A DNA stretch of 49,384 nt, taken from positions 1 to 49,384 of the forward strand of contig CAMDQT010000024.1 in the NCBI GenBank assembly GCA_945906305.1. Reading direction: 5' to 3'. Both the position numbers and the translations under genes were made by a program. The DNA comes from Ferrithrix thermotolerans DSM 19514. Lineage in GTDB: Bacteria > Actinomycetota > Acidimicrobiia > Acidimicrobiales > CAIXPF01. Positions 1 through 49,384 of the stretch are shown piece after piece. The notes beneath the pieces were generated by a model that did no database searches, had not been told where the DNA came from, and saw nothing but the letters and a program-made list of their open reading frames with translations. Numbering within the stretch: the stretch's first letter is position 1; each line of letters begins with the position of its first letter.

Positions 1-956
1 AGGCAGTGGTCGACATCCTGCGCTGCGGGATCTGCGGCAGCGACGTTCACGCCTGGGTCGAAGGCTGGCCCTATGCCCCCGGCACTTGTGGTCACGAGTG
101 GGTCGGGGTGGTCAGCCAACTCGGGAGCGGCGTCACCAACGTCGCCGAGGGAGACCGGGTGGCCGGTGCGGTCTCACCCGGATGCGGGCGGTGCGAGGAA
201 TGTCGCGCCGGCTTGCCGGCCTACTGTGCGTTCGCCCGCGCCACCTACGGTGGCCGATTGGCCCCGCGCAACGGAGGCTTCGCGCGCGCCATGGCCGTAC
301 ACGCCACCCGCTTGTGCCCGGTCCCCGCGTCACTGAGCGACGATGACGCCGCCCTGATCGAACCAGCTACCGTGGCCCTGCACGGCGTAAATCGCAGTCG
401 CCTCCGGGTGGGCGACGTGACCTGCGTGGTTGGCTGCGGACCGATCGGGCTGCTCACTTTGCAATGTGCACGCATCGCCGGAGCCGGTCATGTCATCGCC
501 GTCGAGCCCGATGCCGGGCGGCGGGCCCGGGCCCTAGACGTGGGCGCCGACGCCGCCATCGCCCCTGGGGCAGAGTTGCGCGACTACCTCAACGAGCTCA
601 CCGGTGGTCGCCGGGCCGACATCGCCTTCGACTGTGCCGGAGTGCCCACCACCCTTCAGCAATCGGTGGACATGGTGCGACGGGGCGGCTCGGTGTGCAT
701 GATCGGTGTGAGCGGCGAGCTGGCCACCATCGCCCCGATGCGCTGGATCGGCAAAGAGGTCAGCGTAGACACCGCCATGCTGTTCACCCTCGACGAGATG
801 CGAACTGTGGGTGGGCTGATCGCCGACGGCCGACTGTCGGTGCGCCAACTACACGACGCCACAATCGGCCTCGACGATCTCGGCCGTACCATCGAGGACC
901 TCGCCCACCGTCGGGTCGACGCGGTGAAGATCCTCGTGGACCCCTCCGGCGGCTGA
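1..956 (+). CDS. Zinc-dependent medium-chain alcohol dehydrogenase, 5' truncated by window edge
   Basis: The reading frame is open to the left edge (first full codon at 3), so the N-terminus lies outside the window; the GTG at 6 is not the real start because the family normally has about 30 residues before the catalytic zinc Cys. Visible are CGICGSD (catalytic zinc ligand and following motif), GHEWVG (zinc His-Glu), the four-Cys structural zinc loop CGRCEEC...YC, and a Rossmann motif VVGCGPIGLL. The family oxidises alcohols or polyols (sorbitol, threonine, xylitol) with NAD(P). The substrate cannot be told from sequence. It is followed by a 56-bp gap and then the convergent esterase gene. Family call is secure; specific function is not. 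Confidence 0.9.
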   Translation, partial: AVVDILRCGICGSDVHAWVEGWPYAPGTCGHEWVGVVSQLGSGVTNVAEGDRVAGAVSPGCGRCEECRAGLPAYCAFARATYGGRLAPRNGGFARAMAVHATRLCPVPASLSDDDAALIEPATVALHGVNRSRLRVGDVTCVVGCGPIGLLTLQCARIAGAGHVIAVEPDAGRRARALDVGADAAIAPGAELRDYLNELTGGRRADIAFDCAGVPTTLQQSVDMVRRGGSVCMIGVSGELATIAPMRWIGKEVSVDTAMLFTLDEMRTVGGLIADGRLSVRQLHDATIGLDDLGRTIEDLAHRRVDAVKILVDPSGG

Positions 957-1012
957 CCGGCTCGACGCCGCGACGACGCGAACGCTCCAAGGGCTTTCAC
1001 GCCCCGATCCGC

Positions 1013-1789
1013 TCAGCGATACAGCCAGCGCAGGCCGCGGCTCACCGCGGCGGGAATGGTGGAGTGATGCACTTCGCCCTCGAGTTCCACAAAGGTGGAG
1101 TCGAAATCGTCGCCGTGCCGAGCCGCCAGTTGGGTTGCCATACGCCGGGTGTTGGCCACCATCGGGATCTCACCCACCCGTTCCTCGTCACTGCCCACCG
1201 AGAGGAACACCCGACCTTTCAGCGCTGGACCCTCGATCCGGTTGCGTTCCTCGAAGTCGAAGATGACCCGCTCGTCCCACCACGATGACGGACTCGCGAG
1301 CAGCCAACGATCGAACGCATCCGGCCGGGTGAACAGGGTGAACAGTCCGAAAAGACCCGACAACGAATGGCCGATGAACGTCCGCTGGGCCGGATCGATA
1401 CGGTAGGTCGCCTGGAGTTCGGGAAGGGCGCTGTCCAACAGCCACGACTGGAAGTCCGGTCCACCGCCAGCCGGCACCCCCGCCGGAATGGTGCGCGCCA
1501 GCGCGGCGGGGATGGCGGCCACCGTGGGGGTGTAGGTCCCAGCCCGCTGGCGAACCACCTCCCGAATACTCGACGTGCTCCAGCCCACGCCGACGACAAT
1601 CACCCGGGGTAGGAACCGAGCCAGGCCCAGATTGAGCGACGCATCACAGACCGTGCCGAAGGTCCACTGCGCGTCGAGACAGACCAGAACCGGATAAGGC
1701 TCAGCCCGCTCGCCGTACCCCTCCGGAAGCGCCACGTGCAGGGCTCGCCCGCTGTCATGGTGATGGTGCACTTCTCGCTGCCAAATCAT
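1013..1789 (-). CDS. Alpha/beta-fold serine esterase (esterase D / siderophore-esterase type)
   Basis: A 258-residue hydrolase with nucleophile elbow GHSLSG, a downstream LSVGSDEERVG strand that fits the acid position, and a C-terminal EVHHS that supplies the likely catalytic His. Its layout (N-terminal YPVLVCLDAQ strand, GHSLSG, FDRWLLASPSSWW) resembles the PF00756 group that includes enterochelin/bacillibactin esterases such as Fes, IroE and BesA, as well as esterase D. The ATG at 1789 has a GAGGG eight bases upstream. It lies downstream of the MhuD-like gene on the same strand with a 185-bp gap. No signal peptide is visible, so it is probably cytoplasmic. A role in ferri-siderophore hydrolysis is an inference from family and neighbour; a general carboxylesterase is equally possible. 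Confidence 0.8.
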   Translation of the reverse strand: MIWQREVHHHHDSGRALHVALPEGYGERAEPYPVLVCLDAQWTFGTVCDASLNLGLARFLPRVIVVGVGWSTSSIREVVRQRAGTYTPTVAAIPAALARTIPAGVPAGGGPDFQSWLLDSALPELQATYRIDPAQRTFIGHSLSGLFGLFTLFTRPDAFDRWLLASPSSWWDERVIFDFEERNRIEGPALKGRVFLSVGSDEERVGEIPMVANTRRMATQLAARHGDDFDSTFVELEGEVHHSTIPAAVSRGLRWLYR

Positions 1790-1974
1790 GGTTGCACCCT
1801 CACGTCATGGTCCCCTACCGCGCTCGCCACCGAGCCGCTGACGCCGGTGCCCGACGCGACCCGGAGCGGCCCACTCCGCCCGTGCGGACCGAGCGCGTTG
1901 CTCACCGTAGTGCTCGAGGGACGGGCTGCACCCGCACCCGCCACCCCAGGGCCGGGAGCCACCAGAGCCGCCGA

Positions 1975-2310
1975 TCAGGCGGTACCGGAACCGGGCGCAC
2001 CGCCCGCCACCTCGAAGCTCCACAGCTCGGCCCCGGTGGACACCGGGCCGCCCTGAGGGGCCGGGGCAGTGGCCCCTCGATGGCCGTGGGCGAAGGCCGC
2101 CGAGGTGGTCCAAGCCGTGAACGCGGCCTCGTCGCACCAACGCGTGACCACCAGCCACACGTTGCGACCGTCGGTGGGGCGCAACAACTCGAACCCCTCG
2201 AATCCCTCCTGGCCTTCGACGGCGCCCACGCGAGCGGCGAAACGCCGGGCGAGTTCCTCGCCCGCGCCTTCGGGAACGGTGATGGCGTTGATCTTGATCG
2301 TTGTCACCAC
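1975..2310 (-). CDS. mhuD: MhuD-like heme-degrading monooxygenase (ABM fold)
   Basis: A 111-residue antibiotic-biosynthesis-monooxygenase-fold protein. Its N-terminus (IKINAITVPEGAGEEL) closely follows my recollection of mycobacterial MhuD (VKINAIEVPAGAGPEL). The residues that matter for heme ruffling and binding in MhuD appear to be present: Asn8, Trp67, and a His at 75 or 77 in AHGHRG (one-residue gap uncertainty). The family dimerises and opens heme to release iron without forming biliverdin. The start is one of two tandem GTG codons; there is no clear ribosome binding site. It precedes a putative siderophore-type esterase, which would fit iron acquisition. The C-terminal 15 residues are Gly/Pro rich. 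Assignment rests on remembered similarity, not a search. Confidence 0.75.
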   Translation of the reverse strand: MVTTIKINAITVPEGAGEELARRFAARVGAVEGQEGFEGFELLRPTDGRNVWLVVTRWCDEAAFTAWTTSAAFAHGHRGATAPAPQGGPVSTGAELWSFEVAGGAPGSGTA

Positions 2311-2406
2311 CCCATGTTGACCGGTCCACGATTAGCGCGGCGAGTTCCCAGGCTCCGAGCGGCCCGATGGCGTCACGGGCCAGGCCCAAGACCTCGGCCT
2401 CGCCGG

Positions 2407-2412
2407 TAACCT
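2407..2412 (+). promoter_or_regulatory. -10 box TAACCT, leaderless lppM-like gene
   Basis: TAACCT ends six bases before the ATG at 2419 and there is no Shine-Dalgarno sequence, so transcription probably starts at or next to the start codon. No convincing -35. Confidence 0.5.
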
Positions 2413-2418
2413 CCGCCT

Positions 2419-3315
2419 ATGCGTCGTGGCCAGACCCTGCTGTTGATCGGGTTGGCCACGCTGGTTTTGAGCGGCTGTTTCCGCTACCAAAGCGCGATCT
2501 CGGTCGACGAGGACGGCTCCGGTCGAGCCCAAGAGGTGTTGCTGTTCGACCGTAGCGCTCTGGGCTCGCTGTTCGAATCCGACTCCCAAATCGACCAGCA
2601 CCTACCCCGCGCCGCGGACTTCGATCTGCCGGCTTGGGCCCACCTGCGTGACTACCGCGAAGGCCCCTTTCAGGGGGTAGTCACCGACATCGTGTTCGAT
2701 AGCCCGGAGCAACTCAATGACCGGCTGAACGCGTTGCATCTGACGCTGGTCCGCTCCGTGGGCGGCCAAGCCACCACCGAGGTGGACCTGCAGCGAGTCA
2801 GGGACGGCTGGACCTTCTCGATGCAGACCACCAAGATCGCTGAGCTGCCGCACCTACCGGGCCTGCAAGGCCCGACGAACCCCCTGCTCGGCCAGCTCTA
2901 CCACGGGGCGCAGCTGGTCCTCTCCGTGCGTCTTCCAGGCCGCGTCGTGCAGCACAACGCCGATGAGTTGGTGCACGACCAGTTCGTGTGGCGGCTATCG
3001 GCCCAATCGGTGCAAACACAAGCATTCGCCCGCACGGCAACCAGCGGTGCCTTGTCCAACTCCGTAACGACGAGTCGCCCCTGGCAGCTCGCCACTGCCG
3101 CCGCGAGCGCAGGAGGCCTCGCCGTGTTCTGCGCCGTCGCCCTCAGCCAGCGGCGCAGCCGCGCCGAGCCACCAACCGTCTCGCCGCACGGCGAACACCG
3201 AATCGGTGACCGACACCCCGAAGACCCCGGACCCCCATCGCGGTGGCCCTACCAACCTCCCGCGCAACCCCCGGGGTTGCCCCCGCGTCACGCTGACCAA
3301 CCCCCAAGTCGCTGA
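2419..3315 (+). CDS. LppM-like (DUF3153) lipoprotein with C-terminal membrane span
   Basis: A 298-residue lipoprotein precursor: basic MRRG, hydrophobic core and lipobox LSGC with Cys20 as the predicted lipidated residue. The ectodomain (about 21-210) begins YQSAISVDEDGSG and resembles the mycobacterial LppM domain (DUF3153). A second hydrophobic stretch around 218-235 is followed by RRSR and a tail of about 55 residues rich in Pro and His, which by the positive-inside rule should be cytoplasmic. The protein would therefore be tied to the membrane at both ends of its ectodomain. It starts divergently from the MhuD-like gene. A second protein with the same plan, but with a HAD-like tail, lies at 44751-46382. 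LppM in mycobacteria is linked to phagosome manipulation; here the role is unknown. Confidence 0.75.
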   Translation: MRRGQTLLLIGLATLVLSGCFRYQSAISVDEDGSGRAQEVLLFDRSALGSLFESDSQIDQHLPRAADFDLPAWAHLRDYREGPFQGVVTDIVFDSPEQLNDRLNALHLTLVRSVGGQATTEVDLQRVRDGWTFSMQTTKIAELPHLPGLQGPTNPLLGQLYHGAQLVLSVRLPGRVVQHNADELVHDQFVWRLSAQSVQTQAFARTATSGALSNSVTTSRPWQLATAAASAGGLAVFCAVALSQRRSRAEPPTVSPHGEHRIGDRHPEDPGPPSRWPYQPPAQPPGLPPRHADQPPSR

Positions 3316-3352
3316 GCACCACGGTCGGGGGACCGAGACGGCGAGGCTGAGT

Positions 3353-4177
3353 TCAGCCCAGCCTGGCCCGCACGATGGCGGCGACCTCGTCGGCAGCGTC
3401 CCAATCGGTCAGATGACCGGCTCCGGCAATGCGATGGCGGCCCACAACGCAGGGCAGCAGGGCGGCGAAACGCTCGTCGTAGGACGGCGGTATCAGCTTG
3501 TCCTGCTCACCCCACACCAAGGTGACCGGACAGCGCACGAGATGGGCTCGTAGATCAAGACCATGTTCGGGGATAGGCCACACCAACGACGCGGTCGAGG
3601 TCCGGGTGAGGTAGCGAGACACCCCGTCCTCAATCCTCGCCGCCGAATCGGTCACGGTCGGGTTGTCCTCGAAGATGGCGGCGGTGGAGGCGCGATTCGG
3701 GCTGAGGATGAGACGCTGTTCAGACAGCGTCGTAGCAAAGGCATCCGCGACGGGCTCATTCCCATCCCAAAGACCCAGGGGAGCCAAAAGGACCAGTTGG
3801 GCAAAGGCCTCGGGCCGCACCGCAACCAGCTCCATCGCCAACATGGCCCCCACGGAGGAGGCCACCAACGGCAACCCGGTCAAACCCACCAGATCGGCGA
3901 TTTCGGACAGGGCCACCACCCAATCGGACTGGACGCGCAAGTCCTCGCAGTAGGTGCTGCCACTGAAGCCGGGCAATGCCACCGCGAGAACCGTATGGTC
4001 CTTGGCCAACTCGGCCATGAGCGGTGCCAGACCATTGGCCGGCAGACCGACCATGCCGTGCAGGTAGCCAATGCGCGGGCCTTGGCCCGCCTCGACCACG
4101 GTGACGGACCCACCGCGGAAGGGCACCGAGCGACGGGTGAGAGACACCTCGACCGACGCGTCCGCCGCGGCGCTCAT
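3353..4177 (-). CDS. Alpha/beta hydrolase
   Basis: A 274-residue alpha/beta hydrolase. Start ATG at 4177 overlaps the stop of the upstream LLM oxidoreductase gene as ATGA, so the two are translationally coupled; a longer frame to 4222 exists but would invade the upstream gene. Motifs: YLHGMVG (oxyanion strand region), nucleophile elbow ASSVGA (Ala instead of the usual Gly at the first position), acid in WGEQDKLIPP and His in AGAGHLTDWD. Members include lactone, ester, epoxide and meta-cleavage-product hydrolases. The coupling suggests it acts on the product of the LLM monooxygenase, for example an ester or lactone; that is inference. It converges with the LppM-like gene. Confidence 0.85.
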   Translation of the reverse strand: MSAAADASVEVSLTRRSVPFRGGSVTVVEAGQGPRIGYLHGMVGLPANGLAPLMAELAKDHTVLAVALPGFSGSTYCEDLRVQSDWVVALSEIADLVGLTGLPLVASSVGAMLAMELVAVRPEAFAQLVLLAPLGLWDGNEPVADAFATTLSEQRLILSPNRASTAAIFEDNPTVTDSAARIEDGVSRYLTRTSTASLVWPIPEHGLDLRAHLVRCPVTLVWGEQDKLIPPSYDERFAALLPCVVGRHRIAGAGHLTDWDAADEVAAIVRARLG

Positions 4178-5472
4178 CGTGCTGGCTCCACTCGCTGAGC
4201 GCTGGGCAACGGGTGCGGCCACCAGTGGTCCTCCCAGTCGTTTTCGAACAACGGCTGGACTTCGGGCAGCACCTTTCGGGCCAGCATCTCGGTGTTGTAG
4301 CGAACCAGTTCCTTGTCCATGTTGCCGAAGTGGGCCAGCGTCAGCAGATGGCCCACGTTCATCGACGTCCCGACCTCAGTCAGCTTCGAGATCACCTGGT
4401 CGGGCGAGCCGAGTACCACGTAGCCCTTCTCCACCATGGTCTCGAAGGACATCATCTGCGAGGCCGAGCTCGACTTGGGCATCGTCGGCTTGTCGTTGTC
4501 CTTGGCGGCAGCCTTGGCCTCGGCGCGGGCGGTGGCCTCGCGGGCGGCTCGTTCAACCATGCCCTCCACGCCGGCCCGCACCGTGTTGGGGGTCTTGTAC
4601 CCGGGCGGATCGGCGAATCCGGCGTAGACGTGAAGGCACGAGTTGAAGAAATACTCGGCCGGCTCGCGGTACAGCTCGAACGCTTCCTTCTCCGAGTCCG
4701 CCACGGCGACGAACTGGGCAAAGGCCCCCTGGAAGGGGTTCAGCGGCTTGCCGCGCTCCACCATCTTGTCCCAGAAGCCCCGCATGGTCGCCAAACCGGC
4801 CTTGTACCCGAAATAGCTCAGATAGCAGTACACCAAGTCGTTGGCAGCGCAATAGTCCCAGGTGTCGACCGAGCCACCGCCAGGAATCCAGATCGGCGGA
4901 TGCGGCTTCTGCACCGGCCGGGGCCACACATTGACGTAACGCAGCTTGTTGTAGCGACCGTTGAAGGAGAACACCTCGTCGCTGGTCCAGGCCTGGCGAA
5001 TCAGGTCCATGCCCTCGTGGTAGCGCTCACGCAACGTGGCCGGATTCGTGCCATAGGCGAACACGGTGTCCATCGGCGAACCCACCGGGAACCCGGCCAC
5101 CAACCGGCCACCAGAGATGCCATCGAGCATGGCCATTTCTTCCGCGACGCGAATCGGTGGGTTGTACAACGCCACCGAATCGCCGAGCACCACGATGGCG
5201 GCGTCGCTTGTGCTGCGCGCCAGGGTGGCCGCAATGATGTTCGGGCTGGGCATCAGGCCGTACGCGTTGGAGTGATGCTCGTTGATGCCTACCCCGTCAA
5301 AACCGACGCTGGCCGCATACTCAAGCTGGTCGATGTATTCGTTGTACACCCGGTGCCCGACCGCAGGGTCGAACAACGACGGGTCGATATCGACCCACAC
5401 CGAGCGATAGCGGTCAGGAAAATCCTTCGGCAGGTCCGGGTAGGGCATCAGGTGGAACCAGACGAACTTCAC
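4174..5472 (-). CDS. LLM-class flavin-dependent oxidoreductase
   Basis: A 432-residue luciferase-like TIM-barrel monooxygenase. I chose the GTG at 5472 because a GGAGG lies four bases upstream and the protein then starts VKFVWFHLMPYPDLP, typical of the family; the longer frame to 5580 has low-quality sequence. Recognisable segments are GVGINEHHSNAYGLMPSP, GISGGRLVAGFPVGSP and KPHPPIWIPGGGS. Such enzymes use FMNH2 or F420H2. About residues 305-345 form an Ala/Lys-rich insertion (REATARAEAKAAAKDNDKP) that looks like a flexible surface loop. It is coupled by ATGA to a hydrolase and divergent from a TetR gene 122 bp away, its likely regulator. The substrate is unknown. Confidence 0.9.
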   Translation of the reverse strand: MKFVWFHLMPYPDLPKDFPDRYRSVWVDIDPSLFDPAVGHRVYNEYIDQLEYAASVGFDGVGINEHHSNAYGLMPSPNIIAATLARSTSDAAIVVLGDSVALYNPPIRVAEEMAMLDGISGGRLVAGFPVGSPMDTVFAYGTNPATLRERYHEGMDLIRQAWTSDEVFSFNGRYNKLRYVNVWPRPVQKPHPPIWIPGGGSVDTWDYCAANDLVYCYLSYFGYKAGLATMRGFWDKMVERGKPLNPFQGAFAQFVAVADSEKEAFELYREPAEYFFNSCLHVYAGFADPPGYKTPNTVRAGVEGMVERAAREATARAEAKAAAKDNDKPTMPKSSSASQMMSFETMVEKGYVVLGSPDQVISKLTEVGTSMNVGHLLTLAHFGNMDKELVRYNTEMLARKVLPEVQPLFENDWEDHWWPHPLPSAQRVEPAR

Positions 5473-5553
5473 ATGGCCTCCGCTCACCCCAGGTCGGGAC
5501 TGACGCCGGGAGTGTAGGACGACAGACCCCCTAGGGCAACGAGAGTTGGCTCC

Positions 5554-5567
5554 GCCACGGTCGTGGC
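5554..5567. promoter_or_regulatory. Candidate TetR operator
   Basis: GCCACG-GT-CGTGGC is a perfect 6+6 inverted repeat in the 122-bp region between the divergent LLM and TetR genes, 14 bp upstream of the TetR -10 box. TetR proteins commonly bind such palindromes next to their own gene. Assignment is positional. Confidence 0.45.
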
Positions 5568-5580
5568 CAACAGCGCGCAT

Positions 5581-5586
5581 TACCCT
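5581..5586 (+). promoter_or_regulatory. -10 box TACCCT, leaderless TetR gene
   Basis: TACCCT stands eight bases before the GTG at 5595 with no Shine-Dalgarno sequence between them. Confidence 0.45.
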
Positions 5587-5594
5587 GCGCTGCC

Positions 5595-6179
5595 GTGCCC
5601 AACCCGACCGGCCAGATCAACCAAGCGTGGCGGGATCGCGCCATCAGGGCGGCCGTGCGGCTGCTGCAGACCGAGGCCATCGCGGCATGCACCACGACGG
5701 CCATCGCCGAGACCGCTGCACTCACCCCCGGCCAGCTGAGCGAAGCCTTCGCCGACCCGGAGGAGATCATCGAACTCGCCTTGCGCTGCTTCGCCGAACA
5801 GTTCCTCGATGAGGTCTCCGATGGCGCAGCCCGGGCGTCAGACCCGCTGGCCGCGCTATGGGCGGCGAGCGAAACCTACCTGCGTCTCGCGCTGAGCCAT
5901 CGGAGTCGGTTGCCGATCTGCGGCTTCGCCGAACCAACGCGTCCCGGCCGGGAGGGGCGAGAAAACCCCGCTCTAGAGGTGCACGTACGCGCCGAGGCGT
6001 TCTTCAGCAACCTCATGACGGCCACGGGCGTGCCACGAGGAGCGGCCCTCGGTGCGGCGTGGATTGCCGCCCTCGATGGTTTCGTGACCCGCTACGACGC
6101 GGCCCCGCGGCCCATCGCGACGATGTTGGAAACCTTGTCCGCGGCCTTCGCGCTGCCCTTTGCCACGGTCGTCGGCTGA
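5595..6179 (+). CDS. TetR/AcrR-family transcriptional regulator
   Basis: A 194-residue regulator. Residues about 12-60 form the N-terminal helix-turn-helix domain: AIRAAVRLLQTEAIAACTT, then IAETAALTPGQLSEAFADPEEII, matching the TetR pattern in which the recognition helix is followed by F.....L. The C-terminal half is the ligand-binding helical domain. A GTG start at 5595 fits the upstream -10 box. It is divergent from the LLM/hydrolase pair and is followed, on the same strand, by the SDR-crotonase-CoxMS run, so it probably controls one or both units; a palindrome in the divergent region is the candidate operator. The ligand is unknown. Confidence 0.88.
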   Translation: MPNPTGQINQAWRDRAIRAAVRLLQTEAIAACTTTAIAETAALTPGQLSEAFADPEEIIELALRCFAEQFLDEVSDGAARASDPLAALWAASETYLRLALSHRSRLPICGFAEPTRPGREGRENPALEVHVRAEAFFSNLMTATGVPRGAALGAAWIAALDGFVTRYDAAPRPIATMLETLSAAFALPFATVVG

Positions 6180-6198
6180 GCGGATCAGGGCGCGCTGC

Positions 6199-6204
6199 TA
6201 CGGT
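6199..6204 (+). promoter_or_regulatory. -10 box TACGGT, leaderless SDR gene
   Basis: TACGGT ends seven bases before the GTG at 6212. It supports that GTG over the ATG at the next codon. Confidence 0.45.
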
Positions 6205-6211
6205 GCAGCCT

Positions 6212-6985
6212 GTGATGGATCTGCGTCTCCAGGCAACAAACGTCGTGGTCACTGGTGCTGGCCAAGGCCTCGGTCGGGCGATCGGCATCGGTTTCGCCGA
6301 GCAGGGCGCCAGGGTCGCATTCGGCTACCACCGCTCGGGCGAAGGAGCCGAAGCGGCCGCCGCCGAGGCCCGCTCACTCGGGGTTGCGGCCATTGCCGTG
6401 GCGCTCGACGTGCGCGCTGACACCGCGGTCGCCGAAGGCCTCCGGCGGATCACCGATGAACTCGGACCCATCGGCGTGCTGGTCAACAACGCCGCGATGA
6501 CTGGCCGGGGGGCATTCACGGACACCAGCAGTGCCGACTGGGACGCCCAGGTTGCGGTCACCGTGACTGGTACCTTGCGCATTACCCATGCGGTGACCCG
6601 CCACATGATTGAAGTCGGGAACGGCGGGGCGCTGGTCAACCTCATGGGAGATTCCGGCCGGGTCGGCGAGTCCGGCTTGTTGGTCACCGCCACGACCCGG
6701 GCCAGCACCGTGGGCTTGACGAAATCGTTGGCCAAAGAACTGGCCCGCCACCGCATTCGCGCCAACGCCGTGTCGATGGGCCTGGTACGCACGGAGAACT
6801 TCGCCGAGCACGCTGGCAGCCCCGAGGATGCCGAGCGAATGGCGCGTATCGTCGCCCAGTACCCGCTTCGCCGGCTGGGTCGCCCCGAGGACGTAGTACC
6901 CACCATCCTGTTGCTCGCCTCGCCGTTGTCGGGGTGGACCACCGGGCAGATCCTGTCGGTCAACGGCGGCTACGCCATGCCCTGA
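6212..6985 (+). CDS. SDR-fold protein lacking the Ser-Tyr-Lys catalytic residues
   Basis: A 257-residue short-chain dehydrogenase/reductase-fold protein. The cofactor motif VTGAGQGLGRAIG and the NNAA motif (VLVNNAAMTG) are intact, and the C-terminal GQILSVNGGYAMP is typical. When aligned with the canonical SDR at 10133-10852 without gaps, the catalytic Ser is Gly146 (a Ser is at 148), the Tyr is Thr159 and the Lys is Arg163, so TATTR replaces YxxxK. It should bind a nucleotide but not reduce a carbonyl by the usual mechanism. GTG at 6212 fits the -10 box; ATG at 6215 is the alternative. It heads a same-strand run with crotonase, CoxM, CoxS and LLM genes. Confidence 0.88.
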   Translation: MMDLRLQATNVVVTGAGQGLGRAIGIGFAEQGARVAFGYHRSGEGAEAAAAEARSLGVAAIAVALDVRADTAVAEGLRRITDELGPIGVLVNNAAMTGRGAFTDTSSADWDAQVAVTVTGTLRITHAVTRHMIEVGNGGALVNLMGDSGRVGESGLLVTATTRASTVGLTKSLAKELARHRIRANAVSMGLVRTENFAEHAGSPEDAERMARIVAQYPLRRLGRPEDVVPTILLLASPLSGWTTGQILSVNGGYAMP

Positions 6986-6999
6986 GCGGGCCTTCCCCC

Positions 7000-7779
7000 A
7001 TGTCGATCCATACCATCAAGTATCCAGCAACCGAAGGCCAGTACCCGAGACCCGCGAGTTCTGACGCGCCGCCCTCGGTCTGGCTGCTAACCATCGACCG
7101 GCCGGATCGCCGCAACGCCCTCGATGTGGCCCATTGCGACGAATTACGCCGCGCGATCGAGGCTGCCGTGGCGGGCGGTGCCCGCTGTTTGGTGCTCACC
7201 GGTACGGGAAGCGCTTTCTGCTCTGGGGCCGACCTCGGCGGCGTGTACGGCGATGCCTTCCGCGAGTCGCTTTACGGCATGCTCGGAGCCCTGGCCTCCG
7301 CCCCGATTCCCACCATCGCCGCGGTCAACGGTCCAGCCATTGGTGCTGGCACGCAGCTGGCCATCGCCGCCGATCTGCGCATCTGCGCCTCCACCGCTCG
7401 TTTCGGGGTGCCCACCGCCAAGCTGGGCCTGGCGGTGGATTTCTGGACCGTGCGACGGCTGTCGCTCCTCGCCGGTGGGGGCGCCACCCGCGCGCTGTTG
7501 CTGGCGTGCGAGGAACTCGACATCGACGCGGCCGAACGCGCCGGTCTGGTTCAGCGGCGGGGCGAGCTGACCGATGCCCTCGAATGGGCCCGCTACTTGG
7601 CCGGCCTGGCCCCGCTGACCCATGCGTACAACAAGCTCGCCTTGGAGGCAGCGTTCGAGTCCGACGTCGCCGGGCTGGCCACAGTGGCCGCTTTCGAGGC
7701 GTGCTGGGCGAGCGAGGACTTCGCCGAGGGACGCGCCGCGAGTGCCGAACGGCGACCACCCAATTTCACGGGTCGATGA
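7000..7779 (+). CDS. Enoyl-CoA hydratase/isomerase-family (crotonase) protein
   Basis: A 259-residue crotonase-fold protein. The oxyanion-hole segments are present (SAFCSGADLGG and NGPAIGAGTQLAIAADLRI). The two glutamates used by enoyl-CoA hydratase (rat Glu144 and Glu164, 20 residues apart) correspond to Gln119 and Thr139 here, also exactly 20 apart. It is therefore unlikely to be a classical hydratase; other crotonase chemistries (isomerase, hydrolase, C-C lyase, dehalogenase) use different residues. The start ATG is 15 bp after the SDR stop, and its own stop overlaps the CoxM start as ATGA, so these genes are co-expressed. The substrate is presumably an acyl-CoA. Confidence 0.88.
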   Translation: MSIHTIKYPATEGQYPRPASSDAPPSVWLLTIDRPDRRNALDVAHCDELRRAIEAAVAGGARCLVLTGTGSAFCSGADLGGVYGDAFRESLYGMLGALASAPIPTIAAVNGPAIGAGTQLAIAADLRICASTARFGVPTAKLGLAVDFWTVRRLSLLAGGGATRALLLACEELDIDAAERAGLVQRRGELTDALEWARYLAGLAPLTHAYNKLALEAAFESDVAGLATVAAFEACWASEDFAEGRAASAERRPPNFTGR

Positions 7780-8639
7780 AACCGGCCCCGTTTCGTTACG
7801 AGCGCCCATCGTCGCTCCAGGATGCTCTTGCCCTGTTGGCTGAACAGGGCGTCGAGACCAAGGCCCTAGCCGGGGGCCAAAGCCTTGTTCCGCTGATGAA
7901 TCTCCGCCTTGCTCGGCCCGACGTGATCGTGGACCTCAACCAGATCTCCGAGCTGAGCGGTGTCGAGCGGGCCGGTGACCAGGTGCGCCTCGGAGCCCTC
8001 ATCCGCCATGAGATGACGATGTCGGACCCAACGGTACGCCAGCTGTTACCACTGCTGGCCCATGCGGCAGCTCACATCGGACACCGAGCCATCCGTACCC
8101 GCGGCACGCTCGGGGGCAGCCTCGCCCATGCCGATCCGTCGGCCGAACTCGCCGTCGCCTCGCTCGCCCTTGGTGCCGAGGTCGAGGTGGCCTCGACCCG
8201 CGGCGTGCGGCTGGTACCGATCGGCGAGCTGTTCGACGGGCCGCTGTCCACCACACTCGCCGAGGATGAGCTGATCGTCGCCGTCCGCTACCGCGTCGAT
8301 CAGGGACGCCGCCCATTCGGCTTCGCAGAGCTCGCCCGCCGCCAAGGCGACTTCGCTTTGACGATCGCCGCGGTGACGGTCGCCGTCGATGAGGACGGCG
8401 GTTGCCGAGCCGCTACCGTCGCCCTCGGTGGGGTCGGGGGCAGCCCCCGGCTCATCGGTCCCGCAGCTAGGGCGCTCATCGGTACCCGGCTCGAACCTAC
8501 GGCCATCGACCTCGCGGTCGCAGCCGTCGAGCACACCATCCGTCCCGTTGCCGACCTACATGGCACACTCGCCTACCGGATGGCCATGGCCGCGCTGCTC
8601 ACCCGTCAAGCCATCGCCATGGCCGGGGGCGCTCGCTGA
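7776..8639 (+). CDS. CoxM-type FAD subunit of a molybdenum hydroxylase
   Basis: A 287-residue medium subunit of the xanthine dehydrogenase/CO dehydrogenase family. The FAD motifs AGGQSLVPLMNLR (about 32-44) and RTRGTLGGSLAHADPSAE (about 108-125) are clear, followed by the C-terminal CO-dehydrogenase flavoprotein domain. The ATG overlaps the crotonase stop. It passes electrons from the iron-sulfur subunit to FAD and then to an acceptor. The 2Fe-2S subunit follows 42 bp downstream, but the catalytic molybdopterin subunit (CoxL) that should complete the enzyme is absent from the window. Confidence 0.92.
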   Translation: MKPAPFRYERPSSLQDALALLAEQGVETKALAGGQSLVPLMNLRLARPDVIVDLNQISELSGVERAGDQVRLGALIRHEMTMSDPTVRQLLPLLAHAAAHIGHRAIRTRGTLGGSLAHADPSAELAVASLALGAEVEVASTRGVRLVPIGELFDGPLSTTLAEDELIVAVRYRVDQGRRPFGFAELARRQGDFALTIAAVTVAVDEDGGCRAATVALGGVGGSPRLIGPAARALIGTRLEPTAIDLAVAAVEHTIRPVADLHGTLAYRMAMAALLTRQAIAMAGGAR

Positions 8640-8651
8640 TCGAGTGATCAG
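8636..8651. promoter_or_regulatory. Inverted and direct repeat upstream of coxS
   Basis: CTGATC-GAGT-GATCAG is a perfect inverted repeat overlapping the CoxM stop codon. GCTGATCGAG is also directly repeated at 8635-8644 and 8652-8661. The cluster ends eight bases before the TACGCT -10 box of coxS, where a repressor or activator could act. Confidence 0.4.
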
Positions 8652-8668
8652 GCTGATCGAGCGACCAC

Positions 8669-8674
8669 TACGCT
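8669..8674 (+). promoter_or_regulatory. -10 box TACGCT, leaderless coxS
   Basis: TACGCT ends seven bases before the GTG at 8682; no Shine-Dalgarno sequence. It implies an internal promoter within the crotonase-CoxMS run. Confidence 0.45.
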
Positions 8675-8681
8675 CATCGCC

Positions 8682-9182
8682 GTGAGCGATCCGGCCCCCA
8701 CCACCTGGCCCCTGCACTGCACCGTCAACGGCCGCCCCCGTACGCTCGTTGTCTCGGTACGAAAGCTCGCCGTCGACGTGCTGCGCGAGGACTTCGGGCT
8801 GCGAGGCACCCATGCCGGCTGTGAACATGGCGTGTGTGGTGCCTGCACCGTGCTGCTCGATGACGCACCGGTGCGCTCATGCCTGCTGTTCGCCCCCCAG
8901 CTCGAAGGTTGTGACGTGCGCACCGTGGAGGACCTCGCCGGGCCAGGCGAGGTGTTACATCCATTGCAGGAGAGCTTCAGCGCACATCACGGCCTGCAAT
9001 GCGGGTTCTGCACCCCGGCCATGCTGCTGACCGCCCTCGACCTGCTGCGTAGCAACCCAACGCCCACCCGGGACGAGGTTCGCGAGGCACTTTCGGCCAA
9101 CCTGTGTCGCTGTACCGGCTACCAGCAGATCGTCGACGCGGTGATGGACAGCTCTCGGGGGGGCGAGTTCGACTGCACATGA
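8682..9182 (+). CDS. CoxS-type 2Fe-2S subunit of a molybdenum hydroxylase
   Basis: A 166-residue small subunit. The N-terminal plant-ferredoxin-type cluster is bound by [16 protein letters not shown] with a later Cys in RSCLLF. The C-terminal four-helix cluster domain has QCGFCTPAM and [10 protein letters not shown]. In the family it relays electrons from the molybdopterin of CoxL to the FAD of CoxM. GTG at 8682 is chosen from the -10 box and from family length (about 155-170). The next gene is an LLM oxidoreductase, not CoxL, so the catalytic subunit must be encoded elsewhere or be missing. Confidence 0.93.
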
Positions 9183-9196
9183 TCGTGCGCGCTGCG

Positions 9197-9202
9197 TAGG
9201 GT
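9197..9202 (+). promoter_or_regulatory. -10 box TAGGGT, leaderless LLM gene
   Basis: TAGGGT ends seven bases before the ATG at 9210, supporting that start over an in-frame GTG at 9201 that would overlap the box. Confidence 0.5.
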
Positions 9203-9209
9203 GCGGGCC

Positions 9210-10073
9210 ATGCACATCGGAGCAGTCCTCCCCCACAACGAGATCGGGACCGACCCGGGAGCCATCAAGGCCTACCTGCAAGGGGTGGAGGAAATGGGCA
9301 TGACCCACCTCCTGATTTATGACCACGTGATGGGTGCCGACCCGAACCGTCCCGGCGGCTACAAGGGGGCCTACGACAAAGACACCGCCTTTCACGAGCC
9401 CTTCGCCTTCTTCGGTTTCGCGGCCGCGGTCACCTCCACCATCGAGCTAGTCACCACCGTGCTCATCCTGCCCCAACGACAGACCGTGCTCGTGGCCAAA
9501 CAGGCGGCGGAGATCGCCCTGCTGTCCAACAACCGGCTGCGTTTGGGCGTCGGTACCGGCTGGAACAAGATCGAGTACCAGGCCCTCAACGAGGAGTTCA
9601 CCAATCGGGGTCGGCGCCAAGAGGAGCAGATCGAAGTGATGCGGATGCTGTGGGCCAACGACGCCTTCAGCTACGAGGGGAGCTACCACAGCATCGATCG
9701 GGCGAGCATCAACCCCCGCCCCACGCAGCCTGTGCCGATCTGGTTCGGCGGTTCGGCCCCGGTGCTGCTGGACCGCTGCGCCCGTCTGGGCGACGGCTGG
9801 ATGCCGCTCGGCGGCGCCAACGACAAATCCAAGGCCCTGCTCGACGAGATCAAAGCCAAACGAGAGTCTTACGGCCGCTCCATGGACGGCTTCGGGGTTC
9901 AATCCCAAGCCCAGTGGGCTGGTGGTAGCCCCGAGCGTTGGAAGTCCCACTTCGACAAATGGGAAGAGATCGGCGCCACCCATATGGCCATCGCCACCCA
10001 CAACGGCGGCCCGACCGACGTCGAGGGCCATCTGGCCCGAATCGCGCAATACGTGGCGGCAGTTCGCGGCTAA
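9210..10073 (+). CDS. LLM-class, probably F420-dependent, oxidoreductase
   Basis: A 287-residue luciferase-like protein beginning MHIGAVLPHNEIGTDPGAIKAY. The segments THLLIYDHVMGADPN, RLRLGVGTGWNKIEYQALNEEFTNRGRRQEEQIEVM and PVPIWFGGSAPVLLDRCARLGDGW are typical of the actinobacterial F420-dependent subgroup (TIGR03619-like). It shares only the fold with the LLM enzyme at 4174-5472 and is much shorter. It ends the run of plus-strand genes and is followed by a strong bidirectional terminator. The substrate is unknown; F420 rather than FMN use is an inference from subgroup resemblance. Confidence 0.9.
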   Translation: MHIGAVLPHNEIGTDPGAIKAYLQGVEEMGMTHLLIYDHVMGADPNRPGGYKGAYDKDTAFHEPFAFFGFAAAVTSTIELVTTVLILPQRQTVLVAKQAAEIALLSNNRLRLGVGTGWNKIEYQALNEEFTNRGRRQEEQIEVMRMLWANDAFSYEGSYHSIDRASINPRPTQPVPIWFGGSAPVLLDRCARLGDGWMPLGGANDKSKALLDEIKAKRESYGRSMDGFGVQSQAQWAGGSPERWKSHFDKWEEIGATHMAIATHNGGPTDVEGHLARIAQYVAAVRG

Positions 10074-10094
10074 GGCACCAGAGCCACCGAGCGA

Positions 10095-10122
10095 AAGCCG
10101 CGCCGCGAAAGCGGCGCGGCTT
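10095..10122. terminator. Hairpin terminator between convergent genes
   Basis: A perfect 12-bp stem AAGCCGCGCCGC / GCGGCGCGGCTT closed by a GAAA tetraloop lies in the 59-bp gap between the convergent LLM and SDR genes. There is no long T run on either side, but the stem is symmetrical and could serve both directions. Confidence 0.75.
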
Positions 10123-10132
10123 GCTCACCCGA

Positions 10133-10852
10133 TCAGCTATGCATGCCGCCGTCCACGACGAACTCTTGGCCGGTGCAGTAGCTCGCCTCGTCCGAGAGCA
10201 GGAACAGCACCAGCGAAGCAACCTCATCGGGACTAGCCGCCCGGCCCAGCGGAATACCCTTGAGCATTCTCGGCTTGTCGAAATCCTTGGTCATCTCGGT
10301 GTCGATCATGCCCGGATGCACCGAGTTGACCCGAACCCCTTTCGAGCCAAGTTCCTTCGCCGCGACCTTGGTCATGCCGCGCACCGCGAACTTCGATGCC
10401 GTGTAAGCCATGGAACCAAAGACCCCTTCGAGCCCGGCCACCGACGAGATGTTGACGATGGAACCACCGTTCTGCGCCGTCATCTGCGCCACTACCGCCC
10501 GCATCCCCAGGAACACCCCGGTCTGGTTGACCGCGATGACCCGGTTCCAATCGGCCAACTGGTAGTTCGACAAGCGGGAGGCGTGCAGTATCCCGGCATT
10601 GTTCACCAAGCCGTCGAGATGACCGTGGCCACCGACGATTGCTTTGACCACCGCCGCCCACTGCTCCTCAGAGGTGACATCGAGGTGGTGATAGTCCGCC
10701 CCGATTTCTCCCGCGGCACGCTCACCCTCCTCGTCGAGGACGTCGGCCAAGACCACCGTGGCTCCCTCAGCGAGTGCCATACGCCCTTCGGCGAGGCCTT
10801 GGCCCCGCGCCCCACCGGTGATCAGTACAACCTTGTTCTCGAGCTTTCCCAT
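10133..10852 (-). CDS. Short-chain dehydrogenase/reductase, canonical
   Basis: A 239-residue classical SDR with TGGARGQG (cofactor), VNNAGI, catalytic Ser in NISSVAG, YTASK (Tyr and Lys) and the C-terminal GQEFVVDGGMHS. It resembles 3-alpha/20-beta-hydroxysteroid dehydrogenases of actinobacteria, which reduce or oxidise secondary hydroxyls on steroids and related compounds; the actual substrate is not determinable. The ATG lies seven bases after a TACGCA sequence. Another SDR gene is upstream on the same strand with a 34-bp gap, so the two are probably one transcript. Confidence 0.9.
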   Translation of the reverse strand: MGKLENKVVLITGGARGQGLAEGRMALAEGATVVLADVLDEEGERAAGEIGADYHHLDVTSEEQWAAVVKAIVGGHGHLDGLVNNAGILHASRLSNYQLADWNRVIAVNQTGVFLGMRAVVAQMTAQNGGSIVNISSVAGLEGVFGSMAYTASKFAVRGMTKVAAKELGSKGVRVNSVHPGMIDTEMTKDFDKPRMLKGIPLGRAASPDEVASLVLFLLSDEASYCTGQEFVVDGGMHS

Positions 10853-10886
10853 GTCACGATGCGTAGCACCTTCGACGAGACGGCGC

Positions 10887-11792
10887 TCAGAACTCGGGCA
10901 TCACCGATTCGGGCTGAGCGCAACGAGCGACAAGGTCGGCCACGGCCGCGCCGAGCAGCATCGGATCCCAGCGATCGTCCTGCTGCACGAAGGGACCACG
11001 GTGGAAACCTTCGATCATCCCTATCCGCCCGCCCATGACCTCGAACACCCTGCCGGTGATTCCCGCCGACTCGGTGCTGCCCAGCCAGGTCACCAGCGGG
11101 GCGACGTTCTCCGGATCGGTCCAGTGATAGAGGTCCTTGTCGCGATCCACGCCGAGGCCCAACGGTTCAGTCATCCGGGTGCGGGCGGCGGGGGCGATGG
11201 CGTTGCAGGTCACGCCGTAACGGACGAGTTCTTTGGCCGCAACCAGAGTGAAACCGACGATTCCCGCTTTCGCCGCGGCGTAATTGGCCTGGCCGGGGTT
11301 GCCGAACAAGCCCGACCCCGAGCTCGTAGAAATGATCCGACCATCTACCTTCTCGCCGGCCTTGGTCTGATCGCGCCAGTACTGGGCGGCGACGTGGCTC
11401 GGTGCGTACGTACCTTTGAGATGGACCCGAATTACGGCATCCCACTCGTCCTCAGTCATATTGGCCAACACCCGGTCACGCAACGTCCCGGCGTTGTTGA
11501 CCAACACGTCGAGCCGCCCGAAATGATCGATAGCGGTCTGGATCAGGTTGCGGGCCCCGGTGGTATCCGCGACGTCATCGGTGTTGGCGATCGCCTCGGC
11601 ACCCATCGCCCGTAGCTGCGCCGCAACCTCCGACGCCGGCTCGTCGGCGGCACCGGAACCATCTACCCCACCGCCGAGGTCGTTGACCACGACCTTGGCG
11701 CCCTGAGAGGCGAACTCGATGGCGTGACCACGACCGATTCCGCGCCCTGCCCCGGTGATGATGACGACCCTTCCCTCACAGATTCCGCTCAT
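10887..11792 (-). CDS. SDR of the peroxisomal multifunctional-enzyme (HSD17B4) type
   Basis: A 301-residue SDR starting at ATG 11792; the frame extends to 11840 but the MSGICEGRVVIITGAGRGIGRGHA start is typical. The long insertion NDLGGGVDGSGAADEPASEV after the first strands, the SSGSGLFGNPGQANYAAAK active site and the C-terminal GRVFEVMGGRIGMIEGFHRG are marks of the MFE-2 (3R)-hydroxyacyl-CoA dehydrogenase-like group. Such enzymes act in beta-oxidation of fatty or steroid side-chain acyl-CoAs. It precedes the SDR at 10852 and is divergent from a VOC gene. TATGGT about 44 bp upstream is a possible -10. Confidence 0.88.
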   Translation of the reverse strand: MSGICEGRVVIITGAGRGIGRGHAIEFASQGAKVVVNDLGGGVDGSGAADEPASEVAAQLRAMGAEAIANTDDVADTTGARNLIQTAIDHFGRLDVLVNNAGTLRDRVLANMTEDEWDAVIRVHLKGTYAPSHVAAQYWRDQTKAGEKVDGRIISTSSGSGLFGNPGQANYAAAKAGIVGFTLVAAKELVRYGVTCNAIAPAARTRMTEPLGLGVDRDKDLYHWTDPENVAPLVTWLGSTESAGITGRVFEVMGGRIGMIEGFHRGPFVQQDDRWDPMLLGAAVADLVARCAQPESVMPEF

Positions 11793-11906
11793 GGTTCTCG
11801 TGCACCTTTGTTCGACACGCCGTTGGGAGGCCCGGACCATAGCCCGTCAGCGCTCGCCAGCGACCAGCTAACCTGACCCAAACGTTGTGAGGGGAAGTCA
11901 CCAGCG

Positions 11907-12794
11907 ATGTACACCGTAGGAAAGCTGTTCCACCTCGCCCATCTCGTCGAGGATCTCGACGCCGTGGACCGCTGGTACGACGACATCTTCGGCTGCAACC
12001 GGTACTACCGCCGTTTCGAGAAGGCCGCCCAGCGCGAGGCCTCGCTGCTGATCATCAGCGACATGTGCATGGAACCGATCCGACCGTCAAGCGAGCCCGT
12101 GGCCGAAGGATCCGTCCTCAACCGTTTCAAGGCCCGTTACGGCAACCGGCTGCACTCCATCGCCTGGTACGTGGACGACATCACCGCGTTGTCCACTGAA
12201 TTTCTGCAACGCAACATCCGCCAGGTCGGCCTACGCGGCGAGCAGATCACTGACCCGGCGAAAGCCGTTGCGGTATGGACCCACCCTCGCGACACCCATG
12301 CCCTGTTGGAGTTCTGCCAACCCGGCTTCGCCGCGGACCCTCGCCTGGAGCCGAGTTGGTCGAGCAGATTCTGGGCCGAAGAGCACCCGTTGCACATTCC
12401 CCGCACGTCCCACCTCACCGTGCTCGTCGACGACCTCGACGGTGCCCGCACCGTGTATGGGGACACGTTGCACGGACGGTTGCTCCACGAGCGCACCGAT
12501 GCCGACGGTTCCAAGCGGGCGTTCTGGGCCGTCGGTGAGGAAACAGTCATCGAAGCGGTGGCACCGGGTGGGGCCGACACCGCCGAGGGCCGCGATCACG
12601 CGGCCAACGGTGAAGGAGTCCACGCCATCGTGTTCGCCACCACGGACCTCGATGGCGCGGTGGCGTTTCTGCACAGCAAGGGTCAGCGACTTGAGCCCGC
12701 CGGGGCGGACACCGTTTTCGTGCACCCCGAGGACTCCTTCGGCCTGCGCGTGGGCTTCACCCGAGCCGCCATTGCCGGCGACCGCCGCGCCTGA
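11907..12794 (+). CDS. Two-domain VOC-superfamily protein
   Basis: A 295-residue protein with two vicinal-oxygen-chelate modules: about 5-135 (KLFHLAHLVEDLDAVDRWYDDIFG ... LHSIAWYVDDI ... THALLEF) and about 160-285 (RTSHLTVLVDDLDGARTVYGDTL ... GVHAIVFATTDLDGAVAFLHSKG). This is the layout of extradiol dioxygenases and glyoxalase/fosfomycin-resistance relatives. Candidate metal ligands are His in each LAHL/SHLTV strand and in LHSI/VHAI. GAGGGG lies upstream of the ATG at good distance, and TAACCT at 11869-11874 is a possible -10. Divergent from the SDR pair. Exact chemistry unknown; catabolic ring cleavage is one option given the neighbours. Confidence 0.8.
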   Translation: MYTVGKLFHLAHLVEDLDAVDRWYDDIFGCNRYYRRFEKAAQREASLLIISDMCMEPIRPSSEPVAEGSVLNRFKARYGNRLHSIAWYVDDITALSTEFLQRNIRQVGLRGEQITDPAKAVAVWTHPRDTHALLEFCQPGFAADPRLEPSWSSRFWAEEHPLHIPRTSHLTVLVDDLDGARTVYGDTLHGRLLHERTDADGSKRAFWAVGEETVIEAVAPGGADTAEGRDHAANGEGVHAIVFATTDLDGAVAFLHSKGQRLEPAGADTVFVHPEDSFGLRVGFTRAAIAGDRRA

Positions 12795-12846
12795 CAATAC
12801 GCGGGAGCGGCGTCGTTGGACGCGACCATCATCGTGTCCAAACGGT

Positions 12847-13341
12847 TCAGCTCGAGATGTTGACGATGTCTTGCACCAGCAACACGGCGAGCAGGCTCAT
12901 GATCCCGAAGGCCACCAGCGACACCGGCCAGCGGAAGCGATGATCAGCCTGGAAGAACCGGCGGATGGTGTACACGTCACAGGTCATCGCGACCACCCCG
13001 ACGATGATGCCGAGCGCTGGGCCCACACCAGCGGCGAAGCTGACCATGGGCAGCAGGAAGGGGAAGATCACATAGGTGAGCGTGCAGCGCAGCGCCGAGA
13101 TCATCATGGAGCGGCGGAAAGCCTTGAACACCGCCGCATCGGAGGCGGGGGATCGCCGTTCCTTGATGCGCAGCACGTACCACACGAACTGATCGGCGGC
13201 GGACCTGGTCTTCACCCGACGAGACCCATGATCGATCGGGCACAGCGCAGATGGCGATGGCGATGGCGAACCGTGAGCGACAGGGCAGCCTGTTCGGTCC
13301 GGCTCGGCGGCGGTGGGCGAAGTGGCCGACACAGGCTGCAT
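12847..13341 (-). CDS. Small membrane protein with two N-terminal CPxxHG motifs
   Basis: A 164-residue protein that I do not recognise. Residues 1-40 are Pro/Ser rich and contain CPVAHG (about 19-24) and CPIDHG (about 34-39) separated by an SPSPSPS stretch; this stretch comes from three copies of GATGGC at 13250-13267 read on the other strand. Residues about 43-80 are basic and soluble, then three hydrophobic segments follow (about 82-97, 100-118 and 138-155). The two Cys-Pro-x-x-His motifs could bind metal or heme. If the real start were the GTG at 13215, the motifs would be lost; no clear ribosome binding site decides this. It converges with the VOC gene. Confidence 0.6.
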   Translation of the reverse strand: MQPVSATSPTAAEPDRTGCPVAHGSPSPSPSALCPIDHGSRRVKTRSAADQFVWYVLRIKERRSPASDAAVFKAFRRSMMISALRCTLTYVIFPFLLPMVSFAAGVGPALGIIVGVVAMTCDVYTIRRFFQADHRFRWPVSLVAFGIMSLLAVLLVQDIVNISS

Positions 13342-13676
13342 GGAGGCCAGACTATTCGCCTGCCGCGGAGGACACCTTTCCCGGGGACCTTCGAGAACGG
13401 CCCAGGCCTGATGCTGGCGCCGTTCGACTCGTCGAGCTCAGTCCGACTCGTGACCGAGATATCCGTTTTGCTGGGCCACTAACGAACTCATGGCCATCGC
13501 CGTCTCGCCGTACCCGTCGTTCGGATCAGAGCGCCGCACGGACGTGAAGATCACCGCGGAATAGGGCGGATCGGGAGTGGGGGCAATCACCCGTGAAGCC
13601 TACGGACTTGGTGGTGCTGGCCCGTCCGCTTCGCCGTTGGCGGTAGGAGGGGCTCGGCTTGGGATAGAACAGCACC
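13342..13676. other. Intergenic region, no gene supported
   Basis: This stretch lies between the divergent membrane-protein and methyltransferase genes. Open frames here have no family features. TAGAAC at 13665-13670, six bases before the methyltransferase ATG, is a weak -10. I see no strong hairpin or RNA gene. Confidence 0.5.
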
Positions 13677-14459
13677 ATGACGACCCTCCGCCCGCATGGG
13701 AACCTCGACGGTGCCGCCTTGGCGCAGGAGATCGCCAGTCGGACCTGGTTCCACACCTTCGACCTTGGTGACGGAGTACATACCCCTGGGTATGACGACA
13801 CGTTGACCAAGCTCGAACATTTGCACCTACCGCCAGATCTCAAGGGCCAGACGGTGCTCGACATCGGTAGCTACGACGGATTCTTCGCGTTCGAGTGCGA
13901 AGCCCGTGGTGCTGAACGGGTGATGGCAACAGACCGCTGGTGCTGGGAGTGGCCCGGCTGTGACGCCCGCAGGAACTTCGACTGGATGCGAGACATCCTC
14001 GCCAGCAAGGTCGAGGACCGACTCGTCTCCGTCGAGGAGCTCAGCCCCGAGGCGGTCGACGGCACCTACGATGTCGTGCTCTTTCTCGGCGTGCTTTACC
14101 ACGCCCCCGATCCCCTCGGCTATCTCCGTCGGGCGCGCGCCGTGACCAAGGGGACCTTGGTCGTGGAGACGCTGGTGGACCTGCTCGACGTGGATGTCCC
14201 GGCCGCGGCGTACTACCCCGGGGCCTCGATGAACAACGATGCGAGCAACCATTGGGGGCCGAACCCGGCCGCCGTCGAGGGCCTCCTGCACGATGCTGGC
14301 TTCGGCCATGTCCGCCGGTTCGATCCCTGGTCCAGCAATCCCACCTGGGCCCTGTACCTCGACGGGAACCGACCGCGCCGCTTGAGCCGACGGGTACGCG
14401 AACGCCTCGACAAGGGACCACGCAGCGGACGAATGGTGTTCCACGCCACCCCGACGTGA
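13677..14459 (+). CDS. SAM-dependent methyltransferase (CmoB/DUF1698-like)
   Basis: A 260-residue class I methyltransferase. Motif I is VLDIGSYDGFFAFECEARGA (about 61-80), with an acidic residue after the next strand in MATDRW, and motif IV-like YDVVLFLGVLYHAPDPLGYLR. The FLGVLYHxxDP segment is typical of the DUF1698 group related to tRNA (mo5U34) methyltransferase CmoB and to some glycan and small-molecule methyltransferases. Residues WFHTFDLGDGVHTPG near the N-terminus also match that group. The acceptor substrate is not identifiable. It is followed by the convergent tRNA-Thr gene. Confidence 0.85.
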   Translation: MTTLRPHGNLDGAALAQEIASRTWFHTFDLGDGVHTPGYDDTLTKLEHLHLPPDLKGQTVLDIGSYDGFFAFECEARGAERVMATDRWCWEWPGCDARRNFDWMRDILASKVEDRLVSVEELSPEAVDGTYDVVLFLGVLYHAPDPLGYLRRARAVTKGTLVVETLVDLLDVDVPAAAYYPGASMNNDASNHWGPNPAAVEGLLHDAGFGHVRRFDPWSSNPTWALYLDGNRPRRLSRRVRERLDKGPRSGRMVFHATPT

Positions 14460-14494
14460 GGACCCGAATCGTCGGCCATGGTAGCGACCGAGCG

Positions 14495-14570
14495 TGGAGC
14501 CCGAGAGGGGAATCGAACCCCTGACCTCCTGTTTACAAGACAGGTGCTCTACCGATTGAGCTACTCGGGC
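14495..14570 (-). tRNA. tRNA-Thr (anticodon UGU), CCA encoded
   Basis: Read on the minus strand the cloverleaf is complete: acceptor GCCCGAG/CTCGGGC, D arm with GCTC...GAGC, anticodon stem CCTGT/ACAGG around loop CTTGTAA giving anticodon TGT, and T arm GGGGTTCGATTCCCC. The discriminator base is T and CCA is encoded at 14497-14495. It decodes ACA and by wobble other ACN threonine codons. TAGACT at 14588-14583 is a plausible -10 just upstream. Confidence 0.97.
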
Positions 14571-14582
14571 GGCTGGCGGACA

Positions 14583-14588
14583 AGTCTA
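14583..14588 (-). promoter_or_regulatory. -10 box TAGACT for tRNA-Thr
   Basis: TAGACT ends 12 bases before the mature tRNA 5' end, leaving a leader of about five bases. No good -35. Confidence 0.4.
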
Positions 14589-14736
14589 CGCGCCGCTTCT
14601 TGAGGACCCATCGGGTACCAAACGGGCTCGGCTCGGCGCGAACCCTCAAAGGGTCCGGTGCAACGACGCACCTTCGACCTACTATCAGCCACACAACGCT
14701 TCTCAAGGGTCACCGAACCAACCGGACGAGGTCATC

Positions 14737-15303
14737 ATGGCACGATCGCATTCCACCCGAGGCGGCAACCCCCAGGCGTCGGGCCTCGCCGCCGGACGCG
14801 GGTTGTTGATTGTTGTGTTCGCCGTGGCTATTGGGGTCCTGCTGTTGGCCCGCGTCGTGGGCGGTGACGATGACAGCAACACACCGAGTAGCGCAGACAA
14901 GACGAGCCAGCCCGCTACGACAGGCGGCGGGCCCAATGTGGCCCCCACCCCGGTACCTTCCACCACGGCCTCCACCATCGCACCCAAGAAAGAACCCCAG
15001 ACGGTGGTGGTCCTCGTGGCCAACGGACGCGGGGTGGCCGGAGCAGCCAAAGCCAACGCCGACGCCCTCAAGGTGCAGAACTACAACCTGCTCAGCCCCA
15101 TCGACTATCCCACCATCGAGGCCTCCACCGCGGTGTACTTCCGGGCCGGCTACCAGGCCGATGCCCTCGCCGTGGCGAAAGCCCTCACCATCGACGTGTC
15201 CAAGGTCAAGGAACTACCAGCCACGGTGCTGCCCATCGATGGGAAGACCGCCCATGTGGTGGTGGTCCTCGGTACCGACGGACAAGGTCTGAGCCCGAGT
15301 TGA
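14737..15303 (+). CDS. LytR C-terminal-domain membrane protein
   Basis: A 188-residue single-span protein: a short cytoplasmic N-terminus, a transmembrane helix about 22-42 (GRGLLIVVFAVAIGVLLLARVV), a Thr/Pro/Ser linker to about 85, then an extracytoplasmic LytR_C domain (TVVVLVANGRGVAGAAKANADALK ... AVYFRAGYQADALAVAKAL). In actinobacteria this domain occurs at the end of LytR-CpsA-Psr phosphotransferases and alone in small envelope proteins; its binding partner is not established. GAGG lies five bases before the ATG, so this gene has a leader. TACTAT near 14680 is a possible -10. Confidence 0.85.
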   Translation: MARSHSTRGGNPQASGLAAGRGLLIVVFAVAIGVLLLARVVGGDDDSNTPSSADKTSQPATTGGGPNVAPTPVPSTTASTIAPKKEPQTVVVLVANGRGVAGAAKANADALKVQNYNLLSPIDYPTIEASTAVYFRAGYQADALAVAKALTIDVSKVKELPATVLPIDGKTAHVVVVLGTDGQGLSPS

Positions 15304-15408
15304 TGGCTGGTTGACGCGGCTGGTTCGCACCTCCTCTCGGTCCGGGCCGGGCCGACCTCTATCGCCAACGCCACGGTGCCGCGCCGCTCGATCGGTCAAA
15401 CTGGGCCC

Positions 15409-16401
15409 GTGCGTATCGTGGCCGCCCCCGACAAATTCCGAGGCACGGCCGATGCCGCGCAGATCGCCGCGGCGATCGCCCTAGCCGCAGCTGAACATGG
15501 GATGGTTTGCGACCAGATTCCTTTGGCCGATGGCGGCGAAGGCACCCTGGACGCGCTCGGGGGCCCGAATCGCACCACCCTGGTCAGCGGCCCCCTCGGC
15601 GACCCCGTCGCGGCTCAATGGCGGCTCGAGCGAGGCCGGGCCGTCATCGAGATGGCCCGCGCTTCGGGCCTGGAGCTGGCGGGCGGCGCGCAAGGCAACG
15701 ACCCGATAGCGGCATCGACCACCGGCACGGGCGAGTTGATCTCCGCCGCTCTCGAGGCCGGGGCCCGCCGGATCGTGGTCGGCGTCGGCGGCTCGGCCAC
15801 CACTGATGGCGGGCTCGGCGCGATTCGCGCCGTTACACCCCGCCAACGGTTGCGCGGGGTCGAGCTCCTCGTCGCCTGTGACGTGCGCACCACATTCATC
15901 GACGCGGCGACCATCTTCGGGCCGCAAAAGGGTGCCTCCGCCAAACAGGTGGAGTTGTTGCGACGCCGACTCGAGCGCCTGGCGCAGGTCTATCGGGACG
16001 ACTTCGGCGTGGAGGTCACCGAGGTTGCTGGCGGCGGAGCGGCAGGAGGACTCGGCGGCGGGCTGTACGCCCTAGGCGCAAAGTTGGTGGGCGGATTCGA
16101 CCTGGTGGCCGAGGAGGTCCGCCTGGCCGAACGGCTGGTCGGGGCCGACCTCGTGGTGACTGGCGAGGGCTTTGTGGACGAGCAGTCCTTTGAGGGCAAG
16201 GTCGTGGGCGGGGTCACCGCGCTGGCCCGCGATTTGGGCGTACCCGTCCTGGTGGTGTGCGGGCAGAGCTTCGATGATGCCGGGCAGCGGGTCGAACTGA
16301 TCTCCCTCGTGGAACGCTTCGGCACCGAGATAGCCATGACCCAGACCACCGATGCCGTGCGGCGGGCGGTTAGCGAGGCCCTCGCCGCGCGCCGCGGCTG
16401 A
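15409..16401 (+). CDS. Glycerate kinase
   Basis: A 330-residue GarK/GlxK-type glycerate kinase, starting VRIVAAPDKFRGTADAAQIA. The family motif around PDKFRG, the LADGGEGTLDAL segment, GVGGSATTDGG and the C-terminal VTGEGFVDEQSFEGKVVGGV are all present. It phosphorylates D-glycerate with ATP to 2- or 3-phosphoglycerate, linking glyoxylate or serine-type metabolism to glycolysis. The GTG at 15409 is preferred because it gives the normal family N-terminus and sits six bases after CAAACT, a weak -10; GTG 15376 is the alternative. It converges with aceE across 48 bp. Confidence 0.93.
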   Translation: MRIVAAPDKFRGTADAAQIAAAIALAAAEHGMVCDQIPLADGGEGTLDALGGPNRTTLVSGPLGDPVAAQWRLERGRAVIEMARASGLELAGGAQGNDPIAASTTGTGELISAALEAGARRIVVGVGGSATTDGGLGAIRAVTPRQRLRGVELLVACDVRTTFIDAATIFGPQKGASAKQVELLRRRLERLAQVYRDDFGVEVTEVAGGGAAGGLGGGLYALGAKLVGGFDLVAEEVRLAERLVGADLVVTGEGFVDEQSFEGKVVGGVTALARDLGVPVLVVCGQSFDDAGQRVELISLVERFGTEIAMTQTTDAVRRAVSEALAARRG

Positions 16402-16449
16402 CGGCGAGGACCAACAACGCCCCCACCTCGACGCGGCGCGGCCTCATCC

Positions 16450-19185
<2,736 letters not shown>

Positions 19186-19192
19186 GGACCTG

Positions 19193-19198
19193 ATGTTA
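19193..19198 (-). promoter_or_regulatory. -10 box TAACAT, leaderless aceE
   Basis: On the minus strand TAACAT ends seven bases before the aceE ATG, with CAGGTCC between; no Shine-Dalgarno sequence. Confidence 0.5.
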
Positions 19199-19401
19199 TG
19201 ACCGGCGCAGCGGCCATTTCTGCGATCCGGGCCGGCGACCGGCCCCACGCCAGTCCGATCACACAGATTTCCCCCGCCCGAGGGAGCGAGCACCGCGGGC
19301 GAAGGACCGGCGACCGAGCAGATCGGTGCCTCCCGGTGAGCGCCTCAATACCCTCCGCGCTCGACCATGAACCGCGACTCAAAACCTGGCATTCTCTCTC
19401 G

Positions 19402-19782
19402 GTGCTCGATCGAAACGAGGCAGCCGCACTAGCAGAGATCGAGGCGTCGCTCCGCCGCGACGACCCGAGCTTCGTGTCGATGATCGAACGCCATGGGTAC
19501 CGCCCGGCCGAGGTCCCAGAGGGGGCCGAACTGGCGGCGGAGCCGTCGGCAAGTTCCGACCAGGGCGAGATGGCCCGCAGCGCCATGGCAGAGGTGACCA
19601 GGCTGGGTCGTTGGGGCCGGGCGTTGTGCTCCGCGGGCGCAGCGCTGGTGGCCTTAGCCATCACCTTGGTGGTGACCGCGGCGTGGGGACCCGATGCGGG
19701 CGGCTTGGCCAGCGTGGTCTCGATCATGGCCGCCACCATGGTCGGCTACCAGTTGCTCGGCGGATGCCCCGACCGCGGCTGA
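19402..19782 (+). CDS. DUF3040 membrane protein
   Basis: A 126-residue protein starting VLDRNEAAALAEIEASLRRDDPSF, the typical DUF3040 opening of small actinobacterial membrane proteins. Two hydrophobic helices follow (about 78-96 and 103-120) with a short GPDAGG turn between them. The GTG at 19402 is the only start that avoids aceE, and it stands six bases after CATTCT, a weak -10. It is divergent from aceE. Function of DUF3040 is not known. Confidence 0.75.
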   Translation: MLDRNEAAALAEIEASLRRDDPSFVSMIERHGYRPAEVPEGAELAAEPSASSDQGEMARSAMAEVTRLGRWGRALCSAGAALVALAITLVVTAAWGPDAGGLASVVSIMAATMVGYQLLGGCPDRG

Positions 19783-19843
19783 GCGGCACCTGACACCGCG
19801 ACCGCGGTCGACACTGCAATGTGTGGGGGACCGAGCGCCATTC

Positions 19844-19861
19844 GTGGGGAATCTGCCCCAC
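19844..19861. terminator. Short hairpin between DUF3040 and moxR genes
   Basis: GTGGGG-AATCTG-CCCCAC forms a 6-bp stem 62 bp after the DUF3040 stop. There is no T run, so it may be a weak terminator or a regulatory site. A separate 12-bp palindrome, CGACCGCGGTCG, is at 19799-19810. Confidence 0.3.
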
Positions 19862-20049
19862 TACAGCGTCGAACATTGCGGCCCTGCGACGGTTTGGCCC
19901 CACGACCGGTTCCACCAGTGCCGTGGCGAAAGGGACGGCTACCGTCATGGGGGGCTGAAGAGGCGACGCTGTCCGACCATCGTGTCGGGCCGTACAGCCA
20001 ACCAGCACACGCTCGGCGGCGTGGTGAGCAAACAAGTTCAGGTGCAACG

Positions 20050-21096
20050 GTGGGCATAGGGCAACAAGGGGTCGACGTCGTTCTCGGCGACACGAACAAC
20101 GGTCATAGCACCGCGCCCACCGAGCAGGAAGTCCTTCGCTTCGCCACCAGCTTCGACCGGCTCGCCGCCAACATCGCCAAGGTCCTCAAGGGCAAGCAGG
20201 ACGCCATCCGCCTCGCGCTCACCTGCCTTTTCGCCGAAGGGCACCTGCTGCTCGAAGACGTCCCCGGGGTCGGCAAGACCACCATGGCCAAGGCCATCGC
20301 CAACTCGATCGACGGTAGCTGGCAGCGCATCCAGTTCACCCCCGATCTCCTACCTTCCGACGTCACCGGCGTGCAGATCTTCAACCGTGCCCGCAACGAG
20401 TTCGTGTTCCATCCCGGCGGGGTGTTCGCCAACATCGTCATCGGCGACGAGATCAACCGGGCGTCGCCCAAAACCCAGTCCGCGCTGCTTGAGGTCATGG
20501 AGGAACGTCAAGTCACCGTGGACTCGACGCCGTACCTGGTCCCGCGACCGTTCATGGTGCTCGCCACCCAGAACCCCGTCGAGCACGAAGGCACCTACAA
20601 CCTGCCCGAGGCGCAGATCGACCGGTTCCTGATGCGGTTGTCCATCGGCTACCCATCCATGCAGGACGAGCTGGCGATCATCTACGGCAACGTCAGCCCG
20701 GCCGAGCAAGTCTGCCACCTGACCCCGGTGCTCAGCGCGGGCGAGGTCCGGCGCATGATTGCCCTCACCGAACGCATCTACATCGCTCCGGCGCTCGCCC
20801 AGTACATCGTGCACTTGACCTCAGCCACGCGTTGTCTGCCCGAATTGCGCCTCGGAGTCAGCCCACGCGGCACGATCGGCTTGGCCCGGGCGGCGCGGGC
20901 CTATGCCGCAGCAGCAAATCGCCCTTTCGTCACTGCGGATGACATCAAAGAGCTGGCCCCGCTGGTGCTGGTCCACCGCATGATTCTGACTCCGGAAGCC
21001 GAGTTGCGGGGACGAAATTCTTTGGAGTTGCTGCTGAACCTGCTCCAGGTCGTGCCCGTCCCGCAGGCGCGCTTCGAGGGACCTCGTCACGGTTAG
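20050..21096 (+). CDS. MoxR-family AAA+ ATPase
   Basis: A 348-residue MoxR ATPase. Walker A is EDVPGVGKTTMAK (Lys76), Walker B is IVIGDEINRA, and sensor and helical regions follow with ATQNPVEHEGTYNLPEAQIDRF and the C-terminal LGVSPRGTIGLARAARAYA. MoxR proteins act as chaperone-like ATPases on partner proteins carrying von Willebrand or DUF58 domains. GTG at 20050 is the only usable start near the conserved domain; the frame extends to 19819 but without family similarity. A DUF58 protein and a transglutaminase-like membrane protein follow with gaps of 12 bp and -4 bp, so this is one operon. Confidence 0.92.
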   Translation: MGIGQQGVDVVLGDTNNGHSTAPTEQEVLRFATSFDRLAANIAKVLKGKQDAIRLALTCLFAEGHLLLEDVPGVGKTTMAKAIANSIDGSWQRIQFTPDLLPSDVTGVQIFNRARNEFVFHPGGVFANIVIGDEINRASPKTQSALLEVMEERQVTVDSTPYLVPRPFMVLATQNPVEHEGTYNLPEAQIDRFLMRLSIGYPSMQDELAIIYGNVSPAEQVCHLTPVLSAGEVRRMIALTERIYIAPALAQYIVHLTSATRCLPELRLGVSPRGTIGLARAARAYAAAANRPFVTADDIKELAPLVLVHRMILTPEAELRGRNSLELLLNLLQVVPVPQARFEGPRHG

Positions 21097-21108
21097 GAAG
21101 CCACAGCC

Positions 21109-22251
21109 ATGACTCGTTTCGGTCGCGCCGCCTTTGGCCTGGCCCTGGCCACGGCGGGAAGTGGGGTGGCGCTGCGCTACCGCGAGTTGATCCTCATCGG
21201 TCTCGCCACCTTGCTGGTGTTCGTCACGGCGGTGTTGTGGACGCGCTCGAGGCCCCGGCTGAGCGTGACGCGCATCCTGCAACCCAACCGGGTGGACCAG
21301 GGCAGCGTGGCCATCGCCACCCTGGCCGTCACCAACGAGTCTCGCCGGTCCAGCCCAGCAATGGTCGCCCTGGAACGATTCGGCGGCAGTGGGGTCTCCG
21401 TCTCCATCCCACGACTCGAGCCGGGCGGATCTCACCATCGTCCTTACCGGCTTCCCACCGAGCGGCGCGGGGTCTATCAGGTAGGCCCGTTGACCGTGAG
21501 CCGATCCGATCCCTTCCATCTGATGCGCAGCGGACAAGACCAAGTTCCCACCGACACCCTGTGGGTCCATCCCAAGCTATGGCAAATGTCGCCCTTTCCC
21601 AACGGCACCACCCGCGATCTCGAGGGGCCGACATCGGGCGAGGCGCTTCACGGCGGCATCGCCTTCCACTCCTTACGCGACTACGTGCTCGGCGACGACC
21701 TCCGACTCATCCACTGGAAGTCCTCGGCCCGAACCGACCGAACGATGGTTCGGCACAATGTGGACACCTTCCAGCCCCGCACCCTGGTCGTGTTCGACGT
21801 GAATCGTTCGCTCTACGAGGAGGAGGAGGACTTCGAACACGCCGTGCAGGTGGTGGCGTCGTTGATGGTGGCTAATGCCGCGCACAACTACCCGATCCGA
21901 CTCCGCACCACAGCCGGTTTGGCGATCGGTTCGGAGACCGGGGACCGCAACGAGCAAATCTTGGACCATCTCGCCGCCATCACCACCACGGCAGACGCTT
22001 CGCTGGCCCGTTTGGCCCCCTACATCGCCAGTGAACGGGGCGGGTTCTCGCTGGCGGTGATCACCGGCCGAGCCGGTGTCCGCGAGCTTGCTTCGGTGGG
22101 GCCACTACGCCGGCGTTTCTCCAACGTCACCATCGGTCGAATCGGGACCCAAGGCCCGGGCGAAATCTTCGAACTGCCCGGAGCGGTATTGATCAATGCC
22201 CGAACGGCCGTCGAATTTGCCGAAGCCTGGACCCGCAGGATCCGACGATGA
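21109..22251 (+). CDS. DUF58-domain membrane protein
   Basis: A 380-residue protein with an N-terminal hydrophobic hairpin (about 7-20 and 26-43), a beta-rich middle, and the DUF58 signature at about 185-225: FHSLRDYVLGDDLRLIHWKSSARTDRTMVR, followed by LVVFDVNRSL, the start of a VWA-like fold. DUF58 proteins are the standard partners of MoxR ATPases. AGGAAG lies upstream of the ATG. The last codons overlap the start of the next gene (ATGA). Probably a membrane-associated client or adaptor of the MoxR ATPase; no enzyme activity can be inferred. Confidence 0.9.
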   Translation: MTRFGRAAFGLALATAGSGVALRYRELILIGLATLLVFVTAVLWTRSRPRLSVTRILQPNRVDQGSVAIATLAVTNESRRSSPAMVALERFGGSGVSVSIPRLEPGGSHHRPYRLPTERRGVYQVGPLTVSRSDPFHLMRSGQDQVPTDTLWVHPKLWQMSPFPNGTTRDLEGPTSGEALHGGIAFHSLRDYVLGDDLRLIHWKSSARTDRTMVRHNVDTFQPRTLVVFDVNRSLYEEEEDFEHAVQVVASLMVANAAHNYPIRLRTTAGLAIGSETGDRNEQILDHLAAITTTADASLARLAPYIASERGGFSLAVITGRAGVRELASVGPLRRRFSNVTIGRIGTQGPGEIFELPGAVLINARTAVEFAEAWTRRIRR

Positions 22252-24527
22252 AGCGACTTCTGTTGGTCGAACTGCTGGCGGTATCGGTCCTGACCCTGCT
22301 CGCTGCACTTGGCTTCGGTCGCGTGTTCGCCACCTCCGGGTACCTGCTGCCAGCTCTCGGAGCCGTGATCGTGCCGACGCTCCTCGCCGTCGGCGGCAAG
22401 TACCGCAAGGCCAGCGCAACCGCCACGGCGTTGTGCTCTCTCGGGGCGTTCATCGTCTACACCTGCTACGTCGTGCTCGGGTCCAGCACCGCGAACCTGA
22501 TGCCCACCATGACCACGGTGCAGCAGCTAGCCGAGGGGATCACCGCAGGATGGGCCAACCTTCTCAATGCCAGCCTTCCTGCCGCGGTGGAACCCAATCT
22601 CCTCATCGCCGTGCTCGCCCTGGTCTGGGCTGCCGCCGCCGCGGGCGCCGAATTCGCTCAGCGCGGGCACGGTGCGGCCGCGCCGGTGCTGCCAGCACTG
22701 GCGTTGTACCTCGGCGCGCTGGGCTTCGGGGCCTCCCAACCGGCGGGAACGCTGTTGCTCCCCGCCGCCTTCAGCGCCGCCCTGCTGGCGGTGTTCCTCG
22801 TACACGCCAACCGCGGGGCGATCATCGAGCCGGCCTCCGAAGCCTCCGCCGAACGCTGGGGTCCGCACCGACCACTGTCGGTGAAGACCTCCGCCACCCA
22901 GTGGATCGCCCTCGGGCTACCGGTGATTGCGGTGACGACGCTGTTGGCCACCCTCATCACCGCCCGACTACCGGTCGGTTCGAGATCATTCGATCCGCGG
23001 AGATTTCGCCCGCAGGAGGTCGTCTTCAACGACGTGGCCAGCCCGCTGGAAGGCCTCAAACGCGAGCTCACCTCCTCGGTGCTGGACCCATCCATCCGCT
23101 ACCAGGTGGCTCTTGACAGCGGTTCTTGGCCCGCGACGGTAGATCGGCTCCGGCTCACGGTGCTCGACCATTTCGATGGTGCCGTCTGGTCCTCGAACGC
23201 TCGATACAACCGAACCGGTTCCGTCCTTCCGAAAGGACCCGACATAGGGGTGCGGACGGAACAGGTGCGGCTGACGGTGCGGATCGTCTCGCCGCTGGCC
23301 GGGCCCTGGCTACCAGCAATCGACCGACCGGTGAGTGTGAGCGATGCCGACGGCCGGCTCTCGCCGGCCCTCGACCCCGTTACCGGCGTCTTGATCCACC
23401 TCGGTGGCAATCAAACCGGGCTGTCATACCAAATGGTATCCATGGTGCCACGGCCGACACCGCAGCAGCTCACCGCCTTGAACCGTCCCGTCATCAGCGA
23501 AGAGACGAAAGAACTGCTCGACGTGGCGAACATGCCGTTATCGATGCGGCAACTGGCCGAACGGCTGACCGAAGCCCGCGCCGGACCCGTGCTCGCCTCG
23601 GACTCCGCCTACTCACGACTCGCCATGCTCCAAGACAGCCTTGCCGCCCGTTACCGCTATGACGAGGACAGCCCGTCAGGTACCTCCTATGGTCGACTCT
23701 CCACCTTCCTCACCGGGGAAGGTTCGGGGTACGCGGAGCAGTTCGCCAGCACCTTCGCGGTCATGGCCCGATCCCTCGGCTACCCCAGCCGGCTCGCCGT
23801 GGGCTATCTGCTCACCCACATCGAGCCCGATACCGGGACCACGGTCCGCCTCAGCGCCATTACGAACCGACAGGCCCACGTATGGCCCGAGGTGTTGCTC
23901 GGGGACGGTTTGTGGGTGGCGTTCGAACCAACTCCGCTGGACAAGGTCACCGATTCACCGCCTCCCCGTGACCCGAGAACCGAGGCGCTGTCGGGCGCCA
24001 TGGTGGGCAGCGAGACCCCTGCGAGCAGCGGGGCTTCCCCCGCTAGCACCGAGAACAGGACCGATCTGGCCAACCGCGCCCTACCGGCGCTGGCCCTGTT
24101 TGGCGTCACCATCGTGCTCGGCCTGGCACTGGTTCCAGCCGGTCTGATCATCCTCAAGCGCCTGAGACGTCGGCGGCGGCGGCGTTACTGCTCCACCTCG
24201 GACCAAGTGCTCGGTGCCTGGTCCGAGGTCACCGATCGCCTCCTCGAGGTCGGCGTCGACGTAACCCCGACGATGACCGCGAAGGAAGTTCTGGCCATCA
24301 CGGCCCCAAAGATCTCCGACAGAGCCGCCCAAGGGCTCTCGGCCATGGTCCCCCTAGTCGGCCTGGCGTTGTATGGCCCCGAACCGCCCACCCCGACCGG
24401 GGCGGCCACGATGTGGGGACTGGCCGACGCCTTCTGTGTCGAGATCCTCGACGGCTCTCGCTGGTATCGCAGCGCGGTGGCGCGGCTCAACCCCAAGCCG
24501 TTGCTCGCTGGCCTCACGCGTCGTTGA
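22248..24527 (+). CDS. TgpA-like transglutaminase-fold membrane protein with Cys-to-Ala active site
   Basis: A 759-residue protein with about seven N-terminal transmembrane segments (1-250), a periplasmic linker, a transglutaminase-core domain (about 460-570), another transmembrane helix around 620-640 and a cytoplasmic tail with RRRRR followed by a DUF4129-like domain. The active-site segment reads GSGYAEQFASTFAVMARSLG, where the family has GYCEQFA: the Cys position is Ala496. His544 (RQAHVWPEV) remains, and Glu560 stands in WVAFEPTP. It therefore should not catalyse thiol-dependent transamidation or proteolysis. The start overlaps the DUF58 stop. Its last 14 bp overlap the convergent PKD gene. 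Confidence 0.9.
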   Translation: MKRLLLVELLAVSVLTLLAALGFGRVFATSGYLLPALGAVIVPTLLAVGGKYRKASATATALCSLGAFIVYTCYVVLGSSTANLMPTMTTVQQLAEGITAGWANLLNASLPAAVEPNLLIAVLALVWAAAAAGAEFAQRGHGAAAPVLPALALYLGALGFGASQPAGTLLLPAAFSAALLAVFLVHANRGAIIEPASEASAERWGPHRPLSVKTSATQWIALGLPVIAVTTLLATLITARLPVGSRSFDPRRFRPQEVVFNDVASPLEGLKRELTSSVLDPSIRYQVALDSGSWPATVDRLRLTVLDHFDGAVWSSNARYNRTGSVLPKGPDIGVRTEQVRLTVRIVSPLAGPWLPAIDRPVSVSDADGRLSPALDPVTGVLIHLGGNQTGLSYQMVSMVPRPTPQQLTALNRPVISEETKELLDVANMPLSMRQLAERLTEARAGPVLASDSAYSRLAMLQDSLAARYRYDEDSPSGTSYGRLSTFLTGEGSGYAEQFASTFAVMARSLGYPSRLAVGYLLTHIEPDTGTTVRLSAITNRQAHVWPEVLLGDGLWVAFEPTPLDKVTDSPPPRDPRTEALSGAMVGSETPASSGASPASTENRTDLANRALPALALFGVTIVLGLALVPAGLIILKRLRRRRRRRYCSTSDQVLGAWSEVTDRLLEVGVDVTPTMTAKEVLAITAPKISDRAAQGLSAMVPLVGLALYGPEPPTPTGAATMWGLADAFCVEILDGSRWYRSAVARLNPKPLLAGLTRR

Positions 24528-27500
24528 GGCGGAGGTCCTCCACCACAACCACGTCAACGACATCGAACTCGAGCGTCAGCGTCGACGAGCCCATCTCGTT
24601 CGACACAGTCAGGGTGACCGTCAACGCGCCGACGCTGGCCGGTGTGACGGTGACATCGGGGGTCGTGGCGATGTCGGTACCGATGGTCCATAGCCAGCTG
24701 GTGGCCCCGCCAGTGGAGCAATCGGTGATGGTCACCGGCTGGTTCACCATCAGCGCCACCGGACTCGTCCCGGCCACTACCGCTTCGCCTGACGCCGAGA
24801 ACGCCGCCTCCACCGAAGCGACTTGCGGCGCGATGACGATTTCACGCTGCGCCACGGCACAATTGCTCGGATCGTCCTGCCAGCACACCACCATCGTCAC
24901 CGTGTATGACCCGGCGACGTCGAATACGTGCTGGACCCCCCGGGACCCTGCTGGGCCAGAAACGGGCGTCTCGGCAAAGTAAAAAACGGGCGGGTTCAAC
25001 GGATAGGGAGACGGTGTCGTGTCGCTGAAGCTGATCGAGTGGCCGGCGACCAATACCTCACTGCCGGCAGACTGGGCCGTGAAGGAGGCCTCAGGAGCCC
25101 CACGGGGCAAGGCCTCGATCACCACCAACTCGGTCGCGACGCTTTGTCGTCCGTTGCGGTCAGTCACCGTCAGGACCACTTCGTAGCGCCCAGGCTCCTC
25201 GTACAGGTGCGCCGGGGGGCTCTGGCCATTGGACGGGGGCGACCCATCACCGAAGTCCCAGCTCCAACCAAGCGGCGTGCCCGACGATCTATCGATGAAT
25301 TGCACCGATTGACCCACCACAGGGCTGACGGGAAGGAAGTTGAACGCGGCCACCGTGTCGACCGGGGGCGGCCCGACATGGACCGTACCGATCACCCCTT
25401 CGAAGCGCACACCATTGGACATCGTCAACGTCACGGAGAAAACACCAGTCCTTTGATAGGTGTAGCTGGGCTCACGTTCGGACGAGACGCCCCCGTCGCC
25501 GAAGCTCCACGCGTAATCGCCGTCGCCTATCGAAGTGTTCACGAAACGCACCGGCTCGCCCACGATCGCCGGATCGAGAGCCGTCGCCCCAACCGATTGG
25601 CCGAAGCTCGGCAACAACGGGGCTGGCGTTAGCTCATCGGCAACGACCACGGCGACTACATCGAAGGTTGCACCCACGGCGTTGGATGCGGTCAGCCGAA
25701 CCACGTAGGTTCCCGGCACCCGGAACACATGCTGCACGAAGGCACCCTCATCGGTCGGGGAACCGTCCCCGAAATCCCACACCAGCGATGTCTGACTACC
25801 GGTGGTGCCACTGACGAATCGAACCGACCGGTTGAGTTCGACCACCGTGGCGTCGACCGGCTCGGCGATCTTGGCCTGCGGTGCAGTGAATGGCGGCGCC
25901 ACCCCGATAATCCGGCTCAACGTTGTCGAGCCCGCCGCGTTGCCCACCGACAACCGCACCGTGACCTCGCCGGTGGAGCCGAACACGTGCAACACCGACG
26001 GCGCTGTCCCCACCGCGCCGTCTCCGAAGTCCCACCACCACGAGGTCGGTCCGCCCGCCGTGCGATCGATGAAGGAGACCACGTCGCCCACCGCAATCGG
26101 TGCACCCTCGACGCCGTCGACAGTCCAGGAGAAATCGGGGTGCAGCACCGCAGCAGGTTCGGCCACCCGGAGCGTGGCTTCAGTGGAATGGGTGCCCACA
26201 CCGTTGCGGACAGTCAGACGTAGGACATAGGCCCCCGGCAAGGGGTAGCGGTGCGGTTCAGGCGTGGACATGGTCGACACGGCACCATCGCCAAACTCCC
26301 ACAGCCACGACAAGATTGGGGTGTCTCGGCCGCTCGTGCTGCGATCGCTGAGTTGCACTGCTTCTCCCACCACCGGGGAAGGCGGATCCCAGCTGAAGTT
26401 GGCCTCCGGTGGCATCACCTGCGTCGGGTCCCGCACGAACAGCGTCAAAGGAACCGTGGTATCGGACTGCCCAGCAAAGCTGAACACCGTGAGGGTCACC
26501 GTCCATGGGCCGATAACCGGCAGGGTGCGGGTCAGCGCGCGGTCAGCACTTGTCGTCATGTCCCCTAGCGGCGACCCAAAGGTCCACTCCCAACGTTCGA
26601 TCGGGCCGGTCGAGGTATCAACGAAACTCACATCGGTCGTTGTGGTTGCGTTGCCAGGCAACGAATAGGAAAACTTGGCGACTACGGGATCGACGCTCGA
26701 CGCCGAACTCGATGGAATGGGCAACAGCGATACCGGTAGCGGCTTCGGAACCGGTCCGACGCTGATGACCCGTGGGCCGCGCCCGGAGGGGGACCCAGCC
26801 GACGAACCTTGGTCCTCTCCCGAGCCGATGCGTGTACCGTCGCCGAACCGCGAGGCACTGGTGGCGGCCTGACGGTCGTCGGGGTCGGAGCCATCGACGT
26901 ACTCTTCGCCCTCTCCGCCGGGGTTGACGCCGGACACCGAGTCCAACTCTTGCTTGTCCACGACAACGGTTACGCCCGCGGCGGACAGCACTCCGGCCTT
27001 GGATCCCTCGAGGTCGTTGAACCACAGATGCCCGTTCGTCACCAACAACTCGAACCGATGGCCGACCGGCACCGCGAAGCGAAGGTCGACGGTGCGTTCG
27101 ATCCGGTTGTCGACCCCGTTCACGACCAGAACTTGAGACCGGTTGAACACCGGCACGAAGAGCTGGCCACCGCGCACCACCGGAGAACCAAAGCTGTCCG
27201 CCGCGCCCTGGCGGTCCTCGCTCAGCGCCAGCTTGGCGCAGCGGTGGCGTTGAAGGTCCGCGGTGAGCAGTTCACCGGTGTCTGCCACCAGCGTGTAGGC
27301 GAGTTGGTGGTGTTCCCCGGCGAGACTGCCCGCAACCTCCAAACGACCCGACAGGACGCGGTTCTGATGACACAGCTCTTCGCCGGGCTCGCCATCGTCA
27401 CCGAGGCGCACGACAGCACCTCCGTGGGAGTCCACCAGCACCGGCCGATCGGCCACCAGGGCCAGACCCCCCGTCGACGCAGGCTCGGAGATCTGGGTGC

Positions 27501-28077
27501 GCCGAACCTCCCCCGAGGCGGCGTCGAAGCGGATCAGCTCGCCGAGGCTGGCATCGTAGGCCCACAGCCGACCGCCCCGGTCCACGACGGCGGAGATCGG
27601 TTGCTGGGCGCTGACCGCCGTCTCATAGCGGGTAGAGAGTGTGGTCGAATCGAGCGCAACCAAGCGTCCTTGCGCCGTGTCAACGGCGAAGGCCGCGTCA
27701 TCGTTGCCGACCAAGAACAATTCCGAGCCAGGGCTAGTTAGGTCACGCCGGGCGTGAAAGTTGTGGGTGGCGCCGTCGATCCGGCCCACTGTTCCCGTTG
27801 AACGGTTCAGAACCACCGCGTTGCTGCCCATCTGAGCAATGGCGAGTTGCTGCTGGGGATCGGCCACGGTTACCACCCCAGTCACGTCCCTCGACAGCGC
27901 GTTGGCCTGCACCACTACCCCCGAGGGCGGATCGATCAACCACACGGAGCCTCGGGTGGTGGCCACATCGTTCACCACCGTGCCCGCGGTGCGGAGACCG
28001 ACGGCCAGCACCGATCCCACCACCAGTGCCAGCAGGGCGCGTAGCAGCCAAATGCGCATGATCTTCCGGGATGGCAA
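24514..28077 (-). CDS. Membrane-anchored beta-propeller plus eight-PKD-repeat surface protein
   Basis: An 1187-residue protein. A basic N-terminus and hydrophobic helix (about 10-30) form a signal anchor. Residues about 35-380 hold repeats such as GSVWLIDPPSGVVV and GRLWAYDASLGELIRFDAASGEVRR, typical of YncE/Vgb-like beta-propellers. A Gly/Ser/Asp linker (about 385-455) precedes eight PKD-like domains spaced about 85-95 residues; five have the full FGDG motif (near 593, 682, 767, 857, 941), the first and last two are divergent. There is no C-terminal sorting signal. The start is TTG at 28077, with GGAGG seven bases upstream; ATG 28059 is the alternative. It faces the MoxR-DUF58-TgpA operon and overlaps its end by 14 bp. 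Probably an extracellular scaffold or adhesin. Confidence 0.88.
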   Translation of the reverse strand: MPSRKIMRIWLLRALLALVVGSVLAVGLRTAGTVVNDVATTRGSVWLIDPPSGVVVQANALSRDVTGVVTVADPQQQLAIAQMGSNAVVLNRSTGTVGRIDGATHNFHARRDLTSPGSELFLVGNDDAAFAVDTAQGRLVALDSTTLSTRYETAVSAQQPISAVVDRGGRLWAYDASLGELIRFDAASGEVRRTQISEPASTGGLALVADRPVLVDSHGGAVVRLGDDGEPGEELCHQNRVLSGRLEVAGSLAGEHHQLAYTLVADTGELLTADLQRHRCAKLALSEDRQGAADSFGSPVVRGGQLFVPVFNRSQVLVVNGVDNRIERTVDLRFAVPVGHRFELLVTNGHLWFNDLEGSKAGVLSAAGVTVVVDKQELDSVSGVNPGGEGEEYVDGSDPDDRQAATSASRFGDGTRIGSGEDQGSSAGSPSGRGPRVISVGPVPKPLPVSLLPIPSSSASSVDPVVAKFSYSLPGNATTTTDVSFVDTSTGPIERWEWTFGSPLGDMTTSADRALTRTLPVIGPWTVTLTVFSFAGQSDTTVPLTLFVRDPTQVMPPEANFSWDPPSPVVGEAVQLSDRSTSGRDTPILSWLWEFGDGAVSTMSTPEPHRYPLPGAYVLRLTVRNGVGTHSTEATLRVAEPAAVLHPDFSWTVDGVEGAPIAVGDVVSFIDRTAGGPTSWWWDFGDGAVGTAPSVLHVFGSTGEVTVRLSVGNAAGSTTLSRIIGVAPPFTAPQAKIAEPVDATVVELNRSVRFVSGTTGSQTSLVWDFGDGSPTDEGAFVQHVFRVPGTYVVRLTASNAVGATFDVVAVVVADELTPAPLLPSFGQSVGATALDPAIVGEPVRFVNTSIGDGDYAWSFGDGGVSSEREPSYTYQRTGVFSVTLTMSNGVRFEGVIGTVHVGPPPVDTVAAFNFLPVSPVVGQSVQFIDRSSGTPLGWSWDFGDGSPPSNGQSPPAHLYEEPGRYEVVLTVTDRNGRQSVATELVVIEALPRGAPEASFTAQSAGSEVLVAGHSISFSDTTPSPYPLNPPVFYFAETPVSGPAGSRGVQHVFDVAGSYTVTMVVCWQDDPSNCAVAQREIVIAPQVASVEAAFSASGEAVVAGTSPVALMVNQPVTITDCSTGGATSWLWTIGTDIATTPDVTVTPASVGALTVTLTVSNEMGSSTLTLEFDVVDVVVVEDLRLNDA

Positions 28078-28129
28078 CCGCCCACCTCCCTGGCCAAGTT
28101 GATCGACCCGGGACCCGCCGTCCCGTGCC

Positions 28130-28174
28130 CGGTCGGGTGCACCCGACCGTATGACCGGGGGACCGCATCGACAA
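28130..28174 (-). promoter_or_regulatory. Promoter and 20-bp palindromic operator of the PKD gene
   Basis: On the minus strand TTGTCG (28174-28169), 17 bp, TACGGT (28151-28146) make a plausible sigma-70-type promoter. A perfect 20-bp palindrome with half-site CGGTCGGGTG occupies 28130-28149 and overlaps the -10 and the predicted transcription start. This is where a repressor would block initiation. The remaining leader to the TTG start is about 62 nt. Confidence 0.55.
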
Positions 28175-28289
28175 CGTCGAACCGTCCGATCGGCGCGAGC
28201 TTACGACGACGACGTGCTGCGACTCATCCCGGCGGTGGTTTCGTCATCAAAGCTTTGTGTGATCGTCGCTCCGACCCGAAGCGAAGGCC

Positions 28290-29756
28290 TCAGCTCAGCT
28301 CGGCCACGGCGCGATCGACCACAATCGAACGTCCCACCGCCTCCTCCGCGACCAGGCTGGCCATCGTCGCCGGATCGGTGCTACGAGCGAAGGTACGCGC
28401 GCCCTGTGCGGTCAACGCGGCGATGAGCGCAACCGTTGGCCCGTTGTGATCGTGCATGACTGTGTAGCCCTCGATAGTCGCCGGTCCGACGTGATCGCCA
28501 GTGACCTCCCGGGTCGGTGCCCGGTCGACCTCGGACTGCACATCCTCATGACGGAACCCGCCCGTTGGCGGCTCGGTGCTGTACAGGCCCATGGCGTGCT
28601 TGGTCACGTACCCGCCGTTCGCACTGCACAGACCGAGTTCGCCGGGGTGGCGGCGCAGCACCTGGGCCATGGAAGCGATCGAGTGCATCACGTAGTTGTT
28701 CAGTGGCCCGCCAGCGAAGGGCAGCCCGCCCGTCACCGTCAGCTGCCGATCCTCGGACAGGCCTAGCTCGGCCGCGGCGATCTGCACCGCGGAGGGGAAA
28801 CACGAATAGAGGTCGGCGTGGGCCACGTCACCAATTCCCACCCCGGCCAAGGACAAACAGCGCGCCCCTGCAGTGCGAATTGCGGGGGAGGAGTAGTAGT
28901 TGTCCCGGTTCGATATGAGGTAGGTGTCGTGGGCATCAGTTCCCGACCACGGAAACACCCAACGATCCCGGCTGATACCGAGGGCCTGCGCGGTGGCCAC
29001 CGAGCACAGGATCACCGCCGCTGCTTGGTCGAGGTCCCAATTGCTGTTCATCGACTTCGTATAGGGGTAGCCCACCAAGCGGTTGTCAGGGCTCGGGCTA
29101 GCAATCTGCTCCGCGGTCATCGGCCGTCGGATCCAGGCGTAGGGGTTGTCCACCGCAACCGCGTTGAAGCGGGACCACAACGCCGACACCCGCTCGAGGT
29201 GGCCGGCGACGCTTTCGCCGCGGTGGTGGCGGATGGCGGTCTCGAACATCGGGTAGACGTTGATAGGCGCCTCGAACCCGCGCTCCATCTCCAACCGGGA
29301 GCTCATGGTGACATCCGCGCCGATGGTCTCCGCGGGCGATGCCGCCGCATCGCTGGTGTAGGGAATGATCGCGCCCGCGCGCTTGGCCCGCCGACGGCTG
29401 TAAATGCCTTCGGCCCCAACGAGCACCACGACATCGAGTCGACCAGCTTCGATGTCGAGTGCGGACTGGTTGACCAGCGATTGGGGGGTATTGCCGCCGT
29501 CGTAGCTAAGCAGGGTCTGGCGGGCGGAAGAACCGATCCGGTCCGCCACGAGTCGGCCTGGATCGCGATAGGGCCAGGCGCCTTTCACCACCCGGACAGA
29601 ATCGACCTGGCGTAGCAGGTCGCGCGTTCCGGCATCGTCCGCGGCGCGCTGCACCGCCTCGACCATCATCGCCACGGGCTCGAGGGCGACGGCGGCATCC
29701 GCTGTCTTCTGCACGAACTGGCCAGCTCCAACCAGCACCACGGCACGCGGGTTCAT
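28290..29756 (-). CDS. Thiolase-superfamily protein lacking the nucleophilic Cys
   Basis: A 488-residue protein of the group usually annotated as acetyl-CoA acetyltransferase in actinobacteria (similar in plan to mycobacterial Rv1867, from memory). The thiolase core is visible in HADLYSCFPSAVQIAAAELG and GGLPFAGGPLNNYVMHSI, and the second-site Cys in LCSANGG is kept. The region that should hold the acylated Cys reads YDGGNTPQSLVNQSA (about 85-99) and contains none. The C-terminal 75 residues (ATIEGYTVMHDHNGPTVALIAAL) form an extra beta domain. It may bind acyl-CoA without classical thiolysis. The ATG has GAGGA five bases upstream. Divergent from the acyl-CoA mutase gene. Confidence 0.85.
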   Translation of the reverse strand: MNPRAVVLVGAGQFVQKTADAAVALEPVAMMVEAVQRAADDAGTRDLLRQVDSVRVVKGAWPYRDPGRLVADRIGSSARQTLLSYDGGNTPQSLVNQSALDIEAGRLDVVVLVGAEGIYSRRRAKRAGAIIPYTSDAAASPAETIGADVTMSSRLEMERGFEAPINVYPMFETAIRHHRGESVAGHLERVSALWSRFNAVAVDNPYAWIRRPMTAEQIASPSPDNRLVGYPYTKSMNSNWDLDQAAAVILCSVATAQALGISRDRWVFPWSGTDAHDTYLISNRDNYYSSPAIRTAGARCLSLAGVGIGDVAHADLYSCFPSAVQIAAAELGLSEDRQLTVTGGLPFAGGPLNNYVMHSIASMAQVLRRHPGELGLCSANGGYVTKHAMGLYSTEPPTGGFRHEDVQSEVDRAPTREVTGDHVGPATIEGYTVMHDHNGPTVALIAALTAQGARTFARSTDPATMASLVAEEAVGRSIVVDRAVAELS

Positions 29757-29944
29757 AGATGTCCTCGTTTCATTGGATCATTGTCGTTGATGTCGGCGTA
29801 CGTCGCCGCGCTGAGCACCACCGGCCGGTTGGCGGGCCGGCACCCCAGTGGAGCGCACACCTTGCGCATCGTGCCACGCCGGGCTCATCTCCGGAGCCCG
29901 AATCGCCGTTACCCTCTGAGGCTGCCCAGTCCTACACTGCGTGC
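29757..29944. promoter_or_regulatory. Divergent control region with three inverted repeats
   Basis: Between the thiolase-like and mutase genes lie CGGCG-TACGT-CGCCG (29794-29808), the palindrome ACCGGCCGGT (29820-29829) and CGGGCTC-N7-GAGCCCG (29880-29900). The last is about 32 bp before the mutase -10 box. Any could be an operator for a shared regulator; none is proven. Confidence 0.35.
29933..29938 (+). promoter_or_regulatory. -10 box TACACT, leaderless acyl-CoA mutase
   Basis: TACACT ends six bases before the ATG at 29945 and no Shine-Dalgarno sequence is present. This rejects the longer frame beginning at 29759. Confidence 0.5.
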
Positions 29945-31573
29945 ATGAGCCGATACCAGTGGCAAGAGGCGTTCGACCAGGCACCAAAGCGCGACGTCCG
30001 CTTCGAGACGATGTCGGGCATCCCGCTTGATGCAGTGTACGGACCCCACGATGGCCAGCATCCCGGCCAATTCCCTTACACCCGTGGCGTGCACGCATCG
30101 ATGTATCGGTCGCGGCTGTGGACCATGCGCATGTTCGCCGGGTTCGGAACTCCAAGCGACACCAACGAGCGCTTCAAGGCCATCCTCGCCGCCGGAGGAG
30201 ATGGTCTGTCGACCGCGTTCGACCTGCCCACCCTCATGGGTCGCGATTCTGACGACCCCCACGCCGAGGGTGAGGTCGGTCGCTGTGGGGTAGCGGTGGA
30301 CACCTTGGCGGACATGGAAGATCTGTACTCCGGAATCGACGTAGGCAACTACACCACCTCGATGACCATCAATTCGCCCGCAGCAGTCATCTTCGCCATG
30401 TACATCGCCGCCGCCGAAAAGCGTGGCATCGGACGCGCCAAGTTGGGCGGAACGCTACAGAACGACATCCTCAAGGAGTACCAAGCTCAAAAGGAGTTCG
30501 TGTTCCCGCCCCGGCAGTCCATGCGGCTGGTGCGCGACACCATCACCTTCAGCGCGGCCGAGATGCCCCGGTGGAACTCGGTTTCCATTTCGGGCTACCA
30601 CATCCGCGAGGCCGGTTCCACCGCCGCCCAGGAGTTGGCGTTCACCCTTGGAAACGGCTTTGCCTACGTCGAGTTGGCGCAAGCGGCAGGGCTGGCCGTG
30701 GATGAGTTCGCCCCTCGTCTCAGCTTCTTCTTCAACGCCCACATCGACTTCTTCGAGGAAATCGCCAAGTACCGAGCGGCCCGGCGGATCTGGGCCCGCT
30801 GGATGAAGGATCGTTACGGGGCGACCAACGAGAAGTCGATGATGGTCCGTTTCCACACCCAGACGGCAGGGGTTTCGCTCACTGCACAACAGCCCGAAAT
30901 CAACATCGCCCGTACCGCCATCGAGGCCCTCGCTGGCGTGCTCGGTGGCACCCAGTCGCTGCACACCAACTCTTTCGATGAAGCGCTCGCCCTGCCCACC
31001 GAGAAGGCGGCCCGGATCGCACTGCGCACCCAGCAGATACTCGCCTACGAGACCGGCGCAACCAATGTCGCTGACCCGCTCGGTGGGTCGTGGTATGTCG
31101 AAGCTTTGACCGACGAGATCGAACGACAGGCCGAGGAGATCTTCGCCAAAGTCGACGAGTTCGGCAATGGCTCGATGCTCGAGGGGGCCTATGTCGGTAT
31201 CGACAACGGCTATTACCAAAGTGAAATCGCCGACGCGTCGTACCATTTCGAGAAGCTGATCAACCGCGGCGAACGCATCGTCGTCGGCGTCAACGCCTTC
31301 ACCGAGGGCAACGCCGAGGCGCAGCCCGAACTCCTGCAGATCACCAACGAGCAAGAGATGATGCAGGTGAAGCGGCTGCAGGCGGTCAAGGCAGACCGCA
31401 ATGCCGACGCCGTGCACCAATGCCTGGCCGAACTGAAGGTGGCCGCGGTCGACAACGAGCGCAACCTCATGCCCACCTTGATCGAAGCCGTCAGCACCTA
31501 CGCGACCGAGGGCGAGATCATGCACGCCCTCGCCGATGTCTTCGGTCGCTACGTGGAACGCCCGGTCCTCTGA
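29945..31573 (+). CDS. B12-dependent acyl-CoA mutase, large (catalytic) subunit
   Basis: A 542-residue catalytic subunit of the methylmalonyl-CoA mutase family, containing only the TIM-barrel substrate domain: [62 protein letters not shown] and [22 protein letters not shown]. There is no C-terminal DxHxxG cobalamin-binding domain, so a separate small subunit is needed; none is in the window. At the position of methylmalonyl-CoA mutase Tyr89 (RQYAGF) this protein has Phe (RMFAGF), as in isobutyryl-CoA-type mutases. It may rearrange isobutyryl/butyryl-CoA or another branched acyl-CoA rather than methylmalonyl-CoA. Divergent from the thiolase-like gene. Confidence 0.92.
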
Positions 31574-31581
31574 TTGGGTAA

Positions 31582-31608
31582 CGCCAACGGCTGCTCGGGC
31601 CGTTGGCG
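31582..31608 (+). terminator. Terminator after the mutase gene
   Basis: CGCCAACGGC-N7-GCCGTTGGCG is a perfect 10-bp stem beginning eight bases after the stop codon and followed by GTTTCC. It sits between convergent genes and may also serve the membrane-protein gene on the other strand. Confidence 0.75.
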
Positions 31609-31615
31609 GTTTCCG

Positions 31616-32107
31616 TCAACCGGTTTCACCCGGTCGGTCACGATCCGCTGCAGCCTGCTGGTCAGTGGCTTCGGGGAGCCGATTGCTCACTATGACGGTC
31701 CACAGCGCCCCGGCCAGCACCAACGCACCACTGACCAGAACCAGTTTCGCCGGCCACCCAACTCCGCCATCGAAGAGCACCACACCGCAGCCCAACGCAA
31801 CCACCAAGGCCAACGGCGTCAGGGCCAGTCGCTCCATCGCCAGCAACGTGGCCGGGCTCAGATCGGCCGAATCCGCGGCGTCGCCGGCACGTACTGCTGT
31901 ACCCACCAGACCAGCGCCGACAGCCAGGAAGAACAGCCCCACCCCGAGCTGGAATAGGTTCGGCAACCGGTGCAGGAGCAGAGCAACAAACCCCACCAAT
32001 GCGGCTAACCACCCCGACACGAGCAGGACTATGCGCTCGGTCTGGGCGATCCCGTTCGACCCTAAGCTGCGCTTCGGGCTGTTCAGCTGGGGCGCCACCC
32101 CAGCCAC
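31616..32107 (-). CDS. Small four-helix membrane protein
   Basis: A 163-residue protein with four predicted transmembrane helices (about 27-45, 50-71, 94-112 and 118-141) and short polar ends. The sequence QTERIVLLVSGWLAALVGFV opens the first helix. I do not recognise a family. It ends eight bases from the mutase terminator and starts 45 bp from the end of the Tat-exported protein gene on the same strand, so both may be co-transcribed. Support comes from the alternating hydrophobic pattern and lack of any competing frame. Confidence 0.6.
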   Translation of the reverse strand: MAGVAPQLNSPKRSLGSNGIAQTERIVLLVSGWLAALVGFVALLLHRLPNLFQLGVGLFFLAVGAGLVGTAVRAGDAADSADLSPATLLAMERLALTPLALVVALGCGVVLFDGGVGWPAKLVLVSGALVLAGALWTVIVSNRLPEATDQQAAADRDRPGETG

Positions 32108-32152
32108 GTTAGTGCTGTCCGCTCCGACGCTCGTGCCAAGCCCGGCGGGAAC

Positions 32153-33328
32153 TCAGGCGTAGAAACCGAACACGTCGATAATGACGTCCGTGCCCGAGTT
32201 CGGCGGACCGCCGGTGGTGACCTTCACTTTCCGATCGCCACTCACGGCCGAGGTCACGCTGTTCGCAACGGTCTGCCCGTCGGTGTACCAGTTCAAGTTT
32301 GACGTCTCGGGTGCAGTGGCCAGTGACCCCGAGTACACCTGCACATAGCCACCACTGATGGTGTTCGTTGCCGTCACGTTGAGCAACACCCCCACCGATC
32401 CGGCCGGAATCGTCCCGGCTGCTACGACCAAAGAAACCAAGCGGGTCGTACCGAAGGTGAACGGCCCGTCCACCAGACGACTGTCATAAGCCCGGTATGG
32501 GGTCGGGCGGATGGTCAAGCCCACTTCCGACAGCCGGCTCCAACGCGACGCTGCGGCGACGCCAGCAAGTTTGCAGTACCAAATGTGGGCGTCCGCGGTG
32601 CGTAACACATCGCCCACCTGCCAGGTGCCCGAGTGCGGGGGCATCACCGAAGGGGCCGACGCACCGGACCGCAGGCGCAAGGTCGGACCGGCCAGGCTCC
32701 TCGCCACCAACGCGGCCCCGTCACCAGATTCAGCCCGCGCCTCCACACCGGTGCCTCCAGCCACCGAGCTGTAGCCGAATATCCCCGTCGTGGGCAGGAA
32801 GGACGCACCACCGGTTGCCGCACCGGCCAACGCGGCCTTCTCGAAAGGGTTTTCGCCCGCAGAAATCTCGGTGCCCGCTTCAAAGAGGAAACCCGGGCCA
32901 GCCGCCCCCCCGCTATAGCGCGCCCAGGCGGGGTTGGGGCTGACGGTAGGAGACCCCGGCAACGCCGCGGCCGGGGTACTCGAAGCCCCTACGGCGACCA
33001 GACCGGCGGCCGTACCGGCCGCGACCATTCCCGCCCGACCGAGCAAGGCCCGCCGCGTCGGGCGATAGTCCTCGAACACGACGCTGGACGCTTCGGGTGT
33101 CGACACCAGCCGATCGAGCGGTTCGAGAACACCATCAGCCGACCTCGCAGCCGCCACGTCATCTGCCCCGGGATCGACATCTGCCGCGGGAGGTATCACC
33201 AGGGCACGCAAGACCGCCAACTCGTCCTGCAATGCGCTCAGCGAAGCCTCGAGGGCCTCGATGCGGGCGGGCGAGACGAGCGACGAAGACGGCTCATGAG
33301 GCCTCTCCGGACGAGTTTCCTGGGCCAT
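32153..33328 (-). CDS. Tat-exported protein with long cytoplasmic N-terminal extension
   Basis: A 391-residue protein. AGGAGA eight bases before the ATG supports the long form. Residues 1-88 are polar with a short coiled-coil (ARIEALEASLSALQDELAVL). A twin-arginine signal follows (RPTRRALLGRAG, Arg92-93), a hydrophobic run and a probable cleavage site near PAAA at 119-122. The C-terminal 130 residues (YDSRLVDGPFTFG ... GVLLNVTATNTISGGYVQVY ... TDVIIDVFGFYA) match a beta-rich domain that I recall as common at the ends of secreted actinobacterial proteins, including cell-wall hydrolases. No catalytic domain is present. Function unknown; surface attachment or glycan binding is possible. Confidence 0.82.
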   Translation of the reverse strand: MAQETRPERPHEPSSSLVSPARIEALEASLSALQDELAVLRALVIPPAADVDPGADDVAAARSADGVLEPLDRLVSTPEASSVVFEDYRPTRRALLGRAGMVAAGTAAGLVAVGASSTPAAALPGSPTVSPNPAWARYSGGAAGPGFLFEAGTEISAGENPFEKAALAGAATGGASFLPTTGIFGYSSVAGGTGVEARAESGDGAALVARSLAGPTLRLRSGASAPSVMPPHSGTWQVGDVLRTADAHIWYCKLAGVAAASRWSRLSEVGLTIRPTPYRAYDSRLVDGPFTFGTTRLVSLVVAAGTIPAGSVGVLLNVTATNTISGGYVQVYSGSLATAPETSNLNWYTDGQTVANSVTSAVSGDRKVKVTTGGPPNSGTDVIIDVFGFYA

Positions 33329-33581
33329 CGGTAGATCTCCTGCACGCTCGCAGGCCGGCCACGACGGGGCTGCTCATGACCATGCCTGAGCCTTGAGACT
33401 AGAGCGGTTCTGGGCTATGCGCCGGTCACGGGCGACCCTTTGCCGGTCGAGGTGGTTGGGCCATCCCCCGATGACGGGCGAGGGTCGCGCTAGGGTTCCC
33501 TTAGGCGGAGCCGACTCTGCCGGAAGCGCGCCCTTTGCACGGTCCGCTCTCGTCGAGAACTCAACGAGGTTGGTGACAGCA

Positions 33582-33737
33582 ATGGTGCAGAAGATCGGCG
33601 TATTCATCCTGGTGACGTTCGCCATCATCGCCTTAGTACGCGAGCCCGATGCAGTAGCGGCGTTTATCAATGCCATCGGCAGCGCCCTGCAAACGATTCT
33701 CGCCACCTTGGCTCAGCTCTTCCAATCAGTGCAGTAG
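33582..33737 (+). CDS. 51-residue single-span membrane peptide
   Basis: A short gene starting at ATG 33582 (the frame extends upstream to 33393 but that part is low quality). The product MVQKIGVFILVTFAIIALVR begins with a transmembrane helix, followed by an amphipathic segment (AAFINAIGSALQTILATLAQ). It ends 11 bp before the bPH2 gene on the same strand, which suggests joint function. GAGG lies 12 bases upstream of the ATG. No family recognised. Confidence 0.6.
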   Translation: MVQKIGVFILVTFAIIALVREPDAVAAFINAIGSALQTILATLAQLFQSVQ

Positions 33738-33748
33738 CGACCCGCGCC

Positions 33749-34321
33749 ATGGCTGACACCCGGCCCGTTACCACGCGCTTGCAGAGTCGCTTCGGACTGC
33801 TGAAACGGCTGTCGAACAAGTACATCGTCTGGGATCCGACGGCGCTGCTGGTACCGGCCCGACCCGACCTCGGACGACCAGCCGAACAACTCGTCTACTC
33901 CGAACGCCGTCACATCATCGCCCTGTTCCTCGATGCCTGGCCAGAAATGCTGACCTGCTCGATCGGGCCGTTCGTCGTGGCCCGAATCGAATCCAGTCAG
34001 ATTCAGACGCTGCTCGCAGTGGTGATCTTCGCGGTCCAGCTGCGTCTGCTGTGGAAGCTCGTGGAGTGGGCCATCGGCCGGATCATGATCACCGATCGTC
34101 GGCTCATCGAGTTCGGGGGCTTCCTGCGGCGCAGCGGAGGCAGTATTCCCCTCACCAAGTTGACCGACCTTTCCTATCAACAGAGCCTGCCTGGTCTGCT
34201 CTTCGACTACGGCATGGTCCATGTCGAGTCGGCGGGGCAGGATCAGGGCCTGTCGCGCATCAAGTACTTGCGCTACCCGGTGTCCTTTCAGCAGGAATTG
34301 GTGGCCCGAGCGGTCCAGTAG
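33749..34321 (+). CDS. bPH2 (bacterial pleckstrin-homology) membrane protein
   Basis: A 190-residue protein with a soluble N-terminus (about 1-65), a hydrophobic region about 66-110 ([28 protein letters not shown]), then a PH-like domain: [35 protein letters not shown] followed by [14 protein letters not shown]. The ITDRRLIE...GFLRR...IPL.KLTD pattern is characteristic of DUF304/bPH2 proteins. These are membrane-associated and of unknown biochemical role. It follows the 51-residue peptide and precedes an acyl-CoA synthetase with its own leaderless promoter. Confidence 0.85.
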
Positions 34322-34332
34322 CGGACCAGGAC

Positions 34333-34338
34333 TACGAT
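34333..34338 (+). promoter_or_regulatory. -10 box TACGAT, leaderless acyl-CoA synthetase
   Basis: TACGAT ends six bases before the ATG at 34345 with CCGGCG between. It fixes the start inside a longer open frame. Confidence 0.5.
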
Positions 34339-34344
34339 CCGGCG

Positions 34345-35985
34345 ATGATCACCGCTGCGCTCTCCCATGATCTGGGTCCCACCGAACATCGCCTTTTGGA
34401 GGAGACGATCGGAGCGCTGCTGGACAGGGTCGCCGCGGAGCGGCCCGACCATGAAGCACTGGTCAGTTGCCACCAGAACCTGCGCTACCGCTACCGGGAG
34501 CTCACCGCGGCGGTTGACGTGATAGCCCGGGCCATGATGCGGGCAGGGCTTCAGGCGGGGGACCGGGTCGGCATCTGGAGTCCGAACTACGCCGAATGGA
34601 CGCTCGTTCAGTTCGCAACGGCCAAGATCGGCGTGATCCTGGTCAACATAAATCCGGCCTACCGTACGTCCGAGGTCGAATATGCCCTCAACCAATCGGG
34701 TTGCCGATGGTTGATTGCGGCGCCCGCATTCAAGACCTCTGACTACCGTGCCATGATCGAGCAGGTTCGCCCCGCGTTGAGCACGCTGGAACGCGACCTC
34801 TATTTCTGGACGCCCGAGTGGGACGCTTTCCTCGCCAGTGGCGTGGAAAGCGACGGTGGCGAGTTGGACCGCATCGCCGCGGGCCTGCACCCCGACGATC
34901 CCATCAACATCCAGTACACGTCAGGCACGACTGGGTTTCCCAAAGGGGCAACGCTCACCCACCGGAACATTCTCAACAACGGGTACTTCGTCGGCCGCGG
35001 CTGCGGCTACAGCCCGGCGGATCGCATCTGCATCCCGGTGCCGTTCTACCACTGCTTTGGCATGGTCATGGGCAACCTCGGGGCGGTCACTCACGGTGCC
35101 ACCATGGTGATCCCCTCTGACGCTTTCGAACCACGCGCCGTGCTCGCGGCGATCGAGGCCGAACACTGCACGTCGCTCTACGGCGTACCGACAATGTTCA
35201 TCGCCGAACTGGCGCATCCCGACTTCAGCCAATTCGACCTCTCGAGCTTGCGCACCGGCATCATGGCCGGCTCACCATGCCCGGTCGAGGTCATGAAGCA
35301 GGCGATCGAGCAGATGCACCTCGCCGAGGTGACCATCTGTTACGGCATGACGGAGACCTCACCGGTATCCACACAATCGCTGGCCGAAGACGACATCACC
35401 CGACGCACTTCCACCGTGGGGCGGGCCCACCCCCATGTCGAGATCCAAATCGTGGACCCCGAAACCGGCGGGATCGTACCTCGAGGTATGGCCGGCGAGT
35501 TCTGCACTCGTGGTTATTCGGTAATGCTCGGATACTGGAACGACCCAGCGAAGACGTCCGACGCTATCGACGCGGACGGATTCATGCACACCGGCGACCT
35601 GGCCACCATGGACGCGGACGGTTACGTCAACATTGTTGGACGAATCAAGGACATGATCATCCGTGGGGGCGAAAACGTGTACCCCCGAGAACTCGAGGAG
35701 TTCCTGTACGGCCATCCGGCCGTGGCCGACGTTCAGGTCATCGGCGTGCCCGATCAACGCTACGGCGAGGAGATCATGGCCTGCATCCGGCTGAAGGAAG
35801 GCGCAGAGGCTACCGACGAGGACATCAAGGAATTTTGCCGGGGCAAGATCGCCCACTACAAGGTGCCGCGTTATGTGACCTTCGTGGCGGAGTTCCCCAT
35901 GACCGTGACGGGCAAGGTGCAAAAGTTCGTCATGCGAGAGACCGCCATCAGTCAACTCGGACTCAGCGAAGTCGAAACGGCCTGA
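34345..35985 (+). CDS. Fatty-acyl-CoA synthetase (AMP-binding)
   Basis: A 546-residue acyl-CoA synthetase of the ANL superfamily. Core motifs: [16 protein letters not shown] (P-loop), [10 protein letters not shown], the [36 protein letters not shown] hinge region, and catalytic Lys in [10 protein letters not shown]. It resembles FadD35/AcsA-like medium-chain enzymes that activate carboxylic acids to acyl-CoA with ATP. It could supply acyl-CoA to the nearby mutase and thiolase-like proteins, but no operon links them. The upstream part of the open frame (34051-34344) overlaps the PH gene and is not coding. It converges with the GMC oxidoreductase across 21 bp. Confidence 0.94.
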
Positions 35986-36006
35986 ACGCCGCTGGGAGTT
36001 GCCCGC

Positions 36007-37605
36007 TCAGGGCCGGTAGCGGTCGGCATCTTGCCGAAGCCACTCGCCCACCATCTCACCGATCATGATCGATGTCAGGTTGGTATTGGCCCGCGGGACG
36101 CTCGGCATGATCGAGGCATCGGCGATCACGAGGCCTTCGACGCCATAGCAGCGACCGTACTGGTCGACCACGGCGTCGGGATCCGACGTCGGCCCCATAT
36201 GGGCGGTGCAACTCGGGTGATACCCGGAGGCGGAGACGCGCCGGGCCAGATGCAGCAGATCGTCGCGGCTGCTCACCCGTTTGGCATCGGGAAAGAGGAC
36301 TTCCTCGATGAACGGGGCCAAGGCAGCCGTGCGGGTCAAGGCCAGCGCGTCCTGCCAGGCGGCAACATGACGGCTGACATCGCGCTCGTTGACGCCGAAG
36401 TCGGGCTCAATGTGCACCGGCGCCAGCGGATCGACGCTGCGCTGGCGGATCCGACCCCGGTGCTCCACCTGCTCCAGGCTCGGTGCGACCAGGAACGCCG
36501 CTCCGCTGGCGTCCCGACCAGACCGGTTTCCACCCCAACGGGCTCGGGTGATCAACTCGATGTTCACGTCGAGCGGGCTGGTTGACCCCTCTGCGGTATA
36601 CCGGGTGATGGTCTGCACCAAGGGTAAATCGGCGGCACACAGCTCCGGGTAGCGGGCCCGACAGACTACGGCGAGGGCCGGATGATCCTGCAGTCCGGCC
36701 CCCACTCCCGAGGCGACGCGCACCGCCGGGACACCCAGTCGATCGAGTTCATCGGCGGCCCCGATACCGGAACGCACCAGAACCCCCGGCGTGTGCACTG
36801 CCCCCGCACACAACACCACGATGTCGGCTTCGATGCGTCGGGCCGGACCCCCCTCGGCGAGCAACTCCACGCCGGTGACCCGACGTCGAGCGTCGAAGGT
36901 CACCCGGCGAACTGTCGCCCCGGCAATGATCTCCAGGTTGGGCCGATAGCGAGCAGCCGACAAGTACCCGATAGCGGTGGAGATACGCAGTCGGCCCAAC
37001 TTGTTGACCGCCATCACCCCAACTCCCACCGCGTCGGGTGCATTGACATCAGCACATGCCGGGTGGCCAATCTCGACGCAGGCGTCAAGGAATGCCGCTT
37101 GGGTTGGCACAAGTTCGGCCGGGCCGAAACGCCGGATGGAGATCGGCCCGGCGTCACCGTGGAATGGTGCCGCACCGAAGTCGAGGTCTCGCTCCAAACG
37201 CCGGAAGGCAGGCAGAACGTTCTCCCACGCCCAGGCCGGGTTGCCCAATGCCGCCCAGTGGTCGTAATCAGCTGGCGTTCCGCGCAAGGCAATCGTGGTG
37301 TTCACCGCCGAGGATCCACCACTCACCCTGCCCCGCGGGAAGCGATCGGCGCCCGCAATCCTGGCTGACACTGGCAGGTAGTCCAGTCCCCAGTCGTGCG
37401 CGACGTAGGAATTGTCGTGACCGTCGACGAGATCCGCCGGCAGCGAAGCGGCGAGCGGATAGTCCGGACCGGCCTCCAAGAGTGCCACCCGGCGGTTGGG
37501 GTCTTCGGATACGCGCGCCGCTACGACCGCCCCGGCGGCGCCGGCGCCGACGATCAGAACATCGAACCGTCCGCCCGCCTGTTGAGGGGTAATCGAAGCT
37601 GGCAT
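36007..37605 (-). CDS. GMC-family FAD oxidoreductase
   Basis: A 532-residue glucose-methanol-choline oxidoreductase. FAD-binding DVLIVGAGAAGAVVAARVSE lies at the N-terminus, GMC signature 1 in RFPRGRVSGGSSAVNTTIALRG (as two overlapping pieces) and signature 2 near GAVHTPGVLVRSGIG. The C-terminal SGYHPSCTAHMG and PRANTNLTSIMIGE carry the His and Asn that contact the substrate hydroxyl. It oxidises primary alcohols such as choline or other alcohols; the substrate is unknown. ATG at 37605 (a TTG one codon earlier is ignored). Divergent from the D-aminoacylase gene with only 50 bp between. Confidence 0.93.
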   Translation of the reverse strand: MPASITPQQAGGRFDVLIVGAGAAGAVVAARVSEDPNRRVALLEAGPDYPLAASLPADLVDGHDNSYVAHDWGLDYLPVSARIAGADRFPRGRVSGGSSAVNTTIALRGTPADYDHWAALGNPAWAWENVLPAFRRLERDLDFGAAPFHGDAGPISIRRFGPAELVPTQAAFLDACVEIGHPACADVNAPDAVGVGVMAVNKLGRLRISTAIGYLSAARYRPNLEIIAGATVRRVTFDARRRVTGVELLAEGGPARRIEADIVVLCAGAVHTPGVLVRSGIGAADELDRLGVPAVRVASGVGAGLQDHPALAVVCRARYPELCAADLPLVQTITRYTAEGSTSPLDVNIELITRARWGGNRSGRDASGAAFLVAPSLEQVEHRGRIRQRSVDPLAPVHIEPDFGVNERDVSRHVAAWQDALALTRTAALAPFIEEVLFPDAKRVSSRDDLLHLARRVSASGYHPSCTAHMGPTSDPDAVVDQYGRCYGVEGLVIADASIMPSVPRANTNLTSIMIGEMVGEWLRQDADRYRP

Positions 37606-37628
37606 CAACGCATCATGGCCGATCCTCT

Positions 37629-37638
37629 ACCCCGGGGT
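37629..37638. promoter_or_regulatory. Palindrome in the GMC/D-aminoacylase divergent gap
   Basis: ACCCCGGGGT is a perfect 10-bp palindrome in a 50-bp divergent intergenic space, five bases upstream of the D-aminoacylase -10 box. Possible shared operator. Confidence 0.3.
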
Positions 37639-37643
37639 GCGCC

Positions 37644-37649
37644 TACGCT
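37644..37649 (+). promoter_or_regulatory. -10 box TACGCT, leaderless D-aminoacylase
   Basis: TACGCT ends six bases before the ATG at 37656; identical to the box of coxS. No Shine-Dalgarno sequence. Confidence 0.5.
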
Positions 37650-37655
37650 GCGCCC

Positions 37656-39128
37656 ATGGCCACCGTTGATCTTGCCGTGCGCAACGCCCGCATCCTTGAC
37701 GGCACCGGCGCTGCCATCATCGAAGGCGATGTCGAGATAACCGCGGGACGGATCAGCTCGGTTGGGCGGCCCAGTGGTGCGGCGGCAACGGTGGAGATCG
37801 ACGCGGGTGCGATGGTGCTCACCCCTGGCTTCATTGATGTCCACACCCACGACGATGGAGCGTTGCTCCGCCATCCCGGGTTGGAGTTCAAGGTGTCTCA
37901 AGGCTGCACCTCGCTCGTGATCGGCAACTGCGGATTCTCCGCCGCACCGGCGTTGATCGGTGCCACGGACCACACCAAACTGCTTGGCACCACGGCCAAC
38001 TGGACCGACCTCGCAGGGTACGCCGCCGCAGTTCAGGCCGCCCGGCCCGCCTGCAACGCCATGGCCTTGGTGGGCCATAACACGATTCGCCATCTCGTCG
38101 TGGGCCTTGAACGACGCGAGCCCACCCCGGCCGAACTCGACCAGATGCGCTCCCATGTCCGTGCCGCCATGGCCCAAGGAGCGTGCGGATTGTCAACCGG
38201 GCTCATCTACGAACCTGGCCGCTACAGCAGCACGGCTGAGATCATCGCCCTAGCCCGTGAAGCCGCCGAAGCCGGCGGCCTCTACACCACTCACCTTCGC
38301 AACGAGGGCGACCGACTGCTCGAGGCCGTAGAGGAAGCGTTGCGGATCGGTCGAGAGGCGGGGCTGCCGGTGCAGATCTCTCACCACAAGGCCGCCGGCC
38401 GGCAGAACTGGGGCAAGGTGGCGGCCTCGCTTGCCCTCATGGATCGAGCCAACAGCGAGGGCCTCGACGTCATGGCCGATGTCTATCCCTATACCGCCGG
38501 TAGTGGACCGATGGCCCAGTACTTCAACCTCGACCGCCTCGATCCAGCCCTCGCCGAGGTGATCCGCTTCGCCAGTTGTCCTGCCCGACGCGAACTTGAG
38601 GGACGCCTATGCGTCGACGTGGCCGGCGAATGGGGGGTGGTGCCGGTTGAGGTGATTCGACAGGTCCTGAGTGCGCCCCGCGGTACCGAGACGATTTGTA
38701 TCCAGTTCCTTATTGACGAAGCCGACATCGAGACCAACCTGCGCCACCCTTTGATGATGGTGGGCAGCGACGGTATCCCGGATCTGCGTGGTCAACCTCA
38801 CCCCCGGCTGTTCGGAACCTTCCCCCGGGTGCTCGGTCGCTATGTGCGTGAGCGCGGCGTGCTGGCCCTGGGCGAAGCAGTCCGACGGATGACGTCGCTG
38901 AGCTGTGACCGGTTCGGCCTGGTCGACCGTGGTCGAGTGGTGGAGGGCGGCTGGGCCGACCTCGTACTCCTCGATGAGACAACCGTGATCGACCGCGCCA
39001 CCTACGACGACCCGAAACAGGAAAGCTTCGGTATCGGCCTAGTCACGATTAACGGCGTGGTGGCGTACCGCGATGGCGTGCACCAACCCGTTCGGGCGGG
39101 TCGAATGCTGCGCCACGGCCGTAGCTGA
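37656..39128 (+). CDS. N-acyl-D-amino-acid deacylase-type amidohydrolase
   Basis: A 490-residue amidohydrolase-superfamily enzyme. N-terminal DLAVRNARILDGTG and LTPGFIDVHTHDD (metal-binding HxH), then SQGCTSLVIGNCGFSAAP with the Cys characteristic of D-aminoacylases, TTHLRNEGD, QISHHKAAGRQNWGK and MVGSDGIP (catalytic Asp). The family hydrolyses N-acyl-D-amino acids or related amides using zinc. The C-terminal GWADLVLLDETTV is the usual small beta domain. It may help recycle D-amino acid derivatives; the true substrate is open. It converges with rlmB. Confidence 0.92.
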   Translation: MATVDLAVRNARILDGTGAAIIEGDVEITAGRISSVGRPSGAAATVEIDAGAMVLTPGFIDVHTHDDGALLRHPGLEFKVSQGCTSLVIGNCGFSAAPALIGATDHTKLLGTTANWTDLAGYAAAVQAARPACNAMALVGHNTIRHLVVGLERREPTPAELDQMRSHVRAAMAQGACGLSTGLIYEPGRYSSTAEIIALAREAAEAGGLYTTHLRNEGDRLLEAVEEALRIGREAGLPVQISHHKAAGRQNWGKVAASLALMDRANSEGLDVMADVYPYTAGSGPMAQYFNLDRLDPALAEVIRFASCPARRELEGRLCVDVAGEWGVVPVEVIRQVLSAPRGTETICIQFLIDEADIETNLRHPLMMVGSDGIPDLRGQPHPRLFGTFPRVLGRYVRERGVLALGEAVRRMTSLSCDRFGLVDRGRVVEGGWADLVLLDETTVIDRATYDDPKQESFGIGLVTINGVVAYRDGVHQPVRAGRMLRHGRS

Positions 39129-39146
39129 CTCGTTGCGCTCGACGGT

Positions 39147-40139
39147 TCAGGCGTCGGCGAGGTTCGGTGCCGCCGATTCGGGCCCGAGTTCCCCGCGTTG
39201 ACGCGAGATCTCGAAACAGGCGACAGCCGCCGCGGCGGCGACGTTCAGCGAATTCAACTGCCCACCGAGCGGGATCGAGGCCAACTGGGCGCAGCGTTCG
39301 CGAACCAGTCGGGAGAGTCCTTTGCCCTCCGCGCCGAACACCAGACAGACGGGCTGATCCCCCAGCGGCAGCGAATACAGCGACGTCGTCGCCGCGCCGT
39401 CAAGCCCGATCGTCCACACGCCAGCGTCGTTGAGTTGCATCAGCGTGGTCGGTAGCCCCCCAACGAGGGCCAGGCGCACATACTCGACCGCTCCGGCGGC
39501 AGCTTTGGTCACCGACGGCGTCACGTGTACGGCCCGATGGCGAGGCAGAATCACCCCCGTCACACCCGACCCTTCGGCGCTACGCAGCAAAGCACCGAGG
39601 TTGCCGGGGTCCGTCACCCCGTCAAGAGCCACCAGAAACGGTCGCGGGCCGCCGCGGCGGGTACGCAGCAAATCGTCGAGGGAGTACTCGGGCAGACTTT
39701 GGGCCCTCGCCAACACGCCCTGAGCAGACTGGGTAGCGGTGAGGGCGTCTAGGCGTGTGCGGCTGACCTCGCGTAGGGGGACACGGCGGGCGTCGCAGAG
39801 CTCCCGAATGTCCTGCAAGATCTCGGCTTCCTCGAGTTCGGCGGCCACCAACACTTCGCGGACCCGGCGCCGTCCAGCAACCAGCAACTCGCGAACAGCC
39901 TGTCGACCTTCGACCTGTTCGCCGCCGAGGCCACGACCGGCATTGGACAAGGGCGGTGCGGCAGCATCCGCTCCGCTCGCGTCGCGTCGCCGGCGAGGCG
40001 GTCCTCCCGGTCCACGACCCGCCGCACCCGCGCCACCACGACCCGCCGGACCTGTCGCGCGACCACGGCCGGAACCGGAATCCGGGCCGGGCGATCGGCC
40101 GCCCCCACGCCCTGCGCCGCGGCTGCCAGCCGTGTTCAC
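39147..40139 (-). CDS. rlmB: 23S rRNA (guanosine-2'-O)-methyltransferase RlmB-like SpoU enzyme
   Basis: A 330-residue SPOUT methyltransferase. Residues 1-70 are an Arg/Gly/Pro/Ala-rich basic extension, as in other actinobacterial RlmB proteins. Then come the substrate-binding domain (GRQAVRELLVAGRRRVREVLVA) and the SpoU knot: ALDGVTDPGNLGALLRSAEG (motif 1), LVFGAEGKGLSR (motif 2) and IPLGGQLNSLNVAAAAAV (motif 3). It methylates a guanosine in 23S rRNA with SAM. The GTG start overlaps the ispDF stop as GTGA, so translation is coupled to ispDF. Confidence 0.93.
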   Translation of the reverse strand: MNTAGSRGAGRGGGRSPGPDSGSGRGRATGPAGRGGAGAAGRGPGGPPRRRRDASGADAAAPPLSNAGRGLGGEQVEGRQAVRELLVAGRRRVREVLVAAELEEAEILQDIRELCDARRVPLREVSRTRLDALTATQSAQGVLARAQSLPEYSLDDLLRTRRGGPRPFLVALDGVTDPGNLGALLRSAEGSGVTGVILPRHRAVHVTPSVTKAAAGAVEYVRLALVGGLPTTLMQLNDAGVWTIGLDGAATTSLYSLPLGDQPVCLVFGAEGKGLSRLVRERCAQLASIPLGGQLNSLNVAAAAAVACFEISRQRGELGPESAAPNLADA

Positions 40140-41290
40140 CGGTGCTCGGAGCCGTCAGGCCCCGATGAGTCCACTATCGGGTAGAGAATCGCCACAGCAA
40201 AGCAGGCTATGCCCTCGCGGCGTCCAAGGGCGCCGAGCCCTTCGGCTCGCTTGCCCTTGACGGTCACCGGCGCCCCCACAACGGCGGAGAGGACCTGCTG
40301 CATCTCGGCCTTACGCGGCGCCAACTTTGGAGCCTCCAACACGACCGTACAGTCGACGTTTCCGGCCTGCCAGCCAGCCTGGCGCACCTGTCGGACCGCC
40401 TCCTTGAGCAACCCCAACGAGTCCGCGCCGGCTAGGGACGGGTCGGTATCGGGAAAGAGTTGCCCGATATCGCCCAGGCCCGCCGCACCAAGCAAGGCAT
40501 CAGTCACCGCATGGGCGATCGCATCGGCGTCGCTGTGGCCTTCAAGGCCGGGCTCCCCCTCGAACAGCACCCCACCGAGCACCAAAGCACGGCCATGGTC
40601 GCGGCTGAAGCGATGCACGTCGAAGCCCTGACCGACACGAATTCTCATCGACTGCTCCTCCCGGGGGTGTCGACGCGCCAGCAACGCTTCGGCCACCTTC
40701 AAGTCATCGGCCGCGGTGATCTTCAGATTCGCCGGATCTCCGCTGACCACGACGACGGCATGGCCGGCAAGCTCCACCAAGGTGGCATCGTCGGACGCTT
40801 CGGCACCCGACGCATGGGCCAGGCGAAGGGTCGCTCCGTCGAATGCCTGTGGTGTCTGCACCCTCACCACTGCGTCCCGATCCAGGACACCGCCTTGGCG
40901 GTGACGGATGCTGTCCACCACCGCCACACCAGGCAACGCGGCCACCGCGCCGGCCCGTACCGCGGCGATGACTGCCGCGAAGAGTTGCGGACCAGCGAGC
41001 GGGCGGGCGGCATCGTGGACCACCACCACCTCCGTATCGGGGGGGACCGCGGCCAGCCCGGCGCGGACTGAAGCGGACCGGGTGTCACCTCCTGCCACGA
41101 CAATGTCCACGCCAGGTTCATCGTGGTACACAAAATCGGGATGCACCACCAGCACTACCCCGTCGGCATAGGTCTGGGATGCCTCGATCGACCAGTCCAG
41201 TACCCGACGACCGGCCAACTGCGCATACTGTTTCGCGCCACCGAAACGAACGCCGCTGCCTGCTGCCACTACGATGACCCATACCCTCAT
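40136..41290 (-). CDS. ispDF: Bifunctional IspD-IspF (MEP isoprenoid pathway)
   Basis: A 384-residue fusion. The IspD part (about 1-215) has the CTP-binding AAGSGVRFGGAKQYAQL, HDAARPL and TPQAF segments. The IspF part (from about 222) has RVGQGFDVHRF (metal ligands Asp-x-His), GLEGHSDADAIAHAVTDALLGA and DIGQLFPDTDP. Together they make 4-diphosphocytidyl-methylerythritol and 2-C-methylerythritol 2,4-cyclodiphosphate; IspE, the step between, is not here. Start chosen at ATG 41290, where IspD proteins normally begin; ATG 41296 and a longer frame to 41389 are alternatives. Coupled to rlmB. Divergent from a Crp-type regulator. Confidence 0.95.
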   Translation of the reverse strand: MRVWVIVVAAGSGVRFGGAKQYAQLAGRRVLDWSIEASQTYADGVVLVVHPDFVYHDEPGVDIVVAGGDTRSASVRAGLAAVPPDTEVVVVHDAARPLAGPQLFAAVIAAVRAGAVAALPGVAVVDSIRHRQGGVLDRDAVVRVQTPQAFDGATLRLAHASGAEASDDATLVELAGHAVVVVSGDPANLKITAADDLKVAEALLARRHPREEQSMRIRVGQGFDVHRFSRDHGRALVLGGVLFEGEPGLEGHSDADAIAHAVTDALLGAAGLGDIGQLFPDTDPSLAGADSLGLLKEAVRQVRQAGWQAGNVDCTVVLEAPKLAPRKAEMQQVLSAVVGAPVTVKGKRAEGLGALGRREGIACFAVAILYPIVDSSGPDGSEHR

Positions 41291-41382
41291 AGCCATCCCC
41301 CCGGCACTAGTTTGGCCGCGAGATTCTGATGGATATTCGACTGATCCGTTGCGGACAGTCGGTAACGAGCGGGAGGCATCGA

Positions 41383-42048
41383 GTGGCACCGGCTGACAGT
41401 GGACTGCTGCGTAACACCGAGCTTTTCCGCGATCTCGATCCCGACCTGTTGGAACGGCTGTTTCGTCAGGCCACCCAGCGACGCATCCACCGAGGCGACG
41501 TGCTCTTCAACGAAGGCGAGGAGGCTGACGAGCTGTTCGTGGTATCTACCGGTCGCATCGCCATCGCCAACCGGTCCGCCGACGGGCGTGAGTCGGTCAT
41601 CGCGTTGATGGAGTCCGGCGATCTTTTCGGTGAGATGCCGCTGTTCGATGGGATGGGCCGGTCCGCCGAGGCCCGCGCCCTCACGACCGCCGAGGTCGTG
41701 GCGTTGCCCTATGACCCAATCCGGACGCTGTACGACGAACACCCCAGGCTGTTGTGGGAAGTGGTCGACCTGCTGGCAAGACGTCTGCGAGTCGCGGACG
41801 AGGCGCTTGCTGACTCGGTGTTCCTCGACGTCACCGGCCGGACGGCCAAACGGCTGCTGGAGATGGCAGGCGACGCGGACGAGTTCGTGTTGCCGGTCAC
41901 TCAAGAGGAACTCGCCGGTATGGTCGGCGCCTCCCGCGAACGAGTGAACAAGGCCATCGCCAGCTTCATCCGGCTGGGCTGGATCGAGCAGGGCGACCGC
42001 AAGTACCTCATCACCGATCGCGAGCAGTTGGCAAACCGCTCCCGCTGA
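41383..42048 (+). CDS. Crp/Fnr-family transcriptional regulator
   Basis: A 221-residue regulator. The GTG at 41383 has GGAGG six bases upstream, which decides it over the ATG at 41329. Residues about 5-125 form the cyclic-nucleotide-binding beta barrel (LFNEGEEADELFVVSTGRIAI ... ESGDLFGEMPLFDG ... RSAEARALT), with the GEM/L and Arg-Ser-Ala pattern of true cAMP binders. The C-terminal winged helix has VTQEELAGMVGASRERVNKAIASFIRLGWIE. It resembles actinobacterial Crp (GlxR-like). It is divergent from ispDF and converges with disA. Binding sites were not identified here. Confidence 0.92.
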   Translation: MAPADSGLLRNTELFRDLDPDLLERLFRQATQRRIHRGDVLFNEGEEADELFVVSTGRIAIANRSADGRESVIALMESGDLFGEMPLFDGMGRSAEARALTTAEVVALPYDPIRTLYDEHPRLLWEVVDLLARRLRVADEALADSVFLDVTGRTAKRLLEMAGDADEFVLPVTQEELAGMVGASRERVNKAIASFIRLGWIEQGDRKYLITDREQLANRSR

Positions 42049-42096
42049 GGGCGTTGGGTTCGGCCTCGGCCGCCGCGACACTCGGTCGGCGATCAC

Positions 42097-43170
42097 TCAG
42101 GTGTATCGATCAAGAATCGACGACTCGGCGAGCCGGGCGAGGCTCTCCTTGATCCCCCGGGCGCGGCTCTCGCCGATCCCAGTGGCGAGCGCGAGTTCGG
42201 CCGGGGTGGCCCGCATGATTTTCTGCAAGCTCCCGAAGTGTCCCACGATGAGCTCGATCGTGTCCTGGTTGAGACGCGGGACCTTGGACAGCAGGCGATA
42301 ACCGCGAGGCGAGATATCGGCCTCGGGGTCATAGCCCTCGGTGCCAACATGAACCGCCCGCGCCACCAGGCGAAAGTCCAGCAAGGAATCAGCGTCAAGT
42401 TGCTGAAGCGCCTCAATCGACAGTGCTGCGCTCCAGGCGCTGAGTTCCGATACGTAGTCGCGCAGGACCAAGGCTCGATCGTCTTGTATCCCCCCGGTGA
42501 GCTCCGCCAGCTGCAACTGCACCAAGCGGCCATCAGCGCCCAACTCCACGATCACGGCCTCAATCTCCTCGGCAATACGCTGAACCGTCTCGGCCCGTTG
42601 CACCACGGCGAGGACATCGCGCTGGGTAACGAGGTCCTCAACCTCAAGCGCCGAGAGCGCAGCGATCGTGCCAATCAGTCGGGTGCGGTATTGCTCCAGC
42701 GTTTGGAGCCCCTGATTCGCCTTGGCCAGCAACGGCGGCGTGGGCAGGAGCGGTCGCTGTTGCCTGCCCACGTAGATGGTGATGGCATCGCGCGATTCCG
42801 ACACCGAGATGACCGCAACACCAAGCGAACGCGCCACCCGCTCGGCCGTACGGTGACGAGTTCCGGTCTCCGAGGTCGGCACCGAGCGGTCCGGCACGAG
42901 GTGGACATTGACCCGGGCGATTCGACTGCCATCTGCCGCCAGAATGATGGCACCATCCATCTTGGCCACCTCGTGCAATCGTTGCGGGCTGAAGCCGGCA
43001 TCAAGCAAGAAGCCACCAGAACAGATCTCAAGCACATCCGGACCATCGCCCAACACGATCAGCGCGCCCTTGCCTGACTGGCGGACGCGGTCCAGCCCAT
43101 CGCGCAACGCCGTGCCCGGCGCAACTGCCGCTAGGGCGGCGAGCATCGAGGCGTTCGGGGTGATCAGCAC
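42097..43170 (-). CDS. disA: DisA, diadenylate cyclase and DNA integrity scanner
   Basis: A 357-residue DisA. The DAC domain carries the two catalytic motifs DGA (72-74, in KMDGAIILAADG) and RHR (105-107, in ETGTRHRTAERVA). A helical spine follows, then the C-terminal helix-hairpin-helix region (ATPAELALATGIGESRARGIKESL). It condenses two ATP to c-di-AMP and is inhibited at branched DNA. GTG start at 43170 with TAGAAT six bases upstream, a clear leaderless arrangement. radA lies 78 bp upstream on the same strand, the usual partner; in several bacteria RadA modulates DisA activity. Confidence 0.97.
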   Translation of the reverse strand: MLITPNASMLAALAAVAPGTALRDGLDRVRQSGKGALIVLGDGPDVLEICSGGFLLDAGFSPQRLHEVAKMDGAIILAADGSRIARVNVHLVPDRSVPTSETGTRHRTAERVARSLGVAVISVSESRDAITIYVGRQQRPLLPTPPLLAKANQGLQTLEQYRTRLIGTIAALSALEVEDLVTQRDVLAVVQRAETVQRIAEEIEAVIVELGADGRLVQLQLAELTGGIQDDRALVLRDYVSELSAWSAALSIEALQQLDADSLLDFRLVARAVHVGTEGYDPEADISPRGYRLLSKVPRLNQDTIELIVGHFGSLQKIMRATPAELALATGIGESRARGIKESLARLAESSILDRYT

Positions 43171-43176
43171 GGGCCT

Positions 43177-43182
43177 ATTCTA
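43177..43182 (-). promoter_or_regulatory. -10 box TAGAAT, leaderless disA
   Basis: TAGAAT is close to the TANAAT consensus and ends six bases before the GTG at 43170. It lies in the 78-bp gap after radA, giving disA its own promoter. Confidence 0.6.
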
Positions 43183-43248
43183 CCGGCGCATTCGGCCCGG
43201 TTCGGTAGGGGGGAAGATAGGGCGGTCCAGGGCCATCCAATCAGACAC

Positions 43249-44661
43249 CTAGCTCGCTGCCGGGTGACGCCGAGCGGGGTCTGCCTCTCGGGGTCCGCTC
43301 CCACGCATCGGCCGGGCCGCACCGAGCCCAATTGCCAGCAACGCCTCACCGACCGTGGAGGCCCTGATGAGGGACAGGCCGACGATGTCGGGCGAATTCG
43401 CGGGAACGAGCGCTCGCCGGAAGCCGCCGCGGACTGCTTCAGCCAGGCGGCGTTCGGCATGGCGCACCGCGCGCACCTCGCCGCCGAGCCCGACCTCGCC
43501 GCAGATCACCGTGTCGGCGGGTACCGCCTTTGCGCTCAGGGAGGACACGATGGCACAAGCCAAGGCAAGATCTGCCCCAGGGTCGTGCACGGTCACCCCA
43601 CCGGCGGCGAGGCAGTACACCTCGGCGGAGAGGACAGGCAGTTCGCACACCCGACCCAACACCGCGAGCAGCAGAGCTAACCGCCCTCCGTCTACGCCCT
43701 GCACCGACCGGCGGGGGTCGGTACAACCTGGTCCGCTGACAACCAAACTTTGCAACTCCACCAGTAACGGACGCTGCCCATCGACCATGGGGAATACCAC
43801 CGAACCAACTGCTCCTGGTCGGCGATCGGCCAGAAATAACCCGCTGGCATCCTCGACATCGACTAGCCCGCCCTGCACCATCTCGAACAGGCCGAGTTCG
43901 GAGGTAGGGCCGAACCGGTGCTTGACCGCCCGCAGCAATCGCAAGGCGTGGTGCCGATCACCCTCGAAATTCAAAACGGTGTCGACAAGGTGCTCCAACT
44001 GGCGAGGACCAGCCAGGGATCCGTCTTTGGTGACATGGCCGATGAGCACGATCGCGCAGTCGTGGACCCGGGCAGCATTGGCGAGGCGCAAGGCGGCGGC
44101 GCGCACTTGAGTCACCGACCCGGGGGCCGCCCCGACCTCGGCCACGGCGACGGTCTGAATGGAGTCGACAATGACCAAACCCGGTTCGAGCCGCCCGATT
44201 TCTGCGACGATGGCGTCGACGTCATTGGAACCAGCAAGCCACAGATCTGGACACAGCGCGTCGAGGCGTTTGGCGCGCTGCTGTACCTGCGCCGGGGACT
44301 CCTCTGCGCTGATGTAGAGCGAACGCTGACCCCGCTGCGCGGCCTGAGCCGCCAACTGCAAAGCCAACGTCGACTTTCCGACCCCCGGCTCACCCGCGAG
44401 CAGGGTGACTGATCCCGCCACGAATCCCCCATTGGTGACCCGGTCGACTTCCTGAGAGCCCGTTGTCCTTGGGGGTCGGCTGGCCCCGGACACCTCGGCG
44501 ATGGGAACGGCCGGCCCATTTGTGCGCTGGGTCGGTCCTCCGGCAGGTGCCGCCACCTGCAGTGTTCCCCAGGAGCCACAGCTATCGCAGCGACCCACCC
44601 ACTTCGATGCCGGAGTGTCACACTCGCTGCAGCGGTACCCGTCGCCACGTCTTGTTGCCAT
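43249..44661 (-). CDS. radA: RadA DNA-repair ATPase
   Basis: A 470-residue RadA from the ATG at 44661; the frame runs further upstream but the family starts with the zinc finger. C4 zinc finger: YRCSEC...GRCDSCGSWG (Cys 11, 14, 25, 28). Walker A GEPGVGKST at 90-98 and Walker B LVIVDSIQT. The RadA signature usually reads KNRFG; here it is KHRFG in RAVKHRFGPTSELGLFEM. The C-terminal Lon-like domain has HDPGADLALACAIVSSLSAKAVP and GEVGLGGEVRAV. RadA promotes branch migration in recombination and works with DisA. TAGCGT eight bases before the ATG suggests a leaderless transcript. Confidence 0.96.
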   Translation of the reverse strand: MATRRGDGYRCSECDTPASKWVGRCDSCGSWGTLQVAAPAGGPTQRTNGPAVPIAEVSGASRPPRTTGSQEVDRVTNGGFVAGSVTLLAGEPGVGKSTLALQLAAQAAQRGQRSLYISAEESPAQVQQRAKRLDALCPDLWLAGSNDVDAIVAEIGRLEPGLVIVDSIQTVAVAEVGAAPGSVTQVRAAALRLANAARVHDCAIVLIGHVTKDGSLAGPRQLEHLVDTVLNFEGDRHHALRLLRAVKHRFGPTSELGLFEMVQGGLVDVEDASGLFLADRRPGAVGSVVFPMVDGQRPLLVELQSLVVSGPGCTDPRRSVQGVDGGRLALLLAVLGRVCELPVLSAEVYCLAAGGVTVHDPGADLALACAIVSSLSAKAVPADTVICGEVGLGGEVRAVRHAERRLAEAVRGGFRRALVPANSPDIVGLSLIRASTVGEALLAIGLGAARPMRGSGPREADPARRHPAAS

Positions 44662-44669
44662 TGCGTCAC

Positions 44670-44675
44670 ACGCTA
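44670..44675 (-). promoter_or_regulatory. -10 box TAGCGT, leaderless radA
   Basis: TAGCGT ends eight bases before the radA ATG at 44661; no Shine-Dalgarno sequence between them. Confidence 0.45.
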
Positions 44676-44750
44676 CGCACGGGTTATGACAGCGAACGCG
44701 GACCCCTGCAGCGAGCCGCGGACGCAGTGATGAGGGGGACCGCGCCGGGT

Positions 44751-46382
44751 TCAAGTCGTCGGTGTCGACGTACCCGGTCGGATTCCCTCGGCGAAACTTC
44801 GCAGCACCGCGTGTTCGCTCACCACGTCGTTCGGGGCCGGGCTGTATCGCACAGTACGGAAGCCGAGCGGGCCGGCCACGTCGAGCAAGTTGGGGTGCCA
44901 TGCAATCACCAAGGCCTTCGACGGTGGGGCCACGCTGATGCGCCGCACTGCCTCGAACAAGTCTGGGTGGGGCACTCGAACACCGACATCAGCGCTGCAG
45001 ATCCAGGCGTCGACGAGGCCATCGAGGTTGAAGCGTTGGCGGATCGTGGTGGCCCATTCGGGCACGCCGTCCCCCATCACTACCACTGGCACCCCGCGGT
45101 CACGAGCCTGTTCGAGGAAGCTGACCACCTGCTCGGAAAGCTCGAATTGACGGGCATAGACATCATCGATCCAACGGGGATCGCCAGCTACCCCGAGGTC
45201 GGACCAGAACTGCGCGCCCGTTCGATTCCCGAGGATACGGGCCCCATACAGCTCGTGGATCTGCGGCTGGGACAACGTACAACCGCGTTCACGACAGAAG
45301 GCGGCCAGGACCGCGTCCACCGGGTTCGCCTCGGACAGCAACGCACCGTGCAACTCGATCACGATGAGCCCCAGACCTCCAGCAGACGTCTGTCTGGGGC
45401 TGGACAGCGGCGGGGTTCGGACCGGACCGGACCTCCCCCCGTCCACACCAACCCTGGACGGTGCCCGCCGAGCGGCAGGCGAGGCCTCCCATCGGGCAAT
45501 CAGACGTCGGCGACGCCATCGAGCAAACGCGAACCATCCCAGTCGCCACGACAACACCGACAGCCCGACCCCGCCCGCCGCCACACCGCTCCAATGCCAC
45601 AGCTTTTCCTGTAGTTGGGCCGAGGAGGACGTCGCCAGCAACTCGCTCGGGGCACGATCGGCGAAGGATGGATTCCAGACCACGGCAGGGGCCCGCACTA
45701 CGTCGCCATCCACTGTGCCGGGGTGCTCACTCGGCTGCGGCGAAGATGGGTGCGGGCCGTCTACGGCCACCACGGCCTGGCCAGACATCCCCACGATGCC
45801 GTTGTGAGCGCCCAGGTCACCGGGCAAGTCCACGATGACATTGATCGACACCAGGTGCTCGAGCGGGGAACCCAGTTGGCTGGCAAACGACTCGGCCGGT
45901 TGGCCTAAAGCCTGGCCACCGAATGCGGCCGCTACGGCGTCGTCGCTCAGGGCGGCCAGGCCCTTGGTGAGATCGACCGTACCGGAGAACCGCCAGCTCC
46001 TCTGCCTGTCACCAGAGCTGTGCTGCACGGCAAAGTTGCGCAACGGACCATCGACCCCGGCGACCTCGTCCACTACCGCGCTGAGCTGATCAAGTTGCGA
46101 GAACGGCTTGGCGGCGCGAATCCAACTACGACCATCAGACTCCTGGGTCGGCCCGGTCACTCGCCAACCAGCGGCACGAAGGTCCTCCAAGGGGAGCACA
46201 CCGCCGGCCCTGGTCTCATAGAGCACCGTGCGATTGGCGGCGTCCGGATCGAGTGCGACCGCGACGTACACGGTCCCATCTCCGGCCTCAGCGACGTGGA
46301 TTTCAAGGAACGCATCCGCCTTGCAACCAACGAGCAACACAAGCGCCAGTGCGGTCAGCAGGAGGGAAACCACACGGCGCAC
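44751..46382 (-). CDS. LppM-like lipoprotein fused through a membrane helix to a degenerate HAD-like domain
   Basis: A 543-residue protein. Lipobox LLVGC with Cys20; ectodomain about 21-255 with an LppM/DUF3153-like start; transmembrane helix about 263-286; Arg-rich stop-transfer WRRRRLIARW; then a cytoplasmic HAD-like fold about 338-512. The HAD motifs are all altered: DxD is ELH (Glu343, His345), the Ser/Thr strand reads VVVMGDG, the motif III Lys is Val470 in VRVPHPDLF, and motif IV GD is Ala494-Trp495 in IAWHPNLLD. It is therefore probably not a phosphatase but a binding domain. GTG start with TAGGTT six bases upstream. It lies between clpC and radA on the same strand. No characterised fusion of this kind is known to me. 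Confidence 0.8.
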   Translation of the reverse strand: MRRVVSLLLTALALVLLVGCKADAFLEIHVAEAGDGTVYVAVALDPDAANRTVLYETRAGGVLPLEDLRAAGWRVTGPTQESDGRSWIRAAKPFSQLDQLSAVVDEVAGVDGPLRNFAVQHSSGDRQRSWRFSGTVDLTKGLAALSDDAVAAAFGGQALGQPAESFASQLGSPLEHLVSINVIVDLPGDLGAHNGIVGMSGQAVVAVDGPHPSSPQPSEHPGTVDGDVVRAPAVVWNPSFADRAPSELLATSSSAQLQEKLWHWSGVAAGGVGLSVLSWRLGWFAFARWRRRRLIARWEASPAARRAPSRVGVDGGRSGPVRTPPLSSPRQTSAGGLGLIVIELHGALLSEANPVDAVLAAFCRERGCTLSQPQIHELYGARILGNRTGAQFWSDLGVAGDPRWIDDVYARQFELSEQVVSFLEQARDRGVPVVVMGDGVPEWATTIRQRFNLDGLVDAWICSADVGVRVPHPDLFEAVRRISVAPPSKALVIAWHPNLLDVAGPLGFRTVRYSPAPNDVVSEHAVLRSFAEGIRPGTSTPTT

Positions 46383-46388
46383 GGCCCC

Positions 46389-46394
46389 AACCTA
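46389..46394 (-). promoter_or_regulatory. -10 box TAGGTT, leaderless lipoprotein/HAD-like gene
   Basis: TAGGTT ends six bases before the GTG at 46382. A TTGACG lies 22 bp further upstream, too far for a standard -35. Confidence 0.5.
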
Positions 46395-46457
46395 GACGCC
46401 GCATCAAAGCCCAACGCGTCAAACCCGGAGGCGATGAAGACGGGCGGGTCGGACAAA

Positions 46458-46492
46458 GAATGAGGCCCCGGAACACGTCCGGGGCCTCATTC
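46458..46492 (-). terminator. Rho-independent terminator of clpC
   Basis: A perfect 15-bp stem (GAATGAGGCCCCGGA and its complement) with a five-base loop begins 24 bp after the clpC stop. On the minus strand it is followed by TTTG. It separates clpC from the next minus-strand gene. Confidence 0.9.
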
Positions 46493-46516
46493 CTTCTCAG
46501 GTTCCGCCTACGGCGA

Positions 46517-49039
46517 TCAGCTATCGGCCGGCCCGGCCTCGGCCAGCTCAAGAGGTGGTGGCTCCAGTCCTTCCACCGTCCGGAACACGATGTGCGGCTT
46601 GTCATTGTTCTCTGGATCAGGCTCAACATCGACGATGATTCGCTCGCCGGCCCGGAACTCTTTCCACAGCAACCGCTCGGACAACGGGTCTTCCACGAAT
46701 CGCTGGATGGCCCGGCGCAGCGGACGAGCACCGAGGGTGGGGTCGTAGCCGACATCGGCTAGGTGCACCTTGGCCTCGTGGGTCAACTCGATGCCGATCC
46801 CCTGGGCCTCGAGTTGTTTCGCAACCCGCTTCATCATCAAATCAACGATGCGCGTGACCTCGGCCTGGGACAGCTCATGGAAGACGATGACCTCGTCGAT
46901 TCGGTTGAGGAACTCCGGCCGGAAGTGCTGCTTGAGCGCTTCGTTGACCTTCTCCTTCATCCGGACGTAGCTCACCGCCTCGTCGCCGCGGGTGAATCCC
47001 AACGACGCCTTGCGCAGGTCCTGGGTACCAAGGTTGGAGGTCATGATCAACACCGTGTTGCGGAAGTCGACCGAACGGCCCTGACTGTCGGTCAGGCGAC
47101 CTTCCTCCAAGATCTGCAGGAGGGTGTTGAACACGTCGGGATGGGCCTTTTCGATTTCGTCGAACAGCACCACCGAGAACGGCTTGCGCCGCACTGCCTC
47201 GGTCAGCTGACCACCCTCGTCGTAACCGACGTAGCCGGGAGGTGAGCCCACCAGCCGACTGACCGTGTGCTTCTCCATGTACTCGGACATGTCGAGGCTG
47301 ATCAAGGCCTGCTCGTCGCCGAAGAGAAACTCCGTGAGCGACTTGGCAAGCTCGGTCTTACCGACGCCGGACGGGCCGAGAAAGATAAACGAGCCCGATG
47401 GACGCTTTGGATCCTTGAGGCCTGCCCGGGTTCGGCGAATGGCTTGAGACACCGACTTCACCGCGTCGAACTGGCCGATGATGCGGTGATGGAGTTCGTC
47501 TTCCATCCGGAGCAACTTGGCGGTCTCTTCTTCGGTGAGCTTGTACACCGGGATGCCCGTCCAAATCGACAGCACTTCCGCGATGGCCTCTTCGTCGACC
47601 TCGTCGAAGAGGTCCACGCCGTTGGCCTTGATCTCGGCTTCGAGCACCTCCTTGCGGGCGAGGAGTTCTTTCTCCTCATCGCGCAAGTGGCTCGCTTCTT
47701 CGAAGCGCTGCGCCTCGACCGCTTCCTTCTTGCGCCGCACGACATCGGCGATCTCGTTCTCAAGGGACTTGTGGTCCGGCGGGGTCTGCATGCGCTTGAT
47801 GCGCAAACGGCTACCGGCCTCGTCGATCAGGTCAATCGCCTTGTCGGGTAGCTGCCGATCGGCGATATAACGATCTGCCAGGTTGGCCGCCGCCACCAGC
47901 GCCTGATCAGTGATGGTCACCCGGTGGTGGGTCTCGTACCGCTCGCGCAGGCCCTTGAGGATCTCGATGGTGTGTGCCACCGAAGGCTCATCCACCTTGA
48001 TGGGCTGGAAGCGCCGCTCAAGGGCGGCGTCCTTCTCGAGGTGCTTGCGGTACTCGTCGGTCGTCGTCGCGCCGATGGTCTGCAACTCGCCCCGAGCCAG
48101 CATTGGCTTGAGGATGGAGGCCGCGTCGATGGCGCCTTCGGCGGCGCCAGCACCCACCAGGGTGTGCAACTCGTCGATGAACAGGATGATGTCACCGCGG
48201 GTCTTGATCTCCTTGAGCACCTTCTTGAGGCGTTCCTCGAAATCACCGCGATAGCGCGAGCCAGCGACAAGAGCACCGAGATCGAGCGTGTAGAGCTGCT
48301 TATTTTGCAACGTCTCGGGCACCGCGTTCTTGGCGATGGCCTGGGCCAGGCCTTCCACGATTGCCGTCTTGCCGACGCCCGGCTCGCCGATGAGCACCGG
48401 GTTGTTCTTGGTCCGACGGCTCAGAACCTGCATGACCCGCTCGGTCTCGCGCTCGCGGCCGATGACCGGGTCGAGTGCGTTGTCACGGGCCAACTGGGTG
48501 AGGTTCCGCCCGAACTGGTCGAGCACGAGCGAGCCGGATGGCTGTTGCTCGGTGGCGGATGCCTGGGCCGGACCACCAGTTTTCTCGGGCTGTCCCGGAC
48601 CGGAATACCCCGACAACAACTGGATCACCTGCTGGCGGACCCGAGATAGGTCCGCGCCAAGCTTGACCAGCACCTGAGCGGCCACGCCCTCACCCTCACG
48701 GATGAGGCCGAGGAGTATGTGCTCGGTACCGATGTAGTTGTGACCGAGTTGTAGCGCTTCGCGCAGAGACAGCTCGAGCACTTTCTTGGCTCGCGGCGTA
48801 AACGGGATGTGGCCCGACGGCGAAGACCCACCCTGGCCGATGATTTCTTCGACCTGGTGACGCACGGCCTCCAAAGAGATGCCGAGCGACTCGAGGGCCT
48901 TGGCTGCCACCCCCTCGCCCTCATGAATCAGCCCGAGCAGGATGTGCTCGGTGCCGATGTAATTATGGTTCAGCAGCCGCGCTTCTTCCTGTGCCAGGAC
49001 GACAACACGGCGTGCTCTGTCGGTGAACCGTTCGAACAA
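46517..49039 (-). CDS. clpC: ClpC AAA+ unfoldase
   Basis: An 840-residue ClpC. Start is TTG at 49039: the product begins with [20 protein letters not shown] (family MFERFTD), and GGAGG lies seven bases upstream; the longer frame to 49078 is not coding. Two N-domain repeats ([13 protein letters not shown] twice), D1 Walker [14 protein letters not shown], the middle coiled-coil with a UVR-like stretch ([19 protein letters not shown]), and D2 Walker [13 protein letters not shown] are in order. It unfolds substrates for ClpP and is usually essential in actinobacteria. Length agrees with mycobacterial ClpC1 (about 848). A strong terminator follows. The upstream leader has nested inverted repeats. 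Confidence 0.97.
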
Positions 49040-49072
49040 AGTCCTGCCTCCCACGAGGGGGTGGTTTCGGTG

Positions 49073-49126
49073 AACCAAAGTCTATCTGTGAATGGCCCCT
49101 CCGCACGATCGGAGAGGACTTTGGTT
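49073..49126. repeat. Nested inverted repeats upstream of clpC
   Basis: Outer arms AACCAAAGTC (49073-49082) and GACTTTGGTT (49117-49126) are perfect complements 34 bp apart. Between them CTCCG-CACGAT-CGGAG (49099-49114) is a smaller inverted repeat. The structure begins 34 bp before the TTG start. It could be a pair of operator half-sites or an RNA hairpin in the clpC leader. It does not match the ClgR or HAIR consensus that I know. Confidence 0.6.
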
Positions 49127-49149
49127 TGCAACACCCCGACCGAGGCGTT

Positions 49150-49287
49150 TCATCCCGGGTGTGCACCGCGCCACGTTGTCAGCTCCCAATGGCGGCCGTC
49201 ACGGAGGTTCAACGCCACTAAATCCGCCTGCCACGAGGCGCCGGTTCTCCACAGCCGCCGGTCCCGAACTACGTTGTCGGCCGTGGC
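49150..49287 (-). CDS. Possible 45-residue peptide, doubtful
   Basis: A minus-strand frame from TTG 49287 encodes RRLWRTGASWQADLVAL and NLRDGRHWELTTWRGAHPG, which looks more protein-like than its surroundings. It has no clear ribosome binding site, overlaps the probable polyprenyl synthetase start, and may be chance coding potential in GC-rich DNA. I list it only so that the region is not read as empty. Confidence 0.15.
   Translation of the reverse strand, partial: ATADNVVRDRRLWRTGASWQADLVALNLRDGRHWELTTWRGAHPG
49270..49275 (+). promoter_or_regulatory. -10 box TACGTT, leaderless gene at the right edge
   Basis: TACGTT ends seven bases before the GTG at 49283, the same arrangement as the other leaderless genes here. 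Confidence 0.4.
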
Positions 49288-49384
49288 CAACCGCTCGGGT
49301 GCGCAGAACCCACTTCTCCAGCTCACTGCTATGAACGCAGACCTGGCTCGCGTGGACGATGAACTGCGCAAGGCGGTGGAAACT
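49283..49384 (+). CDS. Probable polyprenyl synthetase, N-terminal fragment
   Basis: The last 34 codons of the window read VANRSGAQNPLLQL, then TAMNADLARVDDELRKAVET, open to the right edge. The LARVDDELRKAVET segment matches the opening helix of trans-prenyl diphosphate synthases (heptaprenyl/octaprenyl type), which normally precedes the conserved GGKRxRP helix. GTG 49283 is favoured by a -10 box seven bases upstream; ATG 49331 is the alternative. The catalytic DDxxD motifs are outside the window, so this is a family guess from one helix. Confidence 0.5.
   Translation, partial: MANRSGAQNPLLQLTAMNADLARVDDELRKAVET

Follow-up and report, generated by a model that had tools for sequence, protein, structure and literature searches.

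Introduction

TgpA of Pseudomonas aeruginosa keeps a Cys-His-Asp triad, and its transglutaminase activity has been demonstrated, as set out in passages of PMC3507681. In Bifidobacterium, a gene named tgm stands at the end of the PFNA operon (pkb2-fn3-aaa-duf58-tgm), and tgm is described as an enzyme (PMC8430577, PMC6803598); passages of two further papers give its product as a predicted transglutaminase (PMC12607495) and as a transglutaminase (PMC10688814). The words "cysteine," "active site," and "inactive" are absent from the main text of the PFNA paper.

Dead transglutaminase domains are already known in bacteria. According to passages of PMC12239564, RloB, from Pseudomonas and Gammaproteobacteria, joins an inactive transglutaminase domain to seven membrane helices. 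Polymorphic toxins carry inactive transglutaminase domains that passages of PMC3482391 propose to be surface anchors acting through peptide binding, and passages of PMC4359373 describe LapG as a transglutaminase-fold protease that cuts the adhesin LapA.

Here we analyze a TgpA-type protein of Actinomycetota that shares with P. aeruginosa TgpA (6g49, 6g4h; PMC3507681) the same fold, a similar operon setting, and a membrane-anchored extracytoplasmic domain, but that has Ala where TgpA has its catalytic Cys. It resembles RloB, as presented in those passages, in that its dead transglutaminase domain is tied to the membrane, lies outside the cytoplasm, and belongs to an operon concerned with the envelope, whereas the RloB operon encodes a retropepsin-like protease and an ATP-grasp protein (PMC12239564). 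Like the polymorphic-toxin domains of PMC3482391, which sometimes lie beside bacterial Ig domains, it has lost the triad; there the domain is described as fused within a toxin, whereas here it is a separate operon protein. The LapG-LapD-LapA system of PMC4359373 offers the likeness of a transglutaminase-fold protein whose target is a very large adhesin on the cell surface, with the difference that LapG is an active protease. Toxin domains, RloB, and LapG are precedents for a receptor or holder, and the operon described below is absent from the passages on them.

Results

Alanine at the Place of the Catalytic Cysteine

The window (the whole stretch of DNA that was analyzed, 49,384 nucleotides) comes from an assembly of Ferrithrix thermotolerans DSM 19514. 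On its forward strand, at 22248..24527, it encodes a 759-residue protein that Pfam, hydropathy, an AlphaFold2 model, and Foldseek together point to as a TgpA-type pseudo-transglutaminase. N-terminal membrane helices are followed by an extracytoplasmic transglutaminase-like domain, a single C-terminal helix, and an Arg-rich tail. Pfam lists only TgpA_N (1.3e-22) and Transglut_core (9.4e-18; residues 452-561, 23601..23930), both of which pass the curated cut-off and which together mark the TgpA family (PF11992 + PF01841); the scan gave no match to PF06035 (LapG/BTLCP) or to the RloB-type domains, which we take to be those named Transglut_i_TM and 7TM_transglut. We know of no MoxR-DUF58 partner for LapG. 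NCBIfam assigned a family neither to this protein nor to the window's DUF58 protein.

The catalytic Cys-His-Asp/Glu triad is incomplete in this domain. As an earlier sequence-only reading had claimed, codon 496 is GCG (23733..23735), which puts Ala in the motif SGYAEQFAS where the catalytic Cys belongs, and His544 (23877..23879, in RQAHVWPEV) is retained in the alignment with orthologues. Glu560 (23925..23927) occupies the third triad place in that alignment; because 57 of 60 Cys-bearing homologues also have Glu there, Glu560 does not represent a loss. On these sequence grounds, the identification of the protein as a pseudoenzyme is well supported. A base-call error makes little sense as an explanation, since neither TGC nor TGT matches GCG at any of the three codon positions, and the identical Ala in four other assemblies rules out sequencing error. 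In the AlphaFold2 model, the pLDDT is a modest 64.8 for the whole protein and 70-85 for most of the core, and a predicted helix (residues 496-509) begins at the Ala itself. Foldseek ranked two structures of the P. aeruginosa TgpA periplasmic domain highest among PDB entries (6g4h, E 3.3e-11; 6g49, E 7.8e-11).

Each of the three remaining genomes of the genus carries an orthologue, as does one further genome of the family (G005), with identities of 58, 58, 47, and 40% to the window protein; the same search of family genome G004 gave no match. All four orthologues read GYAEQFA, and the Ala codon is GCG or GCC across the five own-family genes. The alignment with related genomes that the sequence-only reading had proposed, with Cys in close relatives as the result that would count against it, therefore returned Ala throughout. 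A loss private to one genome is ruled out by these orthologues and by the Cys-less clade described below. Another contig of the window's genome encodes a further TgpA, whose motif reads GYCEQFA and whose C-H-E triad is intact.

Cys-less TgpA Proteins in Actinomycetota

Homologues were drawn from surveys of 397 order genomes and 396 phylum genomes, in which part of the matches were read, and removal of 7 duplicates from 119 TgpA rows left 112. The full triad (C-H-E/D) is present in all 60 Cys-bearing rows of the alignment, but His plus Asp/Glu is kept in just 17 of the 52 Cys-less rows. The sequence-only reading had described a loss of the nucleophile only, and this holds for the window's family but not for the wider lineage, most members of which are also without the His. 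The residue at the Cys place varies (Ala 12, Ser 12, Arg 9, Asp 8, Pro 3, Glu 3, Thr 2, Gly 2, Gln 1). Ten scaffold residues (G478, G494, Q498, R508, P513, R515, G519, W546, E548, and W556) are near-invariant in both groups. Bit scores against an A3 profile were also tried as a separator of Cys and Cys-less proteins over the 397 order genomes and were dropped because the scores overlap.

Trees were built with the three catalytic columns masked. In the 112-row tree, one branch parts the 60 Cys from the 52 Cys-less rows (SH-aLRT 100). A careful 73-row tree gave the Cys-less clade (37 rows) support of 98/91 and recovered it in 98% of 200 bootstrap trees; a quick tree made without the mixture model joined two long branches, L042 and L221. 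When held-out rows were added, 38 of 39 Cys-less rows, including the window protein, fell into one clade (99/97), and the 39th, L036 from Labedaea, paired with the Cys-bearing L220 at 100/100. A single origin of every Cys-less protein was abandoned after this placement. In the trees, the Cys-less proteins thus make up an old, Actinomycetota-wide clade, with one main loss of the Cys and probably a second in Labedaea L036.

The MoxR tree (57 rows) and the DUF58 tree (49 rows) are each split by the Cys/Cys-less label at one branch, with support of 99. Because MoxR and DUF58 split as TgpA does, the whole operon appears to have been duplicated, and the simplest reading of the trees is that the Cys was lost in one copy and that both copies were long retained.

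Between two congeners, dN/dS was 0.20 in the Cys-less core, compared with 0.32 in the remainder of the same gene and 0.029 in the core of the Cys paralogue. By this measure, the dead domain is constrained, above the rest of its own protein and below an active site. The suggestion in the sequence-only reading that the substitution reflects selection rather than decay is upheld by the Ala in all four orthologues, by the lower dN/dS of the core than of the rest of the gene, and by the phylum-wide Cys-less lineage.

A Convergent Gene for a Propeller-Ig Surface Protein

The ORF list and Pfam place MoxR, DUF58, and TgpA in that order on the forward strand. The MoxR AAA+ ATPase (19819..21096) and the DUF58 protein (21109..22251), whose gene shares its last 4 bases with the start of TgpA, were identified by Pfam and belong to the Cys-less-type branches of their trees. 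The true MoxR start probably lies further in than 19819, because the MoxR of most neighbours is about 320-370 aa long. Convergent with the operon, on the reverse strand, lies a gene for a large surface protein of 1187 aa (24514..28077) with a signal-anchor helix, a many-stranded beta-propeller (26860..27981), and a region of PKD (Ig-fold) repeats (24517..26673), assigned from Pfam, a propeller search, and fold. The best PDB sequence match to the propeller is the archaeal S-layer propeller-PKD protein 1l0q (E 1.7e-11), which also matches the surface protein by fold (3.1e-13). The locus is flanked by two further reverse-strand ORFs, one of 947 aa (16450-19293), which we take to resemble pyruvate dehydrogenase E1, and one of 488 aa (28290-29756), presumably thiolase-like; the orthologous loci L032 and L033 are flanked by ORFs alike in size and direction.

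We surveyed neighbours within 8 kb of TgpA genes; genes were called with a script of ours, and window and locus proteins served as seeds for the domain models. The TgpA gene was called in 82 of 87 neighbourhoods (L112, L115, L127, L128, and L133 were left out). Of the loci with flanks of 5 kb or more to either side, 28 of the 33 Cys-less ones and none of the 26 Cys ones had an Ig-fold (PKD, Big_9, or fn3) neighbour; with the flank filter off, the counts were 32/47 and 0/35. In a held-out set, in which 39 of 40 loci could be classified (L203 could not), 3 of the 5 Cys-less loci had the Ig neighbour and none of the 34 Cys loci did (3/5 and 0/31 with flanks); the two Cys-less exceptions, L194 and L206, had none in the 8 kb around TgpA. 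As the Cys loss was one main event, or perhaps two, the linked loci in these counts are not independent tests.

Kinase genes neighbour 12 of the 33 Cys-less loci and FHA genes 13, compared with 0 of 26 Cys loci in each case, which suggests phospho-regulation at the loci that have them. A Pfam scan of 23 neighbour proteins confirmed the Ig, kinase, or FHA domains on many of them and named further domains. Y-family DNA polymerases often stand near the Cys-type loci (L137-L176), where they account for 18 of the 41 neighbours that are 400 aa or longer.

Profile comparison identified an N-terminal beta-propeller common to the PKD-, fn3-, and Big_9-type partner proteins (hhalign 99.9% and 99.3%), and the PKD-type propeller of the window matched the Big_9 type, Bifidobacterium included, at 99.3%. 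At E<=1e-20 the propeller occurs in 37 of 397 order genomes, 33 of which carry a Cys-less TgpA that was read; a read Cys-less TgpA is likewise present in 37 order genomes, and those without the propeller at this threshold are G011, G136, G210, and G213. In G268, G233, and G264, where the TgpA gene was unread, the motifs GTSEQFA, GSAEQFA, and GTPEQFA, respectively, lie about 5 kb from the propeller; in G327, no TgpA motif is present on the propeller contig.

The partner gene is not always adjacent. The loci of genus g30 (L100, L103-L106, L108, L109, and L051) are of an RDD type, with Arg for Cys and Asp for His, and they had seemed to be without a partner. In six of the eight RDD-type genomes, the propeller gene is in fact 12.3-12.6 kb upstream, in the same orientation. 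A photolyase gene is convergent with TgpA and adjoins it at six of the eight RDD loci. At L124 the propeller is about 4 kb off. At L110, L111, L113, and L116, DUF58 and the Cys-less TgpA are on opposite strands, and at L111 MoxR is opposed to TgpA as well; at L111 and L113 a PKD protein gene directly precedes TgpA in the same orientation. Across these four loci the partner gene shifts position yet remains nearby.

Comparison with the PFNA Operon

Within a set of nine Bifidobacterium genomes, tgm was present in seven. In all seven tgm products, Ser occupies the Cys place; the His place is taken by Glu, Ala, or Asp, and the acid place by His or Tyr. At the B. catulorum and B. pluvialisilvae loci, an Ig protein (Big_9 plus fn3, about 2000 aa), MoxR, and TgpA stand in a row. 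We read the bifidobacterial MoxR-DUF58-TgpA loci as the PFNA operon and tgm as a putative member of the Cys-less TgpA family.

The window and the PFNA operon both have MoxR, DUF58, and a Cys-less TgpA (tgm) of the same main clade, in that order. The window also has a gene for a propeller-Ig surface protein, with an N-terminal propeller homologous to that of the Big_9 type, but this protein has PKD repeats where the PFNA protein has fn3/Big_9 domains, and its gene is convergent and downstream. A further difference is that PFNA includes a kinase (pkb2) whereas no kinase gene lies within 8 kb of the window's TgpA gene. On the wider proposal given in the Discussion, the PFNA operon, now read as an enzyme-bearing host-dialogue system, would contain no transglutaminase activity.

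Discussion

The reading that we favor, at a probability of about 0.6, is that the pseudo-transglutaminase is a receptor or holder for the propeller-Ig surface protein, worked by MoxR and DUF58 and derived from a duplicated operon. It draws on what the sequences show: Ala496, a conserved loss of the Cys, purifying selection, retention of the fold, a separate operon ancestry, and tight linkage to the propeller-Ig gene. On this reading, the TgpA member of the duplicated MoxR-DUF58-TgpA operon lost its catalytic Cys early in Actinomycetota and has since been retained. Its extracytoplasmic pseudo-active-site groove, with cutting and cross-linking gone, would bind a peptide segment of the surface protein or an envelope ligand that the surface protein presents; the cytoplasmic tail may signal to DUF58 and the MoxR ATPase that the groove is occupied, and these two proteins could then take part in assembling, retaining, or remodeling the surface protein. 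The binding role that the sequence-only reading had suggested fits these data, and the adjoining propeller-Ig protein is its likely partner; that the groove binds this protein is something we infer. Several points count against a holder: the linked loci go back to one main event or perhaps two, the held-out loci L194 and L206 lack a nearby Ig neighbour, the RDD-group partner lies about 12.4 kb off, with the photolyase gene adjoining, the core of the dead copy is less constrained than that of the Cys copy, and the AlphaFold2 model is of modest confidence. We put at slightly under even odds the wider proposal of an Actinomycetota surface-protein machine, in which a dead transglutaminase would act as receptor for a co-inherited propeller-Ig adhesin and the PFNA operon would be one branch, without transglutaminase activity.

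The domain could instead serve purely as a scaffold within a membrane complex that also contains DUF58 and MoxR, and have a pocket that binds nothing. The retention of the entire operon and the free variation at the pocket's Cys place among the 52 Cys-less rows would both be expected of such a scaffold, but Gly478, Arg515, Gly519, Glu548, and Trp556 are invariant in the core, and a pure scaffold leaves the surface-protein linkage unexplained; we consider this explanation unlikely. We are more doubtful still that the dead copy regulates the active paralogue, pairing or competing with the cell's own intact C-H-E TgpA and thereby tuning its activity. In favor of this, the motif G[YF]C[EQ]QF occurs in 30 of the 34 order genomes with a Cys-less copy (a reversed-pattern control gave 0), and one more genome, that of L170, has GWCEQF. 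However, G[YF]C[EQ]QF is absent from G017, G038, and G087, a protein query found no second TgpA copy in six of the seven bifidobacterial tgm genomes, and the separate MoxR and DUF58 branches and different neighbours of the two operons point to parallel systems.

Altered chemistry, through another nucleophile or as a non-cysteine hydrolase, would be compatible with the His544 retained in the window's family and with the 22 of 52 rows that have Ser, Thr, or Asp instead of the Cys. It is very improbable, because Ala, Arg, Pro, Gly, Glu, or Gln could not replace the thiol, and because most of the lineage has lost the His and only the 17 rows noted above keep it with an acid. The weaker constraint on the core than in the Cys copy (0.20 versus 0.029) is what a decaying relic would show, but the Ala in four other assemblies, the intact ORF, purifying selection, and phylum-wide retention leave a relic or a sequencing error with a negligible chance, and the orthologues refute it.

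In the literature searched, which left most subscription journals outside its scope, we found no description of Cys-less TgpA proteins or of a dead PFNA transglutaminase, and the passages of PMC7159879, PMC8195603, PMC10318531, and PMC12067865 describe neither. Nor did we find there an old, phylum-wide paralogue lineage with its own MoxR and DUF58 that is tied to one kind of surface protein, as the lineage outlined here appears to be. Residue 496, or its equivalent, lets annotators tell enzymes from non-enzymes that share one name.

The genome of Labedaea rhizosphaerae holds three TgpA types side by side: A-H-E (L179), S-F-D (L036), and C-H-D (L180). A second Cys-less TgpA occurs in four genomes (G343, G238, G081, and G294, at L154, L155, L157, and L162), with D-E-D or D-E-E at the triad places and the motif AFDERYAA or GYDEQYAA. 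From these copies, the dead family appears itself to have been duplicated. At L154, L155, and L157, the second Cys-less TgpA is accompanied by kinase, FHA, and Big_9 genes.

Follow-up and report, generated by a model that had tools for sequence, protein, structure and literature searches.

A clpC-adjacent lipoprotein gene in Ferrithrix thermotolerans joins an LppM-like ectodomain to a degenerate HAD domain

The window analysed here, a stretch of 49,384 nucleotides of contig CAMDQT010000024.1 from Ferrithrix thermotolerans DSM 19514, carries a lipoprotein gene flanked by clpC (46517-49078) and, on the other side, by radA-disA. A preliminary description of this DNA had placed an open reading frame between these neighbours and had read its product as a lipoprotein ectodomain joined across the membrane to a HAD-like domain. 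Both the position and the frame were confirmed exactly, and the strand, which had not been given, proved to be minus. The proposed order of parts (lipobox, ectodomain, helix, Arg stop-transfer, HAD) likewise holds, with the LVGC motif ending in Cys20 and the stretch R288-R297 evident in the sequence and the helix in the structural model. The protein opens with a type II signal peptide of the Lgt/LspA type, having its lipobox at residues 17-20, and a lipobox-like Cys occurs at the matching place in every homologue with a readable N-terminus. Beyond disA, judged by eye from translations, the frame at 40136-41389 on the minus strand reads as an IspD-IspF fusion, and a frame at 41329-42048 on the plus strand resembles a CRP/FNR-type cyclic-nucleotide-binding regulator, lying on the opposite strand between disA and the IspDF-like gene.

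Table 1. Features of the lipoprotein gene and its upstream region, with positions in the window.
Feature	Position	Strand	Basis
Whole gene, 543 aa, GTG start	44751..46382	-	sequence; continuous homologues
Signal peptide, lipobox L17-V-G-C20 (type II signal)	46323..46382	-	sequence; Cys in homologues
Extracytoplasmic LppM-like domain and stalk, residues 21-256	45615..46322	-	Z 12.7 to 2nc8; PF21946 in 24/73 homologues
Transmembrane helix, residues 257-287, one internal Arg	45522..45614	-	models; hydropathy; positive-inside count
Arg-rich stop-transfer R288-R297	45492..45521	-	sequence; charge bias across homologues
Disordered linker, residues 298-334, length variable, weak constraint	45381..45491	-	pLDDT <50; dN/dS 0.44-0.67
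Degenerate HAD subfamily-IA domain, residues 335-539	44766..45380	-	PF00702, model, structure matches, motif alignment
Motif I: E343-L-H345 replaces D-x-D	45348..45356	-	alignment of fused HADs
Motif II: G437 replaces T/S	45072..45074	-	alignment of fused HADs
Motif III: V470 replaces K	44973..44975	-	alignment of fused HADs
Motif IV: A494-W495 replaces DD	44898..44903	-	alignment of fused HADs
W393, invariant in 38/38 fused HADs	45204..45206	-	alignment of fused HADs
W443, invariant in 38/38 fused HADs	45054..45056	-	alignment of fused HADs
18-bp hairpin with 5-nt loop after clpC, terminator-like	46455..46495	-	folding; comparable hairpins in three congeners
GCGTCTA..TT.GG element ending at GTG, TAGGTT 6 nt before start	46383..46399	-	conserved in all four (window and three congeners)

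The gene neighbourhood recurs widely. Of the loci with at least 600 bases upstream, 33 of 35 that encode the fusion and 38 of 44 that encode the ectodomain only have clpC in front of the gene, in the same orientation. Of those with at least 1000 bases downstream, 25 of 38 fusion loci and 38 of 42 ectodomain-only loci have radA or disA behind it, again co-oriented. A strict clpC-gene-radA-disA order everywhere is contradicted by these counts. The element ending at the start codon may, to judge from its sequence, be a leaderless-type promoter, and together with the hairpin it suggests that clpC and the lipoprotein gene are transcribed separately. Because of this apparent separation, gene order alone does not make ClpC a partner of the protein. 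A simple pattern scan returned neither a sigma-70 promoter nor a terminator, its T-run rule missing the hairpin that is seen by folding.

Modelled together with its helix (73 homologues), the beta ectodomain reached a pLDDT of 87.8 and a pTM of 0.81. The model resembles the NMR structure of Mycobacterium tuberculosis LppM (2nc8) with a Z score of 12.7 and an rmsd of 4.2 over 154 residues, the next entry scoring Z 7.2, and the ectodomain is accordingly predicted to adopt the LppM domain fold. The corresponding Pfam family, PF21946, was detected in 24 of the 73 homologues (best E 3e-7); the window ectodomain is not among them and matched no Pfam family up to E 0.1. An ectodomain profile run against PDB sequences retrieved membrane-helix noise only; the LppM identity comes from the fold and from Pfam, and on these two lines of evidence the earlier assignment as LppM-like stands. 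M. tuberculosis LppM has been reported to bind phosphatidyl-myo-inositol mannoside (PMC6151718) and to matter for phagosome arrest (PMC6151718, PMC2936551); neither of these papers mentions a HAD for it. Like LppM (Rv2171; PF21946; 2nc8), the window protein is a lipoprotein with the same ectodomain fold, but its ectodomain is too diverged for PF21946, it adds a cytoplasmic HAD, and its gene adjoins clpC. A second LppM-like lipoprotein, lacking a HAD, is encoded in the window at 2419-3315 on the plus strand, with the lipobox LSGC and a helix plus Arg near the C-terminus; at 25.2 bits against a cut-off of 27, it was the only PF21946 match of the genome search.

Of 81 homologues, 80 have a distinctly hydrophobic helix behind the ectodomain. 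The exception is the window protein, which alone falls under the hydropathy threshold used, at 1.19 and with an internal Arg whose position is common to its congeners. Across 80 homologues, the mean net charge of the 15 residues after the helix is +4.1 as compared to +0.5 before it, and 77 homologues have more K/R after the helix than before. This charge pattern would place the HAD domain in the cytoplasm (C-in) and the LppM domain outside.

In an AlphaFold2 model of the whole protein (mean pLDDT 78.9; 14 homologues), a long helix at residues 257-298 leads through a disordered linker (298-334) into a C-terminal domain (335-539) predicted at a pLDDT of about 95. The best structural match of this domain in Foldseek and VIA-align was 3cnh (Z 19.6, rmsd 2.6, 189 residues), many further HADs matched at Z 18-19, and the matches belong to subfamily IA, whose Rossmann-like core with a helical cap the window domain shares. 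With PF00702 scoring 31.5 bits against a gathering score of 26.4, the HAD-like fold that had been proposed is well established, and structure prediction, the check that had been suggested for the C-terminal part, returned a HAD. The domain is alike in fold throughout (Z about 19) to subfamily IA HADs (PF00702; TIGR01509 HAD-SF-IA-v3; 3cnh; L-2-haloacid dehalogenase 1jud/1zrm), and less derived fused HADs exceed the TIGR01509 cut-off. In contrast to subfamily IA enzymes, however, the window domain is tethered to a lipoprotein and contains none of the catalytic elements of HADs, namely the D-x-D motif, the T/S, the K/R and the acidic pair. Alignment with the other fused HADs verified the replacements at motifs I, III and IV listed in the preliminary description and added the loss of motif II. 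The claim that every motif is altered applies to the window genus and family, but not to the fusion family as a whole: in 13 of 38 fused HADs the sole loss is that of the second Asp in motif I.

The best-matching named contigs came from metagenome-assembled genomes of Acidimicrobiia/Acidimicrobiales. Searching with P0001 gave matches in 131 of 198 Acidimicrobiales genomes, and a less derived fused HAD (L006), used as query, found exactly one match each in 58 of the 198, spread over 14 families. These matches lie in frames of fusion length except in G172 (190 aa), G004 (379 aa; cut by the contig end) and G183 (461 aa; broken near unread bases). At the G183 locus (L083, 2-4930), ectodomain and HAD occupy separate frames near the unread bases, and in L005 (1507-3270) unread bases precede the helix; both breaks are probably assembly gaps and not real splits. 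The search for the same fusion elsewhere thus returned continuous frames in 14 families and not two frameshifted genes. That the fusion is an artefact of sequencing or assembly, or two genes joined by a frameshift, can be given practically no credence: the same uninterrupted frame sits beside clpC in independent assemblies from many families, nothing was found in favour of such an error, and order genomes without the fusion hold no separate HAD gene of the fused type (E 1e-12, 198 genomes). HAD absence was judged by a profile of residues 336-532 plus the L006 search of order genomes; matches of the "hadall" profile to ectodomain-only frames are no evidence of a HAD, as this profile held some ectodomain columns.

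Other families encode the ectodomain and helix only, and no HAD frame adjoins the gene in ectodomain-only loci. Ectodomain-only forms in other orders of the class Acidimicrobiia occupy the same locus, so that the HAD was probably added later to an ectodomain gene already lying beside clpC. A HAD tree, limited to the 212 of 601 columns in which at least 30% of rows have a residue, separates the fused HADs as one clade from the free ones (SH-aLRT 88). The ectodomain tree implies six changes between fused and unfused states, and a topology with all fused forms in one group is not rejected (p-AU 0.29). In light of these two results, several independent fusions are unneeded; one gain followed by losses fits the trees without being forced by them, and the architecture seems to have arisen when a D-x-M-G HAD was joined once to the lipoprotein. 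Such HADs, single-domain proteins from other Actinomycetota lineages (L130, L131, L121), are the nearest free-standing relatives of the fused clade. Their motif I, like that of the fused HADs, is already without its second Asp, but unlike the window domain they stand alone and keep the nucleophile, T/S, K and DD. In L130 (1042-1638, plus strand) and L131, which stem from the same genomes as L108 and L107, the free HAD gene lies between carA-like and carB-like genes.

Within the fused clade, the active site has been eroded to very different degrees. The position two residues after the nucleophile of motif I is Asp in 0 of 38 fused HADs, being occupied instead by M, H, P, L, N, R, I, A, S, V or W, and its column ranks 188th of 193 in conservation. 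The nucleophile position itself holds D in 20 sequences, G in nine, E in five, N in three and H in one, while T/S is kept in 20, K in 20 and the second Asp of motif IV in 16 of the 38. On a tree built without the motif columns, these patterns require at least four state changes for the nucleophile, five for K and eight for T/S. The 13 fused HADs mentioned above retain the nucleophile, T/S, K and the first Asp of motif IV, and from these sequences it appears that catalysis may persist in some fused lineages. One might accordingly regard the fused HAD as still an enzyme, working by an unusual mechanism without the second Asp of motif I, and the window family as a local exception, the more so as the nearest free HADs (D-A-M-G or D-V-M-G) keep T/S, K and DD. 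We consider this improbable, however, because the window protein has neither nucleophile nor T/S, K or DD, and because the nucleophile was changed repeatedly on the tree while the domain was retained.

The loss of catalytic residues is set against marked conservation elsewhere in the domain. G385, W393, W443 and L500 are invariant in all 38 fused HADs, and E477, R481, P471, H524 and F530 are each found in 37. Pairwise dN/dS within the genus, a rough measure because synonymous sites are near saturation in wider pairs, was 0.16-0.32 for the HAD and 0.16-0.34 for the ectodomain, as compared to 0.44-0.67 for the linker. That the HAD is a decaying passenger without function might be read from the piecemeal loss of its active-site residues and from its absence in many relatives, possibly by loss. 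This reading is nevertheless largely refuted and must be rated very improbable, given that the frames are open in 14 families and that the low dN/dS and the invariant non-catalytic residues speak against decay of the domain.

W393 and W443 also occur in the three nearest free HADs, whereas R481 and H524 do not, which makes these two near-invariant residues candidates for a contact specific to the fused form. They also bear on a further alternative, in which the HAD would serve only as a structural spacer or for dimerisation, neither signalling nor contacting anything outside its own protein. The absence of the domain from many lineages and the long, variable linker would agree with such a role, but R481, H524 and the invariant Trp residues suggest a specific contact, although this could be a self-contact, and we regard a mere spacer as rather unlikely.

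Our analysis computed the lipobox, the LppM fold, the single helix, the HAD fold, the locus, the selection and the loss of the active site; on this basis, we somewhat favour a bitopic lipoprotein of the LppM type, with a cytoplasmic HAD that acts by binding and not by catalysis. The lipid anchor and the helix would keep the LppM domain at the membrane, and there it may bind an envelope lipid or glycolipid, a role transferred by analogy from M. tuberculosis LppM. On the cytoplasmic side, the HAD, having presumably lost catalysis in the window lineage, would act as a binding module, either for a protein that docks on it or for a small ligand lodged in its old pocket, and binding on one side of the membrane could thereby be tethered or reported to the other. 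The protein thus probably senses or docks and does not catalyse. The earlier suggestion of a transmembrane protein that signals or docks, and does not catalyse, gains support from the repeated erosion of the active site under purifying selection, signalling as such being something that we infer. Several observations count against the binding reading: the 13 of 38 HADs with most catalytic residues, the many lineages without a HAD, the hairpin and promoter element, the presence of radA or disA at only 25 of 38 loci, and the weakly hydrophobic helix of the window protein. ClpC, RadA and DisA as partners are guesses from position only, and any direction of signal is likewise a guess. It is a doubtful, speculative extension that the protein is a transmembrane pseudoenzyme receptor whose LppM domain senses an envelope lipid and whose pseudo-HAD relays this to neighbouring-gene products in the cytoplasm, either those for protein quality (ClpC) or those for DNA integrity (RadA-DisA and c-di-AMP). 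A parallel in working principle is offered by animal receptor-type phosphatases (PMC9640194, PMC7320164): the D2 pseudophosphatase domain of PTPRK is described as recruiting a substrate, and PTPRK (by its D2 domain) and PTPRU likewise combine an outer binding domain with an inactive inner phosphatase-fold domain. These proteins are eukaryotic and have the PTP and not the HAD fold, and we claim no homology.

The window protein is a new architecture built from known parts. Among open-licence PMC papers on the LppM domain, on clpC-radA-disA with a lipoprotein and on HAD pseudoenzymes, we found no report of an LppM-HAD fusion; within this literature the fusion, the lineage series of active-site loss and the near-constant clpC neighbour appear to be unreported. 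The series follows one fused HAD from a near-complete to a wholly lost active site, while the fold persists together with a few non-catalytic residues, so that what a pseudoenzyme conserves becomes directly testable. At the same time, the poorly understood LppM domain gains an output module in the cytoplasm and a nearly constant neighbouring gene, and these make its role approachable outside mycobacteria.
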